In this document: positions 1 to 64,000 of the stretch, one piece after another
Layout of the letters: every line of letters begins with the position of its first letter
Position numbering within the stretch: the stretch's first letter is position 1
Source of the DNA: Stygiobacter sp. RIFOXYC2_FULL_38_25
Lineage (GTDB): Bacteria > Bacteroidota > Ignavibacteria > Ignavibacteriales > Melioribacteraceae
NCBI GenBank assembly: GCA_001803165.1
Contig: MHAZ01000002.1
Span: 104,263-168,262 of the forward strand
Direction: 5' to 3'
DNA length: 64,000 nucleotides
The notes under the pieces: model-generated
Told to the model about the DNA's origin: nothing
Database searches by the model: none
What the model saw: the letters and a program-made list of their open reading frames with translations, nothing else
Program-made: the position numbers and the translations under genes

Positions 1-290
1 GCTATATTATACTCAATGCAGTTTATTGATAAAAATCTTGGTTGGGCAGTAGGAACAGGTGGAACAATATTAAAAACCACAGACGGAGGCGATGATTGGC
101 GGCTACAAAAAAGCAACACAACAAATGATTTATACACCGTATTTTTTCTTGATGAAAACACCGGCTGGGCTGCCGGAGAGTATGGAACAATATTAAAAAC
201 AACTAACGGTGGCACAACATTCATTGAAGAGGAAAAAGAAATTCCATCTGAATTTAGCTTATCGCAAAACTACCCTAATCCTTTTAATCC
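1..290 (+). repeat. Direct repeat copy 1 (matches 2092-2381)
   Basis: These bases encode the last propeller blades of the truncated first gene and match 2092-2381 with only scattered differences. Similarity falls away just after the NPFNP codons, where the two sorting tails become clearly different. Confidence 0.9.
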
Positions 291-540
291 TTCCACGACT
301 ATCAACTATCAACTTTCGACTTCAGGTTTTGTTACGCTAAAAGTTTATGATGTACTCGGGAGAGAAGTTGCAACACTAGTTAAGGAATACAAACAGCCTG
401 GTGTTTACAATTCTCAATTTTCCATTCGCAATTCTCAATTATCCAGCGGAGTATATTTTTACACACTAAAAGCCGGAGATCCTTCACTTCGCTCAGGACA
501 TGGTTTTATCCAATCCAAGAAAATGATTCTGCTGAAATAG
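1..540 (+). CDS. YCF48/BNR-repeat propeller protein with T9SS sorting tail, 5' truncated
   Basis: The reading frame is open from base 1, so the gene begins upstream of the window; only about 179 C-terminal residues are seen. Two propeller blades with the KTT(D/N)GG(D/T) signature are followed by a T9SS type A sorting domain (NYPNPFNPSTTINY, LKVYDVLGREVATL, SSGVYFYTLKAGD, ending KKMILLK). Family knowledge: such propellers are exported through the outer membrane and the tail is removed on secretion; the cargo function is unknown. The blade region is almost identical to bases 2092-2381 of the next gene, so the two are tandem duplicates. The tail carries an eight-residue insert (PSLRSGHG, bases 481-504). 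The next gene begins only a dozen bases after the stop. Confidence 0.85.
   Translation, partial: AILYSMQFIDKNLGWAVGTGGTILKTTDGGDDWRLQKSNTTNDLYTVFFLDENTGWAAGEYGTILKTTNGGTTFIEEEKEIPSEFSLSQNYPNPFNPSTTINYQLSTSGFVTLKVYDVLGREVATLVKEYKQPGVYNSQFSIRNSQLSSGVYFYTLKAGDPSLRSGHGFIQSKKMILLK
481..504 (+). repeat. 24-nt in-frame insert in a T9SS tail (copy 1 of 3)
   Basis: The insert encodes PSLRSGHG between AGD and F of the sorting domain. The same position is unfilled in the tails of the 40503 and 44691 genes (GDFVSTKKM, GSFVSVKKM). Related inserts lie at 2584-2607 and 56192-56215. The core CCTTCrCTTCGCTC is shared by the copies. Confidence 0.7.
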
Positions 541-552
541 GCATTGGCAAAA

Positions 553-2643
553 ATGACTAAACTGCAAATTGTAGTAGCGTATTTTATAATCGTTTCAAAC
601 CTATTCGCCCAGTGGGTGTGGCAGTCCCCGGTACCGCAGGGCAACACACTAAATGATGTTAAGATTATAAACGCTAACACAGTGATAGCTGTAGGCAATC
701 TCGGTACAGTAATAAAATCTACAGATGCCGGCGAAACATGGAACAATATTTATTTGGGAACGGAAATGAGTTTCAGTTCTATTCACTTTGCTGATGAGAA
801 TACCGGTTACATATTGGGTTTTGATGGAACGATATTTAAAACAACAGATAGAAGTGAAACATGGGCAGTATTATCCACCGGAATAAAAATCACACACTAT
901 TCAATTTGTTTTGTAAGTAAAGATGTAGGTTTTGTCTGCGGCTATTACGGGTATATACTAAAAACGACTGATGGCGGCGCCACATGGGAAAAGAAAAATA
1001 GCAAGACAATAAACACGTTGAACAAAATATATTTTGTTAATGCAAATCTCGGTTTTGCGGTAGGTAATGAAGGAACTGTTACAAAAACAACAGACGGCGG
1101 AAATACATGGAAGGGAATTTCGGTTGATCTTGCAGGGGAATTAAAATCAATTTTCTTTATTGATGAAACCAATGGGTGGGCAGTAAGTACTTACGGAAAA
1201 ATATTTAACACAACCGATAGCGGAACAACATGGAGCCAGAAATATTTTAATTCTACAACAACGTTCTATAGTGTCTGGTTTGCAGATAAGAATAGCGGAA
1301 TAGCATTTGGAAGCGGTGCCTTTGTTACAAACGATGGGGGTAAAACATGGAATCAGGTAAACTCAATAAGAAGCATCAAATCCGTTGACATAAGCAAAAG
1401 TAAACTCGGATTTGCTGTTGGTGAGCGTGGTACTATAGAAAAAACGGAAGACGGTGGTACAACTTGGAAAACACTTTTAAATGATAGCTGGAACGAATTA
1501 AGAAGCATATTTTTTATTAACAAAAACCTTGGCTGGGTCGGAAGTTCTTTTCCTGGAGGAATTTACAAAACCACAAATGGAGGATCGTACTGGGAACTAA
1601 CTACATTTAAGAAATCGTGTACAAAATTATACTTTAGTGACGAAAATAACGGCTTTGTCTTTGGTTATACAGCATTTAAAACTTCTAACGGTGGCGTAAA
1701 GTGGGATACAATTTTTCCTTATGATTCATATATAAGATCGGTTGCCTTTTTTGAAGACAATATTTGGTTTGTTTATGGAAAAGCAGGCATTTATAAATCC
1801 ACAGATAATGGAAATAATTGGGTGTGGATTCCAGTTGAAGGAATTGAACAGTGGTTTTCAATCTATTTTGTTGACAAACAAAAAGGATGGGCTGTTACTT
1901 TACAAGGAACTTTGATTAAATCAGTTGATGGGGGGAATACATGGGAAAAGCAAAACTTAGTTAAACGTTTTGGTCGTCAGGCTGTTTGTTTTACTGACGA
2001 GAACAATGGTTGGATATGTGGAGACGGTGGTTATTTTTTTCATACTGCAAATGGAGGAGAAACATGGGAAGAACGAAAGACAGAAGCAATAGCTATATTA
2101 TACTCAATGCAGTTTGTTAACAAAAAAGTTGGTTGGGCAGTAGGAACAGGTGGAACAATATTAAAAACCACAGACGGAGGCGATGATTGGCGGCTACAAA
2201 AGAGCAGTACTACAAATGATTTATACACCGTATTTTTTCTTGATGAAAACACCGGCTGGGCTGCCGGAGAGTATGGAACAATATTAAAAACAACTAACGG
2301 CGGCACAACATTCATTGAAGAGGAAAAAGAAATTCCATCTGAATTTAGTTTGTCACAAAACTACCCTAATCCTTTTAACCCGGAAACCACTATTAGCTAC
2401 AAGGTACAAGCGGCAAGCAACGTAAGCCTAAAAGTTTATGATGTACTGGGAAGGGAAGTTGCAACACTTGTGAATGAATACCGGCAAGCCGGAAATTATA
2501 AAATTACATTTAACGCGCGTCATCTCGAGCGAAGTCGAGAGATGCCAAGCGGAGTTTATTTCTACACACTAAAAGCCGGAGATCCTTCGCTTCGCTCAGA
2601 ACATGGCTTTGTTCATACAAAGAAAATGGTTTATTTAAAATGA
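553..2643 (+). CDS. Secreted YCF48/BNR-repeat beta-propeller protein with T9SS sorting domain
   Basis: A signal peptide (MTKLQIVVAYFIIVSNLFAQ) is followed by about fourteen blade repeats ending in T(D/N)GGxTW, enough for two seven-bladed propellers, then a T9SS tail with NYPNPFNPETTISY and a final KKMVYLK. The repeats resemble the YCF48 (photosystem II assembly factor-like) and BNR families; in Bacteroidota-type genomes they are common in secreted proteins of unknown role. I chose the ATG at 553 because it begins a clean signal peptide; an in-frame TTG lies at 544. The gene is a tandem paralogue of the truncated gene upstream, nearly identical in the last blades but not in the tail. Two short in-frame inserts are visible in the tail (2521-2544, 2584-2607). 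Confidence 0.85.
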   Translation: MTKLQIVVAYFIIVSNLFAQWVWQSPVPQGNTLNDVKIINANTVIAVGNLGTVIKSTDAGETWNNIYLGTEMSFSSIHFADENTGYILGFDGTIFKTTDRSETWAVLSTGIKITHYSICFVSKDVGFVCGYYGYILKTTDGGATWEKKNSKTINTLNKIYFVNANLGFAVGNEGTVTKTTDGGNTWKGISVDLAGELKSIFFIDETNGWAVSTYGKIFNTTDSGTTWSQKYFNSTTTFYSVWFADKNSGIAFGSGAFVTNDGGKTWNQVNSIRSIKSVDISKSKLGFAVGERGTIEKTEDGGTTWKTLLNDSWNELRSIFFINKNLGWVGSSFPGGIYKTTNGGSYWELTTFKKSCTKLYFSDENNGFVFGYTAFKTSNGGVKWDTIFPYDSYIRSVAFFEDNIWFVYGKAGIYKSTDNGNNWVWIPVEGIEQWFSIYFVDKQKGWAVTLQGTLIKSVDGGNTWEKQNLVKRFGRQAVCFTDENNGWICGDGGYFFHTANGGETWEERKTEAIAILYSMQFVNKKVGWAVGTGGTILKTTDGGDDWRLQKSSTTNDLYTVFFLDENTGWAAGEYGTILKTTNGGTTFIEEEKEIPSEFSLSQNYPNPFNPETTISYKVQAASNVSLKVYDVLGREVATLVNEYRQAGNYKITFNARHLERSREMPSGVYFYTLKAGDPSLRSEHGFVHTKKMVYLK
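2092..2381 (+). repeat. Direct repeat copy 2 (matches 1-290)
   Basis: This segment corresponds to the window's first 290 bases at an offset of 2091. It covers the last propeller blades and the start of the sorting domain. The sharp drop in identity after NPFNP suggests gene conversion or unequal crossing-over rather than simple whole-gene duplication. Confidence 0.9.
2521..2544 (+). repeat. Palindromic in-frame insert in a T9SS tail
   Basis: The 24 bases start CATCTCGA and end TCGAGAGATG and can fold on themselves. They encode HLERSREM between FNAR and PSGVYFY, where other tails of this window have no extra residues. Confidence 0.55.
2584..2607 (+). repeat. 24-nt in-frame insert in a T9SS tail (copy 2 of 3)
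   Basis: The insert encodes PSLRSEHG at exactly the same place of the sorting domain as bases 481-504, and shares the CCTTCGCTTCGCTC core. Confidence 0.7.
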
Positions 2644-2671
2644 ATGAAAAAGTAGAAAGAGTAATTGCTGG

Positions 2672-3463
2672 CTAAAAATCCTTTCTGGAAAAAGTTTTAA
2701 GACCAAAGAACAAAGGAACGACGCACCAAACTGCTAACGAAATAATCGAAACAATCATTCCAAATCCGCTTCCCAAAAACTGATTGAACACAGCTCCGGT
2801 GTAGCCCATTAATGCGGAAATATCAAATCTTAGGATAACAAGAAGACGCGAAAGATCAATCGGGTTGAGTATTGTAAATATTATGGAAGGAATCTCCAGA
2901 GGATATTCTCGTAACACTTGAAGCGTAATTAAGATTAGTCCATCGTAAAGAGCCGTAAAAAAGAGCCATAAAAATATCGCGAGCCCAAGTCCTTTCATTT
3001 TGTTTTCATTCATAGTCGCAATTAGAAAAGAAACGGATACGAAAATAAAAGTCTCAAACACGCCGCCAACGAACAAGTTTAACAACACAGTTCCGGCTTC
3101 TTTGAAGTTCCGAATGTAAATCAGAATTGGTAATCCAGTACCAAGAAGAAAACTTAAAACCATTGGTACCGATAGACCTAAATACAATCCGACAAAGAGT
3201 GTTTTCCGATTTATCGGCTGAGATAATATCAGAATGATGTAATCTCTGTTGTTGTACAAATAGATTGTACCGAAGATTAAACTTGTCAGAGGGATTACAA
3301 TCATATTAATGTTCAGCAAGCTTAGAATAACTTTGTTGGAATCATTGGTAAAGGAAAGCAAACCATAGCTTAAAACAACAAAGAACAAAGTATAAACAAC
3401 GAGCCACTTGCTTCTGAAGGTATCGTGCACTTGGTATTTTATTATTGATTTAAGCGCGTTCAT
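2672..3463 (-). CDS. nosY: NosY-like ABC-2 type permease
   Basis: This 263-residue integral membrane protein has about six hydrophobic segments (for example around residues 20-40, 45-67, 92-118, 132-150 and 235-255) and the layout of the NosY/ABC-2 permease family. With the ATPase encoded just upstream (stop and start overlap by four bases) it should form the NosFY transporter. In nitrous oxide reducers this complex works with NosD in supplying sulfur for CuZ/copper centre assembly in the periplasm. It is the last gene of the minus-strand nos operon. It converges on the plus-strand propeller gene with only 28 bases between, and no clear terminator hairpin is seen there. Confidence 0.85.
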   Translation of the reverse strand: MNALKSIIKYQVHDTFRSKWLVVYTLFFVVLSYGLLSFTNDSNKVILSLLNINMIVIPLTSLIFGTIYLYNNRDYIILILSQPINRKTLFVGLYLGLSVPMVLSFLLGTGLPILIYIRNFKEAGTVLLNLFVGGVFETFIFVSVSFLIATMNENKMKGLGLAIFLWLFFTALYDGLILITLQVLREYPLEIPSIIFTILNPIDLSRLLVILRFDISALMGYTGAVFNQFLGSGFGMIVSIISLAVWCVVPLFFGLKTFSRKDF

Positions 3464-4170
3464 ACTTTTTCTCCAACCATTAGATTGGCAATGGCTCTCT
3501 CTAAGTTTTTTTCACCAGTCATCGCAATCAATTCATCCTTTTTCCCGGCGAAGCAAATACTTCCTTCGAGAAGAAAAATAATTTCTTCAGCAAGTTCTTC
3601 AAGTTCGCTCATGATATGAGAAGTGAACAAAATTGTTTTGCCGGCATTCTTTTCTTTTAAAATTTTATCTTTTAGAATACTGCTTGAAACCGGATCGAGT
3701 CCCGCACTTGGTTCATCCAGAATTAGAATTTGCGGATTGAAAAGGAATGCAATCACTGCGTTTAATTTTTGTTTGGTTCCGCCGGATAATGTTTTTATCC
3801 GCTTTTCAAATTCCTTTTCGAGATTAAGCAAATGGATTAACTCATCATCAAATTTTTCATTTACGTTTCGTATCTCTTTGAGTAAAGTCAATACCTCTTT
3901 CACACTAAGGTTTTCCGGGAAACTTGCAATCTGCGGCATGTAACCAATTTTTGCTCTGTAATTATATATTCCATTCAACTTTGTACCGTCAACAAATATG
4001 TTCCCGGATGTAGGCTTTACTAACCCGAGAACAGATTTAATAAAAGTTGTTTTACCTGAGCCGTTTGGTCCAACAATGTATGTGAGAGTATTCGACTTAA
4101 TCTCAACATCCAAACCCTTCAACGCTTCAAGCGCGCCATACTTCTTATATAGTTTTTCTGCTCTAATCAT
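3460..4170 (-). CDS. nosF: NosF-like ABC transporter ATPase
   Basis: This 236-residue ABC ATPase has all key motifs: Walker A GPNGSGKT (residues 34-41), a Q-loop near MPQ (78-80), signature LSGGTKQK (128-135) and Walker B ILILDEP (148-154). It sits in the nos cluster between nosD and nosY with four-base overlaps on both sides, which implies translational coupling. It should energise the NosY channel for CuZ-site maturation of nitrous oxide reductase. The family assignment as an ABC ATPase is certain; the NosF role rests on context. Confidence 0.9.
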   Translation of the reverse strand: MIRAEKLYKKYGALEALKGLDVEIKSNTLTYIVGPNGSGKTTFIKSVLGLVKPTSGNIFVDGTKLNGIYNYRAKIGYMPQIASFPENLSVKEVLTLLKEIRNVNEKFDDELIHLLNLEKEFEKRIKTLSGGTKQKLNAVIAFLFNPQILILDEPSAGLDPVSSSILKDKILKEKNAGKTILFTSHIMSELEELAEEIIFLLEGSICFAGKKDELIAMTGEKNLERAIANLMVGEKV

Positions 4171-5408
4171 TTTATAAAACTCATTTCCGGATATTTATCC
4201 ACTAATGTTTCCGGCGTTAGAACCGGGAATACTTTTTCGGCAGTATTTAGAAGTTCTACAAAAAAACTTCTGAGAAGCAAAAGTGTTGGTCGGTTCTTTT
4301 CAACCAACAATGAAAATAATTTTACCGGATGATGCGGGGTCTCGCCAATTCCGTCTTTGTTCAAATCGTAACCTTGATAATCCGACCAATAGTTGTTGGC
4401 AAAGGTATTGTAGTTTCTTGTGTTGTTTGTTGTAACCTCGAACGAATTGCCTACAAAGTTATTCTTCATAAAATTATTATCCATAGAATTTGCCATTAAA
4501 CGAATTGCCCAGCCGTTATTTTCAAAAAGATTATGCTCGACGATGTTTCGGTTGCTTCCTTCTAAATAAATACCGCAAGTATTTCTAACAAACTTGTTGT
4601 TGTAGATTTTTCCATCGGTAATTTCTTTTAGCAGTAATCCAAAAGAAGCTCCGCCCCAATTATTGATAAATAAGTTGCTGTGCATCTGAACGTGATGTGT
4701 AAACATTACTGCAACACCGGCGCTGTTATGTTGAAAAGTGTTGTGTGAGTATTCACAGCTGTCGGAAAACATGAAATGAAGTCCGTAACGAAGATTTCTT
4801 GTGCTGAAATTATTTTTTATCAAGCTTCTTCTAACAAATTCCAAATAAATACCGTCTCGGTGGCCGTCTATTGTATTTCCCTCAATAATAATATTCTTGC
4901 AATACCAGAGATGAATTCCGTTACCGGAATAAGTTTGTGCTTTCTGCGATGCAATAATTTTGTTGTTCCGGATTTTGCAATTCCAACTTTTACCGAGATA
5001 AATTCCAAAGAAATTATTACTGAACTCATTATTCTCAATAGCGCAGCCGGTAACACTATCTAATTTCACGGCGGCGTTATCTTTTACAAAGCTTGCACCA
5101 GCGTCGGCAAAGTGAATCCCGCTTACAGCAACATTGTTAGCCCTTACGGTAAGTATTCTTTCTTTTCTACTGCCGCTGATTGTCGGTAAGTCAATTCCCA
5201 GAAGCGAAATTTGTTTGGTTACAACTAAATTGCTCTCAGGATAAAATCCGCCGGTGATTCTTATTACATCTCCATCTTCGCAGAGAGCTAACGCTTGTTT
5301 AATAGATTTTATCTTTTCGTTTTTCCCAACGGTTATAGTTTTAGGAAATATGAAATCAGTTGACAGAAAAAGAAATAAGATTAAAACGCTATTTCGAATT
5401 CTTGACAT
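4167..5408 (-). CDS. nosD: NosD, periplasmic right-handed beta-helix maturation factor
   Basis: The protein has an N-terminal signal segment (MSRIRNSVLILFLFLSTDFIFP) and then many N-x-F/I repeats of the parallel beta-helix (CASH/NosD) fold, such as NNEFSNNFFGIYLGKS and NLFENNGWAIRL, ending in the SDYQGYDLNKDGIGETPH region that is typical of NosD. NosD cooperates with NosFY in assembling the CuZ centre of NosZ. I use the ATG at 5408; another ATG at 5420 would lengthen the overlap with nosL. The stop overlaps the nosF start by four bases. Length (413 residues) is normal for the family. Confidence 0.9.
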   Translation of the reverse strand: MSRIRNSVLILFLFLSTDFIFPKTITVGKNEKIKSIKQALALCEDGDVIRITGGFYPESNLVVTKQISLLGIDLPTISGSRKERILTVRANNVAVSGIHFADAGASFVKDNAAVKLDSVTGCAIENNEFSNNFFGIYLGKSWNCKIRNNKIIASQKAQTYSGNGIHLWYCKNIIIEGNTIDGHRDGIYLEFVRRSLIKNNFSTRNLRYGLHFMFSDSCEYSHNTFQHNSAGVAVMFTHHVQMHSNLFINNWGGASFGLLLKEITDGKIYNNKFVRNTCGIYLEGSNRNIVEHNLFENNGWAIRLMANSMDNNFMKNNFVGNSFEVTTNNTRNYNTFANNYWSDYQGYDLNKDGIGETPHHPVKLFSLLVEKNRPTLLLLRSFFVELLNTAEKVFPVLTPETLVDKYPEMSFIK

Positions 5409-5832
5409 AATTAAGCACATCTTTCCAATTCATTTTTTGTCCGCTCATTTCTGCGAATACTTTTTCCATATCACTCTTGTTTTTGAACCCGCCGATATTC
5501 ATACTCATCGGGCTTTCCATTTTAGGGCTAACAATATAAAAAGCCGTTGCCGCATCAATTAATGAATTAGGATTTGCGTAATCGCTAATCCATAAAGTTT
5601 CAGCTGTAAATCCGCGGCTTACCGAAACATAATCTGCCAGGCATTCAATCGAATCAAACTTGTAAACTTTTCCTTTATCCGTAACTAACTCGCTTCCAAA
5701 TTTTGGATCGGTAATCATCATCATGCAGTGAGCGCATTCATCCTTATTATAATTGATTGGCTGCGGCTCTTTGCTGCAATTGACGAGCAAGAGTGAGCCT
5801 ATAAGGAATAAAATTATTCTGTATGCCGTCAA
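5389..5832 (-). CDS. nosL: NosL copper-binding lipoprotein
   Basis: A lipoprotein signal with the lipid cysteine at C19 (LLLVNC) precedes the NosL core: DECAHCMMMI (C33, C36 and the following Met cluster), KFGSELVTDKGKVYKFDSIECL. NosL is an outer-leaflet copper(I) chaperone thought to deliver copper to NosZ. The start overlaps the stop of the upstream membrane protein by four bases and the 3' end overlaps nosD by 20 bases, so the genes are tightly coupled. Length (147 residues) is slightly short but usual for Bacteroidota-type NosL. Confidence 0.9.
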   Translation of the reverse strand: MTAYRIILFLIGSLLLVNCSKEPQPINYNKDECAHCMMMITDPKFGSELVTDKGKVYKFDSIECLADYVSVSRGFTAETLWISDYANPNSLIDAATAFYIVSPKMESPMSMNIGGFKNKSDMEKVFAEMSGQKMNWKDVLNYVKNSK

Positions 5833-6410
5833 TTCTTTTTCTCCTTCTTAAAATCAAGATATGTTGATGTAGCTGCAAGAAGTATTGAAAATGTAATTAT
5901 GTATGTTCCAATTCCGGGCACTGATTTCGCGTTCATATTAAGTAATTGTTTTGTTCCAAGCAGTGGTGGTTGATAAGTCATTCCGGGTATTTTTATTGGT
6001 GCTTTTGGATTTAGGTTATGTCCGTAATCGTAACCCCATAAATAGTAATCGTAAAGACCGTAGCTTAAAACCAGCAGCAATAACACAAGCCAGAATGCCT
6101 TCAGCCATTTTCTGTTGAATAATCCGAAGGCAATTCCCAGCACAGAAAAAATTACGATTATGTATGGCATTACTTTTAGTTCTGGAATAGATTCCGGATG
6201 AATAGTTTTCATTCCAATGTAATGGTTAAGATTATTAATTAGATTTAGGTCACCTTCTTTTTGTCCGGTTATTTGATTCACCCAAATTCTTAACCCCAAG
6301 CCTTCGGGATATTGAGGCGCCCGTAAATCAATATTCCAAATTGGAAAAAGAAAAGCTCCCCAAAGAATTACTGCTGCAATAATCATTAACCACTTCGATA
6401 AATTTTTCAT
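5829..6410 (-). CDS. NosB-like membrane protein of the nos cluster
   Basis: A 193-residue integral membrane protein with four likely helices (about 6-26, 86-106, 108-130 and 166-186). I prefer the ATG at 6410 (MKNLSKWLMIIAAVILWGAF): it follows the nosZ stop and has a GAAGAG ribosome-binding sequence. An ATG at 6473 would overlap nosZ by 35 bases. The position right behind nosZ is where clade II clusters carry the membrane protein NosB, so I infer the same role; the sequence itself shows no catalytic motif. The conserved-looking loop YLWGYDYGHNLNPKAPIKIPGM may be functional. Confidence 0.65.
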   Translation of the reverse strand: MKNLSKWLMIIAAVILWGAFLFPIWNIDLRAPQYPEGLGLRIWVNQITGQKEGDLNLINNLNHYIGMKTIHPESIPELKVMPYIIVIFSVLGIAFGLFNRKWLKAFWLVLLLLVLSYGLYDYYLWGYDYGHNLNPKAPIKIPGMTYQPPLLGTKQLLNMNAKSVPGIGTYIITFSILLAATSTYLDFKKEKKN

Positions 6411-6438
6411 CTCTTCACCCGGAATCTCTTCCCTTACA

Positions 6439-8382
6439 TTAATTAAAAGACAGCTTAACAGAACTTCCCGCATCCGATACTCTTACATATCCTTGCATTT
6501 CTTGATGAAGCGCGGAACAAAAATCTGTACAATAGAAAGGATAGATTCCGGCTTTCGTTGGAGTCCAAACAATTGTTTTGGTTTGTCCAGGCATAACTAA
6601 CAGTTCCGAGTTGTTCAATCCCTTTACAGTAAATCCATGTGGAATATCCCAATCTTGTTCAAGATTTGTTACATGCCAGTAAACCTTATCGCCAACTCTA
6701 ACACCTTCAATATTATCCGGTTTGAAGTGACTTCTTGTTGCGCTGATATAAACATGAACTTCATTTCCGTTTCGTTCAACTCGCGCATCCTTTTCGCCGC
6801 GTACCGCATATTTGTTTTTGTTGTTTTCAATTGGATAAATCTTTTTAGAATTCTTCATTAACAAATCTGCCGGAATTGCTTGAGCGTAATGAGGCTCTCC
6901 AATTGTCGGGAAATCTAACAAGAGCTGCATCTTATCGCCGCTTATATCATAAAGCTGTGCGGATTGTGTTATTTCCGGTCCGGTTGGTAAGTATCTATCC
7001 TTTGTAATCTTGTTGAGAGCAACAACATATTTACCGTGCGGCTTCCTGCTGTCTCCGCCAGGAATCATTAAGTGTCCAATCGAATAATAGGTTGGAATTC
7101 TATCTACAACTTCCCAAGTTCCAATTTTCCATTTCACAATTTCAGATGATAAAAATGCCGATGTGTAAGCATAGCCTTTGCCGTCAAATTCTGTGTGTAA
7201 TGGTCCCAAGCCCGGATTTTCAACTTCACCGGCAACTACCGCATCATATTTCAGAATTGGAATTCCGCCAAACTCGCCGTCAAATTTTTTCTCTTCAATT
7301 GCCTTAATCATTTTTTCAAATGAATGAACCGGAATTACAGTAGAAAGTTTTCCGCCGGCAACTATGTATTCGCCGCTCGGATCAACATCAACTCCGTGAG
7401 GTGATTTTGGTGTCGGTATGTAATAAATCATTCCGGGGCAATTTTTAGGATCAAGAACCAGCACATCATTCATCTTTTTTGATTCAGCGGAATGTGTTTC
7501 TTCATTATACAAGTTGTTATAATATTCGGCAGATACTTTTTGCGCTTTGCCTGCTTTCACATATTCTTCTGCCTTTTTCCAGTTTACTGCAGCAATAAAG
7601 TCTTTATCGTTTTGCGATGCGTTGATTTCTAAAAGCGCATTTGCTTGTTCGCTATTGTACGAGGTAAAAAATGCCCAGCCATGAGAAGGTCCTTTACCTG
7701 CATGAGCTAAATCATAATTCAGCCCCGGAACCAAAATTTGAAAAGCTACTTTCATATCGCCGCTCTTGTTATCAACAGAAATAAAAGAAACGGTTCCTTT
7801 AAAGTTTTCTTTGTAAGATGCAATGGGAACATCTTTATTCGGAATTGGCAAGCTGAATCTTGTTGAAGCAACTACATATTCTGTGTTTTCAGTTAAGAAT
7901 GGTGAACCATGATTACCGGCTGAATTTGGAATTTCAATTATCTCTGCGGTTTCAAATGTGCTTAGATCTATTCTGGCAACTCTTGGTGTGTTGTTTCCAT
8001 TTATGAATATCCATCTTCCGTCTTGCTCTCCATTAGTTTTTGATAGCACAGGATGGTGAGCGTCATCCCATGGAATAAATCCGTAAGATGTCATTAACAT
8101 TCCTTTAGTCTCTTCGGAATATCCGTACCCGGTTTCGGGGTTTTGAGAAAACACACTTATATTTTTAAACATTCTCCCGGATGGTAAACCATAAACAGAC
8201 AACTGTCCGTTAAATCCACCCGACATGAACGCATAGAATTCATCGTAGCTTCCCGGTTTAACATATGTACGTTTAGCTGCGTCTTCGGCAGAGGCAGATT
8301 CTCCCGATCCCGAACAGTTGAATAAAATTATTCCAACAATTACTACCGCAAATAAGCTAACGATTAGTTTGATGTGCTTCAT
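6439..8382 (-). CDS. nosZ: Nitrous oxide reductase, clade II type
   Basis: NosZ reduces N2O to N2 in the periplasm with a CuZ and a CuA centre. The C-terminal cupredoxin domain has the CuA ligands H582 and the CTDFCSALHQEM motif (C618, C622, H626, M629). The N-terminal propeller shows DDAHHPVLSKTNGEQDGRW, HAGKGPSHGW, SPHGVDVDPSGEY, GPLHTEFD, KPHGK and EPHYAQA, the expected CuZ histidines. The signal is a plain hydrophobic Sec-type segment without twin arginine, which marks clade II; a cysteine (ILFNC) follows, so lipid anchoring is possible but its lipobox is atypical. A strong AAAGGAGAAAG ribosome site precedes the ATG. It is the third gene of the operon. Confidence 0.97.
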   Translation of the reverse strand: MKHIKLIVSLFAVVIVGIILFNCSGSGESASAEDAAKRTYVKPGSYDEFYAFMSGGFNGQLSVYGLPSGRMFKNISVFSQNPETGYGYSEETKGMLMTSYGFIPWDDAHHPVLSKTNGEQDGRWIFINGNNTPRVARIDLSTFETAEIIEIPNSAGNHGSPFLTENTEYVVASTRFSLPIPNKDVPIASYKENFKGTVSFISVDNKSGDMKVAFQILVPGLNYDLAHAGKGPSHGWAFFTSYNSEQANALLEINASQNDKDFIAAVNWKKAEEYVKAGKAQKVSAEYYNNLYNEETHSAESKKMNDVLVLDPKNCPGMIYYIPTPKSPHGVDVDPSGEYIVAGGKLSTVIPVHSFEKMIKAIEEKKFDGEFGGIPILKYDAVVAGEVENPGLGPLHTEFDGKGYAYTSAFLSSEIVKWKIGTWEVVDRIPTYYSIGHLMIPGGDSRKPHGKYVVALNKITKDRYLPTGPEITQSAQLYDISGDKMQLLLDFPTIGEPHYAQAIPADLLMKNSKKIYPIENNKNKYAVRGEKDARVERNGNEVHVYISATRSHFKPDNIEGVRVGDKVYWHVTNLEQDWDIPHGFTVKGLNNSELLVMPGQTKTIVWTPTKAGIYPFYCTDFCSALHQEMQGYVRVSDAGSSVKLSFN

Positions 8383-8408
8383 CTTCTTTCTCCTTTTGAT
8401 GAATTAAT

Positions 8409-8879
8409 TTATTTTTCTTCAGAGCGGAAGTATTCTAGAATGTTCATTGCATCTTCTTGAGTTACATTTTGAAAGGTCATCTTGGTTGCATGGAGAGCCA
8501 CCAATTTCTTTGCTTCAGGATGTTTGTTAGCCATTTCATCCGGATTCAGAATATTGTTTACTATGTATTCCGGCGTTCTTCTTTTGGTTACATTCCTTAA
8601 AGCCGGTCCGGTATATTTTTCATCGAACTTGTGGCATTGGCTGCATTTGGACTCAAATAACTTTTTACCGGCTGCTACTTTAATTGCATCCAATTGACCG
8701 AGATTCATTTTTTCTTTTATTGGACCAATTCCGTTTTCTAATTCGAAAACAGAAATTCCAAAAATCTTCGCCATTTTTTCTTGTTTTGATGTCGCCTCAT
8801 CTTTTTTACTTTCACCCCCGCCGCAAGCGATTACCAATAGAAAGCTTGCAAGTGCCAAATAAGGAATTAGTCTCTTCAT
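8409..8879 (-). CDS. Mono-haem cytochrome c lipoprotein, likely electron donor to NosZ
   Basis: A lipoprotein signal (LASFLLVIACGGGES, lipid cysteine C19) is followed by a class I cytochrome c domain with CSQCH at residues 79-83 and a probable axial methionine M134 in HATKMTF. Clade II nos clusters normally encode such cytochromes, which pass electrons from the quinol pool to NosZ; that role is inferred from context. The gene lies three bases behind ric and 26 bases ahead of nosZ, so all are probably one transcript. No nosR or nosX is seen here. Confidence 0.9.
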   Translation of the reverse strand: MKRLIPYLALASFLLVIACGGGESKKDEATSKQEKMAKIFGISVFELENGIGPIKEKMNLGQLDAIKVAAGKKLFESKCSQCHKFDEKYTGPALRNVTKRRTPEYIVNNILNPDEMANKHPEAKKLVALHATKMTFQNVTQEDAMNILEYFRSEEK

Positions 8880-8882
8880 TGA

Positions 8883-9635
8883 TTACCTCTTATATGTTGT
8901 GTGTAAAAAGTCTTCCAGTTCAATAGCTTTTGGAAATAAAATGTTGTTCTCTAAGTGAACATGTATGTGTAGATCTTTTTCGAAGCTGTCCAGTTTCTGC
9001 AAAAGCAGGGCATAGGTTGTACACGCATCTGCCGGGGCTTTGTAATCATTCAATAGTTCTCTAATCTTTTCTGTTACTATGCCGGCGGTTTGGTGATCTG
9101 ATTCCATAACATTAATTATTTTTCGAATGGATTGATTCCTTCCCAAGTGGGGCTTTTCTTCAAAGTGTTTACAATCTTCCAAATATTTAATGAGAGGGAA
9201 TAGAATAGTTTCTTCTTTATGTAAATGCGATTTTAAATCTTTGAGTAGGTTTAGAGTTAATTGCCCGGCTTCGGTAACTTCCTGATGATTCGCTGCGTGA
9301 GCCTTTACAACTTTTTCAAAAAGAATTGGAATCTCGATAGTTTCTTTAACTACGTATGCGTGATGAGTTTGTATAATATACTGGCAAAGTTCTTTTAACT
9401 TCGTGAATTCCGGAAGAAGAACTGGTGTGTTTATAATCTCACTTGCAATTTCTTCTTCAATCTTCGCTAAGAATTTCTCTTTTTGATTTTCTGTATATCG
9501 TTTCTCATTCAGCACTGCCGATAATGTTACGTGCCCATTACAGCAGAAATCAATTCTCTTTTTCTCGAACAGTCCTATCAACTGCGGATGCGACAGGACG
9601 ATATCGCGTATGGATTTATTTTCGTAATTATTCAT
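8883..9635 (-). CDS. ric: RIC/ScdA/YtfE-type di-iron repair protein
   Basis: The 250-residue protein begins with a ScdA_N domain (IRDIVLSHPQLIGLFEKKRIDFCCNG, with the C31-C32 pair) and continues with a hemerythrin-like four-helix domain whose histidine/glutamate ligands are seen in QTHHAYV, HAANHQE, SHLHKEETILFP, ESDHQTAG and HIHVHLENNILFP. RIC proteins restore iron-sulfur clusters damaged by nitric oxide. As first gene of the nos operon it suggests that the operon responds to nitrogen oxides. The ATG at 9635 has no good ribosome site; a short leader frame with a strong site lies upstream (9687-9728). Confidence 0.92.
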   Translation of the reverse strand: MNNYENKSIRDIVLSHPQLIGLFEKKRIDFCCNGHVTLSAVLNEKRYTENQKEKFLAKIEEEIASEIINTPVLLPEFTKLKELCQYIIQTHHAYVVKETIEIPILFEKVVKAHAANHQEVTEAGQLTLNLLKDLKSHLHKEETILFPLIKYLEDCKHFEEKPHLGRNQSIRKIINVMESDHQTAGIVTEKIRELLNDYKAPADACTTYALLLQKLDSFEKDLHIHVHLENNILFPKAIELEDFLHTTYKR

Positions 9636-9686
9636 ATCTACAAACTTTTAAGCGGAATATTATATCCGATTTAGTTGTAAAAATTT

Positions 9687-9728
9687 TTATTTGTTTTGCT
9701 TTTCTCTTAGTACAAAGTGGTAATTCAT
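9687..9728 (-). CDS. Possible 13-residue leader peptide ahead of ric
   Basis: On the minus strand an AAGGAG sequence stands seven bases before an ATG opening the short frame MNYHFVLREKQNK. It ends about 50 bases before the ric start. The ribosome site is far better than that of ric itself. It may be a translated leader, or the site may be accidental, since the predicted promoter would start transcription almost inside it. Confidence 0.25.
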   Translation of the reverse strand: MNYHFVLREKQNK

Positions 9729-9744
9729 TTTCATCTCCTTATAA

Positions 9745-9775
9745 CAAAATACATAATCAGATAAAATTTTCTGAT
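9745..9775 (-). promoter_or_regulatory. Candidate promoter and operator of the ric-nos operon
   Basis: The imperfect palindrome ATCAGATAAAATTTTCTGAT (9756-9775; arms ATCAGA and TCTGAT) lies directly before a TATTTTG sequence (minus strand, 9745-9751) that resembles the Bacteroidota -7 box TAnnTTTG. An operator placed between -12 and -35 would suit a repressor such as a nitric oxide sensor; which protein binds is unknown. It is not a clear FNR/DNR box (TTGAT-N4-ATCAA). Confidence 0.45.
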
Positions 9776-10010
9776 ATAAAATAATTAGAATACTATTCCG
9801 TGTCAAGTTAATTTTTACTCAAACTTTAACTTATGACTGATTCGATTAATAAGTGAATATTTTGAAGTAGTTCTAATACTGTGGCTGGCTTTAATTTTGG
9901 CTTAGTATTCTGCGAGGTTATTCTCATGCGGTGAAAAAGAGATTAGTTTTGTTGACGTTCTGAGTTCTAAATGATTCGTAAAAAATCAATGTTACTATGA
10001 ATTGTTTAAA

Positions 10011-10043
10011 ACAATAAGGGGAAGTTAAACTTCCCCTTATTGT
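10011..10043. terminator. Perfect 14-bp hairpin, possible bidirectional terminator
   Basis: ACAATAAGGGGAAG (10011-10024), a five-base loop TTAAA, and its exact complement (10030-10043) form a 14-bp stem. The tail is T-rich mainly on the minus strand (TTATTGTTTT). It lies in the 749-base gap 9636-10384. From 9790 to 10010 of that gap I see no gene or clear signal. Confidence 0.6.
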
Positions 10044-10122
10044 AATCGAAGTGGATCCCCTCTTTCCTTAACCAACATTTTATCCCGCCACTGCAATTTT
10101 ACCAAGTAATTATTAAAACGGA

Positions 10123-10140
10123 ATCAGTATAAGTACTATA
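10123..10140. promoter_or_regulatory. AGTACTTrTACT motif, site 1
   Basis: ATCAGTATAAGTACTATA recurs with one change at 10664-10681, and a related inverted copy lies at 10215-10233. On the minus strand the shared core reads AGTACTTATACT. Candidate binding site for an unknown regulator. Confidence 0.45.
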
Positions 10141-10214
10141 AATATTCTGTGCTTTTTGAGAAATTTTCGAAGGAAAATTCGCCATAAGAGACACGCTTAC
10201 GGTATCTATGCTTA

Positions 10215-10233
10215 TTTATAGTACAAGTACTAA
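10215..10233. promoter_or_regulatory. AGTACTTrTACT motif, site 3 (inverted)
   Basis: The core TAGTACTTGTACTA (minus strand) is a 6-2-6 palindrome and continues into TAAAT as site 1 does. Compared with site 1 it differs mainly in three central bases. Confidence 0.4.
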
Positions 10234-10267
10234 CAAAAATTTCTTTAATATTTTGCGAAAAAAATTG

Positions 10268-10297
10268 TTGACTCGAAACAAAAAATCTTTTACTTTG
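10268..10297 (+). promoter_or_regulatory. Promoter of a candidate small RNA
   Basis: TTGACT (10268-10273), 17 bases, then TACTTT (10291-10296); the overlapping TTACTTTG is one base off the Bacteroidota -7 box TAnnTTTG. Transcription would begin near 10304 and meet a strong terminator about 65 bases on, with no open reading frame between. Confidence 0.5.
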
Positions 10298-10303
10298 GTT
10301 TAG

Positions 10304-10368
10304 AGATTAATAACAGCAATGTTATTATTCCTCTTGACCCAAGTGCTCCCCCCACACTTGGGTTTTTT
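10304..10368 (+). ncRNA. Candidate orphan small RNA with C-rich terminator loop
   Basis: Between a promoter-like sequence (10268-10297) and a classical terminator lies a stretch of about 65 bases with no reading frame. It holds a first hairpin (AATAACA, loop GCAA, TGTTATT; 10309-10326) and then the terminator hairpin ACCCAAGTG / CACTTGGGT (10337-10345 and 10355-10363) with loop CTCCCCCCA and a T run. An exposed UCCCC-type loop is known in several bacterial small RNAs as the part that pairs with Shine-Dalgarno sequences. Function, and even transcription, are inferred from sequence only. Confidence 0.5.
10337..10368 (+). terminator. Rho-independent terminator
   Basis: A nine-pair stem ACCCAAGTG / CACTTGGGT with a nine-base C-rich loop is followed by TTTTTT. 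It is oriented for plus-strand transcription although no plus-strand protein gene precedes it. Confidence 0.8.
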
Positions 10369-10384
10369 ATTTTAAACACAAAGA

Positions 10385-10594
10385 CTATCGGTTAAGATTG
10401 CCAATGCAATAAGAGCAATTTTTATATTGTTGCTTGCGAGCTTCATTTAGCGAATTGAATGGGACATCTTGCTTGGCAAAGACAATATTATTAACAAGGC
10501 ATAAAGATTTTTCATTGTCGAGATCATGAATCTCTAGCTTGCGCTTGTTGCCCAAATACTTTTCGCCTCTCATATTACCGGAATAAATTCTCAT
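10385..10594 (-). CDS. Small hypothetical protein with C-terminal CxxC, Ada-like motif
   Basis: A 69-residue protein with a strong ribosome site (GGGAGG) before the ATG, so it is probably real. The end of the protein, FNSLNEARKQQYKNCSYCIGNL, follows the pattern of small metal-binding segments (F-x-S/T-L-x-E-A ... Y-x-x-C-x-x-C) found in Ada-type zinc sites and related short proteins. The first half is rich in basic and acidic residues and has no recognisable domain. It stands alone between the candidate small RNA and the motif at 10664-10681, which lies about 70 bases ahead of its start. Confidence 0.55.
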   Translation of the reverse strand: MRIYSGNMRGEKYLGNKRKLEIHDLDNEKSLCLVNNIVFAKQDVPFNSLNEARKQQYKNCSYCIGNLNR

Positions 10595-10663
10595 TACTTA
10601 CCTCCCAACATAAATAAGTAAACTAAATGTTAGTTAAAGATAGTATGGCGAGTGGTACTTAGC

Positions 10664-10681
10664 ATCGGTATAAGTACTATA
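10664..10681. promoter_or_regulatory. AGTACTTrTACT motif, site 2
   Basis: ATCGGTATAAGTACTATA, identical to site 1 in 17 of 18 bases. It lies upstream of the 69-residue gene (minus strand) and downstream of the 10752-11789 pair, so the small gene is the likely target. Confidence 0.45.
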
Positions 10682-10751
10682 TTATTTGGGAAAGAAAACT
10701 TGAAGGGAGAAATTTTAGAGGCGAAAATGTGACTAACCTAAAATTACCGCT

Positions 10752-11321
10752 CTAAAATTTCTCCGCTTTAATTGGGAAATTCTTAGTGTTAATATTTACA
10801 AAGATAAAGCCGATACCCAACAATATTTGTGAGAAATTGGCTAGATAGAAACTTATACCACCTTTGCCTATATCTAAAAGCATAGCAGCATATTTAATTG
10901 AAGTGATTAATTGATAAAAAATCAACAAGATTAAAAACAAGCTAAAACTCCTTGTCTGATTAATATGCTCGATAAGCTTGTTTACAAGTGTAAAAAATAT
11001 CAGAAGTGAAAGAATTAGACAGAGCAAATATAGCCAGAATACATTGTCGCCTATAAAAAAAGATGTAGATAAAACTACAATACTTGTAGTTAATATCATT
11101 GGCAACTTAAATCTGCTTGTTAAAGAGAAATTTTTCAGCAGTATAAAAGTTGGATAAAATTTAAGTGGCCATAATTGGAAACTCAAATACAAAATGCGAG
11201 TAACTGGATCGCTCAAGGCGTTTAACAAGAAAAAAGTAAAGTAACTTGTCTTATACTGTTTGATAGCGGCTAGTGCCCAAGCCAGAATAGATAAATATAA
11301 TAATATGTGTGTTAGAGGCAT
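10752..11321 (-). CDS. Hypothetical membrane protein
   Basis: A 189-residue protein with about six hydrophobic helices (near 4-18, 27-47, 72-92, 94-113, 126-145 and 158-178) and no motif I recognise. It starts six bases after the stop of the upstream lipoprotein gene, so the two are probably cotranscribed, and it ends with a charged tail (NTKNFPIKAEKF). Topology resembles small sensor or histidine-kinase-associated membrane domains, but nothing in the sequence proves that. Confidence 0.6.
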   Translation of the reverse strand: MPLTHILLYLSILAWALAAIKQYKTSYFTFFLLNALSDPVTRILYLSFQLWPLKFYPTFILLKNFSLTSRFKLPMILTTSIVVLSTSFFIGDNVFWLYLLCLILSLLIFFTLVNKLIEHINQTRSFSLFLILLIFYQLITSIKYAAMLLDIGKGGISFYLANFSQILLGIGFIFVNINTKNFPIKAEKF

Positions 11322-11327
11322 TTGGGT

Positions 11328-11789
11328 CTAATCGCAATAAGGTGGACAAGGTTGTGACTCTTCTAAAGTATTCATGTCCTTTGTAATAGAGAATACTTTG
11401 AGCCTTCTTTCAAAAAATATTTCTGTCCCGGAACCAAGATTTAAAAGTTCTATCACTTTGGATTTGCTTACTACGTAAAAAACATCTGTAGAATTAACAA
11501 CTTTTCCGGCAGGGTATAAAACTTTACGTCCATCACCCAAAATTATAAGCTCCCCGTTGTTAACATTAAACATTACGTAATTGTTAGTCTGAGAAAGAAT
11601 CAAATCCAGCTCACTCCGGTTCATTTTAACGGATTCAATAACATTATCAAAAAGTTTGTTTGCTTCGGCTTTATCAAATATAGCTCCAATGGTTTGAGTA
11701 TCCAGTGCTTTAGTTCCAGTTGTTTGAGTGCCGCCGGTGCAAGAGATAAGTATTACTATAAAAGAAAATAGAATAATAATTTTTTTCAT
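11328..11789 (-). CDS. Hypothetical lipoprotein
   Basis: The signal MKKIIILFSFIVILISCTGG gives a lipoprotein cysteine at C17. The mature part (about 135 residues) holds a compact region, NNYVMFNVNNGELIILGDGRKVLYPAG, and a Cys pair near the end (PCPPYC). No family is recognised. A good ribosome site (GGAGAT) precedes the ATG. It is followed directly by the membrane protein gene and lies between a small regulatory region and the NarL-type regulator, on the same strand. Envelope location is well supported; role unknown. Confidence 0.65.
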   Translation of the reverse strand: MKKIIILFSFIVILISCTGGTQTTGTKALDTQTIGAIFDKAEANKLFDNVIESVKMNRSELDLILSQTNNYVMFNVNNGELIILGDGRKVLYPAGKVVNSTDVFYVVSKSKVIELLNLGSGTEIFFERRLKVFSITKDMNTLEESQPCPPYCD

Positions 11790-11949
11790 TTTATCTCCTA
11801 TAAATTTTTATTGATGACACTCAAATATCGCATTTTAGAAGTACAGTTAATACTACAAAAGCATAATAAAGTTATTTTTTATGATATGGTTTATCTTAGG
11901 AAAGCACACAATAGATTTGATGTCGCATTTAACAATGTCAAATGTAATG

Positions 11950-12630
11950 CTATAGAGTTTTGCCTTTATTTTTCGATGCGAAAGATAATTCCATAGCATA
12001 TTTTATTAGCTGAGGCAGAGTGTGAAGATTTAATTTGCTCATTATTGCTGAACGGATTGAATCAACAGTTCTTTTTGATTTATGAGTGAGATTAGCTATT
12101 TCCTGACTTGTTTTTCCTTCTGCAATAAAGAGCAGTACATTTTTTTCCGTTGGAGTTAACGAGATAGAACGAGCCTCTGCAAAGTTGCTGTTTGATATTG
12201 AGGAGTATTTTGTGATGATTGCTTTAATGTCTGTTTCCGATTTACCTAGAAAATACTTTTCTCCTTTATGAACTGTCCGAATAGCATGGACTAGTTCATT
12301 TTTAATTATTTCTTTCGGTATTAATCCCAAAGCTTTTGTTTGCACTATTTTATAAAAATCCTCCTCGGAATTGTACATAGAGAGGAATAATATTTTTGCT
12401 TCCGGGTCCCGCAATAATATTTCTTTTGCAGCATCTAAGCCGTTTAAATTTGGCATTTCAACATCGCTTAAAACAACATCAGGCAGAAAAGTGAAATATT
12501 TACTTACCAAACTTTTGCCATCTTCTGCCTCTGCTACAACGCAGATGTCATCGTATTTTTCTAAAATATCAACTAAACCTTGTCTAAGAATAGTGTGATC
12601 GTCAGCTATTAAAAGTCGAATTTTCCCCAT
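11950..12630 (-). CDS. NarL/LuxR-family response regulator
   Basis: The receiver domain (residues 1-120) has the acidic pair D10-D11, phosphorylation site D56 (DVVLSDVEMP) and K103 (LIPKE); a LuxR-type helix-turn-helix follows (LTPTEKNVLLFIAEGKTSQEIANLTHKSKRTVDSIR, about 152-190). It should bind DNA after phosphorylation by the kinase encoded two bases upstream. Targets cannot be read from the sequence; the repeated motif at 10123, 10215 and 10664 is one possibility nearby. Confidence 0.92.
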   Translation of the reverse strand: MGKIRLLIADDHTILRQGLVDILEKYDDICVVAEAEDGKSLVSKYFTFLPDVVLSDVEMPNLNGLDAAKEILLRDPEAKILFLSMYNSEEDFYKIVQTKALGLIPKEIIKNELVHAIRTVHKGEKYFLGKSETDIKAIITKYSSISNSNFAEARSISLTPTEKNVLLFIAEGKTSQEIANLTHKSKRTVDSIRSAIMSKLNLHTLPQLIKYAMELSFASKNKGKTL

Positions 12631-12632
12631 TG

Positions 12633-13757
12633 CTAACCTCTTTTGTAGAATTCGATAAATAATGTAGTACCTTCTTGCGGGAACGAGTTTATTTTTATAT
12701 TTCCGCCAAGATTTTCAATTCTCTCTTTCATACTAAACAAACCTGTGCCGTAGTTCTTAAATTCTTTAGAGCTATAGTACTCGTTTGGAATACCAATTCC
12801 ATTATCAGAAACTACCACGTTAATTTTATCGCTATAGTTTCCTATTTGAACTGAAAACTCAGTTGCCCGGGAATGTTTCATAATATTGTTCAAGGCTTCT
12901 TGTACAACTCTATAAATGCATAAACCAATTTTTGGATCGGTTACAACATCTTCACCCAGAAAATCAAACGAACCGTCAATTTGCGAGTTGAGTGAAACAG
13001 TTTGAACTAATGTTTGCATAGCCATTTTAAGTCGTTCATCCTTAAATTCAAGCGGGCGTAAATTTTTTGAAATTTCTCTAATTTTATGATAAACAGAATC
13101 CACATCTAATTCTATTTCAGAGGCGTGGTGCTTCTCCATATTGGCAAGCTTTAGTTTTACTAGTATTAACAGTTGTCCAATATTATCATGTAGTTCGGAC
13201 GACAATGTTTTTTTAAGCTGCTCATTTTCAGAATCTAACCTTTCAGCAAATGATTTTAATCTGCTTTTGTAAGTCTCAAGAGTGTATTCGTAGTTTTTGA
13301 TTTGTGTAATATCATGCATATAAATATTTGTAAAACTGTTATCCAATTGCGGTCGCACCAGTACGGAATAAATTCTTTCACCAACTTTTTCAATAGAAGG
13401 CACTTCGCCGAAATTTGTTCGGCTCATTAAGTCGGGTAAAATTCCCTCTATATTTCTTTTCTCTTGTATTATCTCCGGAAAAATTTTCTTCGATGCTTCG
13501 TTGGTATGAATTATTAATCCTTGGGAATCAATTCTAATAAGCGGGTCCGGATCCATCTCGGCAAACAGAGCCATAAGCTCTGCCTTTTCCAGTAAGTGTT
13601 TCTGCTGTGCTGTAACAAAGCTCTTCTGCAGCGGAAATATTACCTTTATGAAAACAAGAATAACAGCGCCAATAACCAATACACTAACTATCAAAGCTAC
13701 GAAAAGAGGGTTTTCGAAAGAGAAGAAAAACTTTGTATAAGTATCAATATTGTTCAT
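12633..13757 (-). CDS. NarX/DesK-type sensor histidine kinase with PAS domain
   Basis: One membrane helix (about residues 17-40) is followed by a coiled linker, a PAS-like domain (about 60-155), a HisKA_3 dimerisation domain with the phospho-histidine in SSELHDNIGQ, and a HATPase domain (DNGIGIP, GTGLFSMKERIENLGG). There is almost no periplasmic part, so the signal is probably cytoplasmic or membrane-borne, sensed by the PAS domain. I use the ATG at 13757; a TTG nine bases upstream is also in frame. The cognate regulator gene follows directly. The upstream region 13767-14024 is shared with the divergent TetR gene and shows no clear motif besides the TetR promoter. Confidence 0.9.
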   Translation of the reverse strand: MNNIDTYTKFFFSFENPLFVALIVSVLVIGAVILVFIKVIFPLQKSFVTAQQKHLLEKAELMALFAEMDPDPLIRIDSQGLIIHTNEASKKIFPEIIQEKRNIEGILPDLMSRTNFGEVPSIEKVGERIYSVLVRPQLDNSFTNIYMHDITQIKNYEYTLETYKSRLKSFAERLDSENEQLKKTLSSELHDNIGQLLILVKLKLANMEKHHASEIELDVDSVYHKIREISKNLRPLEFKDERLKMAMQTLVQTVSLNSQIDGSFDFLGEDVVTDPKIGLCIYRVVQEALNNIMKHSRATEFSVQIGNYSDKINVVVSDNGIGIPNEYYSSKEFKNYGTGLFSMKERIENLGGNIKINSFPQEGTTLFIEFYKRG

Positions 13758-14024
13758 TACAACCAATTGCTCTATGAAAATTGCTGATCAAGTATAATTA
13801 ATGATAATAAAATATACTTTTTTTGTTTTTAAAGAATCATGCAATTAAAATAAAGAACAAAAATTCGCACAGAATATCTTATAGACATGAAACGGCGATA
13901 AGCAGAGAATGTGTTCAATTGAAAATCTTTAATGAGCTACCGGCCGATCTTATTAGTTGAAGCAATGGAAGATTTTATTCTGCACTGCTAACGAGTCTTT
14001 TTTACAACCCCGATACGTCGCTTA

Positions 14025-14055
14025 TTGACAAAATCAACAGTGTTGATTATATTTG
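14025..14055 (+). promoter_or_regulatory. TetR promoter with perfect 17-bp operator
   Basis: TTGACA (14025-14030), a 17-base spacer, then TATATTTG (14048-14055), which fits both TATAAT-like and TAnnTTTG boxes. The spacer holds the perfect palindrome AATCAACA-G-TGTTGATT (14032-14048). The ATG follows at 14076. A repressor bound here would block RNA polymerase, as expected for TetR autoregulation. Confidence 0.85.
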
Positions 14056-14075
14056 CAGTGAAAGGAAAAGAAACC

Positions 14076-14696
14076 ATGGGCATTGCAGAAAGAAGACAAA
14101 AAGAAAAAGCCGAAATGAGGCAGAATATTTTAGATGCTGCTATGGATCTTTTTGTAAGTGAGGGGTTCGAAAATGTTTCTATCCGTAAAATTGCTGAGAA
14201 GATCGAATACCATCCTTCTACAATATATCTCTACTTTGAAGACAAAGACTCTATCATTTTCGAGTTGCATAATATTGGTTTTATGAAACTGCTAGAAAAG
14301 CAAATGTCAATTCAGAACGTTGCTGATCCGGTGGAACGTCTATTTGCTCATGGCAGAGCATATCTAGAGTTCGCGCTCGAAAATCAACACTACTATGATA
14401 TAATGTTCATCCTTCCTAATCCAACAATTAAAATAGCTAACTGCCCGAGATGGGAAGGAAAGGATAGGGCGTACGATCTGCTTAAAAAAAATATTGATCA
14501 ATGTATGGACGCCGGGCACTTTTCCGGATTAACCGATGATGGTTTAGCTTTTATTCTTTGGTCGTTAATGCATGGTATTGCTTCGTTGCATATACGAAGA
14601 GGAGTTGTGTTGGCAGAATTCTATGAAGGGCAAACAAGTAATTTAGTTGATTATTCATTAACAATGCTTCACACCTTTGTTGAAAAACTTATGTAG
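14076..14696 (+). CDS. TetR-family repressor of the adjacent efflux operon
   Basis: A 206-residue regulator with an N-terminal TetR helix-turn-helix (ILDAAMDLFVSEGFENVSIRKIAEKIEYHPSTIYLYFEDKDSIIFEL) and a helical ligand domain typical of the family. An in-frame TTG at 14025 is part of the -35 box, so the ATG at 14076, with an AAGGAAAAG ribosome site, is the start. It precedes and is codirectional with the TolC-MFP-RND genes and likely represses them until a toxic compound binds. A perfect palindrome covers its own promoter and a weaker copy lies ahead of the efflux genes. Confidence 0.9.
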   Translation: MGIAERRQKEKAEMRQNILDAAMDLFVSEGFENVSIRKIAEKIEYHPSTIYLYFEDKDSIIFELHNIGFMKLLEKQMSIQNVADPVERLFAHGRAYLEFALENQHYYDIMFILPNPTIKIANCPRWEGKDRAYDLLKKNIDQCMDAGHFSGLTDDGLAFILWSLMHGIASLHIRRGVVLAEFYEGQTSNLVDYSLTMLHTFVEKLM

Positions 14697-14710
14697 AAAA
14701 GCATATATTT

Positions 14711-14738
14711 TTTGTCCCCTTGGTCAACACTGTATATT
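14711..14738 (+). promoter_or_regulatory. Candidate promoter and second TetR site before the efflux operon
   Basis: TTTGTC and TATATT (14733-14738) are 16 bases apart. GGTCAACACTGTATATT (14722-14738) agrees with the TetR palindrome in 12 of 17 positions including TCAACAnTGT, and sits in the same place relative to the promoter. Confidence 0.45.
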
Positions 14739-14799
14739 ATTTATGTGGTGTATAAAATTATCAACAACGAATTTTTTAATTAACTAAATAGATGCTATC

Positions 14800-16155
14800 A
14801 TGATAAAACACTCAATGTATATTCTAATTATGCTACTTCTTTTTGAAGAAGTAGGTGCGCAATCTATTCTTGACCAATACGTTCAAGAAGGGATTTCACA
14901 TAATCTTGTTCTTCAGCAAAAAAAAATCTCTTACGAAAAAGCTATTGCCTCTTTGAAGATTGCGACAAGCTACTTTTTCCCCTCGATTAATTTTCAAGCG
15001 AATTATACGAGCGGAGAAGGTGGTAGAAGTATTTCAATTCCGGTCGGCGACTTAATGAATCCGGTATATAAAACTTTGAATCAGTTAACCGGATCAAATT
15101 CGTTTCCTCAGATTCAAAATGTTGAGCAAACATTTTTTCCGTATAAATTCTACGATGTTAAAATCAGAACTGCGGCGCCACTCTTAAATACCGATCTAAT
15201 CTTTAACCGTGAAGCGCAGAACGGTCAAACTGAATTAAAAAGCATCGAAGTTGAAATGTACAAGCGCGAACTGGTGAAGGAAATAAAAGTAGCGTTCTTC
15301 AATATTCTAAGTGCTTCTGCTGCGGCTAAGATTTATGATAATGTTTTGCAGCATGCACTGGAAGGTAAACGGGTAAATGAATCACTCTTGAAAAACGGAA
15401 CCGGTCTGCCTGTTTATATTCTTCGCTCTGAAAGTGAAATAGAAAACATAAAATCTCAGAAAGTAGAAGCAGAAAATCAGCTCCGTAATGCAAAGTACTA
15501 TTTCAATTTTTTACTGAATAAAGATTTAGAATCGCCGGTAAATGCAAAGCTCTCAGGTGAAGAAATTGAAAAACTTTCAGCTTTGCCTCCGTTAGTAGAT
15601 CGGACACTATCGAATAGGGAAGAAGTAAAGATGCTTCGAAAAGGAATTGAAATAAATGAATCTGTAGCAAAGATGAATAATCTCTACTGGATTCCAAAAG
15701 TAAGCGCGTTTCTCGATCTCGGCGCACAAGATCAAAAATGGAATTACAATTCAAAATCGCGCTACTATATTTTCGGCTTGCAGTTAGATATGCCTATCTT
15801 CGAAGCTTTCCGAAACAAAAATAAAATTGATGAAGCTGAACTTAATTTGCAGAGTGCCGAGCTGGATTTACAAAATGTTACCAATCAGCTTCACTTAAGT
15901 GTGAACGTAGCCGCTAATGCAGTAACAACAGCAAACCAAAATTATATCACTGCGACTAAACAGTTAGAAGCAGCTGTAAGTTACCACAAACTAATTATGA
16001 AAGGTTATCAAGAAGGGATTAATTCTTTCATAGAAACAGTTGACGCCAGAACTCAATTGCTATCGTCGGAATTATCTGCAAACATCAATAAATACAAAGT
16101 TTTAATCTCTATTGCGAATTATGAAAGAGAATTAGCCACTAACAAAATCAATTAA
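14800..16155 (+). CDS. TolC-like outer membrane efflux protein
   Basis: A signal peptide (ending VGAQS) precedes two repeats of long amphipathic helices and strands characteristic of the TolC/outer membrane factor family (451 residues, normal length). Recognisable segments include AAPLLNTDLIFNREAQ and LDMPIFEAFRNKNKIDEAELNLQ. It should form the outer membrane duct of the RND pump encoded by the two following genes; gaps are 14 and 10 bases, so this is one operon. Many Bacteroidota use the same gene order (OMF-MFP-RND behind TetR). Confidence 0.92.
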   Translation: MIKHSMYILIMLLLFEEVGAQSILDQYVQEGISHNLVLQQKKISYEKAIASLKIATSYFFPSINFQANYTSGEGGRSISIPVGDLMNPVYKTLNQLTGSNSFPQIQNVEQTFFPYKFYDVKIRTAAPLLNTDLIFNREAQNGQTELKSIEVEMYKRELVKEIKVAFFNILSASAAAKIYDNVLQHALEGKRVNESLLKNGTGLPVYILRSESEIENIKSQKVEAENQLRNAKYYFNFLLNKDLESPVNAKLSGEEIEKLSALPPLVDRTLSNREEVKMLRKGIEINESVAKMNNLYWIPKVSAFLDLGAQDQKWNYNSKSRYYIFGLQLDMPIFEAFRNKNKIDEAELNLQSAELDLQNVTNQLHLSVNVAANAVTTANQNYITATKQLEAAVSYHKLIMKGYQEGINSFIETVDARTQLLSSELSANINKYKVLISIANYERELATNKIN

Positions 16156-16169
16156 AAAAAGATAAAGCC

Positions 16170-17216
16170 ATGAAAAAAATCATAACTAAAATATTCGTTC
16201 TAAGTCTTACTGCAAGCATAGTCTTTGTAGGTTGTAAAAAGGAAGAAGCATCTATAGCGAATGATGCTATTCCGGTTAAAGTTGTAGAACTTAGAAAGGA
16301 AAACCTTTCTCAGAACATCTCGTCTTCCGGGCAATTTACTACGGATGACGAAACTTTTCTTTCTTTCAAAACCGGTGGAATTGTAAAAGCCGTTTATGTG
16401 AAAGAAGGAGATGCAATTAGAAAGGGACAATTACTTGCCACACTTGAATTAACCGAAATCGATGCCTCGGTTTCGCAAGCGAAAGTAGGATATGAAAAAG
16501 CGGCTCGAGATTTACGTAGAGTAGAAAATCTTTACAAAGATAGCGTAGCAACATTGGCGCAATATCAAGATGCAAAATCAGCTTTCGATCTGTCGGCTCA
16601 CCAACTTGAAATAGCAAAGTACAATCTAAATCATTCCGAAATCCGCGCGATAAGCAACGGTTATATCTTGAAAAAATTTGTTAGTGAAGGGGAACTCGTT
16701 AATGCCGGAACGCCTATTCTTCAAACTAACGGAGCCGGCAACGGAACCTGGATTTTGAAAGTTGGTGTGAGCGATAACGAATGGTCAGCTATTAGCATAA
16801 ATGATTTTGCTATTGTAGAATGTGATGCGGTACAGAATGAGAAATTTGAAGCCGAAGTCTTCCGCAAATCGGAAGGAGTAGATCCTTTTTCCGGAACATT
16901 TACCATAGATATAAAATTAACATCAAAGTCGAAGATTCAATTGGCAAGCGGCTTATTCGGAAGAGCAGTAATTACACCAACGCAGCGTGTATCATCGTGG
17001 GTAATTCCATACGAATCAATCTTAGATGGAGAAAGAAATTCTGCATTTGTCTTTGTAACTGATGATTTCAAGACGGCACGAAAAGTAAAAGTAAAGATTA
17101 ATGCATTAGATGAAGAGAAGCTGCTTGTATCAGCCGGTCTTGAAAAATCAAAAGTACTTATCACATCCGGGAGTGCTTATTTAACTGATGGTTCATCTAT
17201 TAAAATTATAAAATAG
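16170..17216 (+). CDS. RND efflux periplasmic adaptor (membrane fusion) lipoprotein
   Basis: The lipoprotein signal ends at C22 (IVFVGCKKEE). A biotinyl-lipoyl-like half-motif (GGIVKAVYVKEGDAIRKGQLLATLE), a helical hairpin (residues about 95-150) and its partner lipoyl half (AISNGYILKKFVSEGELVNAGTPIL) follow, then beta-barrel and membrane-proximal domains. This is the HlyD/AcrA adaptor family, linking the inner membrane RND pump to the outer membrane duct. Length 348 residues is normal. The gene sits between its two partners. Confidence 0.93.
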   Translation: MKKIITKIFVLSLTASIVFVGCKKEEASIANDAIPVKVVELRKENLSQNISSSGQFTTDDETFLSFKTGGIVKAVYVKEGDAIRKGQLLATLELTEIDASVSQAKVGYEKAARDLRRVENLYKDSVATLAQYQDAKSAFDLSAHQLEIAKYNLNHSEIRAISNGYILKKFVSEGELVNAGTPILQTNGAGNGTWILKVGVSDNEWSAISINDFAIVECDAVQNEKFEAEVFRKSEGVDPFSGTFTIDIKLTSKSKIQLASGLFGRAVITPTQRVSSWVIPYESILDGERNSAFVFVTDDFKTARKVKVKINALDEEKLLVSAGLEKSKVLITSGSAYLTDGSSIKIIK

Positions 17217-17226
17217 GAAAAGAGCA

Positions 17227-20200
17227 ATGAAACTATCAGAATATGCAGTGAAAAATCCTCAGCTAACGCTCCTTGTTTTTATAATGGCGGTTATAGTTGG
17301 AGTAAATACAATTCTAAATATGCCCCGCTCGGAAGATCCGGAAATTAATTTTCCGGAGTTTCCAATTGTAGTTATTTATCCGGGTACAAGCCCGGCAGAT
17401 ATGGAAAACCTTGTTGTTGACCCAATTGAGAAAAAACTGTCCGGCTTGGAAAATGTAAAGAAAGTTACAAGCGTTATCAAAGATGGATTGGCAGTAATTG
17501 ATATCCGTTACAAACACGGAAGTAACGTAGATGATAAATACCAGGAAGTGATTCGTGAAGTGAATAACATGCGCAGCGAACTACCTCAGGATATTTACGA
17601 AATTGAAATTCGAAAATTGCTTCCATCAAACGTGAATATTCTGCAAGTAGCAATGGTATCAGAAAACGCAAATTTAGAGAAGATTAAGAAAGCAGCCGAA
17701 GATTTAAAAGATGAACTGGGAAAACTACAGCAGCTAAAAAATGTTGAGATTCACGGATTACCGGAAAAAATTGTTCGTGTTGAATTAAAACTTGATAAGA
17801 TGAGTGCAATGCATATTCCGCTTGAAGCAGTTTTGGGAAGTGTGCAAAGCGAAGGAATAAATATTCCCGGAGGAAATGTTCATGCCGGTACTAAAACTTT
17901 CAACATCAAAACAAGCGGTAATTATGAAAGTCTGGATGAAGTAAAAAGCACAATAGTTTATGCGGCTAACGGAAGAAATATTTTACTGAAAGATGTTGCC
18001 GATGTCTATTTTGATTTTGAAAAGGATCAACATATAACACGGTTAAATTCTCACAGAAGCGTTTTTGTGGTGGCGGCGCTCAAGCCGGGAGAAAATATTT
18101 CGCAAGTTCAAAAAATATATAAGCCTGTAGTGGAGAAATTCAAACAATCGCTCCCAAAGAATATAGACGCAGTTGCTCATTTTGATCAAGCAGAAAATGT
18201 AAACAGCAGACTTGGCAGTTTAGGGATAGATTTTCTAATTGCAATTGGTTTGGTGGCACTTACATTACTTCCGCTTGGTTCACGAGCTACACTTATTGTA
18301 ATGGTGTCCATCCCTCTTTCGCTTTCTATTGGAGTAGTCTTACTAAGCATGTTTGGGTTTACGCTTAATCAATTAAGTATTGTTGGGTTGGTTGTAGCGC
18401 TTGGGCTTCTAGTAGATGACAGCATAGTCGTGATTGAAAATATAGAACGCTGGCTAAGAGATGGGCATTCGCGCTTAGATGCAACTATAAAAGCTACAAA
18501 ACAAATTGGTGTTGCTGTAATTGGAACCACTGCAACACTTATCATCGCTTTTATGCCCCTTGCATTTCTGCCGGATGTATCGGGCGATTTCATCCGCAGT
18601 CTTCCGGCTGCTGTAATTGCCAGCGTGTTCGCTTCTATGATTGTTTCGCTCAGCATCATTCCGTTTTTTGCAAACAAATTGCTGAAAGAGCATGAAGGAA
18701 ATCCGGAAGGAAATATTTTTCTCCGCGGATTGAAAAAAATTATCCGAGGAACTTATTCCAAATTGCTGGATAGAGCTCTGGATCAACCGGTAAAAACATT
18801 GGCACTAACCGGAGCCATTTTTGTCGGCTCAATGATGCTGTTTCCTGTAATAGGATTCAGTCTTTTCCCGGCTTCTGAAAAACCACAATTCCTAATTGAA
18901 ATTACAACGCCGCTTCAATCTAATATTGATTACACAAATTCGGTAACGAAAGAGATAGAAAGTGAATTGAAGAAAATCCCCGAAGTAAAATATTTTGCGA
19001 GTAATGTTGGTAAAGGAAATCCGCAGATTTATTACAATGTAATGCAAGAAAATGCGCGAGCAGACTTTGCTCAGATTTTTGTTCAATTGAATGAGCACAC
19101 CGGCTCTGAAAAGAAATTGGCGCTGATTGAAGATTTAAGAAAAAAATGGTCGCCTTACCTGGGTGCAACTGTAGAAGTGAAAAATTTTGAACAGGGACCG
19201 CCGGTACTTGCACCTGTAGAAGTGCGGCTCTTTGGCGATAATTTGGATACGCTTCGGACTGCTGCGGCAGAAGTTGAAGAACTGATTAAAAGAACCGAGG
19301 GGACTATCTATGTTAAAAACCAACTGAGCAATTTGAAATCCGATATTCGCGTAGACATCAACAAAGAGAAAGCACACATGCTTGGTGTTCCTACTATTAA
19401 TATTGCGAAAACAGTAAGACTTGCAGTTGCCGGTTTCAATGTTGCAAAACTTACAGACAGTGAGGGAGAGAACTACAATGTGTTGCTCACAAAATCAAAA
19501 AGGGAGCTTACATCGCTCAGTGCATTTGAAAATCTATACGTAAATAATCTTCAGGGGAAGCCAATACCACTTTCACAAGTTGCCTCGTTACATTTGGAAT
19601 CTTCACCGCTGCAAATAGATCACCACAATAAAAATAGAATGACATCTATCACCGCACATGTAAAGAAGGGATATTTAAATGATAACGTTATTAAAGAAGT
19701 AATAGCGAAAATGGATAGTAAAAAACTCCCCGCTGGATTTCATTACGAAATGGGTGGCGAGTTAGAGTCCCGGCAAGATTCGTTCGGTGGTTTCGGAACT
19801 GTTATTATTGTCACGCTATTTCTGTTTATCATAATTCTCATTCTTGAATTCAAAACGTTCAAGAGTACGGTAATTGTTCTTTCAGTCATTCCGCTTGGAA
19901 TGGTTGGTGCGGTTTTAGCTTTGCTGATTACCGGTAATTCACTTTCCTTTGTTGCCATCATTGGCTTAATAGCTCTTGCAGGTATTGAAGTAAAGAATAC
20001 AATTCTTCTCGTTGATTTTACAAATCAATTGAGACGACAAGGAAAATCTCTTCACGAGGCAATACGTGAAGCCGGCGAAATAAGATTTCTTCCAATTATC
20101 TTAACATCACTTACGGCAATTGGGGGATTAATTCCGATAGCCGTTTCAACAAACCCGTTAATTTCTCCATTGGCAATTGTTGTAATAGGCGGATTAATAA

Positions 20201-20271
20201 GTTCAACGCTGCTTTCCCGTGTTGTAACGCCGGTTGTTTATCAGCTTATACCGCCAAAAGTTGAGCTATGA
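17227..20271 (+). CDS. RND-family multidrug efflux pump (HAE1/AcrB type)
   Basis: A 1014-residue inner membrane transporter with the usual twelve helices and two large periplasmic loops. Helix 4 carries the proton-relay pair D397-D398 in GLLVDDSIVVIENIERW, which marks the HAE1 (drug) branch rather than the CusA metal branch; the C-terminal half has AIIGLIALAGIEVKNTILLVDF. It opens with the standard MKLSEYAVKNPQLTLL. With the adaptor and duct it should export hydrophobic compounds using the proton gradient. Substrate cannot be named. It is the last gene of the TetR-controlled operon. Confidence 0.94.
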   Translation: MKLSEYAVKNPQLTLLVFIMAVIVGVNTILNMPRSEDPEINFPEFPIVVIYPGTSPADMENLVVDPIEKKLSGLENVKKVTSVIKDGLAVIDIRYKHGSNVDDKYQEVIREVNNMRSELPQDIYEIEIRKLLPSNVNILQVAMVSENANLEKIKKAAEDLKDELGKLQQLKNVEIHGLPEKIVRVELKLDKMSAMHIPLEAVLGSVQSEGINIPGGNVHAGTKTFNIKTSGNYESLDEVKSTIVYAANGRNILLKDVADVYFDFEKDQHITRLNSHRSVFVVAALKPGENISQVQKIYKPVVEKFKQSLPKNIDAVAHFDQAENVNSRLGSLGIDFLIAIGLVALTLLPLGSRATLIVMVSIPLSLSIGVVLLSMFGFTLNQLSIVGLVVALGLLVDDSIVVIENIERWLRDGHSRLDATIKATKQIGVAVIGTTATLIIAFMPLAFLPDVSGDFIRSLPAAVIASVFASMIVSLSIIPFFANKLLKEHEGNPEGNIFLRGLKKIIRGTYSKLLDRALDQPVKTLALTGAIFVGSMMLFPVIGFSLFPASEKPQFLIEITTPLQSNIDYTNSVTKEIESELKKIPEVKYFASNVGKGNPQIYYNVMQENARADFAQIFVQLNEHTGSEKKLALIEDLRKKWSPYLGATVEVKNFEQGPPVLAPVEVRLFGDNLDTLRTAAAEVEELIKRTEGTIYVKNQLSNLKSDIRVDINKEKAHMLGVPTINIAKTVRLAVAGFNVAKLTDSEGENYNVLLTKSKRELTSLSAFENLYVNNLQGKPIPLSQVASLHLESSPLQIDHHNKNRMTSITAHVKKGYLNDNVIKEVIAKMDSKKLPAGFHYEMGGELESRQDSFGGFGTVIIVTLFLFIIILILEFKTFKSTVIVLSVIPLGMVGAVLALLITGNSLSFVAIIGLIALAGIEVKNTILLVDFTNQLRRQGKSLHEAIREAGEIRFLPIILTSLTAIGGLIPIAVSTNPLISPLAIVVIGGLISSTLLSRVVTPVVYQLIPPKVEL

Positions 20272-20336
20272 TAATTCATTAATGTAATTAGTTGTGTCAA
20301 TTAGATTCAATCGGAAGATTTATTGCTGATAGATCT

Positions 20337-20438
20337 AAAAAGCGGGCTTCATGAATGTATCCCTACAAAAAATTGTAGGGATTTGATTACAGTTTCGCTG
20401 GAATGCCGAGGCTCGACGGGATCAAACCCGAAAATATT
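20337..20438. repeat. Dispersed intergenic repeat, copy 1
   Basis: This 102-base element shares with 31535-31604 the blocks AAAAGCsGGCTTCATGAATG, TGTAGGGrTTTGATT and ATCAAACCCGAAAA. Here a hairpin CCCTACAA / TTGTAGGG (20361-20380) is present, and about 30 extra bases (20390-20420) split the second and third blocks. It occupies most of the 311-base gap 20272-20582. Confidence 0.7.
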
Positions 20439-20551
20439 ATTCTAATGACCTTTTTGTGTTCTCGAAATTTAATTCACACACAGTTAGTATAGTTACACTA
20501 TCGCCAAATATTTTTGTTACTCATGGCACAAGCATTTATACATAAACTCAA

Positions 20552-20559
20552 TATTTTTG
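20552..20559 (+). promoter_or_regulatory. Candidate -7 box TATTTTTG
   Basis: An exact TAnnTTTG box 24 bases before the lipoprotein ATG; a second identical box lies at 20509-20516. The first gives a leader of roughly 17 bases. Confidence 0.4.
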
Positions 20560-20582
20560 TGTGTAAACATTGGAGAAATAAT

Positions 20583-20921
20583 ATGAAAAAATTAGCCGCC
20601 TTTCTTCTTGGTGTAATCTTATTAACTACGGCATGTTCAACTAAACCGCCAAGTGTACGTGTGCAAAATTTACGGACAAACAAAGCAAACGTTCAGATCA
20701 AGTTAGCCAATTCAAACACTATCAACATTAATGATGTTAATGCCGGGGCAACTTCATCTTATCAGGAAATTGTTAAAGGTTCATCCATGGCAACCGCAGT
20801 TATTCAGAACGAAAAAGATACCCCATCAATTATCTTTACAGCAGATGATGACAAGAACTACACTGTCGTTATTCAAAGCGGTACAACGGCAACGCTAAAA
20901 GTTGATGTAACGGATAAATGA
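20583..20921 (+). CDS. Small hypothetical lipoprotein
   Basis: The ATG at 20583 (ribosome site GGAGAAATAAT) begins a lipoprotein signal MKKLAAFLLGVILLTTACST with lipid cysteine C18. The mature part, about 95 residues, is a small beta-rich domain (VRVQNLRTNKANVQIKL ... KNYTVVIQSGTTATLKVD) vaguely like the DUF4397 immunoglobulin-like fold; that likeness is weak. A longer frame from 20514 is open, but its extra residues do not look like a signal. The gene is monocistronic: repeat upstream, terminator downstream. Confidence 0.7.
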   Translation: MKKLAAFLLGVILLTTACSTKPPSVRVQNLRTNKANVQIKLANSNTININDVNAGATSSYQEIVKGSSMATAVIQNEKDTPSIIFTADDDKNYTVVIQSGTTATLKVDVTDK

Positions 20922-20950
20922 TTTTCGTTACGACTATTTTCAACAGTAGA

Positions 20951-20981
20951 AGCCGTTTCAAGTAATTTGGAACGGCTTTTT
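20951..20981 (+). terminator. Rho-independent terminator
   Basis: AGCCGTTTCAA / TTgGAACGGCT with a short loop and TTTTT. The stem is almost the same sequence as the terminator at 26401-26432, although the upstream genes are unrelated. Confidence 0.85.
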
Positions 20982-21066
20982 CATTCAATCAAAATCAGTT
21001 AGAATTTAATTGAGATTGTAAATCTTAAAGTTTAGTTTCCGTTTGAAAACTGGCAGCGGGAAGAAA

Positions 21067-22386
21067 ATGCAAAACTATTTTGATTTCAAATCGCAGAACA
21101 CCAATTACAAAACTGAAATTCTTGCCGGCATAACTACATTTCTTGCAACTATGTATATAATAGTTGTCAATCCGGCAATACTCACAAACTCCGGAATGCC
21201 CTTTAGCGGCTTACTAACAGCAACTGTTTTGGTTAGCGCGTTCAGTAGCATTGCAATGGGCATTTACGCTAAGAACCCAATTGTAATTGCGCCCGGAATG
21301 GGCATTAATGCTTTTTTCACTTACTCTGTTGTATTGGGCATGGGTGTTAAGTGGGAAGTTGCACTCGGAACAGTTTTCTGGTCGGGCGTTATTTTTCTTC
21401 TGCTTTCGGTTTTCAACATACGTGTAAAAATCTTGCAAGCTATTCCAAGGCAATTACGTTTTGCAATTGCTGCGGGAATCGGGTTGTTCATAACCTTCAT
21501 CGGCTTTGAGAATGCAAAATTTATTGTCGCTAATCCGGCAACTCTTGTTGGAATTGCAAAGCTCAATTCAATCACCGTTACATTTCTTGTTGGATTAATT
21601 GTTACAGCAATTTTAGTGATAAAGAGAATCAAAGGTGCGCTGATTGCCGGAATTGTATTTACAACCTTGATAGCAATTCCAATTGGAAGACTTTACGGCG
21701 ACGCCTCGGCAATTAACTTTGGAACTTCTACTTTGGTTACCTGGCGCGGCTTATTTGCTCTTCCGGATTTCAGCTTGATCTTAAAACTCGATTTCGTTAA
21801 CTCAATTCAATTAGCATTGTTTCCGGTAATCTTTGCATTTCTATTTACAGATATGTTTGATTCAATTTCGACATTTATTGGTGTAGCAGAAGCTGCTGAT
21901 TTGATTGATGAAACCGGTGAACCGCGAAGAGTTAAAGAATCATTAATTGCAGATGCTTTCTCAACTACAATTTCCGGTTTGCTCGGCTCAAGTTCCGGCA
22001 CTGCATATATAGAGTCAGCTGCCGGAGTTGAAGAAGGTGGAAGAACCGGACTTACTGCAGTAGTTGCCGGACTTTTATTTCTTCCATTTATGTTTTTCTC
22101 GCCGCTGCTTTCGGTAGTTCCGGCAATAGCCACAGCGCCGGCGTTAATTCTTGTTGGTGTTTTTATGATGAAGCCGGTTGTTAAAATAAACTGGAATCAG
22201 CTGGATGATGCAATTCCAGCATTCTTCGGAATGATTTTGATTCCGCTTACTTATTCGATTACACAAGGAATTATTTGGGGATTCATCTCGTGGACGATAA
22301 TTAAGCTTGCGTTAGGCAAAAAAGAAGAAGTTAGCTGGATGTTGATTGTAATAGATATTCTGGCAATAGCCGCAATTTTGATTTGA
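21067..22386 (+). CDS. NCS2-family (AzgA-type) purine permease
   Basis: The 439-residue protein has about twelve to fourteen helices and the AzgA/PbuG signatures: EILAGITTFLATMYIIVVNPAIL, IAPGMGINAFFTYSVV, TDMFDSISTFIGVAEAADLID, and GTAYIESAAGVEEGGRTGLTAVVAGLLF. Members import adenine, guanine or hypoxanthine by proton symport. I choose ATG 21067 (MQNYFDFKSQNTNYKTE) over an upstream TTG at 21043. It stands alone; a weak hairpin at 22425-22451 separates it from the convergent kinase gene. Confidence 0.92.
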   Translation: MQNYFDFKSQNTNYKTEILAGITTFLATMYIIVVNPAILTNSGMPFSGLLTATVLVSAFSSIAMGIYAKNPIVIAPGMGINAFFTYSVVLGMGVKWEVALGTVFWSGVIFLLLSVFNIRVKILQAIPRQLRFAIAAGIGLFITFIGFENAKFIVANPATLVGIAKLNSITVTFLVGLIVTAILVIKRIKGALIAGIVFTTLIAIPIGRLYGDASAINFGTSTLVTWRGLFALPDFSLILKLDFVNSIQLALFPVIFAFLFTDMFDSISTFIGVAEAADLIDETGEPRRVKESLIADAFSTTISGLLGSSSGTAYIESAAGVEEGGRTGLTAVVAGLLFLPFMFFSPLLSVVPAIATAPALILVGVFMMKPVVKINWNQLDDAIPAFFGMILIPLTYSITQGIIWGFISWTIIKLALGKKEEVSWMLIVIDILAIAAILI

Positions 22387-22424
22387 GAAGCGTAAGTTGT
22401 TAAACGTTAATCTTTTATCAATAG

Positions 22425-22451
22425 AAGTTTGTAAAATATTTTCACAAACTT
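22425..22451. terminator. AT-rich hairpin between convergent genes
   Basis: AAGTTTGT and ACAAACTT (22425-22432, 22444-22451) enclose the self-complementary AAAATATTTT. It may end transcription from both sides. Confidence 0.45.
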
Positions 22452-23868
22452 ATTCGAAACGAACAGATTGGAGAGAAATAATAAATATTGAGCCCTGTGG
22501 ATAATTGTCTTGTACTTGAATTTCACCATTCATTGAATTAATAATGGACTTTGCTAAACTAAGACCTAAACCATAGCCATTTAGCCCTAAATCTTCTGCA
22601 GAACTTGAACGGAAAAACCGGTCGAATATTTTCGGTTTATCTTCCGATTTAATTCCTATTCCAAGATCAATTACCTTTATAACGCAATTGTATTTATCAT
22701 TTGTTGCTGTAACGGTAACCGGCGAGTTATCGGAATACTTAAGTGCATTGTCTATAATATTACCAAGCGCTATTACAAAGTGATCTACATTACCTTTCAA
22801 GTATATCTCTCTGTCAACAATAAACTTCACTTGATTTGTTTGTAATGAGGGCTTAATTAAGTTGTCTATTGATGTATGAAGATTGAAAACAGCATTGCTG
22901 TTAACACGAGCTTTATCAACACGTGCGAGAATTAGAAGCGACTTAATAATCTGTGTCATTCTATCTGATTGCTCTTTAAGCGTGTTGACAGACGCTTTTA
23001 ATTCCGCGTCTAAATTAGTGTGCCTTATCAGAGATTCGAGTTCAGTATTAATAACTGTTAAAGGAGTAACTAATTGATGCGAGGCATTATCTGAGAAAGC
23101 AGAAATTTGCTGAATCTGATTTTCCAATCTGCCAAATAAACTATTCAGGGTGGACTTTAATTTGCTTAGTTCATCATTTGGATCGGAATCAAGAGTAAGG
23201 CGTTCTTTCAAATTTGCTGCTGTGATTCGGTTTGCGGTTTCTATAATAGCAGTTATTGGCTGAAATGTTTTTTTCGAAATAACAACGCTTATTAATACAA
23301 TTATTAACAAAACAAAGGGAAGCAAAAGTATATTGTAGTATAAAATATTTTTAGCCGCCGCTTCAATTCTTAATCTTCTTGCGGAAAGTTGTAGATAACC
23401 GATGTGTTTTCCTTCCTCGTTGAATAACTTTCTATATCCAGTACGAATCACTTCTTTTTTCGTATCGGTATTTATAAAATACTCTTTAGATGAAAACTCA
23501 GGATATGATAACGCAATTAGGCTGAAATGTTTTATGTTTTCGCTTTTAACGAATACTTGCCCTACTTTAGAATAAATCTGCATGAAAAATGGATTGTCAT
23601 TTACTTTAACCAGGTCAGATTCTTGAAATTCGCTGGGACGTAAAATTTCAACAGAATTATTTTTAATTCTAAATGCTGAAGAAATGTGTTCAATTTCATG
23701 GCTTATTTTAGCATCGAGAACCGCGGTAAGTTGATATGTAATTACAAAGTAGAGTAACACGTTAAATATCAACATAAAAATGATAAACGCAGTAGCAATC
23801 ATAAAAGCGTTGCGTTTTACTGTTTTTGACAGGTTAATGTTTAAGGATTTCATCAACAAAGAAAACAT
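22450..23868 (-). CDS. Sensor histidine kinase (HAMP-HisKA-HATPase)
   Basis: Numbering from an in-frame GTG at 23877: two membrane helices (about 24-48 and 181-201) bracket a periplasmic domain of some 130 residues; a HAMP domain, HisKA with H267 (FSDNASHQLVTPL) and a HATPase domain (DNALKYSDN, DLGIGI, GYGLGLSLAKSI) follow. ATGs at 23868 and 23853 are both plausible starts; I use the first. The gene overlaps the end of its response regulator gene. The pair lies head to head with the cytochrome cluster starting at 24715, which suggests, but does not prove, redox-linked control. Confidence 0.92.
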   Translation of the reverse strand: MFSLLMKSLNINLSKTVKRNAFMIATAFIIFMLIFNVLLYFVITYQLTAVLDAKISHEIEHISSAFRIKNNSVEILRPSEFQESDLVKVNDNPFFMQIYSKVGQVFVKSENIKHFSLIALSYPEFSSKEYFINTDTKKEVIRTGYRKLFNEEGKHIGYLQLSARRLRIEAAAKNILYYNILLLPFVLLIIVLISVVISKKTFQPITAIIETANRITAANLKERLTLDSDPNDELSKLKSTLNSLFGRLENQIQQISAFSDNASHQLVTPLTVINTELESLIRHTNLDAELKASVNTLKEQSDRMTQIIKSLLILARVDKARVNSNAVFNLHTSIDNLIKPSLQTNQVKFIVDREIYLKGNVDHFVIALGNIIDNALKYSDNSPVTVTATNDKYNCVIKVIDLGIGIKSEDKPKIFDRFFRSSSAEDLGLNGYGLGLSLAKSIINSMNGEIQVQDNYPQGSIFIISLQSVRFE

Positions 23869-24517
23869 ACCCTTCACCGTAAATTGTCCTTATAAATTTT
23901 TTATGTGTATCACTTTCAAGCTTACGTCGTAAATTCCTAATTGTTACTTCTACAATGTTAGAAAGAGGAGAGCATTTAATTCCCCAAGCATTTTCGCATA
24001 TTTGATCTTTATTTACAATTGTGTTTTTGTTCGTCAAAAAAAACTTGAGCAGTTCGAATTCTTTTTGACTAATCTTAATTGTTTCATTTGGTTTAATAAG
24101 CGTATGGTCAACTAAATTAAGAGTATAATTGCTAAAAGATAGTTCAGTTGTAGTCGAATTAAATCTTCTTAGAACCGCATGAATTCTAGCAAAAAGTTCA
24201 TCAAAAGAAAAAGGTTTTGTAATATAATCATCTGCGCCGGCATTAAGAGCCTCAACTTTGTTCGAAATATCACTCAATGCAGTAAGAAGAATAATCGGAG
24301 TTTTTATCCCGCGCGCGCGCAATGCTTTACATGCGTCGTAGCCAGAAAGTTTAGGCATTCTCCAATCCAGAAGAATCACATCAAAAACGATTTTTTCAAC
24401 TGCCGAAAGGACAGATTCACCATCCGTTACTATCATTGGATGAAAGCCTTCTTCTAAAAACCGTTTTTTCAGTGAAGCGGCAATGGGTTTCTCATCTTCA
24501 GCAATAAGTATCTGCAA
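23834..24517 (-). CDS. OmpR-family response regulator
   Basis: The receiver has acidic residues E7-D8, phospho-acceptor D51 (VILLDWRMPKLSG) and K101 (YITKPFSFDEL); the C-terminal winged helix (FELLKFFLTNKNTIVNKDQICENAWG ... IVEVTIRNLRRKLE ... IRTIYGEGYVF) binds DNA. Length 227 residues is standard. It is the first gene of the regulator-kinase pair and faces the haem-porin gene across a 197-base region holding a perfect 16-bp palindrome. Confidence 0.93.
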   Translation of the reverse strand: MQILIAEDEKPIAASLKKRFLEEGFHPMIVTDGESVLSAVEKIVFDVILLDWRMPKLSGYDACKALRARGIKTPIILLTALSDISNKVEALNAGADDYITKPFSFDELFARIHAVLRRFNSTTTELSFSNYTLNLVDHTLIKPNETIKISQKEFELLKFFLTNKNTIVNKDQICENAWGIKCSPLSNIVEVTIRNLRRKLESDTHKKFIRTIYGEGYVFFVDEILKH

Positions 24518-24576
24518 GCTAAAATTCCTTATGATTTTAGCCCAAAATAGCTAAAAATGATACTTGAAGTACAATT

Positions 24577-24592
24577 ATGAAAAATTTTTCAT
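24577..24592. promoter_or_regulatory. Perfect 16-bp palindrome in divergent promoter region
   Basis: ATGAAAAATTTTTCAT lies 60 bases from the regulator start and 122 bases from the haem-porin gene. It is a candidate operator for one or both directions; no bound protein can be named. Confidence 0.4.
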
Positions 24593-24714
24593 CAGATTTA
24601 ATTTCATAATCTTTATTGTCATATCTAATTTTAATCAAACAAAAAACCAAGATATCCGGTTTTAATAAATAAGAATCGTTCAAATTATTAATCATCAACA
24701 TTCAGAGGTTACAA

Positions 24715-25989
24715 ATGAAGAAGTCATTTCTAATTACGGTCTTTACAGTATTTGCAATTTGCGGTCTGTCAAATACACTTTTTGCTACAAGTCAGTGGGC
24801 AAGAAAAACAGGGCTGTCATGCAATTCATGCCATATTGTTTTTCCACGTCTTAATTCTTTTGGTGAAGAATATCTGAAAAATGGATACCAATTAATGAAT
24901 ACATATAAGAAAGATTACAAAGAAGCCTACCCGGTTGATGCCGGCGGAGTTTTATTAGATGAAGTATCCAACATATTCGGTTTCAGGTTGAATATGACGC
25001 CAATCGAACTTGATACAAAATCATTTCTGAAAGATGCAGGAGAAACAAAAACATCTAAGTGGACAATTGGAAATGCTGTTTGGTTACAAGCTTTTGTCGC
25101 TGGTTCAATCTATAAAGATATTTCGTTTTTCTCTGAATTAGAGTATGCAAAGAGCGCGTTCAAGTTCAATTGGTTCTACTTCAATTTCACGAATATTCTT
25201 AATACTCCATACGTAAACTTCCAGGTTGGTAATATTTCGCCGATGGAGTTTGCATCATACCCAAATCGGTTGCCGCAGCTACCAAACTTAAAGGGAGAAG
25301 TATTTCTCTTGAAGGCATCAAATGGTAAGGGTGAATCGTCAATGGATATGTCCAGCGCAAGACCTGGTATCCAATATTTTGGTAAATACGATTGGGCAAC
25401 TATATATGCTGGTATTTCACCAGGAGTATCGGCAGCAAGTGTTAATCAATATATGAACTATTGGGGAGGACTTGTTTTGAAATTACCGGAGAATGTAATA
25501 AAAGGATTTGACGGTAGTTCATTTACTCTGCATTATTACACGGGAACGGACACAAAGTACACTGGAACAGAAGCAGCCGGCACACAGATACCTCAGTTAA
25601 GTAATTCATTCACACGGTTTTCGCCACAAATAAATGTTCGTTATAATGACGCATGGGATATTCAAGCTGCTTATGTTACAGGAACTGATGATAATTATTC
25701 TTTAGTAACCGCCAAGAAGGATTTTAAGTATAGCGGTGTTGCAGTAGAAGCCGGTTTTATGCCTAGCGAAATTTGGCATTTGGGATTGCATTATGATAAT
25801 TATTCTTCTGAAGATAAAGTAGCTGCCACAGGTAAACCGGTATTGGATTTTCAGAGAATTGTACCAAGTGTAACTTATGTGATAAACCAAAACATAAGAT
25901 TTACGGTCTATTATGAAAAGAATCTTACTGATATTGATGAAAACTTAAAAGTGGATAAAACTTACTTAAACGTTAGAGTAATGTTTTAA
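24715..25989 (+). CDS. Outer membrane beta-barrel with N-terminal c-type haem site
   Basis: A signal peptide (ending LFATS) is followed by a single haem motif CNSCH at residues 36-40 in the context GLSCNSCHIVFPRLNSFGEEYLKNGY, then about 370 residues of alternating amphipathic strands with aromatic turns, ending with a terminal strand LNVRVMF typical of an outer membrane barrel. This arrangement resembles haem-containing porin-like proteins linked with electron transfer across the outer membrane. It heads an operon-like row with a soluble cytochrome (28-base gap) and, after a terminator, a ten-haem T9SS cytochrome. Exact function is inferred. Confidence 0.75.
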   Translation: MKKSFLITVFTVFAICGLSNTLFATSQWARKTGLSCNSCHIVFPRLNSFGEEYLKNGYQLMNTYKKDYKEAYPVDAGGVLLDEVSNIFGFRLNMTPIELDTKSFLKDAGETKTSKWTIGNAVWLQAFVAGSIYKDISFFSELEYAKSAFKFNWFYFNFTNILNTPYVNFQVGNISPMEFASYPNRLPQLPNLKGEVFLLKASNGKGESSMDMSSARPGIQYFGKYDWATIYAGISPGVSAASVNQYMNYWGGLVLKLPENVIKGFDGSSFTLHYYTGTDTKYTGTEAAGTQIPQLSNSFTRFSPQINVRYNDAWDIQAAYVTGTDDNYSLVTAKKDFKYSGVAVEAGFMPSEIWHLGLHYDNYSSEDKVAATGKPVLDFQRIVPSVTYVINQNIRFTVYYEKNLTDIDENLKVDKTYLNVRVMF

Positions 25990-26017
25990 TCAAATTGAGA
26001 AAACAGGAAGGGATAAA

Positions 26018-26377
26018 ATGAAAAAAGCGATGTTTACACTCTTAATAGTTCTTGCTGGATTAACATCAGCAAATGCTCAAACGTCGGAAGATCCAAAAGG
26101 CAAGAGTATATTTAAAGAGAATAAATGCGTTGGTTGCCATGCAATTGAAACGCAAGGATTTCTGAAAAAGGGAAAATCTAGTGCGCCCGATCTTTCAAAT
26201 GTTGGAAATAAATTAACTACTGATTTCCTTAAGAAATATCTTAAGAAAGAAGAAGTACAAAATGATTTGAAGCATCCTGTCAGTTTTAAGGGTAACGATG
26301 AAGATTTTGCTGTTTTAACTGATTGGTTAGCAGCTTTGAAGAAACAAGAAGCAGCGGACACACTTAAGAGTAAATAA
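26018..26377 (+). CDS. Small periplasmic cytochrome c
   Basis: A cleavable signal (MKKAMFTLLIVLAGLTSANAQ) precedes one class I-like cytochrome domain with CVGCH at residues 37-41. After the haem site there is no clear axial methionine; the segment LKHPVSFKGNDEDF has a histidine instead, so bis-His ligation is possible. Length is 119 residues. It follows the haem-porin gene closely and ends at a strong terminator, so it probably shuttles electrons in the periplasm for that protein. Confidence 0.85.
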   Translation: MKKAMFTLLIVLAGLTSANAQTSEDPKGKSIFKENKCVGCHAIETQGFLKKGKSSAPDLSNVGNKLTTDFLKKYLKKEEVQNDLKHPVSFKGNDEDFAVLTDWLAALKKQEAADTLKSK

Positions 26378-26400
26378 TTTTCTTTACGTAGATTACTGGA

Positions 26401-26432
26401 AGCCGTTTCAATTAGTTGAAACGGCTTTTTTT
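26401..26432 (+). terminator. Rho-independent terminator
   Basis: A perfect 11-pair stem AGCCGTTTCAA / TTGAAACGGCT with loop TTAG and a T run closes the haem-porin/cytochrome unit. Confidence 0.93.
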
Positions 26433-26435
26433 ATC

Positions 26436-26452
26436 TTCAACATATTGTTGAA
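26436..26452. promoter_or_regulatory. Palindrome TTCAACA-TAT-TGTTGAA
   Basis: A perfect 7-3-7 palindrome stands just behind the terminator. The remaining 26453-26700 shows no gene and no clear promoter; the next start has the ribosome site ATAGGAGACAAAT. The palindrome may be an operator for the decahaem gene, but it is about 250 bases away. Confidence 0.3.
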
Positions 26453-26700
26453 TTTAAATCCGAATTGGGGAAAATATAAATGCCTTGCCATTAGCATGAA
26501 CTACTTAGTACTACCAACGTGTATTTACTATTAAGATGAAGACTTTTTAATTATTGTTAATTAGGTATTCATAGGTTCAGGAGATAAGTTTCGTAAGATA
26601 TAAAACGATAAACGCATCTTAATAAGAATCGTTGCTTTTATATTCATTCGGATAGAAAGTTCCACCCTAAATAGATATCCATGAATTATAGGAGACAAAT

Positions 26701-28245
26701 ATGGATCGTAAAGTAAAACTGTTTTTAGCCTTTTCTTTATTTTTAGCAGTGAATGTTTCTCTTTTGGGTCAGATTTCAAATAGTCAGTGTTACCTATGCC
26801 ATTCTAATTCATCATTGAAAAAGACAATTACCTTGGCTACTACTACAGAGTCTGTACCGCTTTATGTTGATTCAACAAAATTCAAATCCAGCAAGCATGC
26901 TAATTTGAAATGTGTAAACTGCCATACCGATATTACAACTTCAAATCTATTCAGTCACAAGTTGGAAAAATATTATGGCGGCTGGGCACGCTTTTCTGCA
27001 AAAGATGACAATGTAACAGCCGGGCAAGAGAAAACTCGTAATTACACTACTGTAGCATCAATGTCATGTAACCAGAATGGATGCCACACATCAAAATCTG
27101 CGTTTGACAAATCAACACACCGCCTTACATTCAAACAGAAGCACGCTTCATTACGCACAGTAAATGGTGAAAGTGTTGGCGAAGCATATGACAACAAAGA
27201 TTGCTACCGCTGTCATACGACTTGTTCAACTTGCCATTTCAAAACTGATATTAAGCAATATCAATCAGGTGATGTTCTTTCGATTTGGAACCAGCTACAA
27301 GCATCAGGTGATGGAGCTGAACCATTAAAGACACAATCCAATAACCTAACCCAGTATCAGATGGACTGGACTACAAATGTAGAATCACACACATTTCTAA
27401 CCGGCAATAATCTTAAAGCTAATAACGATGTATGCCAGACATGCCATATTGGATATTATAAGCCGCCAATGAATGGTTTCTTGTCACTTGAATCGCCTTA
27501 TCCAAAAGCTTACGGTACAAATATTAAAAGGCACCCTCAGGTGCAAGAAGGAATTCAAAGCGCTGTACATAAAAGCTTAAAATGCGCCGATTGCCATACC
27601 GGGGTTCATTCATACCCGGGAGATAGAAAGGCTGATTGGCAAACTGAAGGTGATGCAACATGCCAAAAATGTCATGAAAATCCAGCTCACGCAGGTTTTG
27701 CAAATTATTCTAAGCACACAACTGTTGATTGTATCTCGTGCCACTTTAGAGGATTTGTTAAGTCAACCGGACAGAACGGACATGATGTTTGGCGCATGGA
27801 AAATAAACCTACCGGGCGTGTACGACCGCTAGCGATGAAATACAATGAAGCTGTTAGCTGGTATCCACACAATATTGAAAAACCTAATAACAGTACATGC
27901 GCTGCAAAGTGTCATTACCAAGGTAATATTATAGGTGTGTCTGTTATTACTTCCGTAGAGGATATCGCTTCGATAATTCCGGCGAATTACTCCTTATCGC
28001 AGAACAGTCCTAACCCATTCAATCCGACAACTATAATTAAATTCGCATTACCTAAGGCATCAAGAGTTACCTTGAATGTTTACAGCATGACCGGAGAATT
28101 AGTAAAAACTTTGGTTAACAAAGAAATGGCTAACGGATGGCATGAAGTTACTTTTGAGGCGAGAGATTTAGCGAGCGGAGTTTATATTTATAGAATTCAA
28201 GCCGATCAATATAGTTACTCACGAAAGATGGTCTTGGTGAAATAA
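26701..28245 (+). CDS. Decahaem c-type cytochrome with T9SS sorting domain
   Basis: A signal peptide (MDRKVKLFLAFSLFLAVNVSLLGQ) is followed by ten candidate haem sites: eight CxxCH (cysteines 30, 71, 168, 175, 245, 295, 321, 344) plus CNQNGCH (123-129) and CAAKCH (400-405), the CX4CH and CX3CH variants known from some multihaem proteins. Residues 430-514 form a T9SS type A tail (SLSQNSPNPFNPTTIIKF, LNVYSMTGELVKTL, ASGVYIYRI, KMVLVK). The protein should therefore cross the outer membrane and act at the surface, probably in electron exchange with outside acceptors or donors. It follows the haem-porin and cytochrome c genes. Confidence 0.9.
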   Translation: MDRKVKLFLAFSLFLAVNVSLLGQISNSQCYLCHSNSSLKKTITLATTTESVPLYVDSTKFKSSKHANLKCVNCHTDITTSNLFSHKLEKYYGGWARFSAKDDNVTAGQEKTRNYTTVASMSCNQNGCHTSKSAFDKSTHRLTFKQKHASLRTVNGESVGEAYDNKDCYRCHTTCSTCHFKTDIKQYQSGDVLSIWNQLQASGDGAEPLKTQSNNLTQYQMDWTTNVESHTFLTGNNLKANNDVCQTCHIGYYKPPMNGFLSLESPYPKAYGTNIKRHPQVQEGIQSAVHKSLKCADCHTGVHSYPGDRKADWQTEGDATCQKCHENPAHAGFANYSKHTTVDCISCHFRGFVKSTGQNGHDVWRMENKPTGRVRPLAMKYNEAVSWYPHNIEKPNNSTCAAKCHYQGNIIGVSVITSVEDIASIIPANYSLSQNSPNPFNPTTIIKFALPKASRVTLNVYSMTGELVKTLVNKEMANGWHEVTFEARDLASGVYIYRIQADQYSYSRKMVLVK

Positions 28246-28272
28246 TAATTTCAGATTAGTAATGAATAAAAG

Positions 28273-28295
28273 TCCCGTTAAAAGCGGGATTTTTA
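28273..28295 (+). terminator. Rho-independent terminator
   Basis: TCCCGTT / AGCGGGA (one G-T pair), three-base loop, then TTTTTA; it follows the decahaem gene. Confidence 0.75.
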
Positions 28296-28356
28296 TTTCA
28301 ATCTCAAACCGTACTTCCTTATTTTTCCCGCCACTAAACATTAGAAAGAGATTTAT

Positions 28357-31300
28357 ATGAAGAAAGTTCAACTCATCCTTTTAGTCTTTGCTATTTCATT
28401 TTCTCTTAGCACAGCACAGAATAACATTAGTGTAAAAAATGCCGGATTTGAAGAAGGTGGTAACGCGTGGAAAATCTCCGGCGATGGCAAAGTAATTTTT
28501 GATGGCTCGGTTTTTCACGCCGGCAATAAAAGTGTTTTGGTTGATCATGAAGAATGGAACAAAACACAAATTGCATCCGAAGAAGTAAGTTTGAAAGTGG
28601 GACATATATATAGATTAAGCGGCTGGGCAAAATCCGAATCAGTCTTCTCAAACAATTATGATCAATATCCAACTCCGGTTGCAGCGTGTTTAACAATGGA
28701 ATCATTTCCGTTTACAAATAGTTCGCCAGCAATTGGCTCTACAAGCGATTGGAAAAAACTCGAAGTAATGTTCGTTGCATTAAAATCTACCGACAAAGTT
28801 TGTTTGAACTTTGGATACAATGGCAGCGCAAAAGGGAAAGTTTGGTTCGATGATATTCAGCTTGAAGAAGTAACAGACATTTCGCAATACATTCCACTCG
28901 AGACAGTTCGTTGGCAGGGACCGGCGTTCCGTTACGAAGATAAAGGATGGATATTTGTTCACATTGAAGGAAAACCATATCAACGCGGTTATCAATATGG
29001 ATATTTACTCGCTGATGAAATCAAAACGTTCATTGAGAAGTTAGCAGTAAGTGCTAATGCCGGAGATCCGGCCGCAGCGTGGCGGCAAAGCAGATTTGGT
29101 ACAGACGCAACATTTCTACGCAAGTATGATGAAGAATATTTAACCGAGATGAAAGGAATTGCAGATGGTGCCGCAAAAGCCGGCGCAAAAGTTTTTGACC
29201 GCGCTGTAGATTTTCTTGATATTGTTTCAATCAATTCCTCTGTTGATCTAGATTATCTGCAAGGTGCGTTGAGCGTAACTCCAAATCCGCTAACCGGAAA
29301 ATCTTTTCTTGCAAACGAAGATGAACTTAATTTGCCGGAGCGGCTTCACAAATGTTCTTCGTTTCTTGCTAACAACTCGGCTACTCAAGATGGAAAAATT
29401 GTTTTTGGTCAGCTTTTTATGTGGGGCGGCTATACGGGTTATCATTGGAATGTAATTGTTGATGTTGTTCCCACAGAAGGGAATAGATTGGTCTATCAAA
29501 CATATCCGGGCGGAATTCATTCCGGAGCAGATTTTTATATTAATTCTGCCGGCATAATGATTGGCGAAACAACGGTTCAGCAAACTCCTTACAACGCAGA
29601 TGGGATTCCTCAATCAAATAGAATCCGCAGAGCCGCTCAGTACGCAAACAATGTTGATGATGTTGAGAGAATTATGACAACTAAAAACAACGGAATGTAC
29701 ACAAACGATTGGTTGATTGGTGATGTAAAGAAAAATGAAATTGCCATTCTTCTTTTAGGAACTAACAAATGGAAATTGTGGAGAAGCAGTAAACAAGATT
29801 GGTATAACGATGCAAAAGATTTTTATTGGAGTGATAACAACAACAAAGATTTGGAAGTGAGAAAGGAATACATATCGAATCCGGATGATGCGCCGAGCGA
29901 TATAGTCTTCCGTCCGGTTAACCGCGATATAGCTTTCTGGAATTTCTATCAGCAGAATAAAGGAAGCATTGATTACCAAGTCGGAATTAATTTGTGGAAT
30001 TCCTCTCCAATAAATCGCCCGCACGCTTGCGATGGAAAAGTTACAACTTCGGAAATGGCTGAGCAGATGGTGTTCCTCCTTCACAATGGTAAAGTAACTC
30101 TGCGCGAACAGATGGTTGGTGAAAATGGAAGAATGCCCGATCTGGCAAACGCAGTTCCAAGATTAACACTTGGTTATGCGGCTACTTCGCCAATACATAT
30201 TGCTGAAAAACTAAAAGAGTTAAAAACTAAAACTGTACAGCAGCAAAAAATCTCCATTCCGGCATCAAATTACTCTGAAATGAAAGATGTTTATTCTTTT
30301 GATAAAGAATCTTTATGGAAGGGAACAGTTTATCCCGCCAGTGAAAAAGAAAACTGGTTTGTAAGCGGAACTGCCGCATACTACAATTTGCTTAAGCAAC
30401 TTCCGGATGATGCTGACCGCGCCTTCAATTATACTAAAGATGAATTAACGGAATTGAATTACAGATTGCTTTACACTATTTCTAAAGAAGGAACGGTTGA
30501 ACCTCTTAATGCAAAGACGATTTATGATAAGTATAACAATTATCAAATACCCCGAATCAAAGCTACTTACTTGTTGCATCAGCTTAGATTAAAACTTGGC
30601 AACAAAACTTTTTCTGTAGTGATGAATAAGATTCACGAGCAATACAAAGAGAAGAATATTAAAACAGATGAAATTCTTGCAACGATTGAAAAGTTGAGCG
30701 GACGAGAAATAAAAGAGTTTGCACTGCAATGGTTAACCCGTAATGATGTTCCAATCGTTGGTTTAACTGCTTCTGTGGCGCAATCTGCTGAAGGATACAA
30801 AGTAAAGTTAAGCATCAGCCAAGGCGGAACCGCTTACAATTTCCTTACAACAGTTGCTTTTGATTTTGCCAAAGATAGAATTGTTAAAGTAGTGGAAGTA
30901 AAAGAAGCAAACCAAACCTTTGAGATTGAGTTCAAAGAAAAACCGGTAAAAATTATTTTCAATTATGGAAATGATATTCCGGTTGAGAGAAAAAACTTCT
31001 ACACATACCAAAATCTATTTGATGATTTTGCTAACGTTTTGATTGTTTACGGAACTAACCAACAAATTGAAGCTAACCACACTATTGCGCTTCGTTACCA
31101 AAAAGTAATTGCAGATAGATTTACTGAAGTGTTTTCTCCGATTAAGAAAGATGGAGAGGTGAGTGAAAAAGAATTAGCTGCTAATGATTTGGTAATTCTT
31201 GGTTCGCCAACCGAAAATAGTTTGGCGAAAACCATCTGTGAAAAATTTGGAATTGAAACCGGCAAGTATTTCTTCAAGTGGATGGGCACAACATATAACT

Positions 31301-31506
31301 ATAATAACGATGGCTTGTATGTGACATTTCCAAATCCATTTAACGAAAAGAAAACGGTTTACATGTTTTTAGCTAACGGTGCACAAGAATTATATCAAAT
31401 GACTAAACGTCATCAACCGGCACCGGCATGGGCTTTGTTTAAGGGAGATAAAATTGTAAAAAGAGGCTACCACCAGACCGAAGAGTTGGAAGTGAAATTC
31501 AATTAA
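28357..31506 (+). CDS. Large secreted protein: CBM4/9-like, C45/acyltransferase-like and M1 C-terminal-like parts
   Basis: A signal peptide (ending LSTAQ) is followed by a CBM4/9-like beta-sandwich (about 22-170), then a phospholipase B / peptidase C45-type region (about 185-500; GYQYGYLLADE, MKGIADGAAKAG, and HKCSSFLANN where C333 is the candidate nucleophile revealed by processing). Residues about 690-810 resemble the non-catalytic C-terminal part of M1 aminopeptidases (KELSGREIKEFALQWL-like), without an HExxH zinc motif. The last 150 residues are an unrecognised domain. Family knowledge points to amide hydrolysis or acyl transfer on small substrates; the true substrate is unknown. No T9SS tail is present, so it is probably periplasmic. 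Confidence 0.6.
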   Translation: MKKVQLILLVFAISFSLSTAQNNISVKNAGFEEGGNAWKISGDGKVIFDGSVFHAGNKSVLVDHEEWNKTQIASEEVSLKVGHIYRLSGWAKSESVFSNNYDQYPTPVAACLTMESFPFTNSSPAIGSTSDWKKLEVMFVALKSTDKVCLNFGYNGSAKGKVWFDDIQLEEVTDISQYIPLETVRWQGPAFRYEDKGWIFVHIEGKPYQRGYQYGYLLADEIKTFIEKLAVSANAGDPAAAWRQSRFGTDATFLRKYDEEYLTEMKGIADGAAKAGAKVFDRAVDFLDIVSINSSVDLDYLQGALSVTPNPLTGKSFLANEDELNLPERLHKCSSFLANNSATQDGKIVFGQLFMWGGYTGYHWNVIVDVVPTEGNRLVYQTYPGGIHSGADFYINSAGIMIGETTVQQTPYNADGIPQSNRIRRAAQYANNVDDVERIMTTKNNGMYTNDWLIGDVKKNEIAILLLGTNKWKLWRSSKQDWYNDAKDFYWSDNNNKDLEVRKEYISNPDDAPSDIVFRPVNRDIAFWNFYQQNKGSIDYQVGINLWNSSPINRPHACDGKVTTSEMAEQMVFLLHNGKVTLREQMVGENGRMPDLANAVPRLTLGYAATSPIHIAEKLKELKTKTVQQQKISIPASNYSEMKDVYSFDKESLWKGTVYPASEKENWFVSGTAAYYNLLKQLPDDADRAFNYTKDELTELNYRLLYTISKEGTVEPLNAKTIYDKYNNYQIPRIKATYLLHQLRLKLGNKTFSVVMNKIHEQYKEKNIKTDEILATIEKLSGREIKEFALQWLTRNDVPIVGLTASVAQSAEGYKVKLSISQGGTAYNFLTTVAFDFAKDRIVKVVEVKEANQTFEIEFKEKPVKIIFNYGNDIPVERKNFYTYQNLFDDFANVLIVYGTNQQIEANHTIALRYQKVIADRFTEVFSPIKKDGEVSEKELAANDLVILGSPTENSLAKTICEKFGIETGKYFFKWMGTTYNYNNDGLYVTFPNPFNEKKTVYMFLANGAQELYQMTKRHQPAPAWALFKGDKIVKRGYHQTEELEVKFN

Positions 31507-31534
31507 CCAACTGATTTTGTGAATTCGATTTTTT

Positions 31535-31604
31535 AAAAGCCGGCTTCATGAATGAAACGCCTAAAAAAACTGTAGGGGTTTGATTCATCAAACCCGAAAA
31601 AATT
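31535..31604. repeat. Dispersed intergenic repeat, copy 2
   Basis: The compact version of the element at 20337-20438: the TTTGATT and ATCAAACCCGAA blocks are joined here, forming GTTTGATTCATCAAAC, a perfect palindrome. Confidence 0.7.
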
Positions 31605-31634
31605 TTGAGTCTCTTTGAGAATAAAGAGACTCAA
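31605..31634. terminator. Bidirectional terminator between convergent genes
   Basis: TTGAGTCTCTTT and AAAGAGACTCAA form a perfect 12-pair stem around a six-base loop between the converging 28357 and 31644 genes. It adjoins the dispersed repeat. Confidence 0.75.
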
Positions 31635-31643
31635 AGCTAATTA

Positions 31644-32510
31644 TTAATTGAGCGGCAAATTGAAAGAAGCCATAAATGAAATTCCGCCTAAATTGGGATC
31701 GGTTTTAGTGTACCGCAGTTCAATATCCAGAAAGTAAATTTGCACTCCGCCGAGAAGATTAAATCCCCACTTATCTACCGACTCGGATAATTCTTTCTTT
31801 GTCCATGTACTGGAACCGTATGGTCTTGTTTCAAACTCGACTGTTTCTGTTACGGAAATATGAGTAACACCTCCGCCAATATAGGGTACAATCTTTCCCT
31901 CGGGAAATTCAAACCAAAAATAAGTAGTTAGATTAATGGGAATTGCAGTCAAATTTGCCTCGGCATCTCTTATGTTTCCAGTCATCTCAACTTTAGTGCT
32001 GCGGTTATAAATAAGATCAACACTTAGCTCGCCGGCAATATGATTTGGAAACCATACTCCAATTCCGGCTCCAACCATATAGCAAGCGCCGTAAATTTTA
32101 CTAAAGGCTTCTTCCGTATAAGAATGAACACCAAATTTAATAGGAATGTAAAACACCGTCTTAGTAAATGCTTCTTGCGGAGTAGTAGAAGGAGCGTATC
32201 TAATTTCGGTTGCCGGTGTTTCCCTTACGGGAGTAGGAGCTTGATATTCAGGCTTAGGTTCCTCGACTTTAACGGGCTGTTCCTTTTTCTTGAATACTTC
32301 CCGCTCACCGTTCTGATAGACAATCATAAATACATCTGCTTTTGATACAGTGTATGAGGGTCCATCCAGATTACTGAATTTTTTGTACTTAATAAGGTCA
32401 TTAGTAATTTCTATTACTTTAGATTTGATTTCTGTACCATCTGTTTTGTAGATGGTGTCTTGCGCGAAGCAGATACATGAAAGGACGAGTAAAAGAATAA
32501 ATACTTTCAT
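31644..32510 (-). CDS. Outer membrane beta-barrel protein, hypothetical
   Basis: The ATG at 32510 (ribosome site GGAGTG) begins a signal peptide MKVFILLLVLSCICFAQ; a longer frame to 32552 is open but less likely. After a short domain (DTIYKTDGTEIKSKVIEITNDLIKYKKF, seen near the start of many Bacteroidota envelope proteins) and a Pro/Glu-rich linker (residues about 75-115), about 160 residues form an eight-strand OmpA/OmpW-type barrel (GACYMVGAGIGVWFP ... YIGGGVTHISVT ... LGGISFMASFNLPLN). Function unknown; envelope location is well supported. Confidence 0.7.
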   Translation of the reverse strand: MKVFILLLVLSCICFAQDTIYKTDGTEIKSKVIEITNDLIKYKKFSNLDGPSYTVSKADVFMIVYQNGEREVFKKKEQPVKVEEPKPEYQAPTPVRETPATEIRYAPSTTPQEAFTKTVFYIPIKFGVHSYTEEAFSKIYGACYMVGAGIGVWFPNHIAGELSVDLIYNRSTKVEMTGNIRDAEANLTAIPINLTTYFWFEFPEGKIVPYIGGGVTHISVTETVEFETRPYGSSTWTKKELSESVDKWGFNLLGGVQIYFLDIELRYTKTDPNLGGISFMASFNLPLN

Positions 32511-32579
32511 ATTACACTCCTCATGGCTGAGCTTTATTAACATTCTCCGCACAAAAAAGTAGACTCAATATTAATGCTG

Positions 32580-33911
32580 TTAATTAATTGTGAATGTTTC
32601 TAACGTTATCATTTTACTTGAATCGTCTTTATCGTTAACAGTGCTTACTGTGCCGCTGTAATTTTTTACATTGGCTGCTCTAATTACTCGCACAGCGTAA
32701 TTTGCCGGATCTCCTGAGTACAAATTCACTTTAATTGTGTATGTTCCTTTTGTCATTTGCTGCAGGCTGTAGATGTTCTCAACCGCGTTGCCAACTTCTT
32801 CCATCCAATCTCTATCTAGTTCTATTGTTCCGTCCGAAGATCTATCGTATTCCCAATAAACGTGCATATTATTAGGACCGTAAAGATGAAGGTCAACATC
32901 TGAATTTTTACTAGCGGTATTAATCCATGTTAATGTTGCTTGAAATTCACCGGTGCCGTAAGTGCTTGTTGGTTTGGGCCAAGTATCCGGAGTACCTTCT
33001 TTCCATTCTCCACCGCTAGGCATAGCAAGCGATGTCCATCCGGTTCCGGAAGAAAGCGCGCTTGTGTATGAAACGGAATTAGAAAGTGTTCCGGTTGCTG
33101 GAATAGTGTAAGTATAAATTTTAGGTATTTCTGAAAGTGTTCCAGGCTTTGTTCGCGATACCCAAATCTCATACGTGGCTTGAGGAAGAAGTATGTGTGT
33201 TGGCTGCTTCGGTCCGCCGGTAGGATAAGAGCCTGTAGTTCCAGACATCCCAACAATAGTATTTCCGTACCAAGCCGCTTGATAAGGATATTTGAAGTTA
33301 CTTGCAGATTTGACGGTTAGTGTATAATAATAATCCGAAGCGCCTGTTATCTCAAAACCACCATCGGCATCATCTGCATTGGTTTTAGAAAATCCTTGGG
33401 AAACTGTTGCCGCGGCAAAATAACCAAGATTGATGGCGTCAACTTCCATTACTTTTTTTGTGTTATCAATATTTGAGGCTGGTATAACTTTCCACTTGTC
33501 TAGTAAAGGATCGAAAAATAGTGCACGCACTTGATTTGCTTCAGCATTCGTGAAAGGAATTAAAACTTTTACTGGCCAGCGGAAAGAGAAACCATCCGGA
33601 CCAACTTTGAATATTTCCGACTTAGCTTGTGCAAATGAAGACAAAGCTTTTGGAGGTGTTGCCGGGCTTTCGATTGAGAATGTTACATTTGCGCTTGTGC
33701 CTTGATTGTTTGGCGGAACAGAACCCGGAATTACCTGTACACCATAACCTGTTGAAGTAGTAACTGTGCCGAAGCCGGTAGAACTAATTACTTGAACGGC
33801 TGTTTTGGTTTCTGTTGTTGTTGGTTCTGTTGGGTTATCTTCCTTCTTTTTGCAGTCAGCTGCAACTAAAATTAGGAAGAGCGCGATAAGATAAATAGGT
33901 TTTTTTCGCAT
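32580..33911 (-). CDS. Hypothetical lipoprotein with YfaP/DUF2135-like C-terminal domain
   Basis: A lipoprotein signal (MRKKPIYLIALFLILVAADCKKKED, C20) and a Thr/Pro-rich linker precede a beta-rich domain (residues about 40-165, with PVKVLIPFTNAEANQVRALFFD like ZU5-type folds). The C-terminal part SDVDLHLYGPNNMHVYWEYDRSSDG ... TYTIKVNLYSGDPANYAVRV matches the YfaP/DUF2135 pattern of secreted metal-binding beta-sandwiches. Role unknown. It is transcribed divergently from the 34174 operon, sharing a 262-base upstream region. Confidence 0.65.
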   Translation of the reverse strand: MRKKPIYLIALFLILVAADCKKKEDNPTEPTTTETKTAVQVISSTGFGTVTTSTGYGVQVIPGSVPPNNQGTSANVTFSIESPATPPKALSSFAQAKSEIFKVGPDGFSFRWPVKVLIPFTNAEANQVRALFFDPLLDKWKVIPASNIDNTKKVMEVDAINLGYFAAATVSQGFSKTNADDADGGFEITGASDYYYTLTVKSASNFKYPYQAAWYGNTIVGMSGTTGSYPTGGPKQPTHILLPQATYEIWVSRTKPGTLSEIPKIYTYTIPATGTLSNSVSYTSALSSGTGWTSLAMPSGGEWKEGTPDTWPKPTSTYGTGEFQATLTWINTASKNSDVDLHLYGPNNMHVYWEYDRSSDGTIELDRDWMEEVGNAVENIYSLQQMTKGTYTIKVNLYSGDPANYAVRVIRAANVKNYSGTVSTVNDKDDSSKMITLETFTIN

Positions 33912-34105
33912 GAGTTTTCTCCTCTGTTGTTGGGTTCAGGAAAGGGAATCTATCTCATTTGCATTTTTGGCTGTATATAAACTAGAGCAATGATGCGAAA
34001 CAAAACCTTAAGTAAGTTAAGTTTTGAACAGAATTAACACAACAAAAATGTTTAACTTCTACTAAAAAGTGAGCCGGATTGCTGCCTTTTATTTCACTCA
34101 TTCTT

Positions 34106-34121
34106 TGGATATTATTGTGCA
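34106..34121 (+). promoter_or_regulatory. Possible sigma-54-type promoter of the signalling operon
   Basis: TGGATATTATTGTGCA has GG and GC separated by ten bases and a TGCA end as in TGGCAC-N5-TTGCA. The start of transcription would be near 34132, 42 bases before the ATG. Only part of the consensus is met; a GG-N10-GC match alone is not rare. Confidence 0.35.
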
Positions 34122-34173
34122 ACTTTTCTTTATGAACAAGATTCAAGAATTAAGCTAAAAGGTATAAAATAGA

Positions 34174-36015
34174 ATGATTGACAGAATAACCAGCTCACTA
34201 AATCTGAAGTCGCTCTTCGCATTTTTCGTTTTACTTTTCACGTTTTCCATTCAAGCTCAACAGAAACCAGCCGTGGCTAAAGCCGGAGCTGTATCTATCT
34301 CTAAAGAAGAGTTTACAAAACGGTTTGAGCTTTCACCTCATCCCCGTCCCGATAAAAATTTTGATTCAACTCAGATTAAAAAGGATTTTCTTAAAACCTT
34401 GATTGCCGAAAAGCTATTAGCACAAGAAGCGGTTAAGAACGGATTTGATAAGACAAAAGAATTTACAGACTCGTATGGTTTTATGCGAGATTTCTACTTG
34501 CGCGATATGCTATATACTAAGGAAGTGAAAAGCAAAATTGCCTCTCCCGACTCTGAACTAGCTGTGGGAAAAGAAAGAATTAGAAGAACCATAAACACGA
34601 AATTTATCTTTTCTACTGACGAAGCAGAGATAGTTGGAATAGCAAATTCAATAAAGAATGGTGCTTCGTTCGATTCCATCTTAGCAACACGCCCGGAAAA
34701 AGATGAACAAAAAAATACCGCGGAAGTAACTTTTGGTACTATGCATAAAAAAATGGAAGATGCAATTTTCAATTTAGCTCCGGAACAAGTAACGCCGGTA
34801 ATCGAACTAAAGGAAGGCTGGTACATCTGCAAAGTTTATTCCGTTTCAATCAAAAATTCTTTGGATGATAAAGATATTCGCAAGGTTAAGCGCGTGGTGG
34901 AAGAGAGAGAAGAAAATAAAATCTATCAAGAGTTTTATAAGAAATTTTTTAAAGGAATTGTGGTTAACGCAGATAGAAAATTGTTTAACTCACTTTACGA
35001 AGCGATTGATGTTTTTTTAAAGGGAAATAAGAGTACTCTGATTCCCAACAAGGGCAAGTTTACCATTTACGAAACAGAGATAACGAAAATTAGAAAGCTG
35101 TTAGCCGAGAAAGACTTGGCGGCAACGTTTATCAGATTTGAAAAAAACCCGATCACACTAAGTGGGTTTTTAGATTATATGAACTTAGCCGGCTTCGATT
35201 TTCTCCGCACCGAAAGCGGATACATTAAGCGAAGATTAAACAGTTACATTTCGACGTACATTCAAAATCAAATCGTTTCGCGCGAAGCATTGAAGCGCGG
35301 TTATGATAAGCTGCCGGAAGTTGCAGACGATATGAATATTTGGAAAGACAACTATTTATCCAACCTGATGATGAAACAAAACTTCAAAGCACAAGCTGTT
35401 TCGGACGAAGAGGCATACTCATTCTTTTCTAAAAATAGCGGCATTATACCCAAACCGGACGAAGTAAAGTTTACTAAAATTATTTCTGATGATCTTGATG
35501 TGATTCAAAAAGTTTTAGAAGGAGCCGAAAAGGGAGAAGATTTTTCCAAAATGAAAAAAATCTATTCAAAAACTGAAAACGCCCTTGAGGAAGAAAAATA
35601 TTACCCGCTTAACCAGCAGGGCGATTTGTGGAAAGCGCTCGGCAGTATGAAGATTGGCGAGGTTTATGGTCCGCTAAAACTTGAAGACGGCTTTGCTGTT
35701 ATCAAACTTGTTGATAAAAGAGAAGGGAAGAAAGAGCAGATAGAATCTTTTGAGGAAGCAAAACCGCAGCTAAAAGGTATATTGCAAACAAAAAAAATGT
35801 ACAAAGAACTGGAAAACACTACGGCAAAACTTGCTATAGATAAAAATATTCAGATCAACGAAAAAGTTTTGCAATCAATAAAAGTAAACATGCTGAATAT
35901 TATTGTTTACCGCCGGTTTGGATTTGGCGGTCAGCAGCTTGCGGTTCCTTATGCACCAAACTTTTCCAGCTGGTTTGAAAAATATGAAGAACTAAAGAAG
36001 TCTCTTTCGCTATAA
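34174..36015 (+). CDS. Parvulin-type peptidyl-prolyl isomerase, SurA/PpiC-like
   Basis: The signal peptide ends at FSIQAQQ. An N-terminal SurA-like chaperone part (AGAVSISKEEFTKRFEL ... DFLKTLIAEKLLAQEAVKNGF) is followed by a degenerate parvulin-like domain (about 135-225: FGTMHKKMEDAIFNLAPEQVTPVIELKEGWYICKV) and a second one (about 425-535: KSMGEVYGPLKLEDGFAVIKL-like). Such proteins fold outer membrane or secreted proteins in the periplasm. It is the first gene of a four-gene unit; the solute-binding protein gene begins one base after its stop, so it may help fold that receptor or the surface proteins of the locus. Confidence 0.8.
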   Translation: MIDRITSSLNLKSLFAFFVLLFTFSIQAQQKPAVAKAGAVSISKEEFTKRFELSPHPRPDKNFDSTQIKKDFLKTLIAEKLLAQEAVKNGFDKTKEFTDSYGFMRDFYLRDMLYTKEVKSKIASPDSELAVGKERIRRTINTKFIFSTDEAEIVGIANSIKNGASFDSILATRPEKDEQKNTAEVTFGTMHKKMEDAIFNLAPEQVTPVIELKEGWYICKVYSVSIKNSLDDKDIRKVKRVVEEREENKIYQEFYKKFFKGIVVNADRKLFNSLYEAIDVFLKGNKSTLIPNKGKFTIYETEITKIRKLLAEKDLAATFIRFEKNPITLSGFLDYMNLAGFDFLRTESGYIKRRLNSYISTYIQNQIVSREALKRGYDKLPEVADDMNIWKDNYLSNLMMKQNFKAQAVSDEEAYSFFSKNSGIIPKPDEVKFTKIISDDLDVIQKVLEGAEKGEDFSKMKKIYSKTENALEEEKYYPLNQQGDLWKALGSMKIGEVYGPLKLEDGFAVIKLVDKREGKKEQIESFEEAKPQLKGILQTKKMYKELENTTAKLAIDKNIQINEKVLQSIKVNMLNIIVYRRFGFGGQQLAVPYAPNFSSWFEKYEELKKSLSL

Positions 36016-36016
36016 C

Positions 36017-37348
36017 ATGATAGAAAAATTCAAAAATCAATTTCGAACATTTTACTTTTCCGTTGTAGCAATTACTCTGCTTGCAGTAACTGTTATTGCG
36101 TTTATGTTGTTTTGGGGAAACGGACTCTTTCAACCGAATCCAACTGCTCAAAAAATTTATTTTGCAGACAACATTTCTCCAACTCACCAAATTCTAATTG
36201 ATAAGTTCAATAAAGTACATACCGGAAAAATAGAGGTTGTTCCAATTGATTTGCCATTTGAAAAATTTAGTACCAATGAAAGAAAAGAACTGCTTATCAG
36301 ATACTTGCGCAGCAAGAGTGATAGGATTGATGTTTTCTCCGTTGACCAAATTTGGGTACCGCGTTTTGCAAAGTGGACAGAGCCTTTAAACCGATATATA
36401 AATCAATTACAGCGTGAACAAATTATAGAGCCGGCACTTAAAACCTGCTATTATAAAAACAATCTTGTTGCGCTTCCAAGTTACTTTGATTTGGGCATGC
36501 TTTACATAAATACGGAGATGCTATTAAAACAACCTAATTATAACTCCATCAAAAAAGAACTTGATAATTCTATTACTTGGGACCGATTTATAGAACTCGG
36601 GCAAGGTCTAAATTTAGGAAAGAAACCATTTTACCTTTTTCCGGCTGATGATTACGAAGGATTGATGTGCAGCTTTATAGAATTGCTTGAGAGTCAAAAC
36701 AGCAAAATATTTGATAGCGATACAATCAGAATTCAAACTCCGGCGGCAGAGAAAGCATTGCGGCTGTTGGTTGATCTTGTAAATAAATACCGCCTTTCAC
36801 CGAAATCCGTTTTGGATAGTAGAGAGAGCGAATGTTACCGAACATATATTTACGACGATGGGATTTTTCTGCGCGGATGGTCCGGTCTTGATGTTTGGTA
36901 CAAAAACAATATTGGTCCGCAAGATGTTTCCCAAAAGTATTCAATAGTACCGCTTCCTCATTTTAAGAATGGTAAACCGGTAAGTATAATTGGTGGCTGG
37001 AACATGATGCTTTCAAAATATTCAACTAATAAAAATGAGGCGGTCGAGTTTATAAAATTTATGATTAGCGAGGAAGCGCAGAAACTCTTATTTGAAAAAG
37101 GCGGCTATTTGCCGGTTAATAAAAATCTATATGAGAACAAAAGTTTCTTGGCGACATATCCCGAAATAGCATTTTATGAAAGAATAATTAGTACCGGCGT
37201 TAGCCGTCCATTTTTAGATAAATACACAAGGTGTTCAGACGTTATTGCTCATTATCTAAATCTTGCTATCAAAAAAGAAATTGGTATTAAAGAAGCTTTA
37301 GCAACTGCGGAAAAAGTAATTAACTCCGGCGAATTTTTTATTAAGTGA
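36017..37348 (+). CDS. Membrane-anchored family 1 extracellular solute-binding protein
   Basis: A hydrophobic segment at residues 14-33 (SVVAITLLAVTVIAFMLFW) lacks a clear cleavage site, so it may act as a membrane anchor. The rest is a family 1 (sugar-type) binding protein: FNKVHTGKIEVVPIDLPFEKF, DRIDVFSVDQIWVPRFAKW, YFDLGMLYINTEML, GGWNMMLSKYSTNKNEAVEFIKFM, GGYLPVN. No ABC permease or ATPase lies near. It is sandwiched between an isomerase and a histidine kinase with gaps of 1 and 3 bases, so I infer that it is the ligand-sensing partner of the kinase rather than a transporter subunit. Confidence 0.85.
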   Translation: MIEKFKNQFRTFYFSVVAITLLAVTVIAFMLFWGNGLFQPNPTAQKIYFADNISPTHQILIDKFNKVHTGKIEVVPIDLPFEKFSTNERKELLIRYLRSKSDRIDVFSVDQIWVPRFAKWTEPLNRYINQLQREQIIEPALKTCYYKNNLVALPSYFDLGMLYINTEMLLKQPNYNSIKKELDNSITWDRFIELGQGLNLGKKPFYLFPADDYEGLMCSFIELLESQNSKIFDSDTIRIQTPAAEKALRLLVDLVNKYRLSPKSVLDSRESECYRTYIYDDGIFLRGWSGLDVWYKNNIGPQDVSQKYSIVPLPHFKNGKPVSIIGGWNMMLSKYSTNKNEAVEFIKFMISEEAQKLLFEKGGYLPVNKNLYENKSFLATYPEIAFYERIISTGVSRPFLDKYTRCSDVIAHYLNLAIKKEIGIKEALATAEKVINSGEFFIK

Positions 37349-37351
37349 TTT

Positions 37352-38833
37352 ATGACTCAAAAGAATGTTTTTCTAGAAAGCCTCAAGCGGTATCATTTCG
37401 AATTCAAACACTTAACTGTGTTGTTTGTCGGCTTGATAATTTTTCAGCTTGTGCTGTCGTTTGTTCATAAAGCATCGCTCAGAAATTTTGTTGAGAACAC
37501 TCAAGAGTGGTTTCAGAAACATTCGGCAGAAAAATTTGCCAACCTAAGTTCTACAACGTTGGAACTTTTGCTTGAAACAACAAGGTTAAATTCCAGTGCT
37601 AATGATATTGACCGCCGCCGCATAATTCAATTTTTCGATATCATACTAAATCAGCAAATGCTTCAACAAAATGTTGAAGAAATTTGCTTGCTTGTTTCCG
37701 ATGGAGATAAAATTTACGCCATTGATGATGGGCGCGTACTCTATTCTTTTATCTTCACAAGAACAATTGATCAACCGGATACTGTGCAAGGACATAAAAA
37801 TGTAATTAAGCTTTATAAAAATATCCGTGAAGAACTGGAATCAACCGAGCAAATTGTAAATGTTCTCAGCAACAGGCAGACATATCATATTTTTGTTCCT
37901 TTCGTTCCGAACGGCGAATTTATTGGCGCCCTTTACATGAGGAACACAGCCGATGTTTCCTTCATCCAACGGGAAATTGTTTCTAACTATGAAGAAACAT
38001 CTATTATATACAGCGCGCTATTCCTACTTGGACTTTTAGCGATGTATTACATTTCAACTTATACTGTAAAGGAAAGAGACGAAGCCCAAAATTTGCTTTT
38101 GGAAGAACACGAAAGAAGCATCAAACAGAAAATTGACCATGATAAGGAAGCGCTTTTTACAAAACGAATTTATCATACACATCATAAAGCTGAAAAAGTT
38201 ATGGGCTTTATCAAAGATGATCTGCGCCAGCTTTCGAGTGAGAATATTAACGACATTAAGTATCGCGTAACGCGCTATTCTAATTTTATGTCGCGTGTAA
38301 TTTACGATATGAAATGGTACGATCCGCCGATTCAAACTATTCGTAATCTTGCATTCAAAACAAATGTTAATGAAGTTGTTCGCTTTATCATCGAAAACAT
38401 ATTTAATAGAACGGCGAGAAAATCGGGCTCGTTTGATATTAAAGTGGACCTTGATGACAAAGTACCGGTTGTGCACATTAACGAGTTTGTTATTTGGGAA
38501 ATCATTGAGCCGCTAATACAAAATTGTATTGATCATGGCGGAGATGAAAATCTTACAATTACTGTAAAAACTTTATATAAACCGGAAGAGAAAGTTTCCA
38601 TACTTCTGATTGAAGATAATGGTCCTGGAATTTCTCCGGAACTAATTGAAACAAATGAAAACGGCATAAAAAAATTATTTTTAGAGAATGTTACATCAAA
38701 AGCCGGTTCGCAATCATCCGGCTATGGTTGTTATATTGCGTACGAAATTTCAAAACAAAGATGTGGCTGGGATATTGATGTTGAAAATCTGAGCGAATGC
38801 GGCTGCAGATTTACAATTCGCATCCCACATTAA
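37352..38833 (+). CDS. Membrane sensor histidine kinase coupled to a binding protein
   Basis: Two membrane helices (about 22-41 and 211-233) enclose a periplasmic domain of about 170 residues. The cytoplasmic part has a coiled linker, an unusual histidine-rich dimerisation segment (RIYHTHHKAEKVMGFIKDDL) where I place the phospho-acceptor, and a HATPase domain with N box (EPLIQNCIDHG), G1 (EDNGPGIS) and G2 (SSGYGCYIAYEI). The H box is not the classic HELRTP type. The gene lies between a solute-binding protein and a sigma-54 activator, so it should relay ligand binding in the periplasm to that activator. Confidence 0.85.
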   Translation: MTQKNVFLESLKRYHFEFKHLTVLFVGLIIFQLVLSFVHKASLRNFVENTQEWFQKHSAEKFANLSSTTLELLLETTRLNSSANDIDRRRIIQFFDIILNQQMLQQNVEEICLLVSDGDKIYAIDDGRVLYSFIFTRTIDQPDTVQGHKNVIKLYKNIREELESTEQIVNVLSNRQTYHIFVPFVPNGEFIGALYMRNTADVSFIQREIVSNYEETSIIYSALFLLGLLAMYYISTYTVKERDEAQNLLLEEHERSIKQKIDHDKEALFTKRIYHTHHKAEKVMGFIKDDLRQLSSENINDIKYRVTRYSNFMSRVIYDMKWYDPPIQTIRNLAFKTNVNEVVRFIIENIFNRTARKSGSFDIKVDLDDKVPVVHINEFVIWEIIEPLIQNCIDHGGDENLTITVKTLYKPEEKVSILLIEDNGPGISPELIETNENGIKKLFLENVTSKAGSQSSGYGCYIAYEISKQRCGWDIDVENLSECGCRFTIRIPH

Positions 38834-38851
38834 TAAGCGGAGCGGTTAAGA

Positions 38852-40309
38852 ATGGTTGAAGAAGAAATAAAAGTATTGCTTATCGAAGATGAAGATTTTG
38901 ATATGCGTAGAGTGGAAAACACAATTAAGCCATTCGCCAATAGGATTAAAATTATTGATGTGGTTTCCGATGGCAAGTCCGCGTTAGAATTACTAGACAA
39001 AAAGCGGAACGCTTATGATATAGTAATTATGGATTTTCAAATTGCCGGCGGTCTTCGCGGCGATCTGCTGATTAAAAAAATTAAAGATTTTGATACGGCA
39101 CTCCAGATAATTGTAATTACAAAGATGACTGTGAACATAACCGATTACGATTTTGCCCACAGCTTAATTGAAGCCGGTGCGTTTTGGTACTGCACAAAAT
39201 ATCCGGGCGATATTGAAGAATATATTTATCAGCCAACCGATTTTATTATGGCGATCTTTAACGCTTACGAAAGAAGAAAGCTTATTAAAGAGAAACAGAG
39301 GTCGAATCAAAAGCTGAATAGAAACGTTGAAGACATTCTTACAAATAAAAAGATTGTCGGCATTTCCGAAACGGCAAACAAGCTGAGAGAACAGATTGCA
39401 AGGTTTGCAAATAGCAATGCCCCAATACTTATAACCGGCTCATCCGGAACCGGTAAGGAATTGGTCGCTTATAATCTTCATTATTCAAGCGGACGCAAAT
39501 ACGAAAATTTTATTCCAATTAATTGCGGCAGCATTCCGGATCAGCTAATTGAAAGCGAATTATTCGGTTATGAAAAAGGAGCTTTTACCGGCGCCGATAA
39601 AGGGAAGCCCGGTTTATTCGAGCAGGCACACAATGGAACAATCTTTCTTGATGAAGTTTCCGAACTGCCTCTTTCTGCACAGGTAAAACTTCTCAGAGTA
39701 TTGCAGGAGGGAGAGGTTGAAAAAATCGGCAGAACGGAAAAGGTGAAAGTTAATGTCCGCATAATTTCGGCTTCCAATAGAAACCTTGAGGAAGAGATAA
39801 AAGAAAAACGTTTCCGTGAGGATCTCTATTATAGATTAAATGTAGTACCTATTCACGTTCCGCCTCTCAGTCACAGAAAGGAAGACATTCATTATTTAAT
39901 AGATTATTTCATGAGCGAGTTTTCCAACGACATGGGAAAGGAAATGCCTGTCATCAACGAAGACGCAATGAAATATTTGATTGATTATGAATGGCCCGGA
40001 AATATCCGCGAGCTGAAAAACTTAGTTCAGCGCTTGCTGTTCTTTGATGAGAAACTGATTGACTCATTCATAATTGAAACAGCTCTGGGAAAGAAAATCC
40101 AATCAACTGAAACAATTCTCTCCTCAGACGGAATTAGTTTTAAATCTCCGGAAGGAATATTGCTGCTTAAACATATGGAGAGAAATTTCCGCGAGAAATA
40201 TTTTGCTTATGTCCGGCAAAGATCGGATTCAGACTCGGAGGCTGCCAAGAAACTTGGTTTAGCGCCGCCTAACTATTATAGAATGTGCAAAGAGTTAGGG
40301 TTGAAGTAA
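38852..40309 (+). CDS. NtrC-family sigma-54-dependent response regulator
   Basis: A receiver domain (1-130, D61 in IVIMDFQIAGG), AAA+ domain with Walker A GSSGTGKE (196-203), the sigma-54 contact loop GAFTGA (243-248), Walker B TIFLDEVSEL, and a C-terminal Fis-type helix-turn-helix (YVRQRSDSDSEAAKKLGLAPPNYYRMCKELGL). It activates transcription by RNA polymerase with sigma-54. The ATG is 18 bases behind the kinase stop. Directly downstream lie two palindromes 22 bp apart (40341-40378) and a -24/-12-like element, which suggests that it controls the following GH2 gene and other sugar genes. Confidence 0.93.
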   Translation: MVEEEIKVLLIEDEDFDMRRVENTIKPFANRIKIIDVVSDGKSALELLDKKRNAYDIVIMDFQIAGGLRGDLLIKKIKDFDTALQIIVITKMTVNITDYDFAHSLIEAGAFWYCTKYPGDIEEYIYQPTDFIMAIFNAYERRKLIKEKQRSNQKLNRNVEDILTNKKIVGISETANKLREQIARFANSNAPILITGSSGTGKELVAYNLHYSSGRKYENFIPINCGSIPDQLIESELFGYEKGAFTGADKGKPGLFEQAHNGTIFLDEVSELPLSAQVKLLRVLQEGEVEKIGRTEKVKVNVRIISASNRNLEEEIKEKRFREDLYYRLNVVPIHVPPLSHRKEDIHYLIDYFMSEFSNDMGKEMPVINEDAMKYLIDYEWPGNIRELKNLVQRLLFFDEKLIDSFIIETALGKKIQSTETILSSDGISFKSPEGILLLKHMERNFREKYFAYVRQRSDSDSEAAKKLGLAPPNYYRMCKELGLK

Positions 40310-40340
40310 GACTAAGGTATCCACTGTTGCTGCAAAAAAA

Positions 40341-40378
40341 TTATTAGAATAATAAGCTGCTGTTATTAGTTTAATAAC
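40341..40378. promoter_or_regulatory. Tandem TTATTA-N3-TAATAA palindromes, candidate activator sites
   Basis: TTATTAGAATAATAA (40341-40355) and GTTATTAGTTTAATAAC (40362-40378) are 6-3-6 and 7-3-7 palindromes with centres 22 bp apart, two helical turns. They lie 70 to 110 bases ahead of a -24/-12-like element, the usual place for enhancer sites of NtrC-type activators. The same palindrome recurs at 42908 and 59533. Confidence 0.6.
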
Positions 40379-40448
40379 TTCAAGCTATAAAAACCTCCAA
40401 TTCGGTTTTTCAACTTCTAATTTAAATCGCAAAAACAAAGTTGTTGAG

Positions 40449-40464
40449 TGGTATTCTTTTTGTT
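40449..40464 (+). promoter_or_regulatory. Sigma-54-like promoter before the GH2 gene
   Basis: TGGTATTCTTTTTGTT: GG, ten bases, then G; partial match to TGGCAC-N5-TTGCA (GGtA-N6-TTGt). It shares GGTATTnTTTTTG with the element at 42985, which lies likewise behind a TTATTA palindrome. Confidence 0.4.
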
Positions 40465-40502
40465 TATAAGTTTTGCTGATTATAAATTATCCCGAGTAAC
40501 TA

Positions 40503-42884
40503 ATGAAAAAACTATACAAAAAAGTAAATCTGTTATTGATTTTGCTGTTAGCAGTCAGCTGCATTTCTTTCGGACAATCAACAACTCTTGAGACATCCTT
40601 AAGCTTAATTGATATTGGCGGAGTTGCAGTCCCACACCAAAACGGGATGCCGTTACCTACTTTTGAAAAACAAAACTCACGTACAATAATTGATCTTGCA
40701 GGCGAATGGAAAAAACTGCGCTTTGCTACAATAGATAATGTATCACTTGCAAAAAGAGATGCCGCCGGTATTGCTGCTCTTGAAACAGAGGCTGCCGGAA
40801 AACAATTAGCAAGTTTTGATGATACTGCTTGGGCAAAGAAAACTTTGCCCGGCGTTGAAAATGCGCTGACGGAAGCAACCGCGCCAAACGGATTATTTCC
40901 GGAAATTTATAACGACGGAGTTTGGTATAGAAGAACTTTCACAGTTGATGCAGCAAATGCCGGCAAGTTTGCTAAACTGATGTTTTATTCAGTTAACTAT
41001 GTATGTGATGTTTGGATTAATGATAAATATGTTGGATACCACGAAGGCGGTTACACACCTTTTGCTTTTGATGTCTCTTTGTTAATGAACTACGGAACTA
41101 CGAACACAATCGCAATCCGTGTTGATAACATTGCTTGGGGTTCCCGCAAAGATATTATTCCGGTAAGCTCTGTTGATTGGTTTAACTGGGCTGGAGTAAT
41201 TCATGATGTTTATCTGGAACTTTCCGCTCCGGTTTCGGTTGTTCGCGCTAATGTGGTTCCCAAAGATTTAGATGGAAATATTGAAACAACAGTAATTCTG
41301 AATAATAAAAATGCTTCGGCTTCAAACGTAAGTGTTTCTGTTAAAGTTTATGAAGCCAATGTTACCCAAAGTAATATTCAATCTGAATTTGTAAAAGATT
41401 TGGCGGGAAGCGAAGTTTCTCTTGGAGGCACAACACAAAACAGTTTGAGTATTGCTGCGGGTTCTTCATCAGTTTGGAAAACTAATCTTAAAATTTCCGG
41501 TCCAAAGTTGTGGACAATGAAAACGCCAAGCTTGTATGTAATGAAAGTTACAATACTTAACGGCTCAACAGTTCTTGATGAATATTACACTCAGTTTGGC
41601 GTGCGTACAGTTGAAGCCAAGCAAGGCAAGTTTTTGTTAAATAATCGAATCATGTTTTTACCCGGAGTTGCCCGTCACGAAGAACATCCGGATTACGGAA
41701 GAAGCGTTCCCAAAAATATTATTTATTCTGATCTTGTTACTATAAAAGGATTGAACGCTACTTATCTTAGAACAGCGCACTATCCGAATCATCTTTATAC
41801 TTATTTAATTGCGGATAGACTTGGTCTGGCAATTATGGAAGAGATTCCGGTTTGGCAATGGGATACGCAAGATGTTTGGGATGTTAATAATACGCGCAAA
41901 CTTCATCAGCAAATGTTCCGCGAAATGGTTTTCAAAGATTACAATAGACCATCGGTGGTTATGTGGAGTACTTCGAACGAATGCCATCTTGATGGTGGTG
42001 GAAGATTAGTTTATCACAACACTTTAAAAAGCGATTACAGAACAAACTATAATGATGGAAGATTATTAACACAATCTGCAGCGGCTGATAAACCCGGTGC
42101 TTCGGATGCAAGTCAAGAACCGCTTGATGTTGCCGGCTGGACAATTTACTTTGGGATTTTTTACGGAACCAGCAAAAACTATTTCGGTCCAACTTACTCT
42201 TTTGTGAATAATGCTAAAACAGCTTTTCCCAATAAACCATTAATTGATACTGAGTTTGGCTTCTGGTCGTCGGAAAACGGTTCTACCGAAGGTGAACAAG
42301 GAAATGTATTTACACAAACTTTTAACGGATTTAAATTACATTTTCCGTACGATGCAACCGGAGCTTACAACGAAGCTGGAAACTTGATGGGTATAACGTG
42401 GTGGTGCGTTTTCGATTGGTATCAATACAAAGTTAAAAAGCAAGGCTGGCAAACTATGGGCTTAATTTCTATGGATCGCAAAACGGAAAAACAAGTTGCC
42501 GGCTTGTTGCGTTCAACCTATTTTCCTTATGCAAATAAGGATGGAGTTTTAGTAGGTGTAGAAAATGAAGGCAAGGAAATTCCGGTTCAGTTTAGTTTAG
42601 AACAGAATTATCCAAATCCATTCAATCCTGAAACAACGATAAAATATACGGTCCCAAAATCTCAGTTTGTTTCTCTTAAGGTTTACGATATTCTCGGACG
42701 TGAAGTTTCAACACTGGTTAACGAAGTAAAACAACCTGGCAGTTATAATTCTCAATTCTCCATTCGTAATTCCTCGCCTCGCTCGACGCGAGTCGGAGCG
42801 GGTCAATTATCCTCCGGTATTTATTTCTATACTCTAAAGTCCGGTGATTTCGTTTCAACCAAGAAAATGGTCGTAGTTAAATAG
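40503..42884 (+). CDS. GH2-family glycoside hydrolase with T9SS sorting domain
   Basis: A signal peptide (ending SCISFGQ) is followed by the GH2 sugar-binding jelly roll (NDGVWYRRTF ... VNYVCDVWINDKYVGYHEGGYTPFAFDV), the immunoglobulin-like domain and the catalytic barrel (FLPGVARHEEHPDYG, RTAHYPNHLYTYLIADRLGLAIMEEIP). Acid/base E493 is in WSTSNE and the nucleophile E584 in IDTEFGF. Residues about 700-793 are a T9SS tail, so the enzyme is surface-exposed or released. GH2 enzymes act on beta-galactosides, beta-glucuronides or beta-mannosides; which one is open. The tail has a 30-base palindromic in-frame insert (42774-42803). Confidence 0.9.
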   Translation: MKKLYKKVNLLLILLLAVSCISFGQSTTLETSLSLIDIGGVAVPHQNGMPLPTFEKQNSRTIIDLAGEWKKLRFATIDNVSLAKRDAAGIAALETEAAGKQLASFDDTAWAKKTLPGVENALTEATAPNGLFPEIYNDGVWYRRTFTVDAANAGKFAKLMFYSVNYVCDVWINDKYVGYHEGGYTPFAFDVSLLMNYGTTNTIAIRVDNIAWGSRKDIIPVSSVDWFNWAGVIHDVYLELSAPVSVVRANVVPKDLDGNIETTVILNNKNASASNVSVSVKVYEANVTQSNIQSEFVKDLAGSEVSLGGTTQNSLSIAAGSSSVWKTNLKISGPKLWTMKTPSLYVMKVTILNGSTVLDEYYTQFGVRTVEAKQGKFLLNNRIMFLPGVARHEEHPDYGRSVPKNIIYSDLVTIKGLNATYLRTAHYPNHLYTYLIADRLGLAIMEEIPVWQWDTQDVWDVNNTRKLHQQMFREMVFKDYNRPSVVMWSTSNECHLDGGGRLVYHNTLKSDYRTNYNDGRLLTQSAAADKPGASDASQEPLDVAGWTIYFGIFYGTSKNYFGPTYSFVNNAKTAFPNKPLIDTEFGFWSSENGSTEGEQGNVFTQTFNGFKLHFPYDATGAYNEAGNLMGITWWCVFDWYQYKVKKQGWQTMGLISMDRKTEKQVAGLLRSTYFPYANKDGVLVGVENEGKEIPVQFSLEQNYPNPFNPETTIKYTVPKSQFVSLKVYDILGREVSTLVNEVKQPGSYNSQFSIRNSSPRSTRVGAGQLSSGIYFYTLKSGDFVSTKKMVVVK
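42774..42803 (+). repeat. 30-nt GC-rich palindromic insert in a T9SS tail
   Basis: The bases encode SPRSTRVGAG between SIRNS and QLSSG. The truncated gene at the window start has the same surrounding residues (SIRNSQLSSG) without it. The insert is far richer in G+C than its flanks and folds through CGCTCGAC / GTCgGAGCG. Confidence 0.75.
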
Positions 42885-42907
42885 CTTATTAAAATAATAA
42901 CGGACTA

Positions 42908-42935
42908 CTTATTAAATTAATAAGTAAACGTTTAC
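42908..42935. promoter_or_regulatory. TTATTA palindrome fused to GTAAACGTTTAC
   Basis: CTTATTAAATTAATAAG (42908-42924) is identical to 59533-59549. It shares its last G with the perfect 12-bp palindrome GTAAACGTTTAC (42924-42935), which has the look of a LacI-family operator. Two regulators may meet here ahead of the symporter gene. Confidence 0.6.
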
Positions 42936-42984
42936 ATAACCGCCGCAATACTTCGAAATTTTGCACTATTTCACAGTTTTGCGG

Positions 42985-43000
42985 CGGTATTATTTTTGAT
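42985..43000 (+). promoter_or_regulatory. Sigma-54-like promoter before the symporter gene
   Basis: CGGTATTATTTTTGAT, sharing GGTATTnTTTTTG with 40449-40464. If used, transcription would start only a few bases before the ATG at 43014, so this is the weakest of the set. Confidence 0.3.
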
Positions 43001-43013
43001 TGAAATAGCGTCT

Positions 43014-44615
43014 ATGCATAGTCCAATATCTCTCATTGACGGAATAATTATCTTAATATACCTGGTTGCAGTACTTGCACTTGGCTTGTATGTTAAGAAC
43101 AGCGATAAAAACTTGAGCGATTATTTCCTCGCGGGAGGAAAGCTCGGCTGGTTCGCAATTGGTATTTCGCTTTTTGCTACCAACATTTCCAGCGAGCATT
43201 TTATTGGTCTTGCCGGTGGGGGCGCTTCCAGAGGTCTTGCCGTTGCTCAATTTGAATTAATAGCTATTTTCTTTCTTGTTATACTTGGCTGGTTTATAGC
43301 CCCAATTTTCAGAAACTCCGGAATATTTACAACACCGGAATTTCTTGAAAAGCGTTTCGATTCTTCAAGCAGAAAATTCTTTTCCGGACTTTCGATATTC
43401 ACTTATATCATCACAAAAATTTTAGTTACGTTATTTGCCGGCGGAATACTATTTAATAAGATTTTTGGATGGAGCATTTTTACTTCCTCTATTATTATAA
43501 TTCTGATTACAGGTCTTTATGCACTTGTTGGCGGATTTTCTGCGGTAATAAGAACACAAGTTTTTCAAGGAATACTTTTACTTATCGGCGCTTTTCTGTT
43601 AACTATTTTCGGGCTCTCTGAAGTTGGCGGAATTCAAGGCTTGCGCGAAAGATTACCAATTGAGCATTTCCAAATGTTCAAGCCAATGAGCGATCCGGAT
43701 TTTCCATGGACTGGAATTTTATTTGGTGCGCCTATAATAGCTTTCTGGTATTGGTGTGCAGATCATTATATTGTTCAAAGAATACTTGGCGCCAGATCTA
43801 CCGAAGATGCCCGCACCGGAACACTTATTGCATCTTTCTTAAAAATATTACCGCTCTTTATCTTAGTAATGCCCGGGCTAATTGCTGGGGCTCTCTTTCC
43901 GGAAATTCGCGGCGATGAAGCTTATCCGGTTCTTATTTCCAGCGATATCTTGCCTGCCGGAATTAAAGGGCTTGTCATTACCGGATTTTTAGCGGCGGTA
44001 ATGTCTTCACTTTCGGCTTCATTTAATAGCGTAGCAGCTCTTTACACAATAGATTTTTATAAACCGAACCATCCCGATGCATCTGATAGAACTTTAGTTC
44101 TGGTTGGAAGAATGGCGACAATTGCAACAATCTTTGTTGTAATTCTGCTTGTTCCGTTTGTTAAGCTGATGAACTCTCACATTTATATCTTTTTGCAAAG
44201 CACACAGGCATTTATAAGCGCGCCGATTACTGCTGTATTTTTGTTTGGATTCACCCTTAAAAAAATAAACGCAAAGAGTGTCTTTATAGCTTTTATACTG
44301 GGAGAGTTTGTAGGAGTATCCCGGTTTTTAATTGAGTTTTTGGTTAACTCCGGAATGATTACTAATTCTCTATTAATTGAATTTGTTAAGATCAACTATT
44401 TACATTTTACGTTTTTCCTTTTTTTGTTTACATCCTTTGTTCTTGTAATGTTAAGCTATGTATTTCATTACGGCAGCGAAATTGGAGTATCAAAAATTAA
44501 CTTTCAATCGAGTATTGATAACGGTATTATGAAGGTATCAGGCGGCAGGATACACGTTCTATTGTCCTTTTTCATTTTACTTTTGACTTTGAGTTTGTGG
44601 TATCTATTTGTATAA
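43014..44615 (+). CDS. Sodium/solute symporter (SSS family), probable sugar transporter
   Basis: A 533-residue inner membrane protein with about fourteen helices and SSS/SGLT motifs: SDYFLAGGKLGWFAIGISLFATNISSEHFIGLAGGG, WFIAPIFRNSGIFTTPEFLEKRFD, and ADHYIVQRILGARSTEDARTG. The likeness to SGLT-type sugar carriers and the position between glycan enzymes suggest uptake of a mono- or disaccharide with sodium. A TTG start at 42996 is open, but ATG 43014 begins the usual N-terminus. The upstream region contains two palindromes and a promoter-like element. Confidence 0.9.
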   Translation: MHSPISLIDGIIILIYLVAVLALGLYVKNSDKNLSDYFLAGGKLGWFAIGISLFATNISSEHFIGLAGGGASRGLAVAQFELIAIFFLVILGWFIAPIFRNSGIFTTPEFLEKRFDSSSRKFFSGLSIFTYIITKILVTLFAGGILFNKIFGWSIFTSSIIIILITGLYALVGGFSAVIRTQVFQGILLLIGAFLLTIFGLSEVGGIQGLRERLPIEHFQMFKPMSDPDFPWTGILFGAPIIAFWYWCADHYIVQRILGARSTEDARTGTLIASFLKILPLFILVMPGLIAGALFPEIRGDEAYPVLISSDILPAGIKGLVITGFLAAVMSSLSASFNSVAALYTIDFYKPNHPDASDRTLVLVGRMATIATIFVVILLVPFVKLMNSHIYIFLQSTQAFISAPITAVFLFGFTLKKINAKSVFIAFILGEFVGVSRFLIEFLVNSGMITNSLLIEFVKINYLHFTFFLFLFTSFVLVMLSYVFHYGSEIGVSKINFQSSIDNGIMKVSGGRIHVLLSFFILLLTLSLWYLFV

Positions 44616-44690
44616 TAAATTAACACAGAGAAAAACTTGTTCTGCAAGTTAACTCAAAATAAAACCAACTAAACACCAATAGGAGGAGCT

Positions 44691-47345
44691 ATGAAAAAAC
44701 TGTTAATGGCTGTAATGTTTTTAGTTATGGCTGTAGCTGCACAAGCACAAACCTACGTCTGGCAATCGATGGACAGTTCGGTTAAAGACGGATACTGGGA
44801 TTTAACCCAGACATACAACAATCAGGGCGATGCAGTAGCTAAATTTGATGTTAGCGATAATGCTGCTGACAAAAAAGAGGGTGCAGGCTCTGTAAAAATT
44901 GCATATACAGTCGGTGCCGGCGAAGGCTGGGGCGGTTATATTGTTAGAACAACAGTACAACCAACTTTACCAAACTATATCAACCTATCAACAGGTACAG
45001 AATTTAGTTTCTGGTATAAAGTAACAAAACCGGTAGTTACCACTCAAGCTGGTACTGTTTTTATGGAATTCAAGCTTGGAGATTATGATGCTGATAACAA
45101 ACGCGATCTCTGGTATATGGAAATGCCGGTTGATTTGGCAGATGCTTCCGGTACATGGAAACAAGCTAAAGTATCTCTTGCTTCTTTTAAAGCAGATGGC
45201 GGCGATAAAACAAAAGAATGGGCTTTACAATTTGGTGATGGTGACCGCGAAATTCAGTTAGATAAAATTAAAGGCTCGGAAATAGCTTTCGTTTATATTA
45301 CTCCGGGAACTGGTACAAACACACCTACAGCAACCGGTGAAATTTTAATGGACGGTTTTGCAGTAACAGGTGATGCATACGCACCACCACTAGTTCCTTT
45401 TGCTAACGAAGCTTCTAAATTTACAACTGATGTTATGTCCTGGGCCGGTGCCGGCAATACAAGCACAATGGTTCTGACAGATGAAGCAACAGATAAACCG
45501 GAAGGTACTGCTGGTGCATTAAAAGTTGACTATACTGCTTACGCTTCACAAGATTGGGGCGGCTACTGCAGCGCTCAATATAAAATTGCAACACCACCTG
45601 CTAAAATGGCAGAAAGAACAGTTCTCTCTTTCTACGTTAAAAATGCAAAAGCTGTTACTACATCAGTTCCTAAAAGAGCAATGCTTAGAGTTACAATTTC
45701 TGAACAGAGCAATGCCGGACAAACAGAAAACTGGATGACAAAAATTCCGATTGATTTAACCCAAGTTTCCGGTTGGACAAGATATGATTTACCATTAGTA
45801 GAGAAGAAACTTATTGATGGCGATCAACATCCGGCTATTGGCGGTTTTGGACAAAACGGAAGCAACGGCAACAAAATATTCAATCCGGAAAACATCACAC
45901 AAATATCTTTCGACTTATTTGCAATTGGTGCCGGCGAAGATAAAGGTCCAAAAGGAGAAAAATTAACCGGAACTATTTTATTTGCAATGATGCAGTTAGG
46001 TGGTTTCCAATTAGTTGATAAAACAGCTCCGGCAGCTCCAGTACTTAGTGCAATTAAAGGCACATATTCTAATCTAGTTTCTTGGGGCGATGTTGCCAAC
46101 GAAGGAACAGAAAAATACTACGTTTATGCCAGCAAATCTCCTATTACTAGTTTAACAGCAAAAGGCGTAGAAAAAATTGGTACCGATATTGTTAGAGGCG
46201 TTCAAGTATTTGAACACTTGTTGAAATCACCAAAAGTAGATAAAGACGTAACATTCTACTATGCAATTCAAGCTATTGATAAAAACCAAAACATTGGAGC
46301 TATTGGAAACGCTGGTCCAATCACAAACAAAGCAAAAGGAATCCCAACAATTGCTTTGAAAACACCAAACTTTGTCGCTGATGGTAATTTAAATGAATGG
46401 GCTGGTATTACACCATTCGTAATAAAAACATCTAACGGTACCGGTTTCATAGCTGCTGCCGAAGATAAAAACGATGGCGATGCAGATAATTCCGCAGAAG
46501 CAGTCTATGTTGCTTTAGATAAAAATAACTTGTACGTAGCTTATGATATCAACGATAATGTTGTTCTTGATGATCCCAAATATTATCCTGGTGATACATG
46601 GCGGGCAGACGCCGCAGAATTATTTATTGGTCTTTACAACATGGATGAAGTTGCACGTACAGTAGCTTACAAACATGGAAAGACTCCGGATTACCACTTG
46701 CGTTTCAACAAACAGAAAGCTAGAGAAGATCATTGGGAAATTGAAACAACTGATTTATTGTTACCGGGTCCTAATTATTACTGGAACGATAAATTCCCAT
46801 CAGGTTATGTAATTGAAGCTAAAATTCCACTTAAAGATTTAGCTACAAAGAGAAATACAGCAGCAATGCCGTTAGATGAAATTTATGTTAAAGAAGGTTT
46901 CAGAGTAATGTTCGATCTTGGAATTTTTGATGCCGACGATCTTACGGTTAACAGAAAGTCACGTATCTTCTGGACACCATCTAATAAAGATAACGGTTAT
47001 AAGGATGCAACACTTTGGGGCTTCACATGGTTAGGTGATACCGACGTTATTGCAACAGGTGTAGAAGATGCAGAAATGCCTGTTACATATTCATTGGATC
47101 AAAACTATCCAAACCCATTCAACCCGACTACACAAATTAAATACTCTGTTGCTAATGCCGGTAATGTTAGCTTAAAGGTATTTGATGTATTGGGTCGTGA
47201 AGTAGCTGATTTAGTTAACAAGCATCAAGATGCCGGTCACTACTCAGTTAATTTCAACGCATCTGCTTTATCTTCCGGAATCTATTTCTATAGAATAGAA
47301 AGCGGTTCATTTGTAAGTGTTAAGAAGATGATGTTAGTAAAATAG
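44691..47345 (+). CDS. Secreted carbohydrate-binding protein (CBM9-like) with T9SS tail
   Basis: After a signal peptide (AVAAQAQ) come two related beta-sandwich domains of CBM11-like type (about 25-225 and 235-445; each has a GWGGY / DWGGYC motif and a DLADxSG / DLTQVSGW segment), a fibronectin III-like domain (about 450-555), a CBM9-like domain (about 560-780; DGNLNEWAG ... AEAVYVALDKNNLYVAYDINDN) and a T9SS tail (SLDQNYPNPFNPTTQIKYS ... KKMMLVK). No catalytic motif is seen. It should bind polysaccharide at the cell surface. An AGGAGGAG ribosome site indicates strong translation. A terminator follows. Confidence 0.85.
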   Translation: MKKLLMAVMFLVMAVAAQAQTYVWQSMDSSVKDGYWDLTQTYNNQGDAVAKFDVSDNAADKKEGAGSVKIAYTVGAGEGWGGYIVRTTVQPTLPNYINLSTGTEFSFWYKVTKPVVTTQAGTVFMEFKLGDYDADNKRDLWYMEMPVDLADASGTWKQAKVSLASFKADGGDKTKEWALQFGDGDREIQLDKIKGSEIAFVYITPGTGTNTPTATGEILMDGFAVTGDAYAPPLVPFANEASKFTTDVMSWAGAGNTSTMVLTDEATDKPEGTAGALKVDYTAYASQDWGGYCSAQYKIATPPAKMAERTVLSFYVKNAKAVTTSVPKRAMLRVTISEQSNAGQTENWMTKIPIDLTQVSGWTRYDLPLVEKKLIDGDQHPAIGGFGQNGSNGNKIFNPENITQISFDLFAIGAGEDKGPKGEKLTGTILFAMMQLGGFQLVDKTAPAAPVLSAIKGTYSNLVSWGDVANEGTEKYYVYASKSPITSLTAKGVEKIGTDIVRGVQVFEHLLKSPKVDKDVTFYYAIQAIDKNQNIGAIGNAGPITNKAKGIPTIALKTPNFVADGNLNEWAGITPFVIKTSNGTGFIAAAEDKNDGDADNSAEAVYVALDKNNLYVAYDINDNVVLDDPKYYPGDTWRADAAELFIGLYNMDEVARTVAYKHGKTPDYHLRFNKQKAREDHWEIETTDLLLPGPNYYWNDKFPSGYVIEAKIPLKDLATKRNTAAMPLDEIYVKEGFRVMFDLGIFDADDLTVNRKSRIFWTPSNKDNGYKDATLWGFTWLGDTDVIATGVEDAEMPVTYSLDQNYPNPFNPTTQIKYSVANAGNVSLKVFDVLGREVADLVNKHQDAGHYSVNFNASALSSGIYFYRIESGSFVSVKKMMLVK

Positions 47346-47356
47346 TATTTTTTAAA

Positions 47357-47388
47357 GAGCGCCTCAGAATATGGGGCGCTCGTTTGAT
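47357..47388 (+). terminator. Rho-independent terminator ahead of the TonB receptor gene
   Basis: GAGCGCCTC / GGGGCGCTC (nine pairs, one G-T) with a seven-base loop and a moderately T-rich tail. Partial read-through would make the receptor genes less expressed than the binding protein. Confidence 0.7.
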
Positions 47389-47420
47389 TATCATTCAAAA
47401 TAATTTTCAAGGAACTGATT

Positions 47421-50117
47421 ATGTGGAGAACAATCACAAAGGAGAAAAAAATAGTTTCCCTTGGTGTTTATCTTACCTTGTTCTTTGTTTTAGCTGCGAA
47501 TGCTTTAATGTTTGCCGGTACAACTGGTAAAATTGCCGGTAGAGTTAGAGATGCTGAATCAAAGGAAGGTGTTATTGGCGCAAGCGTTGTGGTCAAGGGA
47601 ACGAATATGGGTGCTGCTACCGATATAGAAGGTGACTTTTATATAAATAATCTTCCTCCGGGAAGATATACTCTTATTATTAGTTCAGTCGGCTACAATA
47701 AGGTTACGATTGAAAACATTAATGTTAGGATTGACCTTACGACAAGAGCGGATGCTGAATTAACTTCAACGGCAGTTAGCGTAGGCGAAGTTGTAATTCA
47801 GGCTAAGCAACCATTGATTACTAAAGATCTAACAGCCTCTTCTGCGATTGTATCTTCAGAAGAAATTAAATTGATGCCGGTTGAAAACCTAAATCAAATT
47901 GTTAATCTGCAAGCCGGCGTTGTTAACGGACACTTTCGCGGAGGCCGTTCCGGCGAAGTTTCTTACTTAGTTGATGGTGTTACAGTCACAGACGTTTTCA
48001 GCGGTGGTATGTCTGTAGAAGTGGAAAACAGTTCTATTAGACAAATGGAAATTATCAGCGGTACTTTTAATGCTGAATATGGACAGGCAATGTCCGGTAT
48101 CGTAAACATCGTTACAAAGGATGGTGGTTCTAAATATGAAGGATCGGTTTCCGGTTATTTGGGAAGCTATCTTTCGAACCATACGGATATTTTCCAGAAC
48201 ATTAACAAAATAAATCTTGGCGGTCCCAAAGACGTTCAAGTTACTTTGAGTGGACCAACTCAGCTTTTAGATAACTTAAACTTCTTTGTTACTGGTCGTT
48301 ATACAAAAGATGACGGATACTTCTACGGTAGAAGAATTTATAATAATTCCGATGAGAAAGCCGTTTTAATCGGGACTACAATCATTGATAATCCAACCGG
48401 AGATAGTGCCTGGGTACCGATGAGTCCGTCTGAAAAAAAATCTTTCAACGGAAAACTTTCTTATGGCTTTTCAAACTGGAAATTTAGCTACAGCATTTTT
48501 GTGGATGATAACTGGTCGAAAGGATACAGTCATGGTTACAAATGGACACCCGATGCTACAAAAGATAATTACAGAACTAATGTGATAAACAACCTTCAAA
48601 TTTCTTTTCTGCCTTCTCAAAACACATTCATAACATTAAAGTTTTCTTCAAATGTTCACAAATATTGGGGACATTTATATGCAGACGAATATGACACTCG
48701 TTACGTTGATCCTAATTTGGGTACCCCATCAACCGGTTATACTTTTGCCCAGGGTGGTAACGAGACTGATAGATATTTAAGATACACAGTTACAAATATT
48801 GGACAGGTTGCTTTTGAATCTCAGGTATCGAAAGAACATAAGGTTAAGATAGGAGCGGAATTAAGAGCTCATAAGCTTTTCAATAGCTGGAAAAATATTA
48901 AGGATCAGACGGAAGGACAGATTGACTCACTTGGAAACTCGATATATACAGTTGGTTATACAGATGTAGGCACAAGATATAATATTGCATACACGCGCGA
49001 ACCGTATGAATTTTCAGCTTACATTCAAGACAAGATGGAATATGATATTATGATTATAAATGCCGGCGTTCGTTTTGATTATTTCAGTTCAAACACAACA
49101 ATGCCGGTTGATTTGAAAAACGCATTGAACAATCCTTTATTCCCTCACGCAAACGAAACTAGAACTGCTGAGGCTGAATATCAAATTAGCCCGCGTTTTG
49201 GTGTTTCTTTCCCGATTTCCGATAAAGGCGCAATTCACTTTTCTTACGGACACTTTTTCCAAATACCTTCTTTCGAAAGACTCTACGAGAATCATAATTA
49301 TTTAATTGACCAAACAAGCTCTCTTTCATCAATGGTTGGTAATCCCGAATTGAAAGCACAGAAAACAGTTAAGTATGAGCTTGGTTTGCAGCAAGTACTC
49401 TTTCCGAATGTTTCTATAGACCTTTCTGTTTATTACAGTGATATCAGAAACTTACTTGGTACAGAAATTCTAAAGACTTACGAAGGATTTAACTTTGGAC
49501 GCTTCATTAATCAAGATTATGGAAACGTTAAAGGACTTATAATTACGCTCGATAAAAAATTCGCAGACATGTTTTCAGCAAAGATAGATTACACCTACCA
49601 AACAGCATCGGGTAACGCTTCCGATCCGCTGCAAAACTATTATAATAATCAATCGGATCCTCCTGTAGAGGGAAACAAGAAAGTTGTTCCTTTGAACTGG
49701 GACCAAACCCACACTGTAAATATGTCTTTAACATTTGGCGATCCTTCCGATTGGACTGCCGGATTCATTATGAATTACGGTTCCGGATCACCTTACACGG
49801 TTGCTACACGGTATTCACAAGGGCTACGCTTTGAAAACAATGGTAGAAAACCAAGCACACTCAATGTGGATTTGAAAGCAAACAAAGTGTTTAAAGTATT
49901 TGGCTTTGATGTTAATACATTCTTGCTGGTTTATAATTTGTTCGATATAAAAAATGAGTATGGTGTTTATGGGTCTTCCGGCAGAGCAAATGTAGATTTG
50001 GAAACAGAATTTGCTGCTCCAATCATTGGTCATAACACAATACAAGAGTATGTGAATAATCCTCAAATGTATTCTTCGCCAAGAAGAATTAGTGTTGGTT
50101 TTAATGTGAATTTTTAA
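47421..50117 (+). CDS. TonB-dependent outer membrane receptor (SusC-like)
   Basis: A signal segment (ending NALMFAG) is followed by a carboxypeptidase-regulatory-like domain (KIAGRVRDAESKEGVIGASVVVKGTNMGAATDIEGDFYINNLPPGRYTL), a plug domain (LMPVENLNQIVNLQAGVVNGHFRGGRSGEVSYLVDGVTVTD ... FNAEYGQAMSGIVNIVTK) and a 22-strand barrel ending SVGFNVNF. It should import oligosaccharides or similar ligands with TonB energy. Length 898 residues is typical. No SusD-like lipoprotein follows; instead a giant secreted protein and a PorV-like barrel are encoded downstream with gaps of 38 and 13 bases. Confidence 0.92.
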   Translation: MWRTITKEKKIVSLGVYLTLFFVLAANALMFAGTTGKIAGRVRDAESKEGVIGASVVVKGTNMGAATDIEGDFYINNLPPGRYTLIISSVGYNKVTIENINVRIDLTTRADAELTSTAVSVGEVVIQAKQPLITKDLTASSAIVSSEEIKLMPVENLNQIVNLQAGVVNGHFRGGRSGEVSYLVDGVTVTDVFSGGMSVEVENSSIRQMEIISGTFNAEYGQAMSGIVNIVTKDGGSKYEGSVSGYLGSYLSNHTDIFQNINKINLGGPKDVQVTLSGPTQLLDNLNFFVTGRYTKDDGYFYGRRIYNNSDEKAVLIGTTIIDNPTGDSAWVPMSPSEKKSFNGKLSYGFSNWKFSYSIFVDDNWSKGYSHGYKWTPDATKDNYRTNVINNLQISFLPSQNTFITLKFSSNVHKYWGHLYADEYDTRYVDPNLGTPSTGYTFAQGGNETDRYLRYTVTNIGQVAFESQVSKEHKVKIGAELRAHKLFNSWKNIKDQTEGQIDSLGNSIYTVGYTDVGTRYNIAYTREPYEFSAYIQDKMEYDIMIINAGVRFDYFSSNTTMPVDLKNALNNPLFPHANETRTAEAEYQISPRFGVSFPISDKGAIHFSYGHFFQIPSFERLYENHNYLIDQTSSLSSMVGNPELKAQKTVKYELGLQQVLFPNVSIDLSVYYSDIRNLLGTEILKTYEGFNFGRFINQDYGNVKGLIITLDKKFADMFSAKIDYTYQTASGNASDPLQNYYNNQSDPPVEGNKKVVPLNWDQTHTVNMSLTFGDPSDWTAGFIMNYGSGSPYTVATRYSQGLRFENNGRKPSTLNVDLKANKVFKVFGFDVNTFLLVYNLFDIKNEYGVYGSSGRANVDLETEFAAPIIGHNTIQEYVNNPQMYSSPRRISVGFNVNF

Positions 50118-50155
50118 TAGAACGTCTAGAATAAATCTGGAAAATGGAGTTTAGA

Positions 50156-53100
50156 ATGAAGAAAAATTTATTAATAGTGTTTTTAATCCTGCTGGCAATA
50201 GGTGATTTGTCCTGGGCACAATCCAGAGAACAAATTTTGAAATACCTTGCTGAACCGGTGGGAAATAAAACTTATAGAAAAAGAGGAATATTGGATGGTA
50301 ACCTTGTCCGTACTCTTTTCTTTAATGATGGACAGATTGGATATTGGGAAGACAGACCTTCAATGAACTGGCCAAAAGGTACAAATCATATGTATTCCGA
50401 TGGTTGTACCCCTCTTGTATCAGCATCAGTTTTAGCTCCGGGTAACGGGCAATATATCCATCCAGCTCAAACATCTTACCGTGAAGAAGTTGACACTGAT
50501 CCGGTATCAGGAACACTTTGGGTTACAGAACCAGTTCCCGGTTATGCCGGCGGAGCTTCTCAAAGCCCGGCTATTAGCGATAAGCCAAAATCATGGCCGG
50601 AAATTTGGCCTACTTCTCTGCCAAACATAGACCCAAGCTGGAATGGTCAATGGTTCGGCTATTTTGGTAAAGGTGTAACAAATGCTGAACAAGAAGCTTT
50701 CTTTGTAATGGATGATTCACAAGACCGTGAGTTTTCTAGACCGCCATATTCTTATCATCCAATAGCCGGAAGAGAAGAAGATAGAAACGGTTTAGGTTTA
50801 AGAATGGAAGTTAGAACCTTCCAGTGGGTAAACGTGCTTGCAGAAGATATCATTTTTGCTCACTACGATATTGTTAACCTTGCCGATGCAAGTTACGATA
50901 CAACTTATTTTGGTTTCTATGCAGATACCGGTGTTGGCGGCTTGGCTGATAATGGTGATGATTACGCTTCTTATGATACCAAACTTGATATTACTTATGC
51001 TTTTGATAACCCGGCAATAGCAAATGAATCAGCATCTGATACTTGGGTAACCGGTTATATGGGTTATGCATTTTTGGAAAGCCCAGGTAATAGTTTTAAC
51101 GGACGCGATGATGATGAAGATGGTATTGTTGATGAAAAACGAGATGATGGAATTGATAATGATAAGGACTGGGAGAAATTTGGAGATGTAAATAACAATG
51201 GTACTTGGGATAAAGGCGAACCGTTGAATAACGACGTAGGTAAAGATGGTGTTGGTCCCTTTGATATAAATTATGTAGGTCCGGATGATGGTGAAGGAAA
51301 TGGAATTCCTGATGATGGTGAACCCAACTTTGATAGAACAGATAAAGATGAATCCGACCAAATTGGTTTAACATGTTTGGTTATCGAAAGATTATCGAAC
51401 AAAGGTTCAAACGCTATTTGGCCTAAGAACGATGAAGCTATGTGGCGAAGAATGAATTATCTAACATTCGACACATCATTAACAAAATCTAATATCCAGA
51501 TTCTTTTTAGTTCCGGTCCTTTCCCGCTCAAGGTTAATAAAAGAGAAAGATTCTCTATGGCTTTAGTAATGGGAGCCGACTACGCCGATATGGTTTTCAA
51601 CAAAGAGACAGTTCAAAATATTTATAATGGTAATTACAACTTCTTTAAGCCGCCTCTAAAGCCAACATTATCTGCTATTCCAGGTGACAAAAGAGTGTTC
51701 CTATACTGGAACGATATTTCGGAAAGATCATACGATAACTTCTTAAGAAAGTATGATTTTGAAGGATACTTGCTTTATAGAAGTGAAGAACCGGAATTCA
51801 ATGACATAAAAACTATTACCAACTCTAAAGGCGAACCAAAGTTCTGGAAGCCAATTGCTCAGTTCGATTTGAAAGATGGTATTAAAGGCTCCGATCCTAT
51901 TGGCGTAAAAATGCTTGAAGGTGCTTCGTTCTGGCGTGGTTATGATAACGGTCTTCAGCATTCATATATAGATACTACTGTTGTTAACGGAAAGGCTTAC
52001 TATTACGCACTTGTAGCTTACGATCAAGGCGACCCGAATTACGGCACATTAGGTTTAATGCCTACTGAAACACCAAAGGTAATTACGCAGAATTTCTCTG
52101 GACAAATAACATTTGTTGATATCAACTGCGCTGTTGTAACACCAAACGCTCCATCAGCCGGTTATTCAACCGCACAAATTGTTGGTGATATAAGTAAAGT
52201 TAAAGGCGGAATTGGTTCCGGCAAAATGAACGTTATTGTTCTTAATCCTGCAAATGTAAAAGATGGTGCCGTTTATAAAGTTAAGTTTAACTCAGCCGGT
52301 ACATTTCCAACATTCAAAACAACATCCTACACATTAACAAGAACAGTAGGCGGCGCTGAAGAAACTATTACTGCCGATGTAGATACTGCTTTATTTGCTA
52401 AAGGACAGTTCAGCAATCCATTTGATGGACTGATAATGTCGGTTGTAGTAGATACGATAGGTGCTGTTAAACAAAAAGGCTGGGTAAACGGTTTTAGTAA
52501 TGTTGATATGAATATAGCTCCGGATAAATCATCTCCGGCACGTAATGTTGCCTGGCCGGCAGATTACGAATTTGAATGGCTGCCGGAAGGTACATTCTAC
52601 ACTACACCGTTTACCAAATTCAACTCTCCGGTTAAAGTGAAAAATATAACTACCGGTCAAGATGCGGCTTTGGAAATTTTTGATAATGATAAAGACGGCA
52701 AATTTACTCTTGGCGATGACGCTGTAATTATTGAATATGTTAACGGTCAGTTTAAGTTGACGTGGAGACTTCAAATGCGCATTCCGGCAGCGCCAATGTA
52801 TGCAGCGCCAAAAGCCGGATATGTTTTTAGATTTACTACGTCAAAGCCGTTCCTAAAAGACGATTACTTTGAGTTCACTACCAAAGGCGCAAGAGTTGAT
52901 GAATCACTTGCCAAGACTGATCTCAATAAAATTGCAGTGGTTCCAAATCCATATATAAGCGCTGCATCTTGGGAAGTTAGAAATAACGTTGCAAACGGAA
53001 GAGGAACAAGACGCTTAGACTTTATTCATCTTCCTTCTTCATGCACTGTTAGAATCTATACTGTAACGGGTGCTTTGATTAAAACTCTGGAAAAAACAAC

Positions 53101-53236
53101 CGGTGTTACAGATGGTACACTTTCCTGGAACCTAATTACAGAAGACGGTACCGACGTTGCGTACGGCTTATACATTTATCATGTTGATGCACCTGGAGTT
53201 GGCGAGTACATCGGCAAATTCGCGATAATCAAATAG
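50156..53236 (+). CDS. Giant surface protein with Asp-rich calcium-type repeats and T9SS-like tail
   Basis: I start at ATG 50156 (MKKNLLIVFLILLAIGDLSWAQ), which has a GGAG site between it and an earlier ATG at 50144. The 1026-residue protein has an unrecognised N-terminal half, an Asp-rich stretch (about residues 313-402; FNGRDDDEDGIVDEK, DVNNNGTWDKGEP, DDGEGNGIPDDGEPNFD) like thrombospondin type 3 or dockerin calcium repeats, a fibronectin III-like part (PTLSAIPGDKRVFLYWND) and a C-terminal domain (VVPNPYI ... VRIYTVTGALIKTLEKT ... YGLYIYHVD ... GKFAIIK) resembling a T9SS tail. Between a TonB receptor and a PorV-like gene it may be the surface ligand-capture subunit in place of SusD. Confidence 0.7.
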   Translation: MKKNLLIVFLILLAIGDLSWAQSREQILKYLAEPVGNKTYRKRGILDGNLVRTLFFNDGQIGYWEDRPSMNWPKGTNHMYSDGCTPLVSASVLAPGNGQYIHPAQTSYREEVDTDPVSGTLWVTEPVPGYAGGASQSPAISDKPKSWPEIWPTSLPNIDPSWNGQWFGYFGKGVTNAEQEAFFVMDDSQDREFSRPPYSYHPIAGREEDRNGLGLRMEVRTFQWVNVLAEDIIFAHYDIVNLADASYDTTYFGFYADTGVGGLADNGDDYASYDTKLDITYAFDNPAIANESASDTWVTGYMGYAFLESPGNSFNGRDDDEDGIVDEKRDDGIDNDKDWEKFGDVNNNGTWDKGEPLNNDVGKDGVGPFDINYVGPDDGEGNGIPDDGEPNFDRTDKDESDQIGLTCLVIERLSNKGSNAIWPKNDEAMWRRMNYLTFDTSLTKSNIQILFSSGPFPLKVNKRERFSMALVMGADYADMVFNKETVQNIYNGNYNFFKPPLKPTLSAIPGDKRVFLYWNDISERSYDNFLRKYDFEGYLLYRSEEPEFNDIKTITNSKGEPKFWKPIAQFDLKDGIKGSDPIGVKMLEGASFWRGYDNGLQHSYIDTTVVNGKAYYYALVAYDQGDPNYGTLGLMPTETPKVITQNFSGQITFVDINCAVVTPNAPSAGYSTAQIVGDISKVKGGIGSGKMNVIVLNPANVKDGAVYKVKFNSAGTFPTFKTTSYTLTRTVGGAEETITADVDTALFAKGQFSNPFDGLIMSVVVDTIGAVKQKGWVNGFSNVDMNIAPDKSSPARNVAWPADYEFEWLPEGTFYTTPFTKFNSPVKVKNITTGQDAALEIFDNDKDGKFTLGDDAVIIEYVNGQFKLTWRLQMRIPAAPMYAAPKAGYVFRFTTSKPFLKDDYFEFTTKGARVDESLAKTDLNKIAVVPNPYISAASWEVRNNVANGRGTRRLDFIHLPSSCTVRIYTVTGALIKTLEKTTGVTDGTLSWNLITEDGTDVAYGLYIYHVDAPGVGEYIGKFAIIK

Positions 53237-53249
53237 CGGTGGAGTGAAT

Positions 53250-54275
53250 ATGAAAAGAATAAATATAATTATGATTGTTTTACTTGCTGTAACGGCTATC
53301 ACCGCACAAGACGTTTCAAAGAACGTTTCAAAACGCGGAACAACAGCAGCGCCATTCTTAGGAATTAGCCAGGGTGCGCGTGCATCTGCTATGGGAAGCG
53401 CATTTGTTGCTGTTGCTGATGACCCAACAGCTATTTTCTGGAACCCGGCAGGTATCGCAAGGATTCCTGGCGGTTCCGTTACTTTCGATCACACAAGCTG
53501 GATAGCTGATCTTAGCTACAACTATATGGCTGCAACGTATAACTTAGGTAACTTCGGTGCTCTGGGTATTAGCTTCCTAAGTTCTTCTATGGATGAAATG
53601 TCTGTAAGAACAGTTGATAAACCGGAAGGTACCGGCGAAATGTTCAAGGCACAAGATGTTGTTTTTTCTGTTGCCTACGCTATTAACCTTACAGATAATT
53701 TCTCAATCGGGTTTAATCCAAAATTCATTATGCAAAGTATCTGGAGAACATCTGCCAGCGCATTTGCTCTTGATTTAGGTGTTATGTACAGAACTCCTTT
53801 TGATGGAATTATGCTCGCTATGTCTATTCAAAACTTTGGAACAAAGATGAAGTTGAATGGAACTTCAGCGCTTGTTCTTTATGATCCGGATCCCAACACT
53901 ACTGGAAACAACGGAAAGATTCCTGCTTACCTTGAAACTGATGAATGGGAACTGCCTTTAACATTTAGAGTTGGTTTATCCTACGAACCTTTCCGCACAG
54001 AAATGCACAGTCTAGTTGTTGCATTCGATGCATTGCATCCATCCGACGATTATGAAAGTATTAATGCCGGAATGGAATATGGGTTCAGCGATATGTTCTT
54101 TTTGCGCGGTGGTTATAAATCATTATTCCTAAAAGATTCCGAAGAATCGTTTACAGTTGGTGCCGGTATTAAACAGACATTCTTTGGAAATGTAGGAATT
54201 AAGGTTGATTACTCGTATGGAGATTTTGGTAGATTAAAAGATGTACAAAAACTATCTGTTGGTGTAACATTCTAA
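53250..54275 (+). CDS. PorV/UPF0164-like outer membrane barrel
   Basis: The ATG at 53250 follows a GGTGGAG ribosome site; a GTG at 53244 is also in frame. After a signal peptide the sequence FLGISQGARASAMGSAFVAVADDPTAIFWNPAGIARI is the hallmark of the PorV/UPF0164 family, FadL-like barrels. The end (VDYSYGDFGRLKDVQKLSVGVTF) is a barrel-closing strand. PorV shuttles T9SS cargo to the attachment complex; paralogues next to cargo genes are common in Ignavibacteriota-like genomes, and this one probably serves the preceding giant protein. A terminator follows. Confidence 0.85.
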   Translation: MKRINIIMIVLLAVTAITAQDVSKNVSKRGTTAAPFLGISQGARASAMGSAFVAVADDPTAIFWNPAGIARIPGGSVTFDHTSWIADLSYNYMAATYNLGNFGALGISFLSSSMDEMSVRTVDKPEGTGEMFKAQDVVFSVAYAINLTDNFSIGFNPKFIMQSIWRTSASAFALDLGVMYRTPFDGIMLAMSIQNFGTKMKLNGTSALVLYDPDPNTTGNNGKIPAYLETDEWELPLTFRVGLSYEPFRTEMHSLVVAFDALHPSDDYESINAGMEYGFSDMFFLRGGYKSLFLKDSEESFTVGAGIKQTFFGNVGIKVDYSYGDFGRLKDVQKLSVGVTF

Positions 54276-54322
54276 AAAAATTCCGTGATTCATGGTGCCT
54301 CCTAGATCCATTGGAATGCAGC

Positions 54323-54353
54323 AGGGTGAGCGTAAATGCTCACCCTTTGTTGT
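54323..54353 (+). terminator. Rho-independent terminator
   Basis: AGGGTGAGC / GCTCACCCT with loop GTAAAT and tail TTGTTGT closes the receptor operon. Confidence 0.85.
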
Positions 54354-54382
54354 ATAAAGCAAAAACAAAAAGGATGATTTAT

Positions 54383-56251
54383 ATGAAAAAAATAAGTTTG
54401 GTAGCCGTACTGATCATTATGGTGTTTCAATTTTCAGAAGTAACTGCAAAGAATTACAAAGGAGCAGAGTATAGAACAAAAGAATCGTTTCTTTACGGAA
54501 GATTTGAGGCAAGCTTTAAAGCGTGTGGAAAAGAGGGAACTCTTAGTACAATGTTTACTTATTTTGATGGAACTGCGGAAGACCCATGGGCAAACAATAA
54601 ATGGAATGAAATTGATATTGAAATTTTAGGTCGTTACAGAAATGATGTTCAATACAATACAATAACATCCGGCTCAACAAATCATGTCCGCCATCAACCA
54701 GTCAATTTTGATCCGGCGTTAGATTATCATACTTACGCATTCGAGTGGACGCCCGATTACATTGCCTGGTTTATTGATGGAGTTGAAGTTTACCGGCAGA
54801 CAGAATCATTTGTAAAAACAGTAACCCGTGCTCAAAAATTAATGTTTAATATGTGGCTCCCTCAGTGGACAGACTGGATGGGTGTATTCACAGAACAAAT
54901 TCTTCCGGCATTTACACATTATGATTGGGCTGCTTACTATAAATATTCACCTGGTAATGGCAATTATGGAACCGGAAACAATTTTACCTTTAGCTGGCGC
55001 GATGATTTTGATTCGTTTGATTCCAACAGATGGGAGAAAGCAACACATACATGGGGAGGAAATAACAGCGATATGTCTCCGGACAACATCAATTTCAAAG
55101 ATGGGAAGATGATATTGAGTTTAACTACATCATCTGAACTTGGTGCCGGTGATAAAAAGGCTCCTACAATTATTTCTGCAAGAGCAATTAACGAAACCAA
55201 AGTACAAGTATTTTTTTCCGAAGAAGTTGAAAAGGCTTCCGCCGAAACTGCCTCTAAATATGTTTTAGCCGGAATACCGGAAACTAAGAAAGCAACATTG
55301 CTCGACGATAATAGAACAGTTGAACTTGATGTTGAAAAAATTGACTTAGCTTCATCACCCAACCTCATTGTACTTTCCGGAATAAAGGATAAAGCAAACC
55401 CGGCAAATTCTTCCGTTACTTTGGCAAAAGCAATAATTCCTACTCCTAAACCTAAGTTCCCGCTTAAAATAAATGTAGGTGGTAATGATTATAACGATTT
55501 TATTGCCGATAGAGAGTTTAAAACAGATACGGCAAATTATGGTTATATGGAAGGATCAAAAATTTCTTCCGTAGTTGATGTTGCAAACACAACAGATGAT
55601 GTTGTTTACCAAGCTGGAATTAATGGACTCGCAAAATATATTGTCCGCGTTCCAAACGGCAGATACAAAGTAAGATTATTGTTTTCGGAAAACACTATAA
55701 CAAACACCGGTATTAGGGTGTTTGATGTTTACATTCAAGGCAAACAAGTAGTTAAGGCTCTCGATATTGTGAAAGAAGCCGGATTAAAAACCGCAATTGA
55801 AAAAGTTGCAGATGATGTTTTAGTAACTAATTATATGCTTGATATTCATTTTGCCGCATTATTAAACACGGCTATTATCAACGGAATTATCATAGAGCAG
55901 ATTGGAACCGATGTTGAAGAACATTCAAGCGTTCCAACAAATTTCCAACTAGAACAGAACTTTCCAAATCCTTTTAATCCGGAAACAACAATAAGGTATT
56001 CTATTCCAGTAGAGACGAGGCATGCCTCGTCTTTACAATATGTTACATTAAAAATTTTTGATGTAATTGGAAGAGAGGTTACAACATTGGTTGATGAACA
56101 CAAACAACCTGGGGTTTATGATTCTCAATTCTCAACTCTTAATTCTCAATTATCCTCGGGAGTTTATTTTTATCAATTAAGAGTTGGAGATCCTTCGCTT
56201 CGCTCGGGACATAGTTTTGTTCAAACAAAAAAGATGATGCTCATCAAATAA
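54383..56251 (+). CDS. GH16 lichenase, circularly permuted, with malectin-like domain and T9SS tail
   Basis: From ATG 54383 (AAAGGATG site) a signal peptide precedes a GH16 domain (about 24-245). The catalytic motif is E76-I-D78-I-E80 in NEIDIEILG. The domain opens with YKGAEYRTKESFLYGRFEA and ends with FSWRDDFDSFDSNRWEK ... NINFKDGKMILSLT. In Bacillus lichenases the latter segment comes first, so the order is permuted as in the Fibrobacter succinogenes 1,3-1,4-beta-glucanase. A Big_5-like domain (about 255-345), a malectin-like domain (355-505) and a T9SS tail follow. It should cut mixed-linkage beta-glucan outside the cell. Two short in-frame inserts lie in the tail. Confidence 0.88.
   Translation: MKKISLVAVLIIMVFQFSEVTAKNYKGAEYRTKESFLYGRFEASFKACGKEGTLSTMFTYFDGTAEDPWANNKWNEIDIEILGRYRNDVQYNTITSGSTNHVRHQPVNFDPALDYHTYAFEWTPDYIAWFIDGVEVYRQTESFVKTVTRAQKLMFNMWLPQWTDWMGVFTEQILPAFTHYDWAAYYKYSPGNGNYGTGNNFTFSWRDDFDSFDSNRWEKATHTWGGNNSDMSPDNINFKDGKMILSLTTSSELGAGDKKAPTIISARAINETKVQVFFSEEVEKASAETASKYVLAGIPETKKATLLDDNRTVELDVEKIDLASSPNLIVLSGIKDKANPANSSVTLAKAIIPTPKPKFPLKINVGGNDYNDFIADREFKTDTANYGYMEGSKISSVVDVANTTDDVVYQAGINGLAKYIVRVPNGRYKVRLLFSENTITNTGIRVFDVYIQGKQVVKALDIVKEAGLKTAIEKVADDVLVTNYMLDIHFAALLNTAIINGIIIEQIGTDVEEHSSVPTNFQLEQNFPNPFNPETTIRYSIPVETRHASSLQYVTLKIFDVIGREVTTLVDEHKQPGVYDSQFSTLNSQLSSGVYFYQLRVGDPSLRSGHSFVQTKKMMLIK
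56013..56032. repeat. Perfect 20-bp palindrome inserted in coding sequence
   Basis: AGACGAGGCATGCCTCGTCT is perfectly self-complementary and contributes ETRHASS to the T9SS tail, between SIPV and LQYVTLKIF, where the other tails are shorter. Confidence 0.75.
56192..56215 (+). repeat. 24-nt in-frame insert in a T9SS tail (copy 3 of 3)
   Basis: Encodes PSLRSGHS after VGD, at the same place as the inserts at 481-504 and 2584-2607, with the CCTTCGCTTCGCTC core. Confidence 0.7.
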
Positions 56252-56264
56252 TTTCTTCATTTAG

Positions 56265-56272
56265 TATTTTTG
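56265..56272 (+). promoter_or_regulatory. Candidate -7 box TATTTTTG before the GH3 gene
   Basis: An exact TAnnTTTG box 37 bases ahead of the ATG at 56309. No upstream TTG box is clear, so the gene may instead be read from the lichenase promoter. Confidence 0.3.
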
Positions 56273-56308
56273 CAAAAGTAAACCTTAACTCATCTCAATG
56301 GAATAACA

Positions 56309-58504
56309 ATGGCTCAAGCAGTAAAGACACGTACACAAGAAACGGATATTGATAAGAAAGTAAAATCTTTACTTGCTCAAATGACGCTCGAAGAAAAAGT
56401 CGGGCAGATGACCCAGATTACTCTTCAAGCGGTTTCCACACAAGCTAAGACTAAAGACCAAGAGCATATTCTTGATGTGAAAAAACTTGAAGAAGCTATT
56501 GTTAAGTATAAAATCGGTTCTATGCTTAATGCCTGGGATGCAGCCTTCTCTTTAGATTACTGGCGTTACATAATTAAAAATGTACAAGACATTGTTCTGA
56601 ATAAAACAAGATTAAAAATACCGGTACTATACGGCGTAGATGCAATCCATGGTGCCACTTACACTCTTGGCTCAACATTGTTTCCGCAATCGTTAGCAAT
56701 GGCTTCTTCTTTCAATCGCGATTTGGAAAGAAGCGCCGGAGAGATTTGTTCTAAAGAAGTTCGGGCTTCCGGCATCCCCTGGAATTTTTATCCCGTTCTT
56801 GATGTTGGAAGAAACCCAATCTGGCCAAGGTATTGGGAAACATTTGGTGAAGACACTTTTCTTGTTAGCGAAATGGGAAAAGCGTACATCGAAGGCGCGC
56901 AGGCTGCCGACATGAGCCGCGATGATAAAGTTGCAATCTGCTTAAAACATTATGCCGGTTATAGCGTACCGCTAAATGGAAAAGACAGATCACCGGCGTG
57001 GATAGGCGAGCGAAGTTTGCGGGAATATTTTCTGCCTCCTTTCAAGAATGCGATAGATGCCGGCGCAGAAACAATTATGATTAACTCTGCAGAGATAGAT
57101 GGAATTCCCGGACATGCAAACTATCATTTGTTAACAGAGGTTCTTCGCAATGAATGGAAGTTTAAGGGTTTCACTATTTCCGATTGGCAGGATATTCAGC
57201 GCCTTCACATAAGAGATAATGTTGCAGATACGCAGGAAGAGGCTGTGCGCATGGCAGTAATGGCTGGTGTGGATATGAGTATGGTTCCGTTTGATTTTTC
57301 CTTCTGCAAAATTTTGGTAAAGCTTGTTAAACAAGGTAAAGTGCCGATGAAAAGAATCAACGAAGCCGTGAGCAGAATTTTGCGTGTTAAATTTATGGTT
57401 GGTTTGTTTGAAAATCCATATTCTAAAACTTCTTGCGAGAACACATTTGCCGGTGATAGACATACAGAACAAAATTATGAAGCCGCTAAAGAAACAATCA
57501 TCCTGGCAAAGAATGAAAACAATTTTCTTCCTTTATCTAAAAACTCAAAGCTGTTAGTAACCGGACCGACTGCGGATAAACTTTCTGTATTAAATGGCGG
57601 TTGGACAATCACATGGCAAGGAAATGTTGAAGAACTTTATCCAAAAGAAAAGAAAACTGTTTTGGAAGCTGTAAAAGAAAAAGTTGGAGAAGAGAATCTA
57701 GTCTTTGTTGCCGGAACAGACTTTAACAAAGAAATAAACATTGACGAGGCAGTTAAAGCAACAAAAAATGTTGATGTAGTTTTACTCTGTCTTGGCGAAT
57801 CAACTTACTGCGAAACGCCGGGAAATATTGTTGACCTTACTTTAGAAGAAACTCAACTAAGATTAGCTTCGGAAATTTTCAAAACCGGCAAGCCGGTTGT
57901 TCTTTTATTGCTTGAAGGAAGACCGCGCATCATTAGTAAAATTGAAGTAATGGCAAATGCTGTTGTTGTTTCATTCTTGCCGGGAATGGAAGGCGCGCGC
58001 GCAATTGCTGATGTATTGTTTGGTGATGTTAATCCAAGTGCTAAAATGCCGGTTAGTTATCCACGCTATGTAAATGATTTTGTTCACTATGACCATAAAT
58101 ATCTTGAATCGCGCGACGGCAATGTTTACAATCCTCAATACAAATTTGGACATGGCTTAAGTTACACTGCTTACGAGTACAGCAATCTCCGTCTTTCGAA
58201 AAAGAAAATTAAGAAAGGTGAAAGTGTTAAGGTAAAAGTTGATGTAACGAATAGCGGAAAGCGTGCCGGAAAAGAATCGGTGTTGGTGTATCTCTCCGAT
58301 CTTTTCGCTACAGTTTCTCCATGCAACAAAAGGCTCAAGGGATTCGAGAAGATTTATCTTGAACCGGGCGAAACCAAAACCGTTGAGTTTTTAATCACAC
58401 CGGAACATATGTCGTTTATTGGTTTGAATTTGAAACCGGTAGTTGAGAAAGGGAAGTTTGTAGTAAGTGTTGAAAACCTCAAGGACGAGTTTGAATTAAT
58501 TTAG
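56309..58504 (+). CDS. GH3 beta-glucosidase, cytoplasmic form
   Basis: A 731-residue family 3 hydrolase: TIM-barrel domain (MTLEEKVGQMTQ, PVLYGVDAIHGATYTLGSTLFPQSLAMASSF, FYPVLDVGRNPIWPRYWETFGED, LKHYAGYSVPLNGKDR), nucleophile D292 in TISDWQDI, alpha/beta domain (VVVSFLPGMEGARAIADVLFGDVNPSAKMPVSYPR) and a C-terminal fibronectin III-like domain. No signal peptide is seen (MAQAVKTRTQETDIDKKV), so it probably works in the cytoplasm on imported beta-glucan oligosaccharides, releasing glucose. It lies 57 bases behind the lichenase gene without a terminator between. Confidence 0.92.
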   Translation: MAQAVKTRTQETDIDKKVKSLLAQMTLEEKVGQMTQITLQAVSTQAKTKDQEHILDVKKLEEAIVKYKIGSMLNAWDAAFSLDYWRYIIKNVQDIVLNKTRLKIPVLYGVDAIHGATYTLGSTLFPQSLAMASSFNRDLERSAGEICSKEVRASGIPWNFYPVLDVGRNPIWPRYWETFGEDTFLVSEMGKAYIEGAQAADMSRDDKVAICLKHYAGYSVPLNGKDRSPAWIGERSLREYFLPPFKNAIDAGAETIMINSAEIDGIPGHANYHLLTEVLRNEWKFKGFTISDWQDIQRLHIRDNVADTQEEAVRMAVMAGVDMSMVPFDFSFCKILVKLVKQGKVPMKRINEAVSRILRVKFMVGLFENPYSKTSCENTFAGDRHTEQNYEAAKETIILAKNENNFLPLSKNSKLLVTGPTADKLSVLNGGWTITWQGNVEELYPKEKKTVLEAVKEKVGEENLVFVAGTDFNKEINIDEAVKATKNVDVVLLCLGESTYCETPGNIVDLTLEETQLRLASEIFKTGKPVVLLLLEGRPRIISKIEVMANAVVVSFLPGMEGARAIADVLFGDVNPSAKMPVSYPRYVNDFVHYDHKYLESRDGNVYNPQYKFGHGLSYTAYEYSNLRLSKKKIKKGESVKVKVDVTNSGKRAGKESVLVYLSDLFATVSPCNKRLKGFEKIYLEPGETKTVEFLITPEHMSFIGLNLKPVVEKGKFVVSVENLKDEFELI

Positions 58505-58667
58505 CCACAATCATTCGCGATCTTGTTCTTAATCATAATTTTAATCTTCTGTTTAGAGTATGAGCAAGATCAAGATTACGATCACGAAAAAGCGAAACAT
58601 TTTTGTTATACATTCTTTCTTCGGTAATTAGTAATTTCACTCAACAAAACTTCTTGTTGAGGATGAA

Positions 58668-59486
58668 ATGAAAAACAAAAATTTCTTTTTAATACTTCTA
58701 ACGATCTCAGCTCTTTCCGTTCTTACTTCTTGCGGGTCAAGCGCCGTAGTACAAAACACATGGCGTTCAACAGAGATTAAAATTGACGGAAACTTTACCG
58801 ATTGGCAAAATCATCTTAAGATGTTACCGGACCAGAAAATTTCTCTTGGGTTTACAAACGACGACAAATTCTTATACATGTGCTTGGTTACCGAAGACAG
58901 AATGAAAATCATGCAAATGACGCGAGCCGGATTCATTACATGGTTTATTCCTTCCGGCGGAAGCGATAATACATTTGGTATTAAGTATCCTCTTCCAAAT
59001 AAAAACTTACCGCGCGAGCAAATGCAAAATATGGGACGCGAAATGTTTCAGCAGCAAGGTGGATTGGATAAAATTGTAAACATGTTGTTAGAGAAACAAA
59101 CCGAGATGCAAATTCTAAACTCAGATAAATATTCTCTATCGCTACTTCCAATTGAAAATCAGGATGGCATTAAAGCGAAGTTAGGTTATGTTGACGGCAA
59201 ATTTGTTTACGAGCTGCAAGTTCCGCTAGCGGTTCATACCGATTACGCATTTCAGATAGCAGCTATGCCGGGCGAGAATTTGCAGATTAAGTTTGAAACT
59301 GAACAAGCTGAAGCCACTGCCGGAAGGGGATCTGGAGCCGGAATGGCACAAGGTGGTGGCGGACAAATGGGCGGCGGCGGAATGGGCGGAATGAGACAAG
59401 GCGCTGGCGGCGGCAATATGCAAAGATTCCAAATGCCGGAACCACTAAACTATTCTACTGAAGTAAAGTTAGCTCAGCAGAAATAA
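58668..59486 (+). CDS. Lipoprotein with CBM9-like (DOMON fold) domain
   Basis: A lipoprotein signal (LSALSVLTSCGSS) is followed by a CBM9-like start (IKIDGNFTDWQNH ... ISLGFTNDDKFLYMCLVTEDR), which in related proteins binds sugars or haem. Residues about 220-255 form a Gly/Met-rich low-complexity stretch (GGGGQMGGGGMGGMRQGAGGG). Between GH3 and a sugar permease gene, it may help hold oligosaccharides in the periplasm or at the surface. No catalytic motif is visible. A strong terminator follows. Confidence 0.65.
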   Translation: MKNKNFFLILLTISALSVLTSCGSSAVVQNTWRSTEIKIDGNFTDWQNHLKMLPDQKISLGFTNDDKFLYMCLVTEDRMKIMQMTRAGFITWFIPSGGSDNTFGIKYPLPNKNLPREQMQNMGREMFQQQGGLDKIVNMLLEKQTEMQILNSDKYSLSLLPIENQDGIKAKLGYVDGKFVYELQVPLAVHTDYAFQIAAMPGENLQIKFETEQAEATAGRGSGAGMAQGGGGQMGGGGMGGMRQGAGGGNMQRFQMPEPLNYSTEVKLAQQK

Positions 59487-59496
59487 AATTTTCTTT

Positions 59497-59526
59497 GAGG
59501 TCGAAGAACCGATTCGACCTCTTTTT
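59497..59526 (+). terminator. Rho-independent terminator
   Basis: GAGGTCGAA / TTCGACCTC, seven-base loop, then TTTTT; it separates the lipoprotein gene from the permease gene. Confidence 0.92.
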
Positions 59527-59532
59527 CTTTAG

Positions 59533-59549
59533 CTTATTAAATTAATAAG
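59533..59549. promoter_or_regulatory. TTATTA-N3-TAATAA palindrome before the sugar permease
   Basis: CTTATTAAATTAATAAG, the same 17 bases as 42908-42924, here followed by TGAAC instead of TAAAC. It lies about 110 bases upstream of a sigma-54-like promoter. Confidence 0.65.
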
Positions 59550-59658
59550 TGAACTTATCATAATAATAAACCGATAGTTATTGTTTGTTTGAAACGAATT
59601 CTGACCTTGTAAAATCAAGCTAAAAAGTAGTTTTCCAATACGTAAATTCGAGTTTATG

Positions 59659-59674
59659 AGGCATAATTTTTGCG
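59659..59674 (+). promoter_or_regulatory. Sigma-54 promoter of the permease-kinase unit
   Basis: AGGCATAATTTTTGCG contains GGCA-N6-TTGC, matching all eight core positions of TGGCAC-N5-TTGCA with correct spacing. The start would be near 59684, leaving a leader of about 50 bases before the ATG at 59737. Confidence 0.65.
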
Positions 59675-59736
59675 CTGATTTTCTCCTTTCATACAAATAA
59701 ATGCATAGCAACTCTTAACTAATAATGGAGTGATTA

Positions 59737-61044
59737 ATGGCTTCTACTGCACCATCAACAATATCTGCTAAAGCAAACGGCAACGGGCAGAATTACACAT
59801 TTGCACTAACTGTGTTAACATCCCTTTTCTTTATGTGGGGTTTCATAACATGTTTGAATGATATTTTAATCCCTCACTTAAAAGCGGTTTTTACACTTAA
59901 TTATACACAAGTAATGTTGATTCAATTCAGCTTCTTTACTGCGTATGCCGTCGTATCGCTTCCTTCCGGAATGATGGTGGAAAAAATTGGTTATAAAAAC
60001 GGAATTGTAATTGGTCTTATCACGGCTGGTATTGGCTGCTTGATGTTTTATCCGGCTGCGGGTTATCAATCGTTCATAATGTTTTTGATCGCTCTGTTCG
60101 TTTTAGCAAGCGGAATCACTTTGCTTCAAGTTGCTGCAAATCCATATGTGGCTATTCTTGGTAAACCGGAAACAGCTTCAAGCAGATTGAATCTTACACA
60201 GGCATTTAATTCTCTCGGCACAACAATAGCTCCGGTGTTTGGTTCAATATTAATTTTATCTCTCGCGGTAAAGACAGCAGAAGAAATGAAGAACATGCTG
60301 CCGGCAGATGTTTCAGCTTACAAACTTGCAGAAGCTAGCGCAGTTCAAGCTCCTTATTTGGGATTAGCAGCAGTACTTTTTGCTATTGCGGCTATGTTTG
60401 CAATTATCAAACTGCCCAAGATAGAAGCTTCCGAAGTTGGTTCCAGTGGCGGCGATGGCGAAAGCATGCAAGATAAACACCACAGTGCTTGGGGTTATAA
60501 ACATTTGGTCCTTGGTGCCATTGGTATTTTTGTTTATGTAGGCGGCGAAGTTTCAATCGGTTCATTCCTTGTAAATTATTTTGGTCAACCGGAAATTGCC
60601 GGTTTAAAAGAAGCCGATGCCGGTAAATACGTTTCATTTTATTGGGGCGGCGCAATGGTTGGAAGATTTCTCGGCTCATACCTTACAACAAAAATAAAAC
60701 CAAATTTATATTTGCTTGCTAACGCAGTTGTAGCGGCAGTTTTGGTTTTGGTCTCAATGTTTACATTTGGACAAGTTGCAATGTGGTCAATTCTCGCTGT
60801 TGGTTTATTCAACTCAATTATGTTTCCAACAATTTTTACTTTAGCAATTGACGGACTAGGAAAACATACCGGACAAGCATCCGGAATTTTGTGTACGGCA
60901 ATTGTAGGTGGCGCGTTGCTTCCGGTTCTCCAAGGTTATTTTGCAGACACAATAGGAATTCATCATGCATTCTTTATTCCAGTACTCTGCTATCTCTACA
61001 TAGCGTATTATGGTCTTAAAGGCTACAAGCCGGCGTTACGATAA
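59737..61044 (+). CDS. FucP/GluP-type sugar permease (MFS)
   Basis: A 435-residue carrier with twelve helices of the fucose/glucose-galactose permease branch: [92 protein letters not shown] and [18 protein letters not shown]. Related proteins import fucose, glucose or galactose by proton symport. With the kinase gene downstream (60-base gap) glucose is the best guess. The ATG has a weak GGAGTG site. The gene is preceded by the best sigma-54-like promoter of the window. Confidence 0.92.
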
Positions 61045-61104
61045 ACAAGAAAATATAAAGTTGATTCTGCAGAGAAATGCGGAAACGAATAAGGAAAAAC
61101 CTTT

Positions 61105-62070
61105 ATGGAAAAAACAAAAGTTGCAGTTGGTATTGATGTTGGCGGTACGAATACGGTTTTTGGATTTGTAAGCGAAGCTGGAAAAATAATTTATGAATCA
61201 TCAATACATACTAGAGCAGAGCAAAAAGCAGATCAGTTATTTGAAAGATTATTTAAAGCGATTGATTCTTCTTTTAAGAAGCTTGAAAAGAAATATGAAC
61301 TGGTTGGAATCGGTTTGGGCGCACCAAACGCAAACTATTACAAAGGAACTGTTGATTCTCCTCCAAACTTAAACTGGGGGAGCGTTAATGTTTTGAAAAT
61401 TGTGAAGAAGTATTCTTCTCTTCCAGCGGCAATTACAAACGATGCAAACGCTGCCGCGATTGGAGAAATGATCTTCGGCGCTGCCAAGGGAATGAAAGAT
61501 TTTATTGTAATAACTCTTGGTACCGGTTTAGGAAGCGGAATAGTTGTTAACGGACAATTAGTTTACGGCGCAGATGGCTTTGCCGGGGAAATTGGTCACA
61601 CGGTTCTTGATCCTAATGGAAGAGAATGCGGCTGCGGCAGAAAAGGTTGTTTGGAAACTTATGCATCAGCGACCGGAATACGCAGAACTGTTTTTGAATT
61701 AATTGGAACAACAAATACTCCAAGTGTACTACGTGATAAAAACTTTACAAAACTTACTGCCAAAGAAATTGCAGACGCGGCAAAGAAGGGAGATAAACTT
61801 GCTCTTGCTGCTTTTGATTACACTGCAAGGATTCTCGGTTTGAAAATGGCGGATTCAGTTGCGCATTTAAGCCCGGAAGCTATAATTCTTTTCGGCGGTC
61901 TTGCTTTAGCCGGAGATTTAATTATAGCTCCAACCAAACGTTATATGGAAGAATACATGCTCAACATTTTCAAAAATAAAGTGAAAGTAATTCCATCTGC
62001 ATTGCCGGGCGCAGGTGCAGCAGTGCTTGGTTCCAGCGCTCTTATTTGGAATGAACTGAAAAAGATATAA
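61105..62070 (+). CDS. ROK-family glucokinase
   Basis: A 321-residue sugar kinase with the ATP-binding motif GIDVGGTNTVFG, sugar site ITNDANAAAIGE (catalytic D113), EIGHTVLDPNGRECGCGRKGCLE (E162, H165 and the zinc cysteines C175, C177 and C182 of the ROK family). It phosphorylates glucose or a related hexose at position 6, which would trap sugar brought in by the preceding permease. It ends at a strong terminator. Glucokinase is the likely activity; fructokinase or N-acetylhexosamine kinase cannot be ruled out. Confidence 0.9.
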   Translation: MEKTKVAVGIDVGGTNTVFGFVSEAGKIIYESSIHTRAEQKADQLFERLFKAIDSSFKKLEKKYELVGIGLGAPNANYYKGTVDSPPNLNWGSVNVLKIVKKYSSLPAAITNDANAAAIGEMIFGAAKGMKDFIVITLGTGLGSGIVVNGQLVYGADGFAGEIGHTVLDPNGRECGCGRKGCLETYASATGIRRTVFELIGTTNTPSVLRDKNFTKLTAKEIADAAKKGDKLALAAFDYTARILGLKMADSVAHLSPEAIILFGGLALAGDLIIAPTKRYMEEYMLNIFKNKVKVIPSALPGAGAAVLGSSALIWNELKKI

Positions 62071-62077
62071 TCATTTT

Positions 62078-62107
62078 GGAAGGGTTGCTTCAACCCTTCC
62101 TTGTTTT
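62078..62107 (+). terminator. Rho-independent terminator
   Basis: A perfect ten-pair stem GGAAGGGTTG / CAACCCTTCC with loop CTT, followed by TTGTTTT. Confidence 0.9.
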
Positions 62108-62195
62108 ACTGCTTTCAACCACAAGAATTGCTTGAACTGGAAATACAATTAGAAACAAACAACTTCCGAATGACAAATAAACAAACGAGGCTGAA

Positions 62196-64000
62196 ATGAA
62201 ATTTAAGGTGATAATGATTGCTTTGATCTTAGGATCATCATTTATCTTTTCGCAAAAAATGAAAGAAGATGCGCTTAACAAAAAAGTTGATGAGCTTCTT
62301 TCAAAGATGACTCTTGAAGAAAAAATTGGTCAGATGACCCAAGTTGATTTAGACGCAATCAAGAAAACCCCAAAGGATATTGCAAAGTATGCAATTGGTT
62401 CATTGCTTTGCGGCGGCGATACAGAATCGCCGGATATTTCAGCTCAAGGCTGGGCTGATACATACATGAAATACCAAAACATAGCTTTGAAATCCCGCTT
62501 AGGCATTCCAATTATTTGGGGAATTGATGCGGTGCATGGACATAACAATGTTGATGGCGCTACAATCTTTCCGCACAATGTTGGACTTGGCGCAACTCGC
62601 AATCCGGTGTTGGTAGAAAAAATTGCTGCTGTTACAGCAGCAGAAATTAGAGGAACCGGAATACAATGGGATTTTGCACCATGCGTAGCTGTTGCGCGCA
62701 ACGAACGCTGGGGAAGAACTTACGAAAGCTATGGCGAAGATCCTGAGCTTGTGAAGAAACTCGGTGCCGCGTACGTTCGTGGAATGCAGACAAAAGATTT
62801 ATCCGGTGAAACCGCTGTTCTTGCAAGTGTAAAACATTTTATGGGTGATGGCGGAACAACAAATGGAAAAGATCAAGGTAATACTGAAGTTGATGAAGCC
62901 ACACTGAGAAAAATTCACATGCCGGGTTATGTAGAAGCAATTAAAGCCGGCGCAAAGAACATTATGATTTCGTACAATAGCTGGAATGGCGCAAAGATGC
63001 ACGGACACAAATATTTGATGACAGATGTTTTAAAAGGCGAACTTGGTTTCAAAGGCTTCGTAGTTTCCGATTGGGCTGCGATTGATCAGTTAGATAAAGA
63101 TTATAAGACTGCAATTGGAATATCAATCAATGCCGGAATGGATATGGCGATGATTCCAAACGGGGTTGATAAACCAAACAATTATGTTCAGTTCATCACT
63201 TTCTTAAAAGAATTAGTAAATGAAGGCAAAGTTCCGATGAGCAGAATTGATGACGCTGCCGGTAGAATTCTAAAAGTGAAATTAGAAATGAATCTTTGGG
63301 AAAACTATGGAGTCAATAAAAAATTAACCGAAGCTGTTGGTTCACCGGAACATAGAGAAGTTGCGCGAGATGCAGTCCGCCAATCTTTAGTGTTATTAAA
63401 AAATGATAACAACACATTGCCGCTTTCAAAAGAATTAAAAAGAATTCACGTAACCGGGAAAAGTTCTGATGATATTGGCAATCAATGCGGAGGCTGGACA
63501 ATTATCTGGCAAAGCAAAAGCGGCAACGTAATTAAAGGCGGAACAACAATTCTTCAAGCAATTAAAAACACGGTTTCGAGCGGAACAGCTGTAACAACTT
63601 CTACTGACGGCTCCGGTGCTGGGGGCGCTGATGTTTGCATTGTGGTTGTTGGCGAAACTCCTTATGCAGAAATGTTTGGCGACCGCGAGGACTTAAGTCT
63701 TGCAAAAGAAGATGTTGCTGCAATTGAAAAAGCAAAAGCTTCCGGCGTTCCGGTTGTAGTAATTCTACTTTCCGGCAGACCAATGCTAATTGAAAATGAA
63801 TTGAAGAACTCAAATGCATTTGTTGCTGCCTGGCTTCCGGGAACAGAAGGACAAGGAGTTGCTGATGTTTTGTTTGGCGATTTCAAACCTACCGGGAAAC
63901 TTCCTCATTCGTGGCCAAAAAGCATGAAGCAAATTCCAATTAATGTTGGCGATGCAAATTACGATCCTCTCTTTCCGTTTGGTTTTGGTCTAACATATTA
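62196..64000 (+). CDS. GH3 beta-glucosidase, secreted form, 3' truncated
   Basis: The frame is open from ATG 62196 to the window end (601 codons), so the gene is cut. A signal peptide ([20 protein letters not shown]) precedes a GH3 domain: [98 protein letters not shown], and nucleophile D292 in VVSDWAAI. The alpha/beta domain reaches LPHSWPKS. The sequence resembles the ExoI-type beta-D-glucan exohydrolase branch. It should act in the periplasm or outside, complementing the cytoplasmic GH3 enzyme at 56309. Whether a T9SS tail follows cannot be seen. Confidence 0.93.

Follow-up and report, generated by a model that had tools for sequence, protein, structure and literature searches.

The stretch of DNA examined here, 64,000 nucleotides from Stygiobacter sp. 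RIFOXYC2_FULL_38_25 (hereafter the window), encodes a protein that combines ten predicted haem sites with a C-terminal sorting domain of the type IX secretion system (T9SS). Extracellular cytochromes are usually treated as lipoproteins or as porin-bound wires. The question that this locus raises is whether a multihaem cytochrome is delivered to the cell surface by the T9SS and, if so, with which partners it would exchange electrons and how the set would be switched on. The gene and the parts of its product are the following:

26701 to 28245, plus strand: decahaem c-type cytochrome with a C-terminal type A T9SS sorting domain (open reading frame, haem-site scan, Pfam, NCBIfam)
27067 to 27087, plus strand: CX4CH haem site 3, CNQNGCH, residues 123-129 (CX4CH in nine of ten proteins; CX2CH, as CINCH, in Stygiobacter electus)
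27898 to 27915, plus strand: CX3CH haem site 10, CAAKCH, residues 400-405 (CX3CH in ten of ten proteins)
27997 to 28242, plus strand: T9SS sorting domain, approximately residues 433-514 (Pfam, NCBIfam, seven-strand model, fold matches including chains of T9SS cargo complexes)

The open reading frame runs from an ATG to a stop and corresponds to 514 amino acids. A motif scan located eight CX2CH sites, one CX4CH site and one CX3CH site, starting at residues 30, 71, 123, 168, 175, 245, 295, 321, 344 and 400 (CYLCH, CVNCH, CNQNGCH, CYRCH, CSTCH, CQTCH, CADCH, CQKCH, CISCH and CAAKCH, respectively), and all 20 cysteines of the protein lie inside these ten sites. A chance origin of the motifs was ruled out by 20,000 residue shuffles of the protein, which gave at most two motifs of any single class. 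The preliminary description of this DNA had claimed ten haem sites and a T9SS tail in one protein, two of the sites being non-standard and missed by usual haem-motif scans. The motif scan and the PF18962 and TIGR04183 matches given below bear this out; a scan restricted to CX2CH sees eight of the ten sites. The N-terminus is hydrophobic (model helix at residues 3-20) and, by reading only, contains no lipobox. When the protein was compared with Pfam and NCBIfam, the general Cytochrome_C7 profile was the sole haem profile above its cut-off and no enzyme-family haem profile reached that level; weak matches below cut-off were obtained to C554- and GSu-type multihaem families. A sequence search against solved structures gave no significant relative (best E 0.023), and the AlphaFold2 model of the haem domain, built without haem from ten sequences, is poor (mean pLDDT 39.8). 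Profile search of the window genome found three members of the cytochrome c assembly family PF01578 above cut-off. By its predicted haem sites and these assembly genes, the protein is classed as a c-type multihaem cytochrome.

Homologues were searched for in 294 genomes of the class (match threshold E<=1e-10). Ten genomes gave matches, eight of them full-length (the window genome and seven others, the latter with 54-73% identity to the window protein over the haem domain) and two partial, limited to some 75 residues (40-42% identity) of a different, 17-haem protein. A scan of named genomes yielded 11 loci, from Ignavibacteria or Bacteroidota, nine full-length (L087-L095) and two partial (L096, L097). 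As seven of those nine overlap the class-sample matches, the ten distinct full-length decahaems compared here are the window protein and L087-L095. Overall identity of the nine relatives to the window protein is 51-82%; all ten proteins have ten haem sites, a TIGR04183 tail match at E<=0.001 and an invariant PNPFNP in the tail. The CX3CH site is kept in every one of them and the CX4CH site in nine, site 3 of S. electus (CINCH) being two residues shorter than in the others; that the CX4CH and CX2CH spacings swap at one position supports site 3 being a genuine haem site. The ten proteins also share eleven invariant histidines beyond the motifs, a number sufficient for each haem to have a second axial ligand. 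Judged from this comparison, the combination of ten haems and tail, kept in all ten full-length proteins, is not a chance fusion. The distribution, as sampled, is rare and patchy: a search beyond the class, in a 395-genome sample of the phylum, gave three matches, all within the window's own order. The copy from the same genus (G280) is 54% identical to the window decahaem and that of G177, from another family of the class, 73%, identities which, taken without a gene tree, suggest transfer or differential loss.

At the C-terminus, PF18962 (Por_Secre_tail) matches with E 4.1e-9 and 37 bits (cut-off 27), and TIGR04183 with 36.3 bits (cut-off 23). The AlphaFold2 model of the tail contains seven strands between residues 431 and 512; the first (431-434) is of low confidence (pLDDT about 44), and mean pLDDT is 68-89 per block from residue 441 to 510. 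The type A C-terminal domain of T9SS cargo is described as a seven-stranded Ig-like sandwich (PMC11285876), and the modelled tail has this form. The 25 best PDB matches of the tail in a Foldseek comparison include the T9SS entries 8glk_D, 8gl6_D, 8gl8_D and 8qb1_A, interspersed with generic Ig-like domains; their status as cargo domains was taken from titles and chain lengths, and four matches in total, 8glk_D included, lie below E 0.001. The window genome encodes SprA (main piece 826 bits, 1031 with its in-frame neighbours, cut-off 200) and PorU (998 bits, cut-off 420), and the tail profile matches about 145 other places in it, so that the T9SS seems to be heavily used. The T9SS moves folded proteins through the very wide SprA pore, and export of a haem-loaded protein would therefore be possible. 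The decahaem thus resembles type A cargo of Bacteroidota in its PF18962/TIGR04183 tail, in the sandwich-like tail model and in the presence of SprA and PorU genes, and differs from it by carrying ten covalent-type haem sites; we know of no experimentally shown T9SS cargo with ten such sites. Export of the decahaem by the T9SS is, from these features, very likely.

The neighbourhood of the gene comprises the following further features:

22450 to 23877, minus strand: sensor histidine kinase adjoining the regulator (by reading)
23834 to 24517, minus strand: OmpR-type response regulator, candidate binder of the palindrome (by reading; identity comparison)
24577 to 24592, no strand: palindrome ATGAAAAATTTTTCAT in the gap from the regulator gene to the divergent barrel gene (no other exact copy of the pattern in the 4.4-Mb genome)
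24715 to 25989, plus strand: monohaem fused cytochrome-barrel, Cyc2-like with a deviating motif (ATSQWARKT...CNSCH...PRL) (open reading frame, motif, weak model)
26018 to 26377, plus strand: small class I monohaem cytochrome c, 28 bp past the barrel gene (PF00034)
26398 to 26429, plus strand: intrinsic-terminator-like hairpin between the cytochrome c and decahaem genes (terminator scan; folding)
26536 to 26551, no strand: degenerate copy of the palindrome (12/14) upstream of the decahaem gene (exact in the relatives L087, L092 and L095)

A haem-bearing barrel and a soluble cytochrome had been described as encoded just before the decahaem, and both are there: the first has a single CNSCH in 424 amino acids, and the second matches PF00034 with E 1.4e-8. 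The barrel has no Pfam or NCBIfam match; its model consists mostly of beta strands (pLDDT 49), with porin-like fold matches of low confidence that include OprO. Cyc2, an iron oxidase, is a fused cytochrome-porin with the signature AXPXFAR[Q/K][T/Y] before CXXCH (PMC8406198). The window barrel is like it in the hydrophobic N-terminus, the single nearby CXXCH, the PXL four residues further on (CNSCHIVFPRL), a length over 365 residues and the porin-like fold matches. It departs from the strict signature, as ATSQWARKT replaces P by S and F by W, and against the 16 strands of the Cyc2 porin the model, at pLDDT 49, supports porin-like matches and not a strand number. We call the protein Cyc2-like, not Cyc2.

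The hairpin at 26398-26429 has a 14-pair stem followed by a T tail and folds at -22 kcal/mol. The terminator scan gave five terminator-like sites versus 2.9 (sd 1.9) in shuffles, and is telling only by the strength of this one. A single operon of barrel, small cytochrome c and decahaem was rejected on the hairpin, which makes barrel plus cytochrome c, on the one hand, and decahaem, 323 bp past the small cytochrome gene, on the other, probably two transcription units. Similar hairpins lie between the cytochrome c and decahaem genes at L087 and L091. The three-gene set proposed in the preliminary description thus stands inasmuch as the genes adjoin and share an upstream palindrome, and has to be amended inasmuch as it forms two units, with a terminator between them, whose association is loose. 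To the right of the decahaem lies a gene for a C45-family hydrolase (NF040521 above cut-off), which looks unrelated to it. In G019 (L023:2-3679) genes for cytochrome c maturation (CcmC-, CcmE- and CcmF-like, by reading) sit just before the set of regulator, barrel and decahaem, and CcmC-, CcmE- and CcmF-like genes are likewise placed, by reading, in L085 (G211). Elsewhere in the window, at 2672-8879 on the minus strand, translations read as N2O reductase (nosZ-like), a monohaem cytochrome c, a nosD-like protein and ABC-type proteins.

How regularly barrel and decahaem occur together was determined in the 294 class genomes. The barrel matched in 21, strongly in nine (E below 1e-90) and weakly in 12 (E 1e-10 to 1e-15, 24-49% identity). 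A strong barrel and the decahaem coincide in four (G000, G019, G177 and G293), where they are separated by 0.4-2.4 kb; given eight decahaem and nine barrel genomes, this overlap has a hypergeometric p of 2.7e-5, relatedness ignored. Conversely, four of the eight decahaem genomes have no barrel orthologue and five of the nine strong-barrel genomes no decahaem. Barrel, small cytochrome c and decahaem were found all together at three of the loci read, namely the window, L087 and L091. In G177 no small cytochrome gene adjoins the barrel and decahaem genes; in G293 regulator and kinase sit between the two, and near the set there is a 136-residue one-haem frame, interrupted by the contig end, which has no Pfam match. 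At seven of the ten loci (window, L087, L088, L090, L091, L092 and L093) the decahaem has a regulator-kinase pair (by reading) in its vicinity; the stretch read at L094 contains no such pair, and at L089 and L095 the decahaem is close to a contig end.

A different partner is seen in G150 (L094), where the decahaem and an octahaem T9SS cytochrome stand beside a decahaem of the DmsE/MtrA family (TIGR03508) and a barrel of the MtrB/PioB family (TIGR03509/PF11854), both above cut-off, and beside a NapH-like protein with a weak match (63 of 213 bits). The protein had also been set apart from the Mtr/Omc porin-cytochrome routes. This contrast holds for the T9SS tail and for the lack of the MtrC/MtrF profile, PF22113 being absent from the Pfam matches of the window decahaem up to E 0.1; it is not strict, since the G150 orthologue adjoins MtrA/DmsE- and MtrB/PioB-family genes. 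With the MtrC/OmcA type of Shewanella the window decahaem shares ten haem sites and a predicted position on the outer face; it differs in having no MtrC/MtrF profile and, by reading, no lipobox, with a T9SS domain instead, and it matches none of the solved decahaems significantly. In the window genome a barrel search gave no clear MtrAB system: the one PF11854 match (25.1 bits, cut-off 23) covers positions 472-591 of 635 only, and the 14-kb stretch read around it contains no haem open reading frame.

The shared upstream palindrome, ATGAAAANNTTTTCAT, was first spotted by eye (window, L087, L091 and L085) and scored afterwards in 19 upstream regions, with 500 dinucleotide shuffles each. In the window it matches 14/14 at the barrel and 12/14 at the decahaem (p 0.012). 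At barrels it is complete also in L087 and L091 and 13/14 in L085; at decahaems it is complete in L087, L092 and L095 and 13/14 in L091; and it is complete at the octahaem T9SS cytochrome of G125. The sites of L095 and of the G125 octahaem are independent of the discovery, and the L092 site fragment had been seen previously. The palindrome is absent (at most 11/14, not above shuffles) from the decahaems of L088, L090, L093 and L094 and from the barrels of L088, L090, G269, G225 and G184, and from the L089 decahaem (8/14); at L093 (G125) it is the octahaem gene just upstream of the decahaem that carries it instead. An exact 13-mer common to both window promoters (AATAAGAATCGTT) was dropped as it is not conserved in relatives, and the palindrome replaced it.

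In seven genomes selected because they have the genes, the palindrome occurs in 16 exact copies and the backward-read pattern in one. Half of the 16 precede a barrel, decahaem, octahaem or the G592 multihaem cluster, one is found immediately after the small cytochrome gene of G211, and seven are elsewhere (five inside and one at the start of unrelated frames, and one near a contig end outside frames of at least 100 residues). The G211 copy is near a contig end; no decahaem match was obtained in that genome, and the subsequent bases are unlike those of G019, so that a hidden gene is not proposed there. In G592, an exact copy (L192:4623-4638) stands upstream of a cluster of HmcB/HybA-like, NrfD-like and 13-haem genes, which suggests that in G592 this regulon may extend to the inner-membrane side. 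At L092:5169-5184 a 13/14 copy precedes a small open reading frame and a 413-residue porin-like one (by reading); no monohaem barrel was seen at that locus. The response regulators of six palindrome loci share 51-88% mutual identity, and those of L088 and L090, decahaem loci without the palindrome, 34-40% with them. As regulator identity splits with presence of the palindrome, the palindrome is most likely the predicted site of this regulator; together with the hairpins at L087 and L091 it would indicate that the two units are kept apart and switched together.

The decahaem is not the sole tailed multihaem protein of the class as read from these genomes. The octahaem that adjoins it in G125 and G150 matches in 23 of the 294 genomes. 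Twenty octahaem loci were read (L113-L132), and a home-made profile trained on 11 tails matches in 17 of them, strongly in 13 (E below 1e-30) and weakly in four (E 1.6e-9 to 1.6e-12); the three loci without it are incomplete, L123 and L132 being interrupted by the locus end and L125 split. The G125 and G150 octahaems are both above the NCBIfam tail cut-off, and that of G150 is below the Pfam one. The window genome itself encodes, on contig C3, a 726-residue, nine-haem protein with a tail above cut-off (L163:2511-4688), and next to the octahaem of G158 there is another protein with nine haems, whose tail was recognised by regular expression. Outside the tail, the nine-haem protein of the window genome is weakly similar to the octahaem (E 5e-6), and the two may be distant relatives. 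Ten stretches of the window genome, picked by a Cytochrome_C7 or haem-protein match and hence not a census, contain 17 open reading frames with four or more CX2CH; one of them has the tail, and one of the 16 untailed frames is interrupted by the stretch end. The tail would accordingly be selective. No T9SS tail was found in a 1409-residue protein with 58 CXXCH motifs (L164:2738-6964, contig C19), whose frame overlaps the end of a 514-residue, 20-haem frame by about 20 bases. A further stretch (L026, C6:383000-400000) has frames with 13, 19, 16, 4 and 14 haem sites, a multihaem frame interrupted by the stretch end, iron-sulfur- and NrfD-like frames (by reading) and a 421-residue barrel-looking protein without family match.

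The mechanism that we propose is that the decahaem reaches the periplasm and gains its haem there, that the T9SS then takes it across the outer membrane to the cell surface by means of its C-terminal domain, and that at the surface it would relay electrons between extracellular donors or acceptors and a haem conduit of the outer membrane. The conduit would most likely be, in the window genome, the monohaem, Cyc2-like barrel together with the small cytochrome c of the periplasm and, in some relatives, a porin-cytochrome of the MtrAB type. Barrel unit and decahaem unit would form one regulon, probably run by the adjoining two-component system through ATGAAAANNTTTTCAT. A role of the decahaem in extracellular electron transfer is, from its sequence features, rather likely; for the joint reading, a T9SS-exported surface electron conduit with that role and a dedicated regulon, we estimate a probability of about 0.6. 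As to direction, the Cyc2-like barrel slightly favours electron uptake, for instance from Fe(II), with which the combination of barrel, small periplasmic cytochrome c and an N2O reductase operon (by reading) would fit; outward flow to minerals may occur.

The alternative that survives best, and which we nevertheless consider unlikely, is that an exported, electroactive decahaem acts alone or with the multihaem cluster of contig C6, its position beside the barrel being incidental. The barrel is missing from half of the eight decahaem genomes; at L097 two proteins follow the decahaem end, one of 440 residues without family match and one with 11 haems, and a pair from C6 shares 30% and 39% identity with them; and the exact palindrome of G592 precedes a cluster with HmcB/HybA-like, NrfD-like and 13-haem genes. 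Against it, barrel and decahaem adjoin and share the palindrome in the window, L087 and L091, and the region ahead of the C6 cluster in the window genome has no palindrome (best 10/14). Still less probable is a secreted multihaem enzyme, such as a reductase of a soluble nitrogen or sulfur oxyanion, which would use the T9SS and be no part of a wire. The sub-cut-off C554- and GSu-type matches and the N2O reductase operon read in the same window would suit such an enzyme; the eleven invariant extra histidines, which leave no obviously open haem site, the match above cut-off to general Cytochrome_C7 alone and the several loci that put the gene with outer-membrane haem conduits argue against it. 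That the protein is a periplasmic or inner-leaflet cytochrome with a tail that is vestigial or used by another process is the least likely of the three. In its favour, the roughly 145 other tail matches may mean that tails are easily acquired; against it, this tail is matched in all ten proteins at 51-82% identity with its PNPFNP invariant, SprA and PorU are encoded, and the 16 of 17 other multihaem frames read without a tail point to selectivity.

Among the papers listed from the openly licensed literature, judged by title and opening of the abstract, none deals with a T9SS-exported multihaem cytochrome, and none was found on Stygiobacter and cytochromes; subscription journals lie mostly outside this scope. 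Multihaem cytochromes and porin-cytochrome clusters are known from Ignavibacteria (PMC7399161), predicted secreted multihaem proteins from Bacteroidota (PMC11495043), and MHCscan detects multihaem clusters by signal peptide and haem count (PMC11475568). The predicted extracellular cytochromes of the first two papers resemble the set described here in their multihaem and porin-cytochrome clusters and in the extracellular electron transfer proposed for them; they differ from the decahaem in that the T9SS is not invoked, neither T9SS nor type IX being mentioned in the main text of either paper.

The T9SS-tailed decahaem of this subsurface bacterium suggests a route, so far little studied, by which electrical contacts may be put on the cell surface. 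Should the T9SS export haem-loaded decahaems, this would be an additional export route for electron conduits in a large phylum; haem scans limited to CX2CH would undercount such proteins, and searching for tail plus haem sites would be an easy means of finding electroactive Bacteroidota. The palindrome would offer a handle on the signal that switches the system on. Stygiobacter electus strain 09-Me carries the decahaem gene and the palindrome and, taken as a cultured isolate (the record carries no metagenome-bin label), would make the route testable. In a wider reading that we put forward tentatively, at somewhat less than even odds, the T9SS would be in Ignavibacteria a general means of delivering surface conduits, with tailed deca-, octa- and nonahaems pairing with exchangeable conduits (the Cyc2-like barrel, MtrAB or another porin-like and multihaem pair) and, in one lineage, being co-switched with them by a two-component system through ATGAAAANNTTTTCAT.
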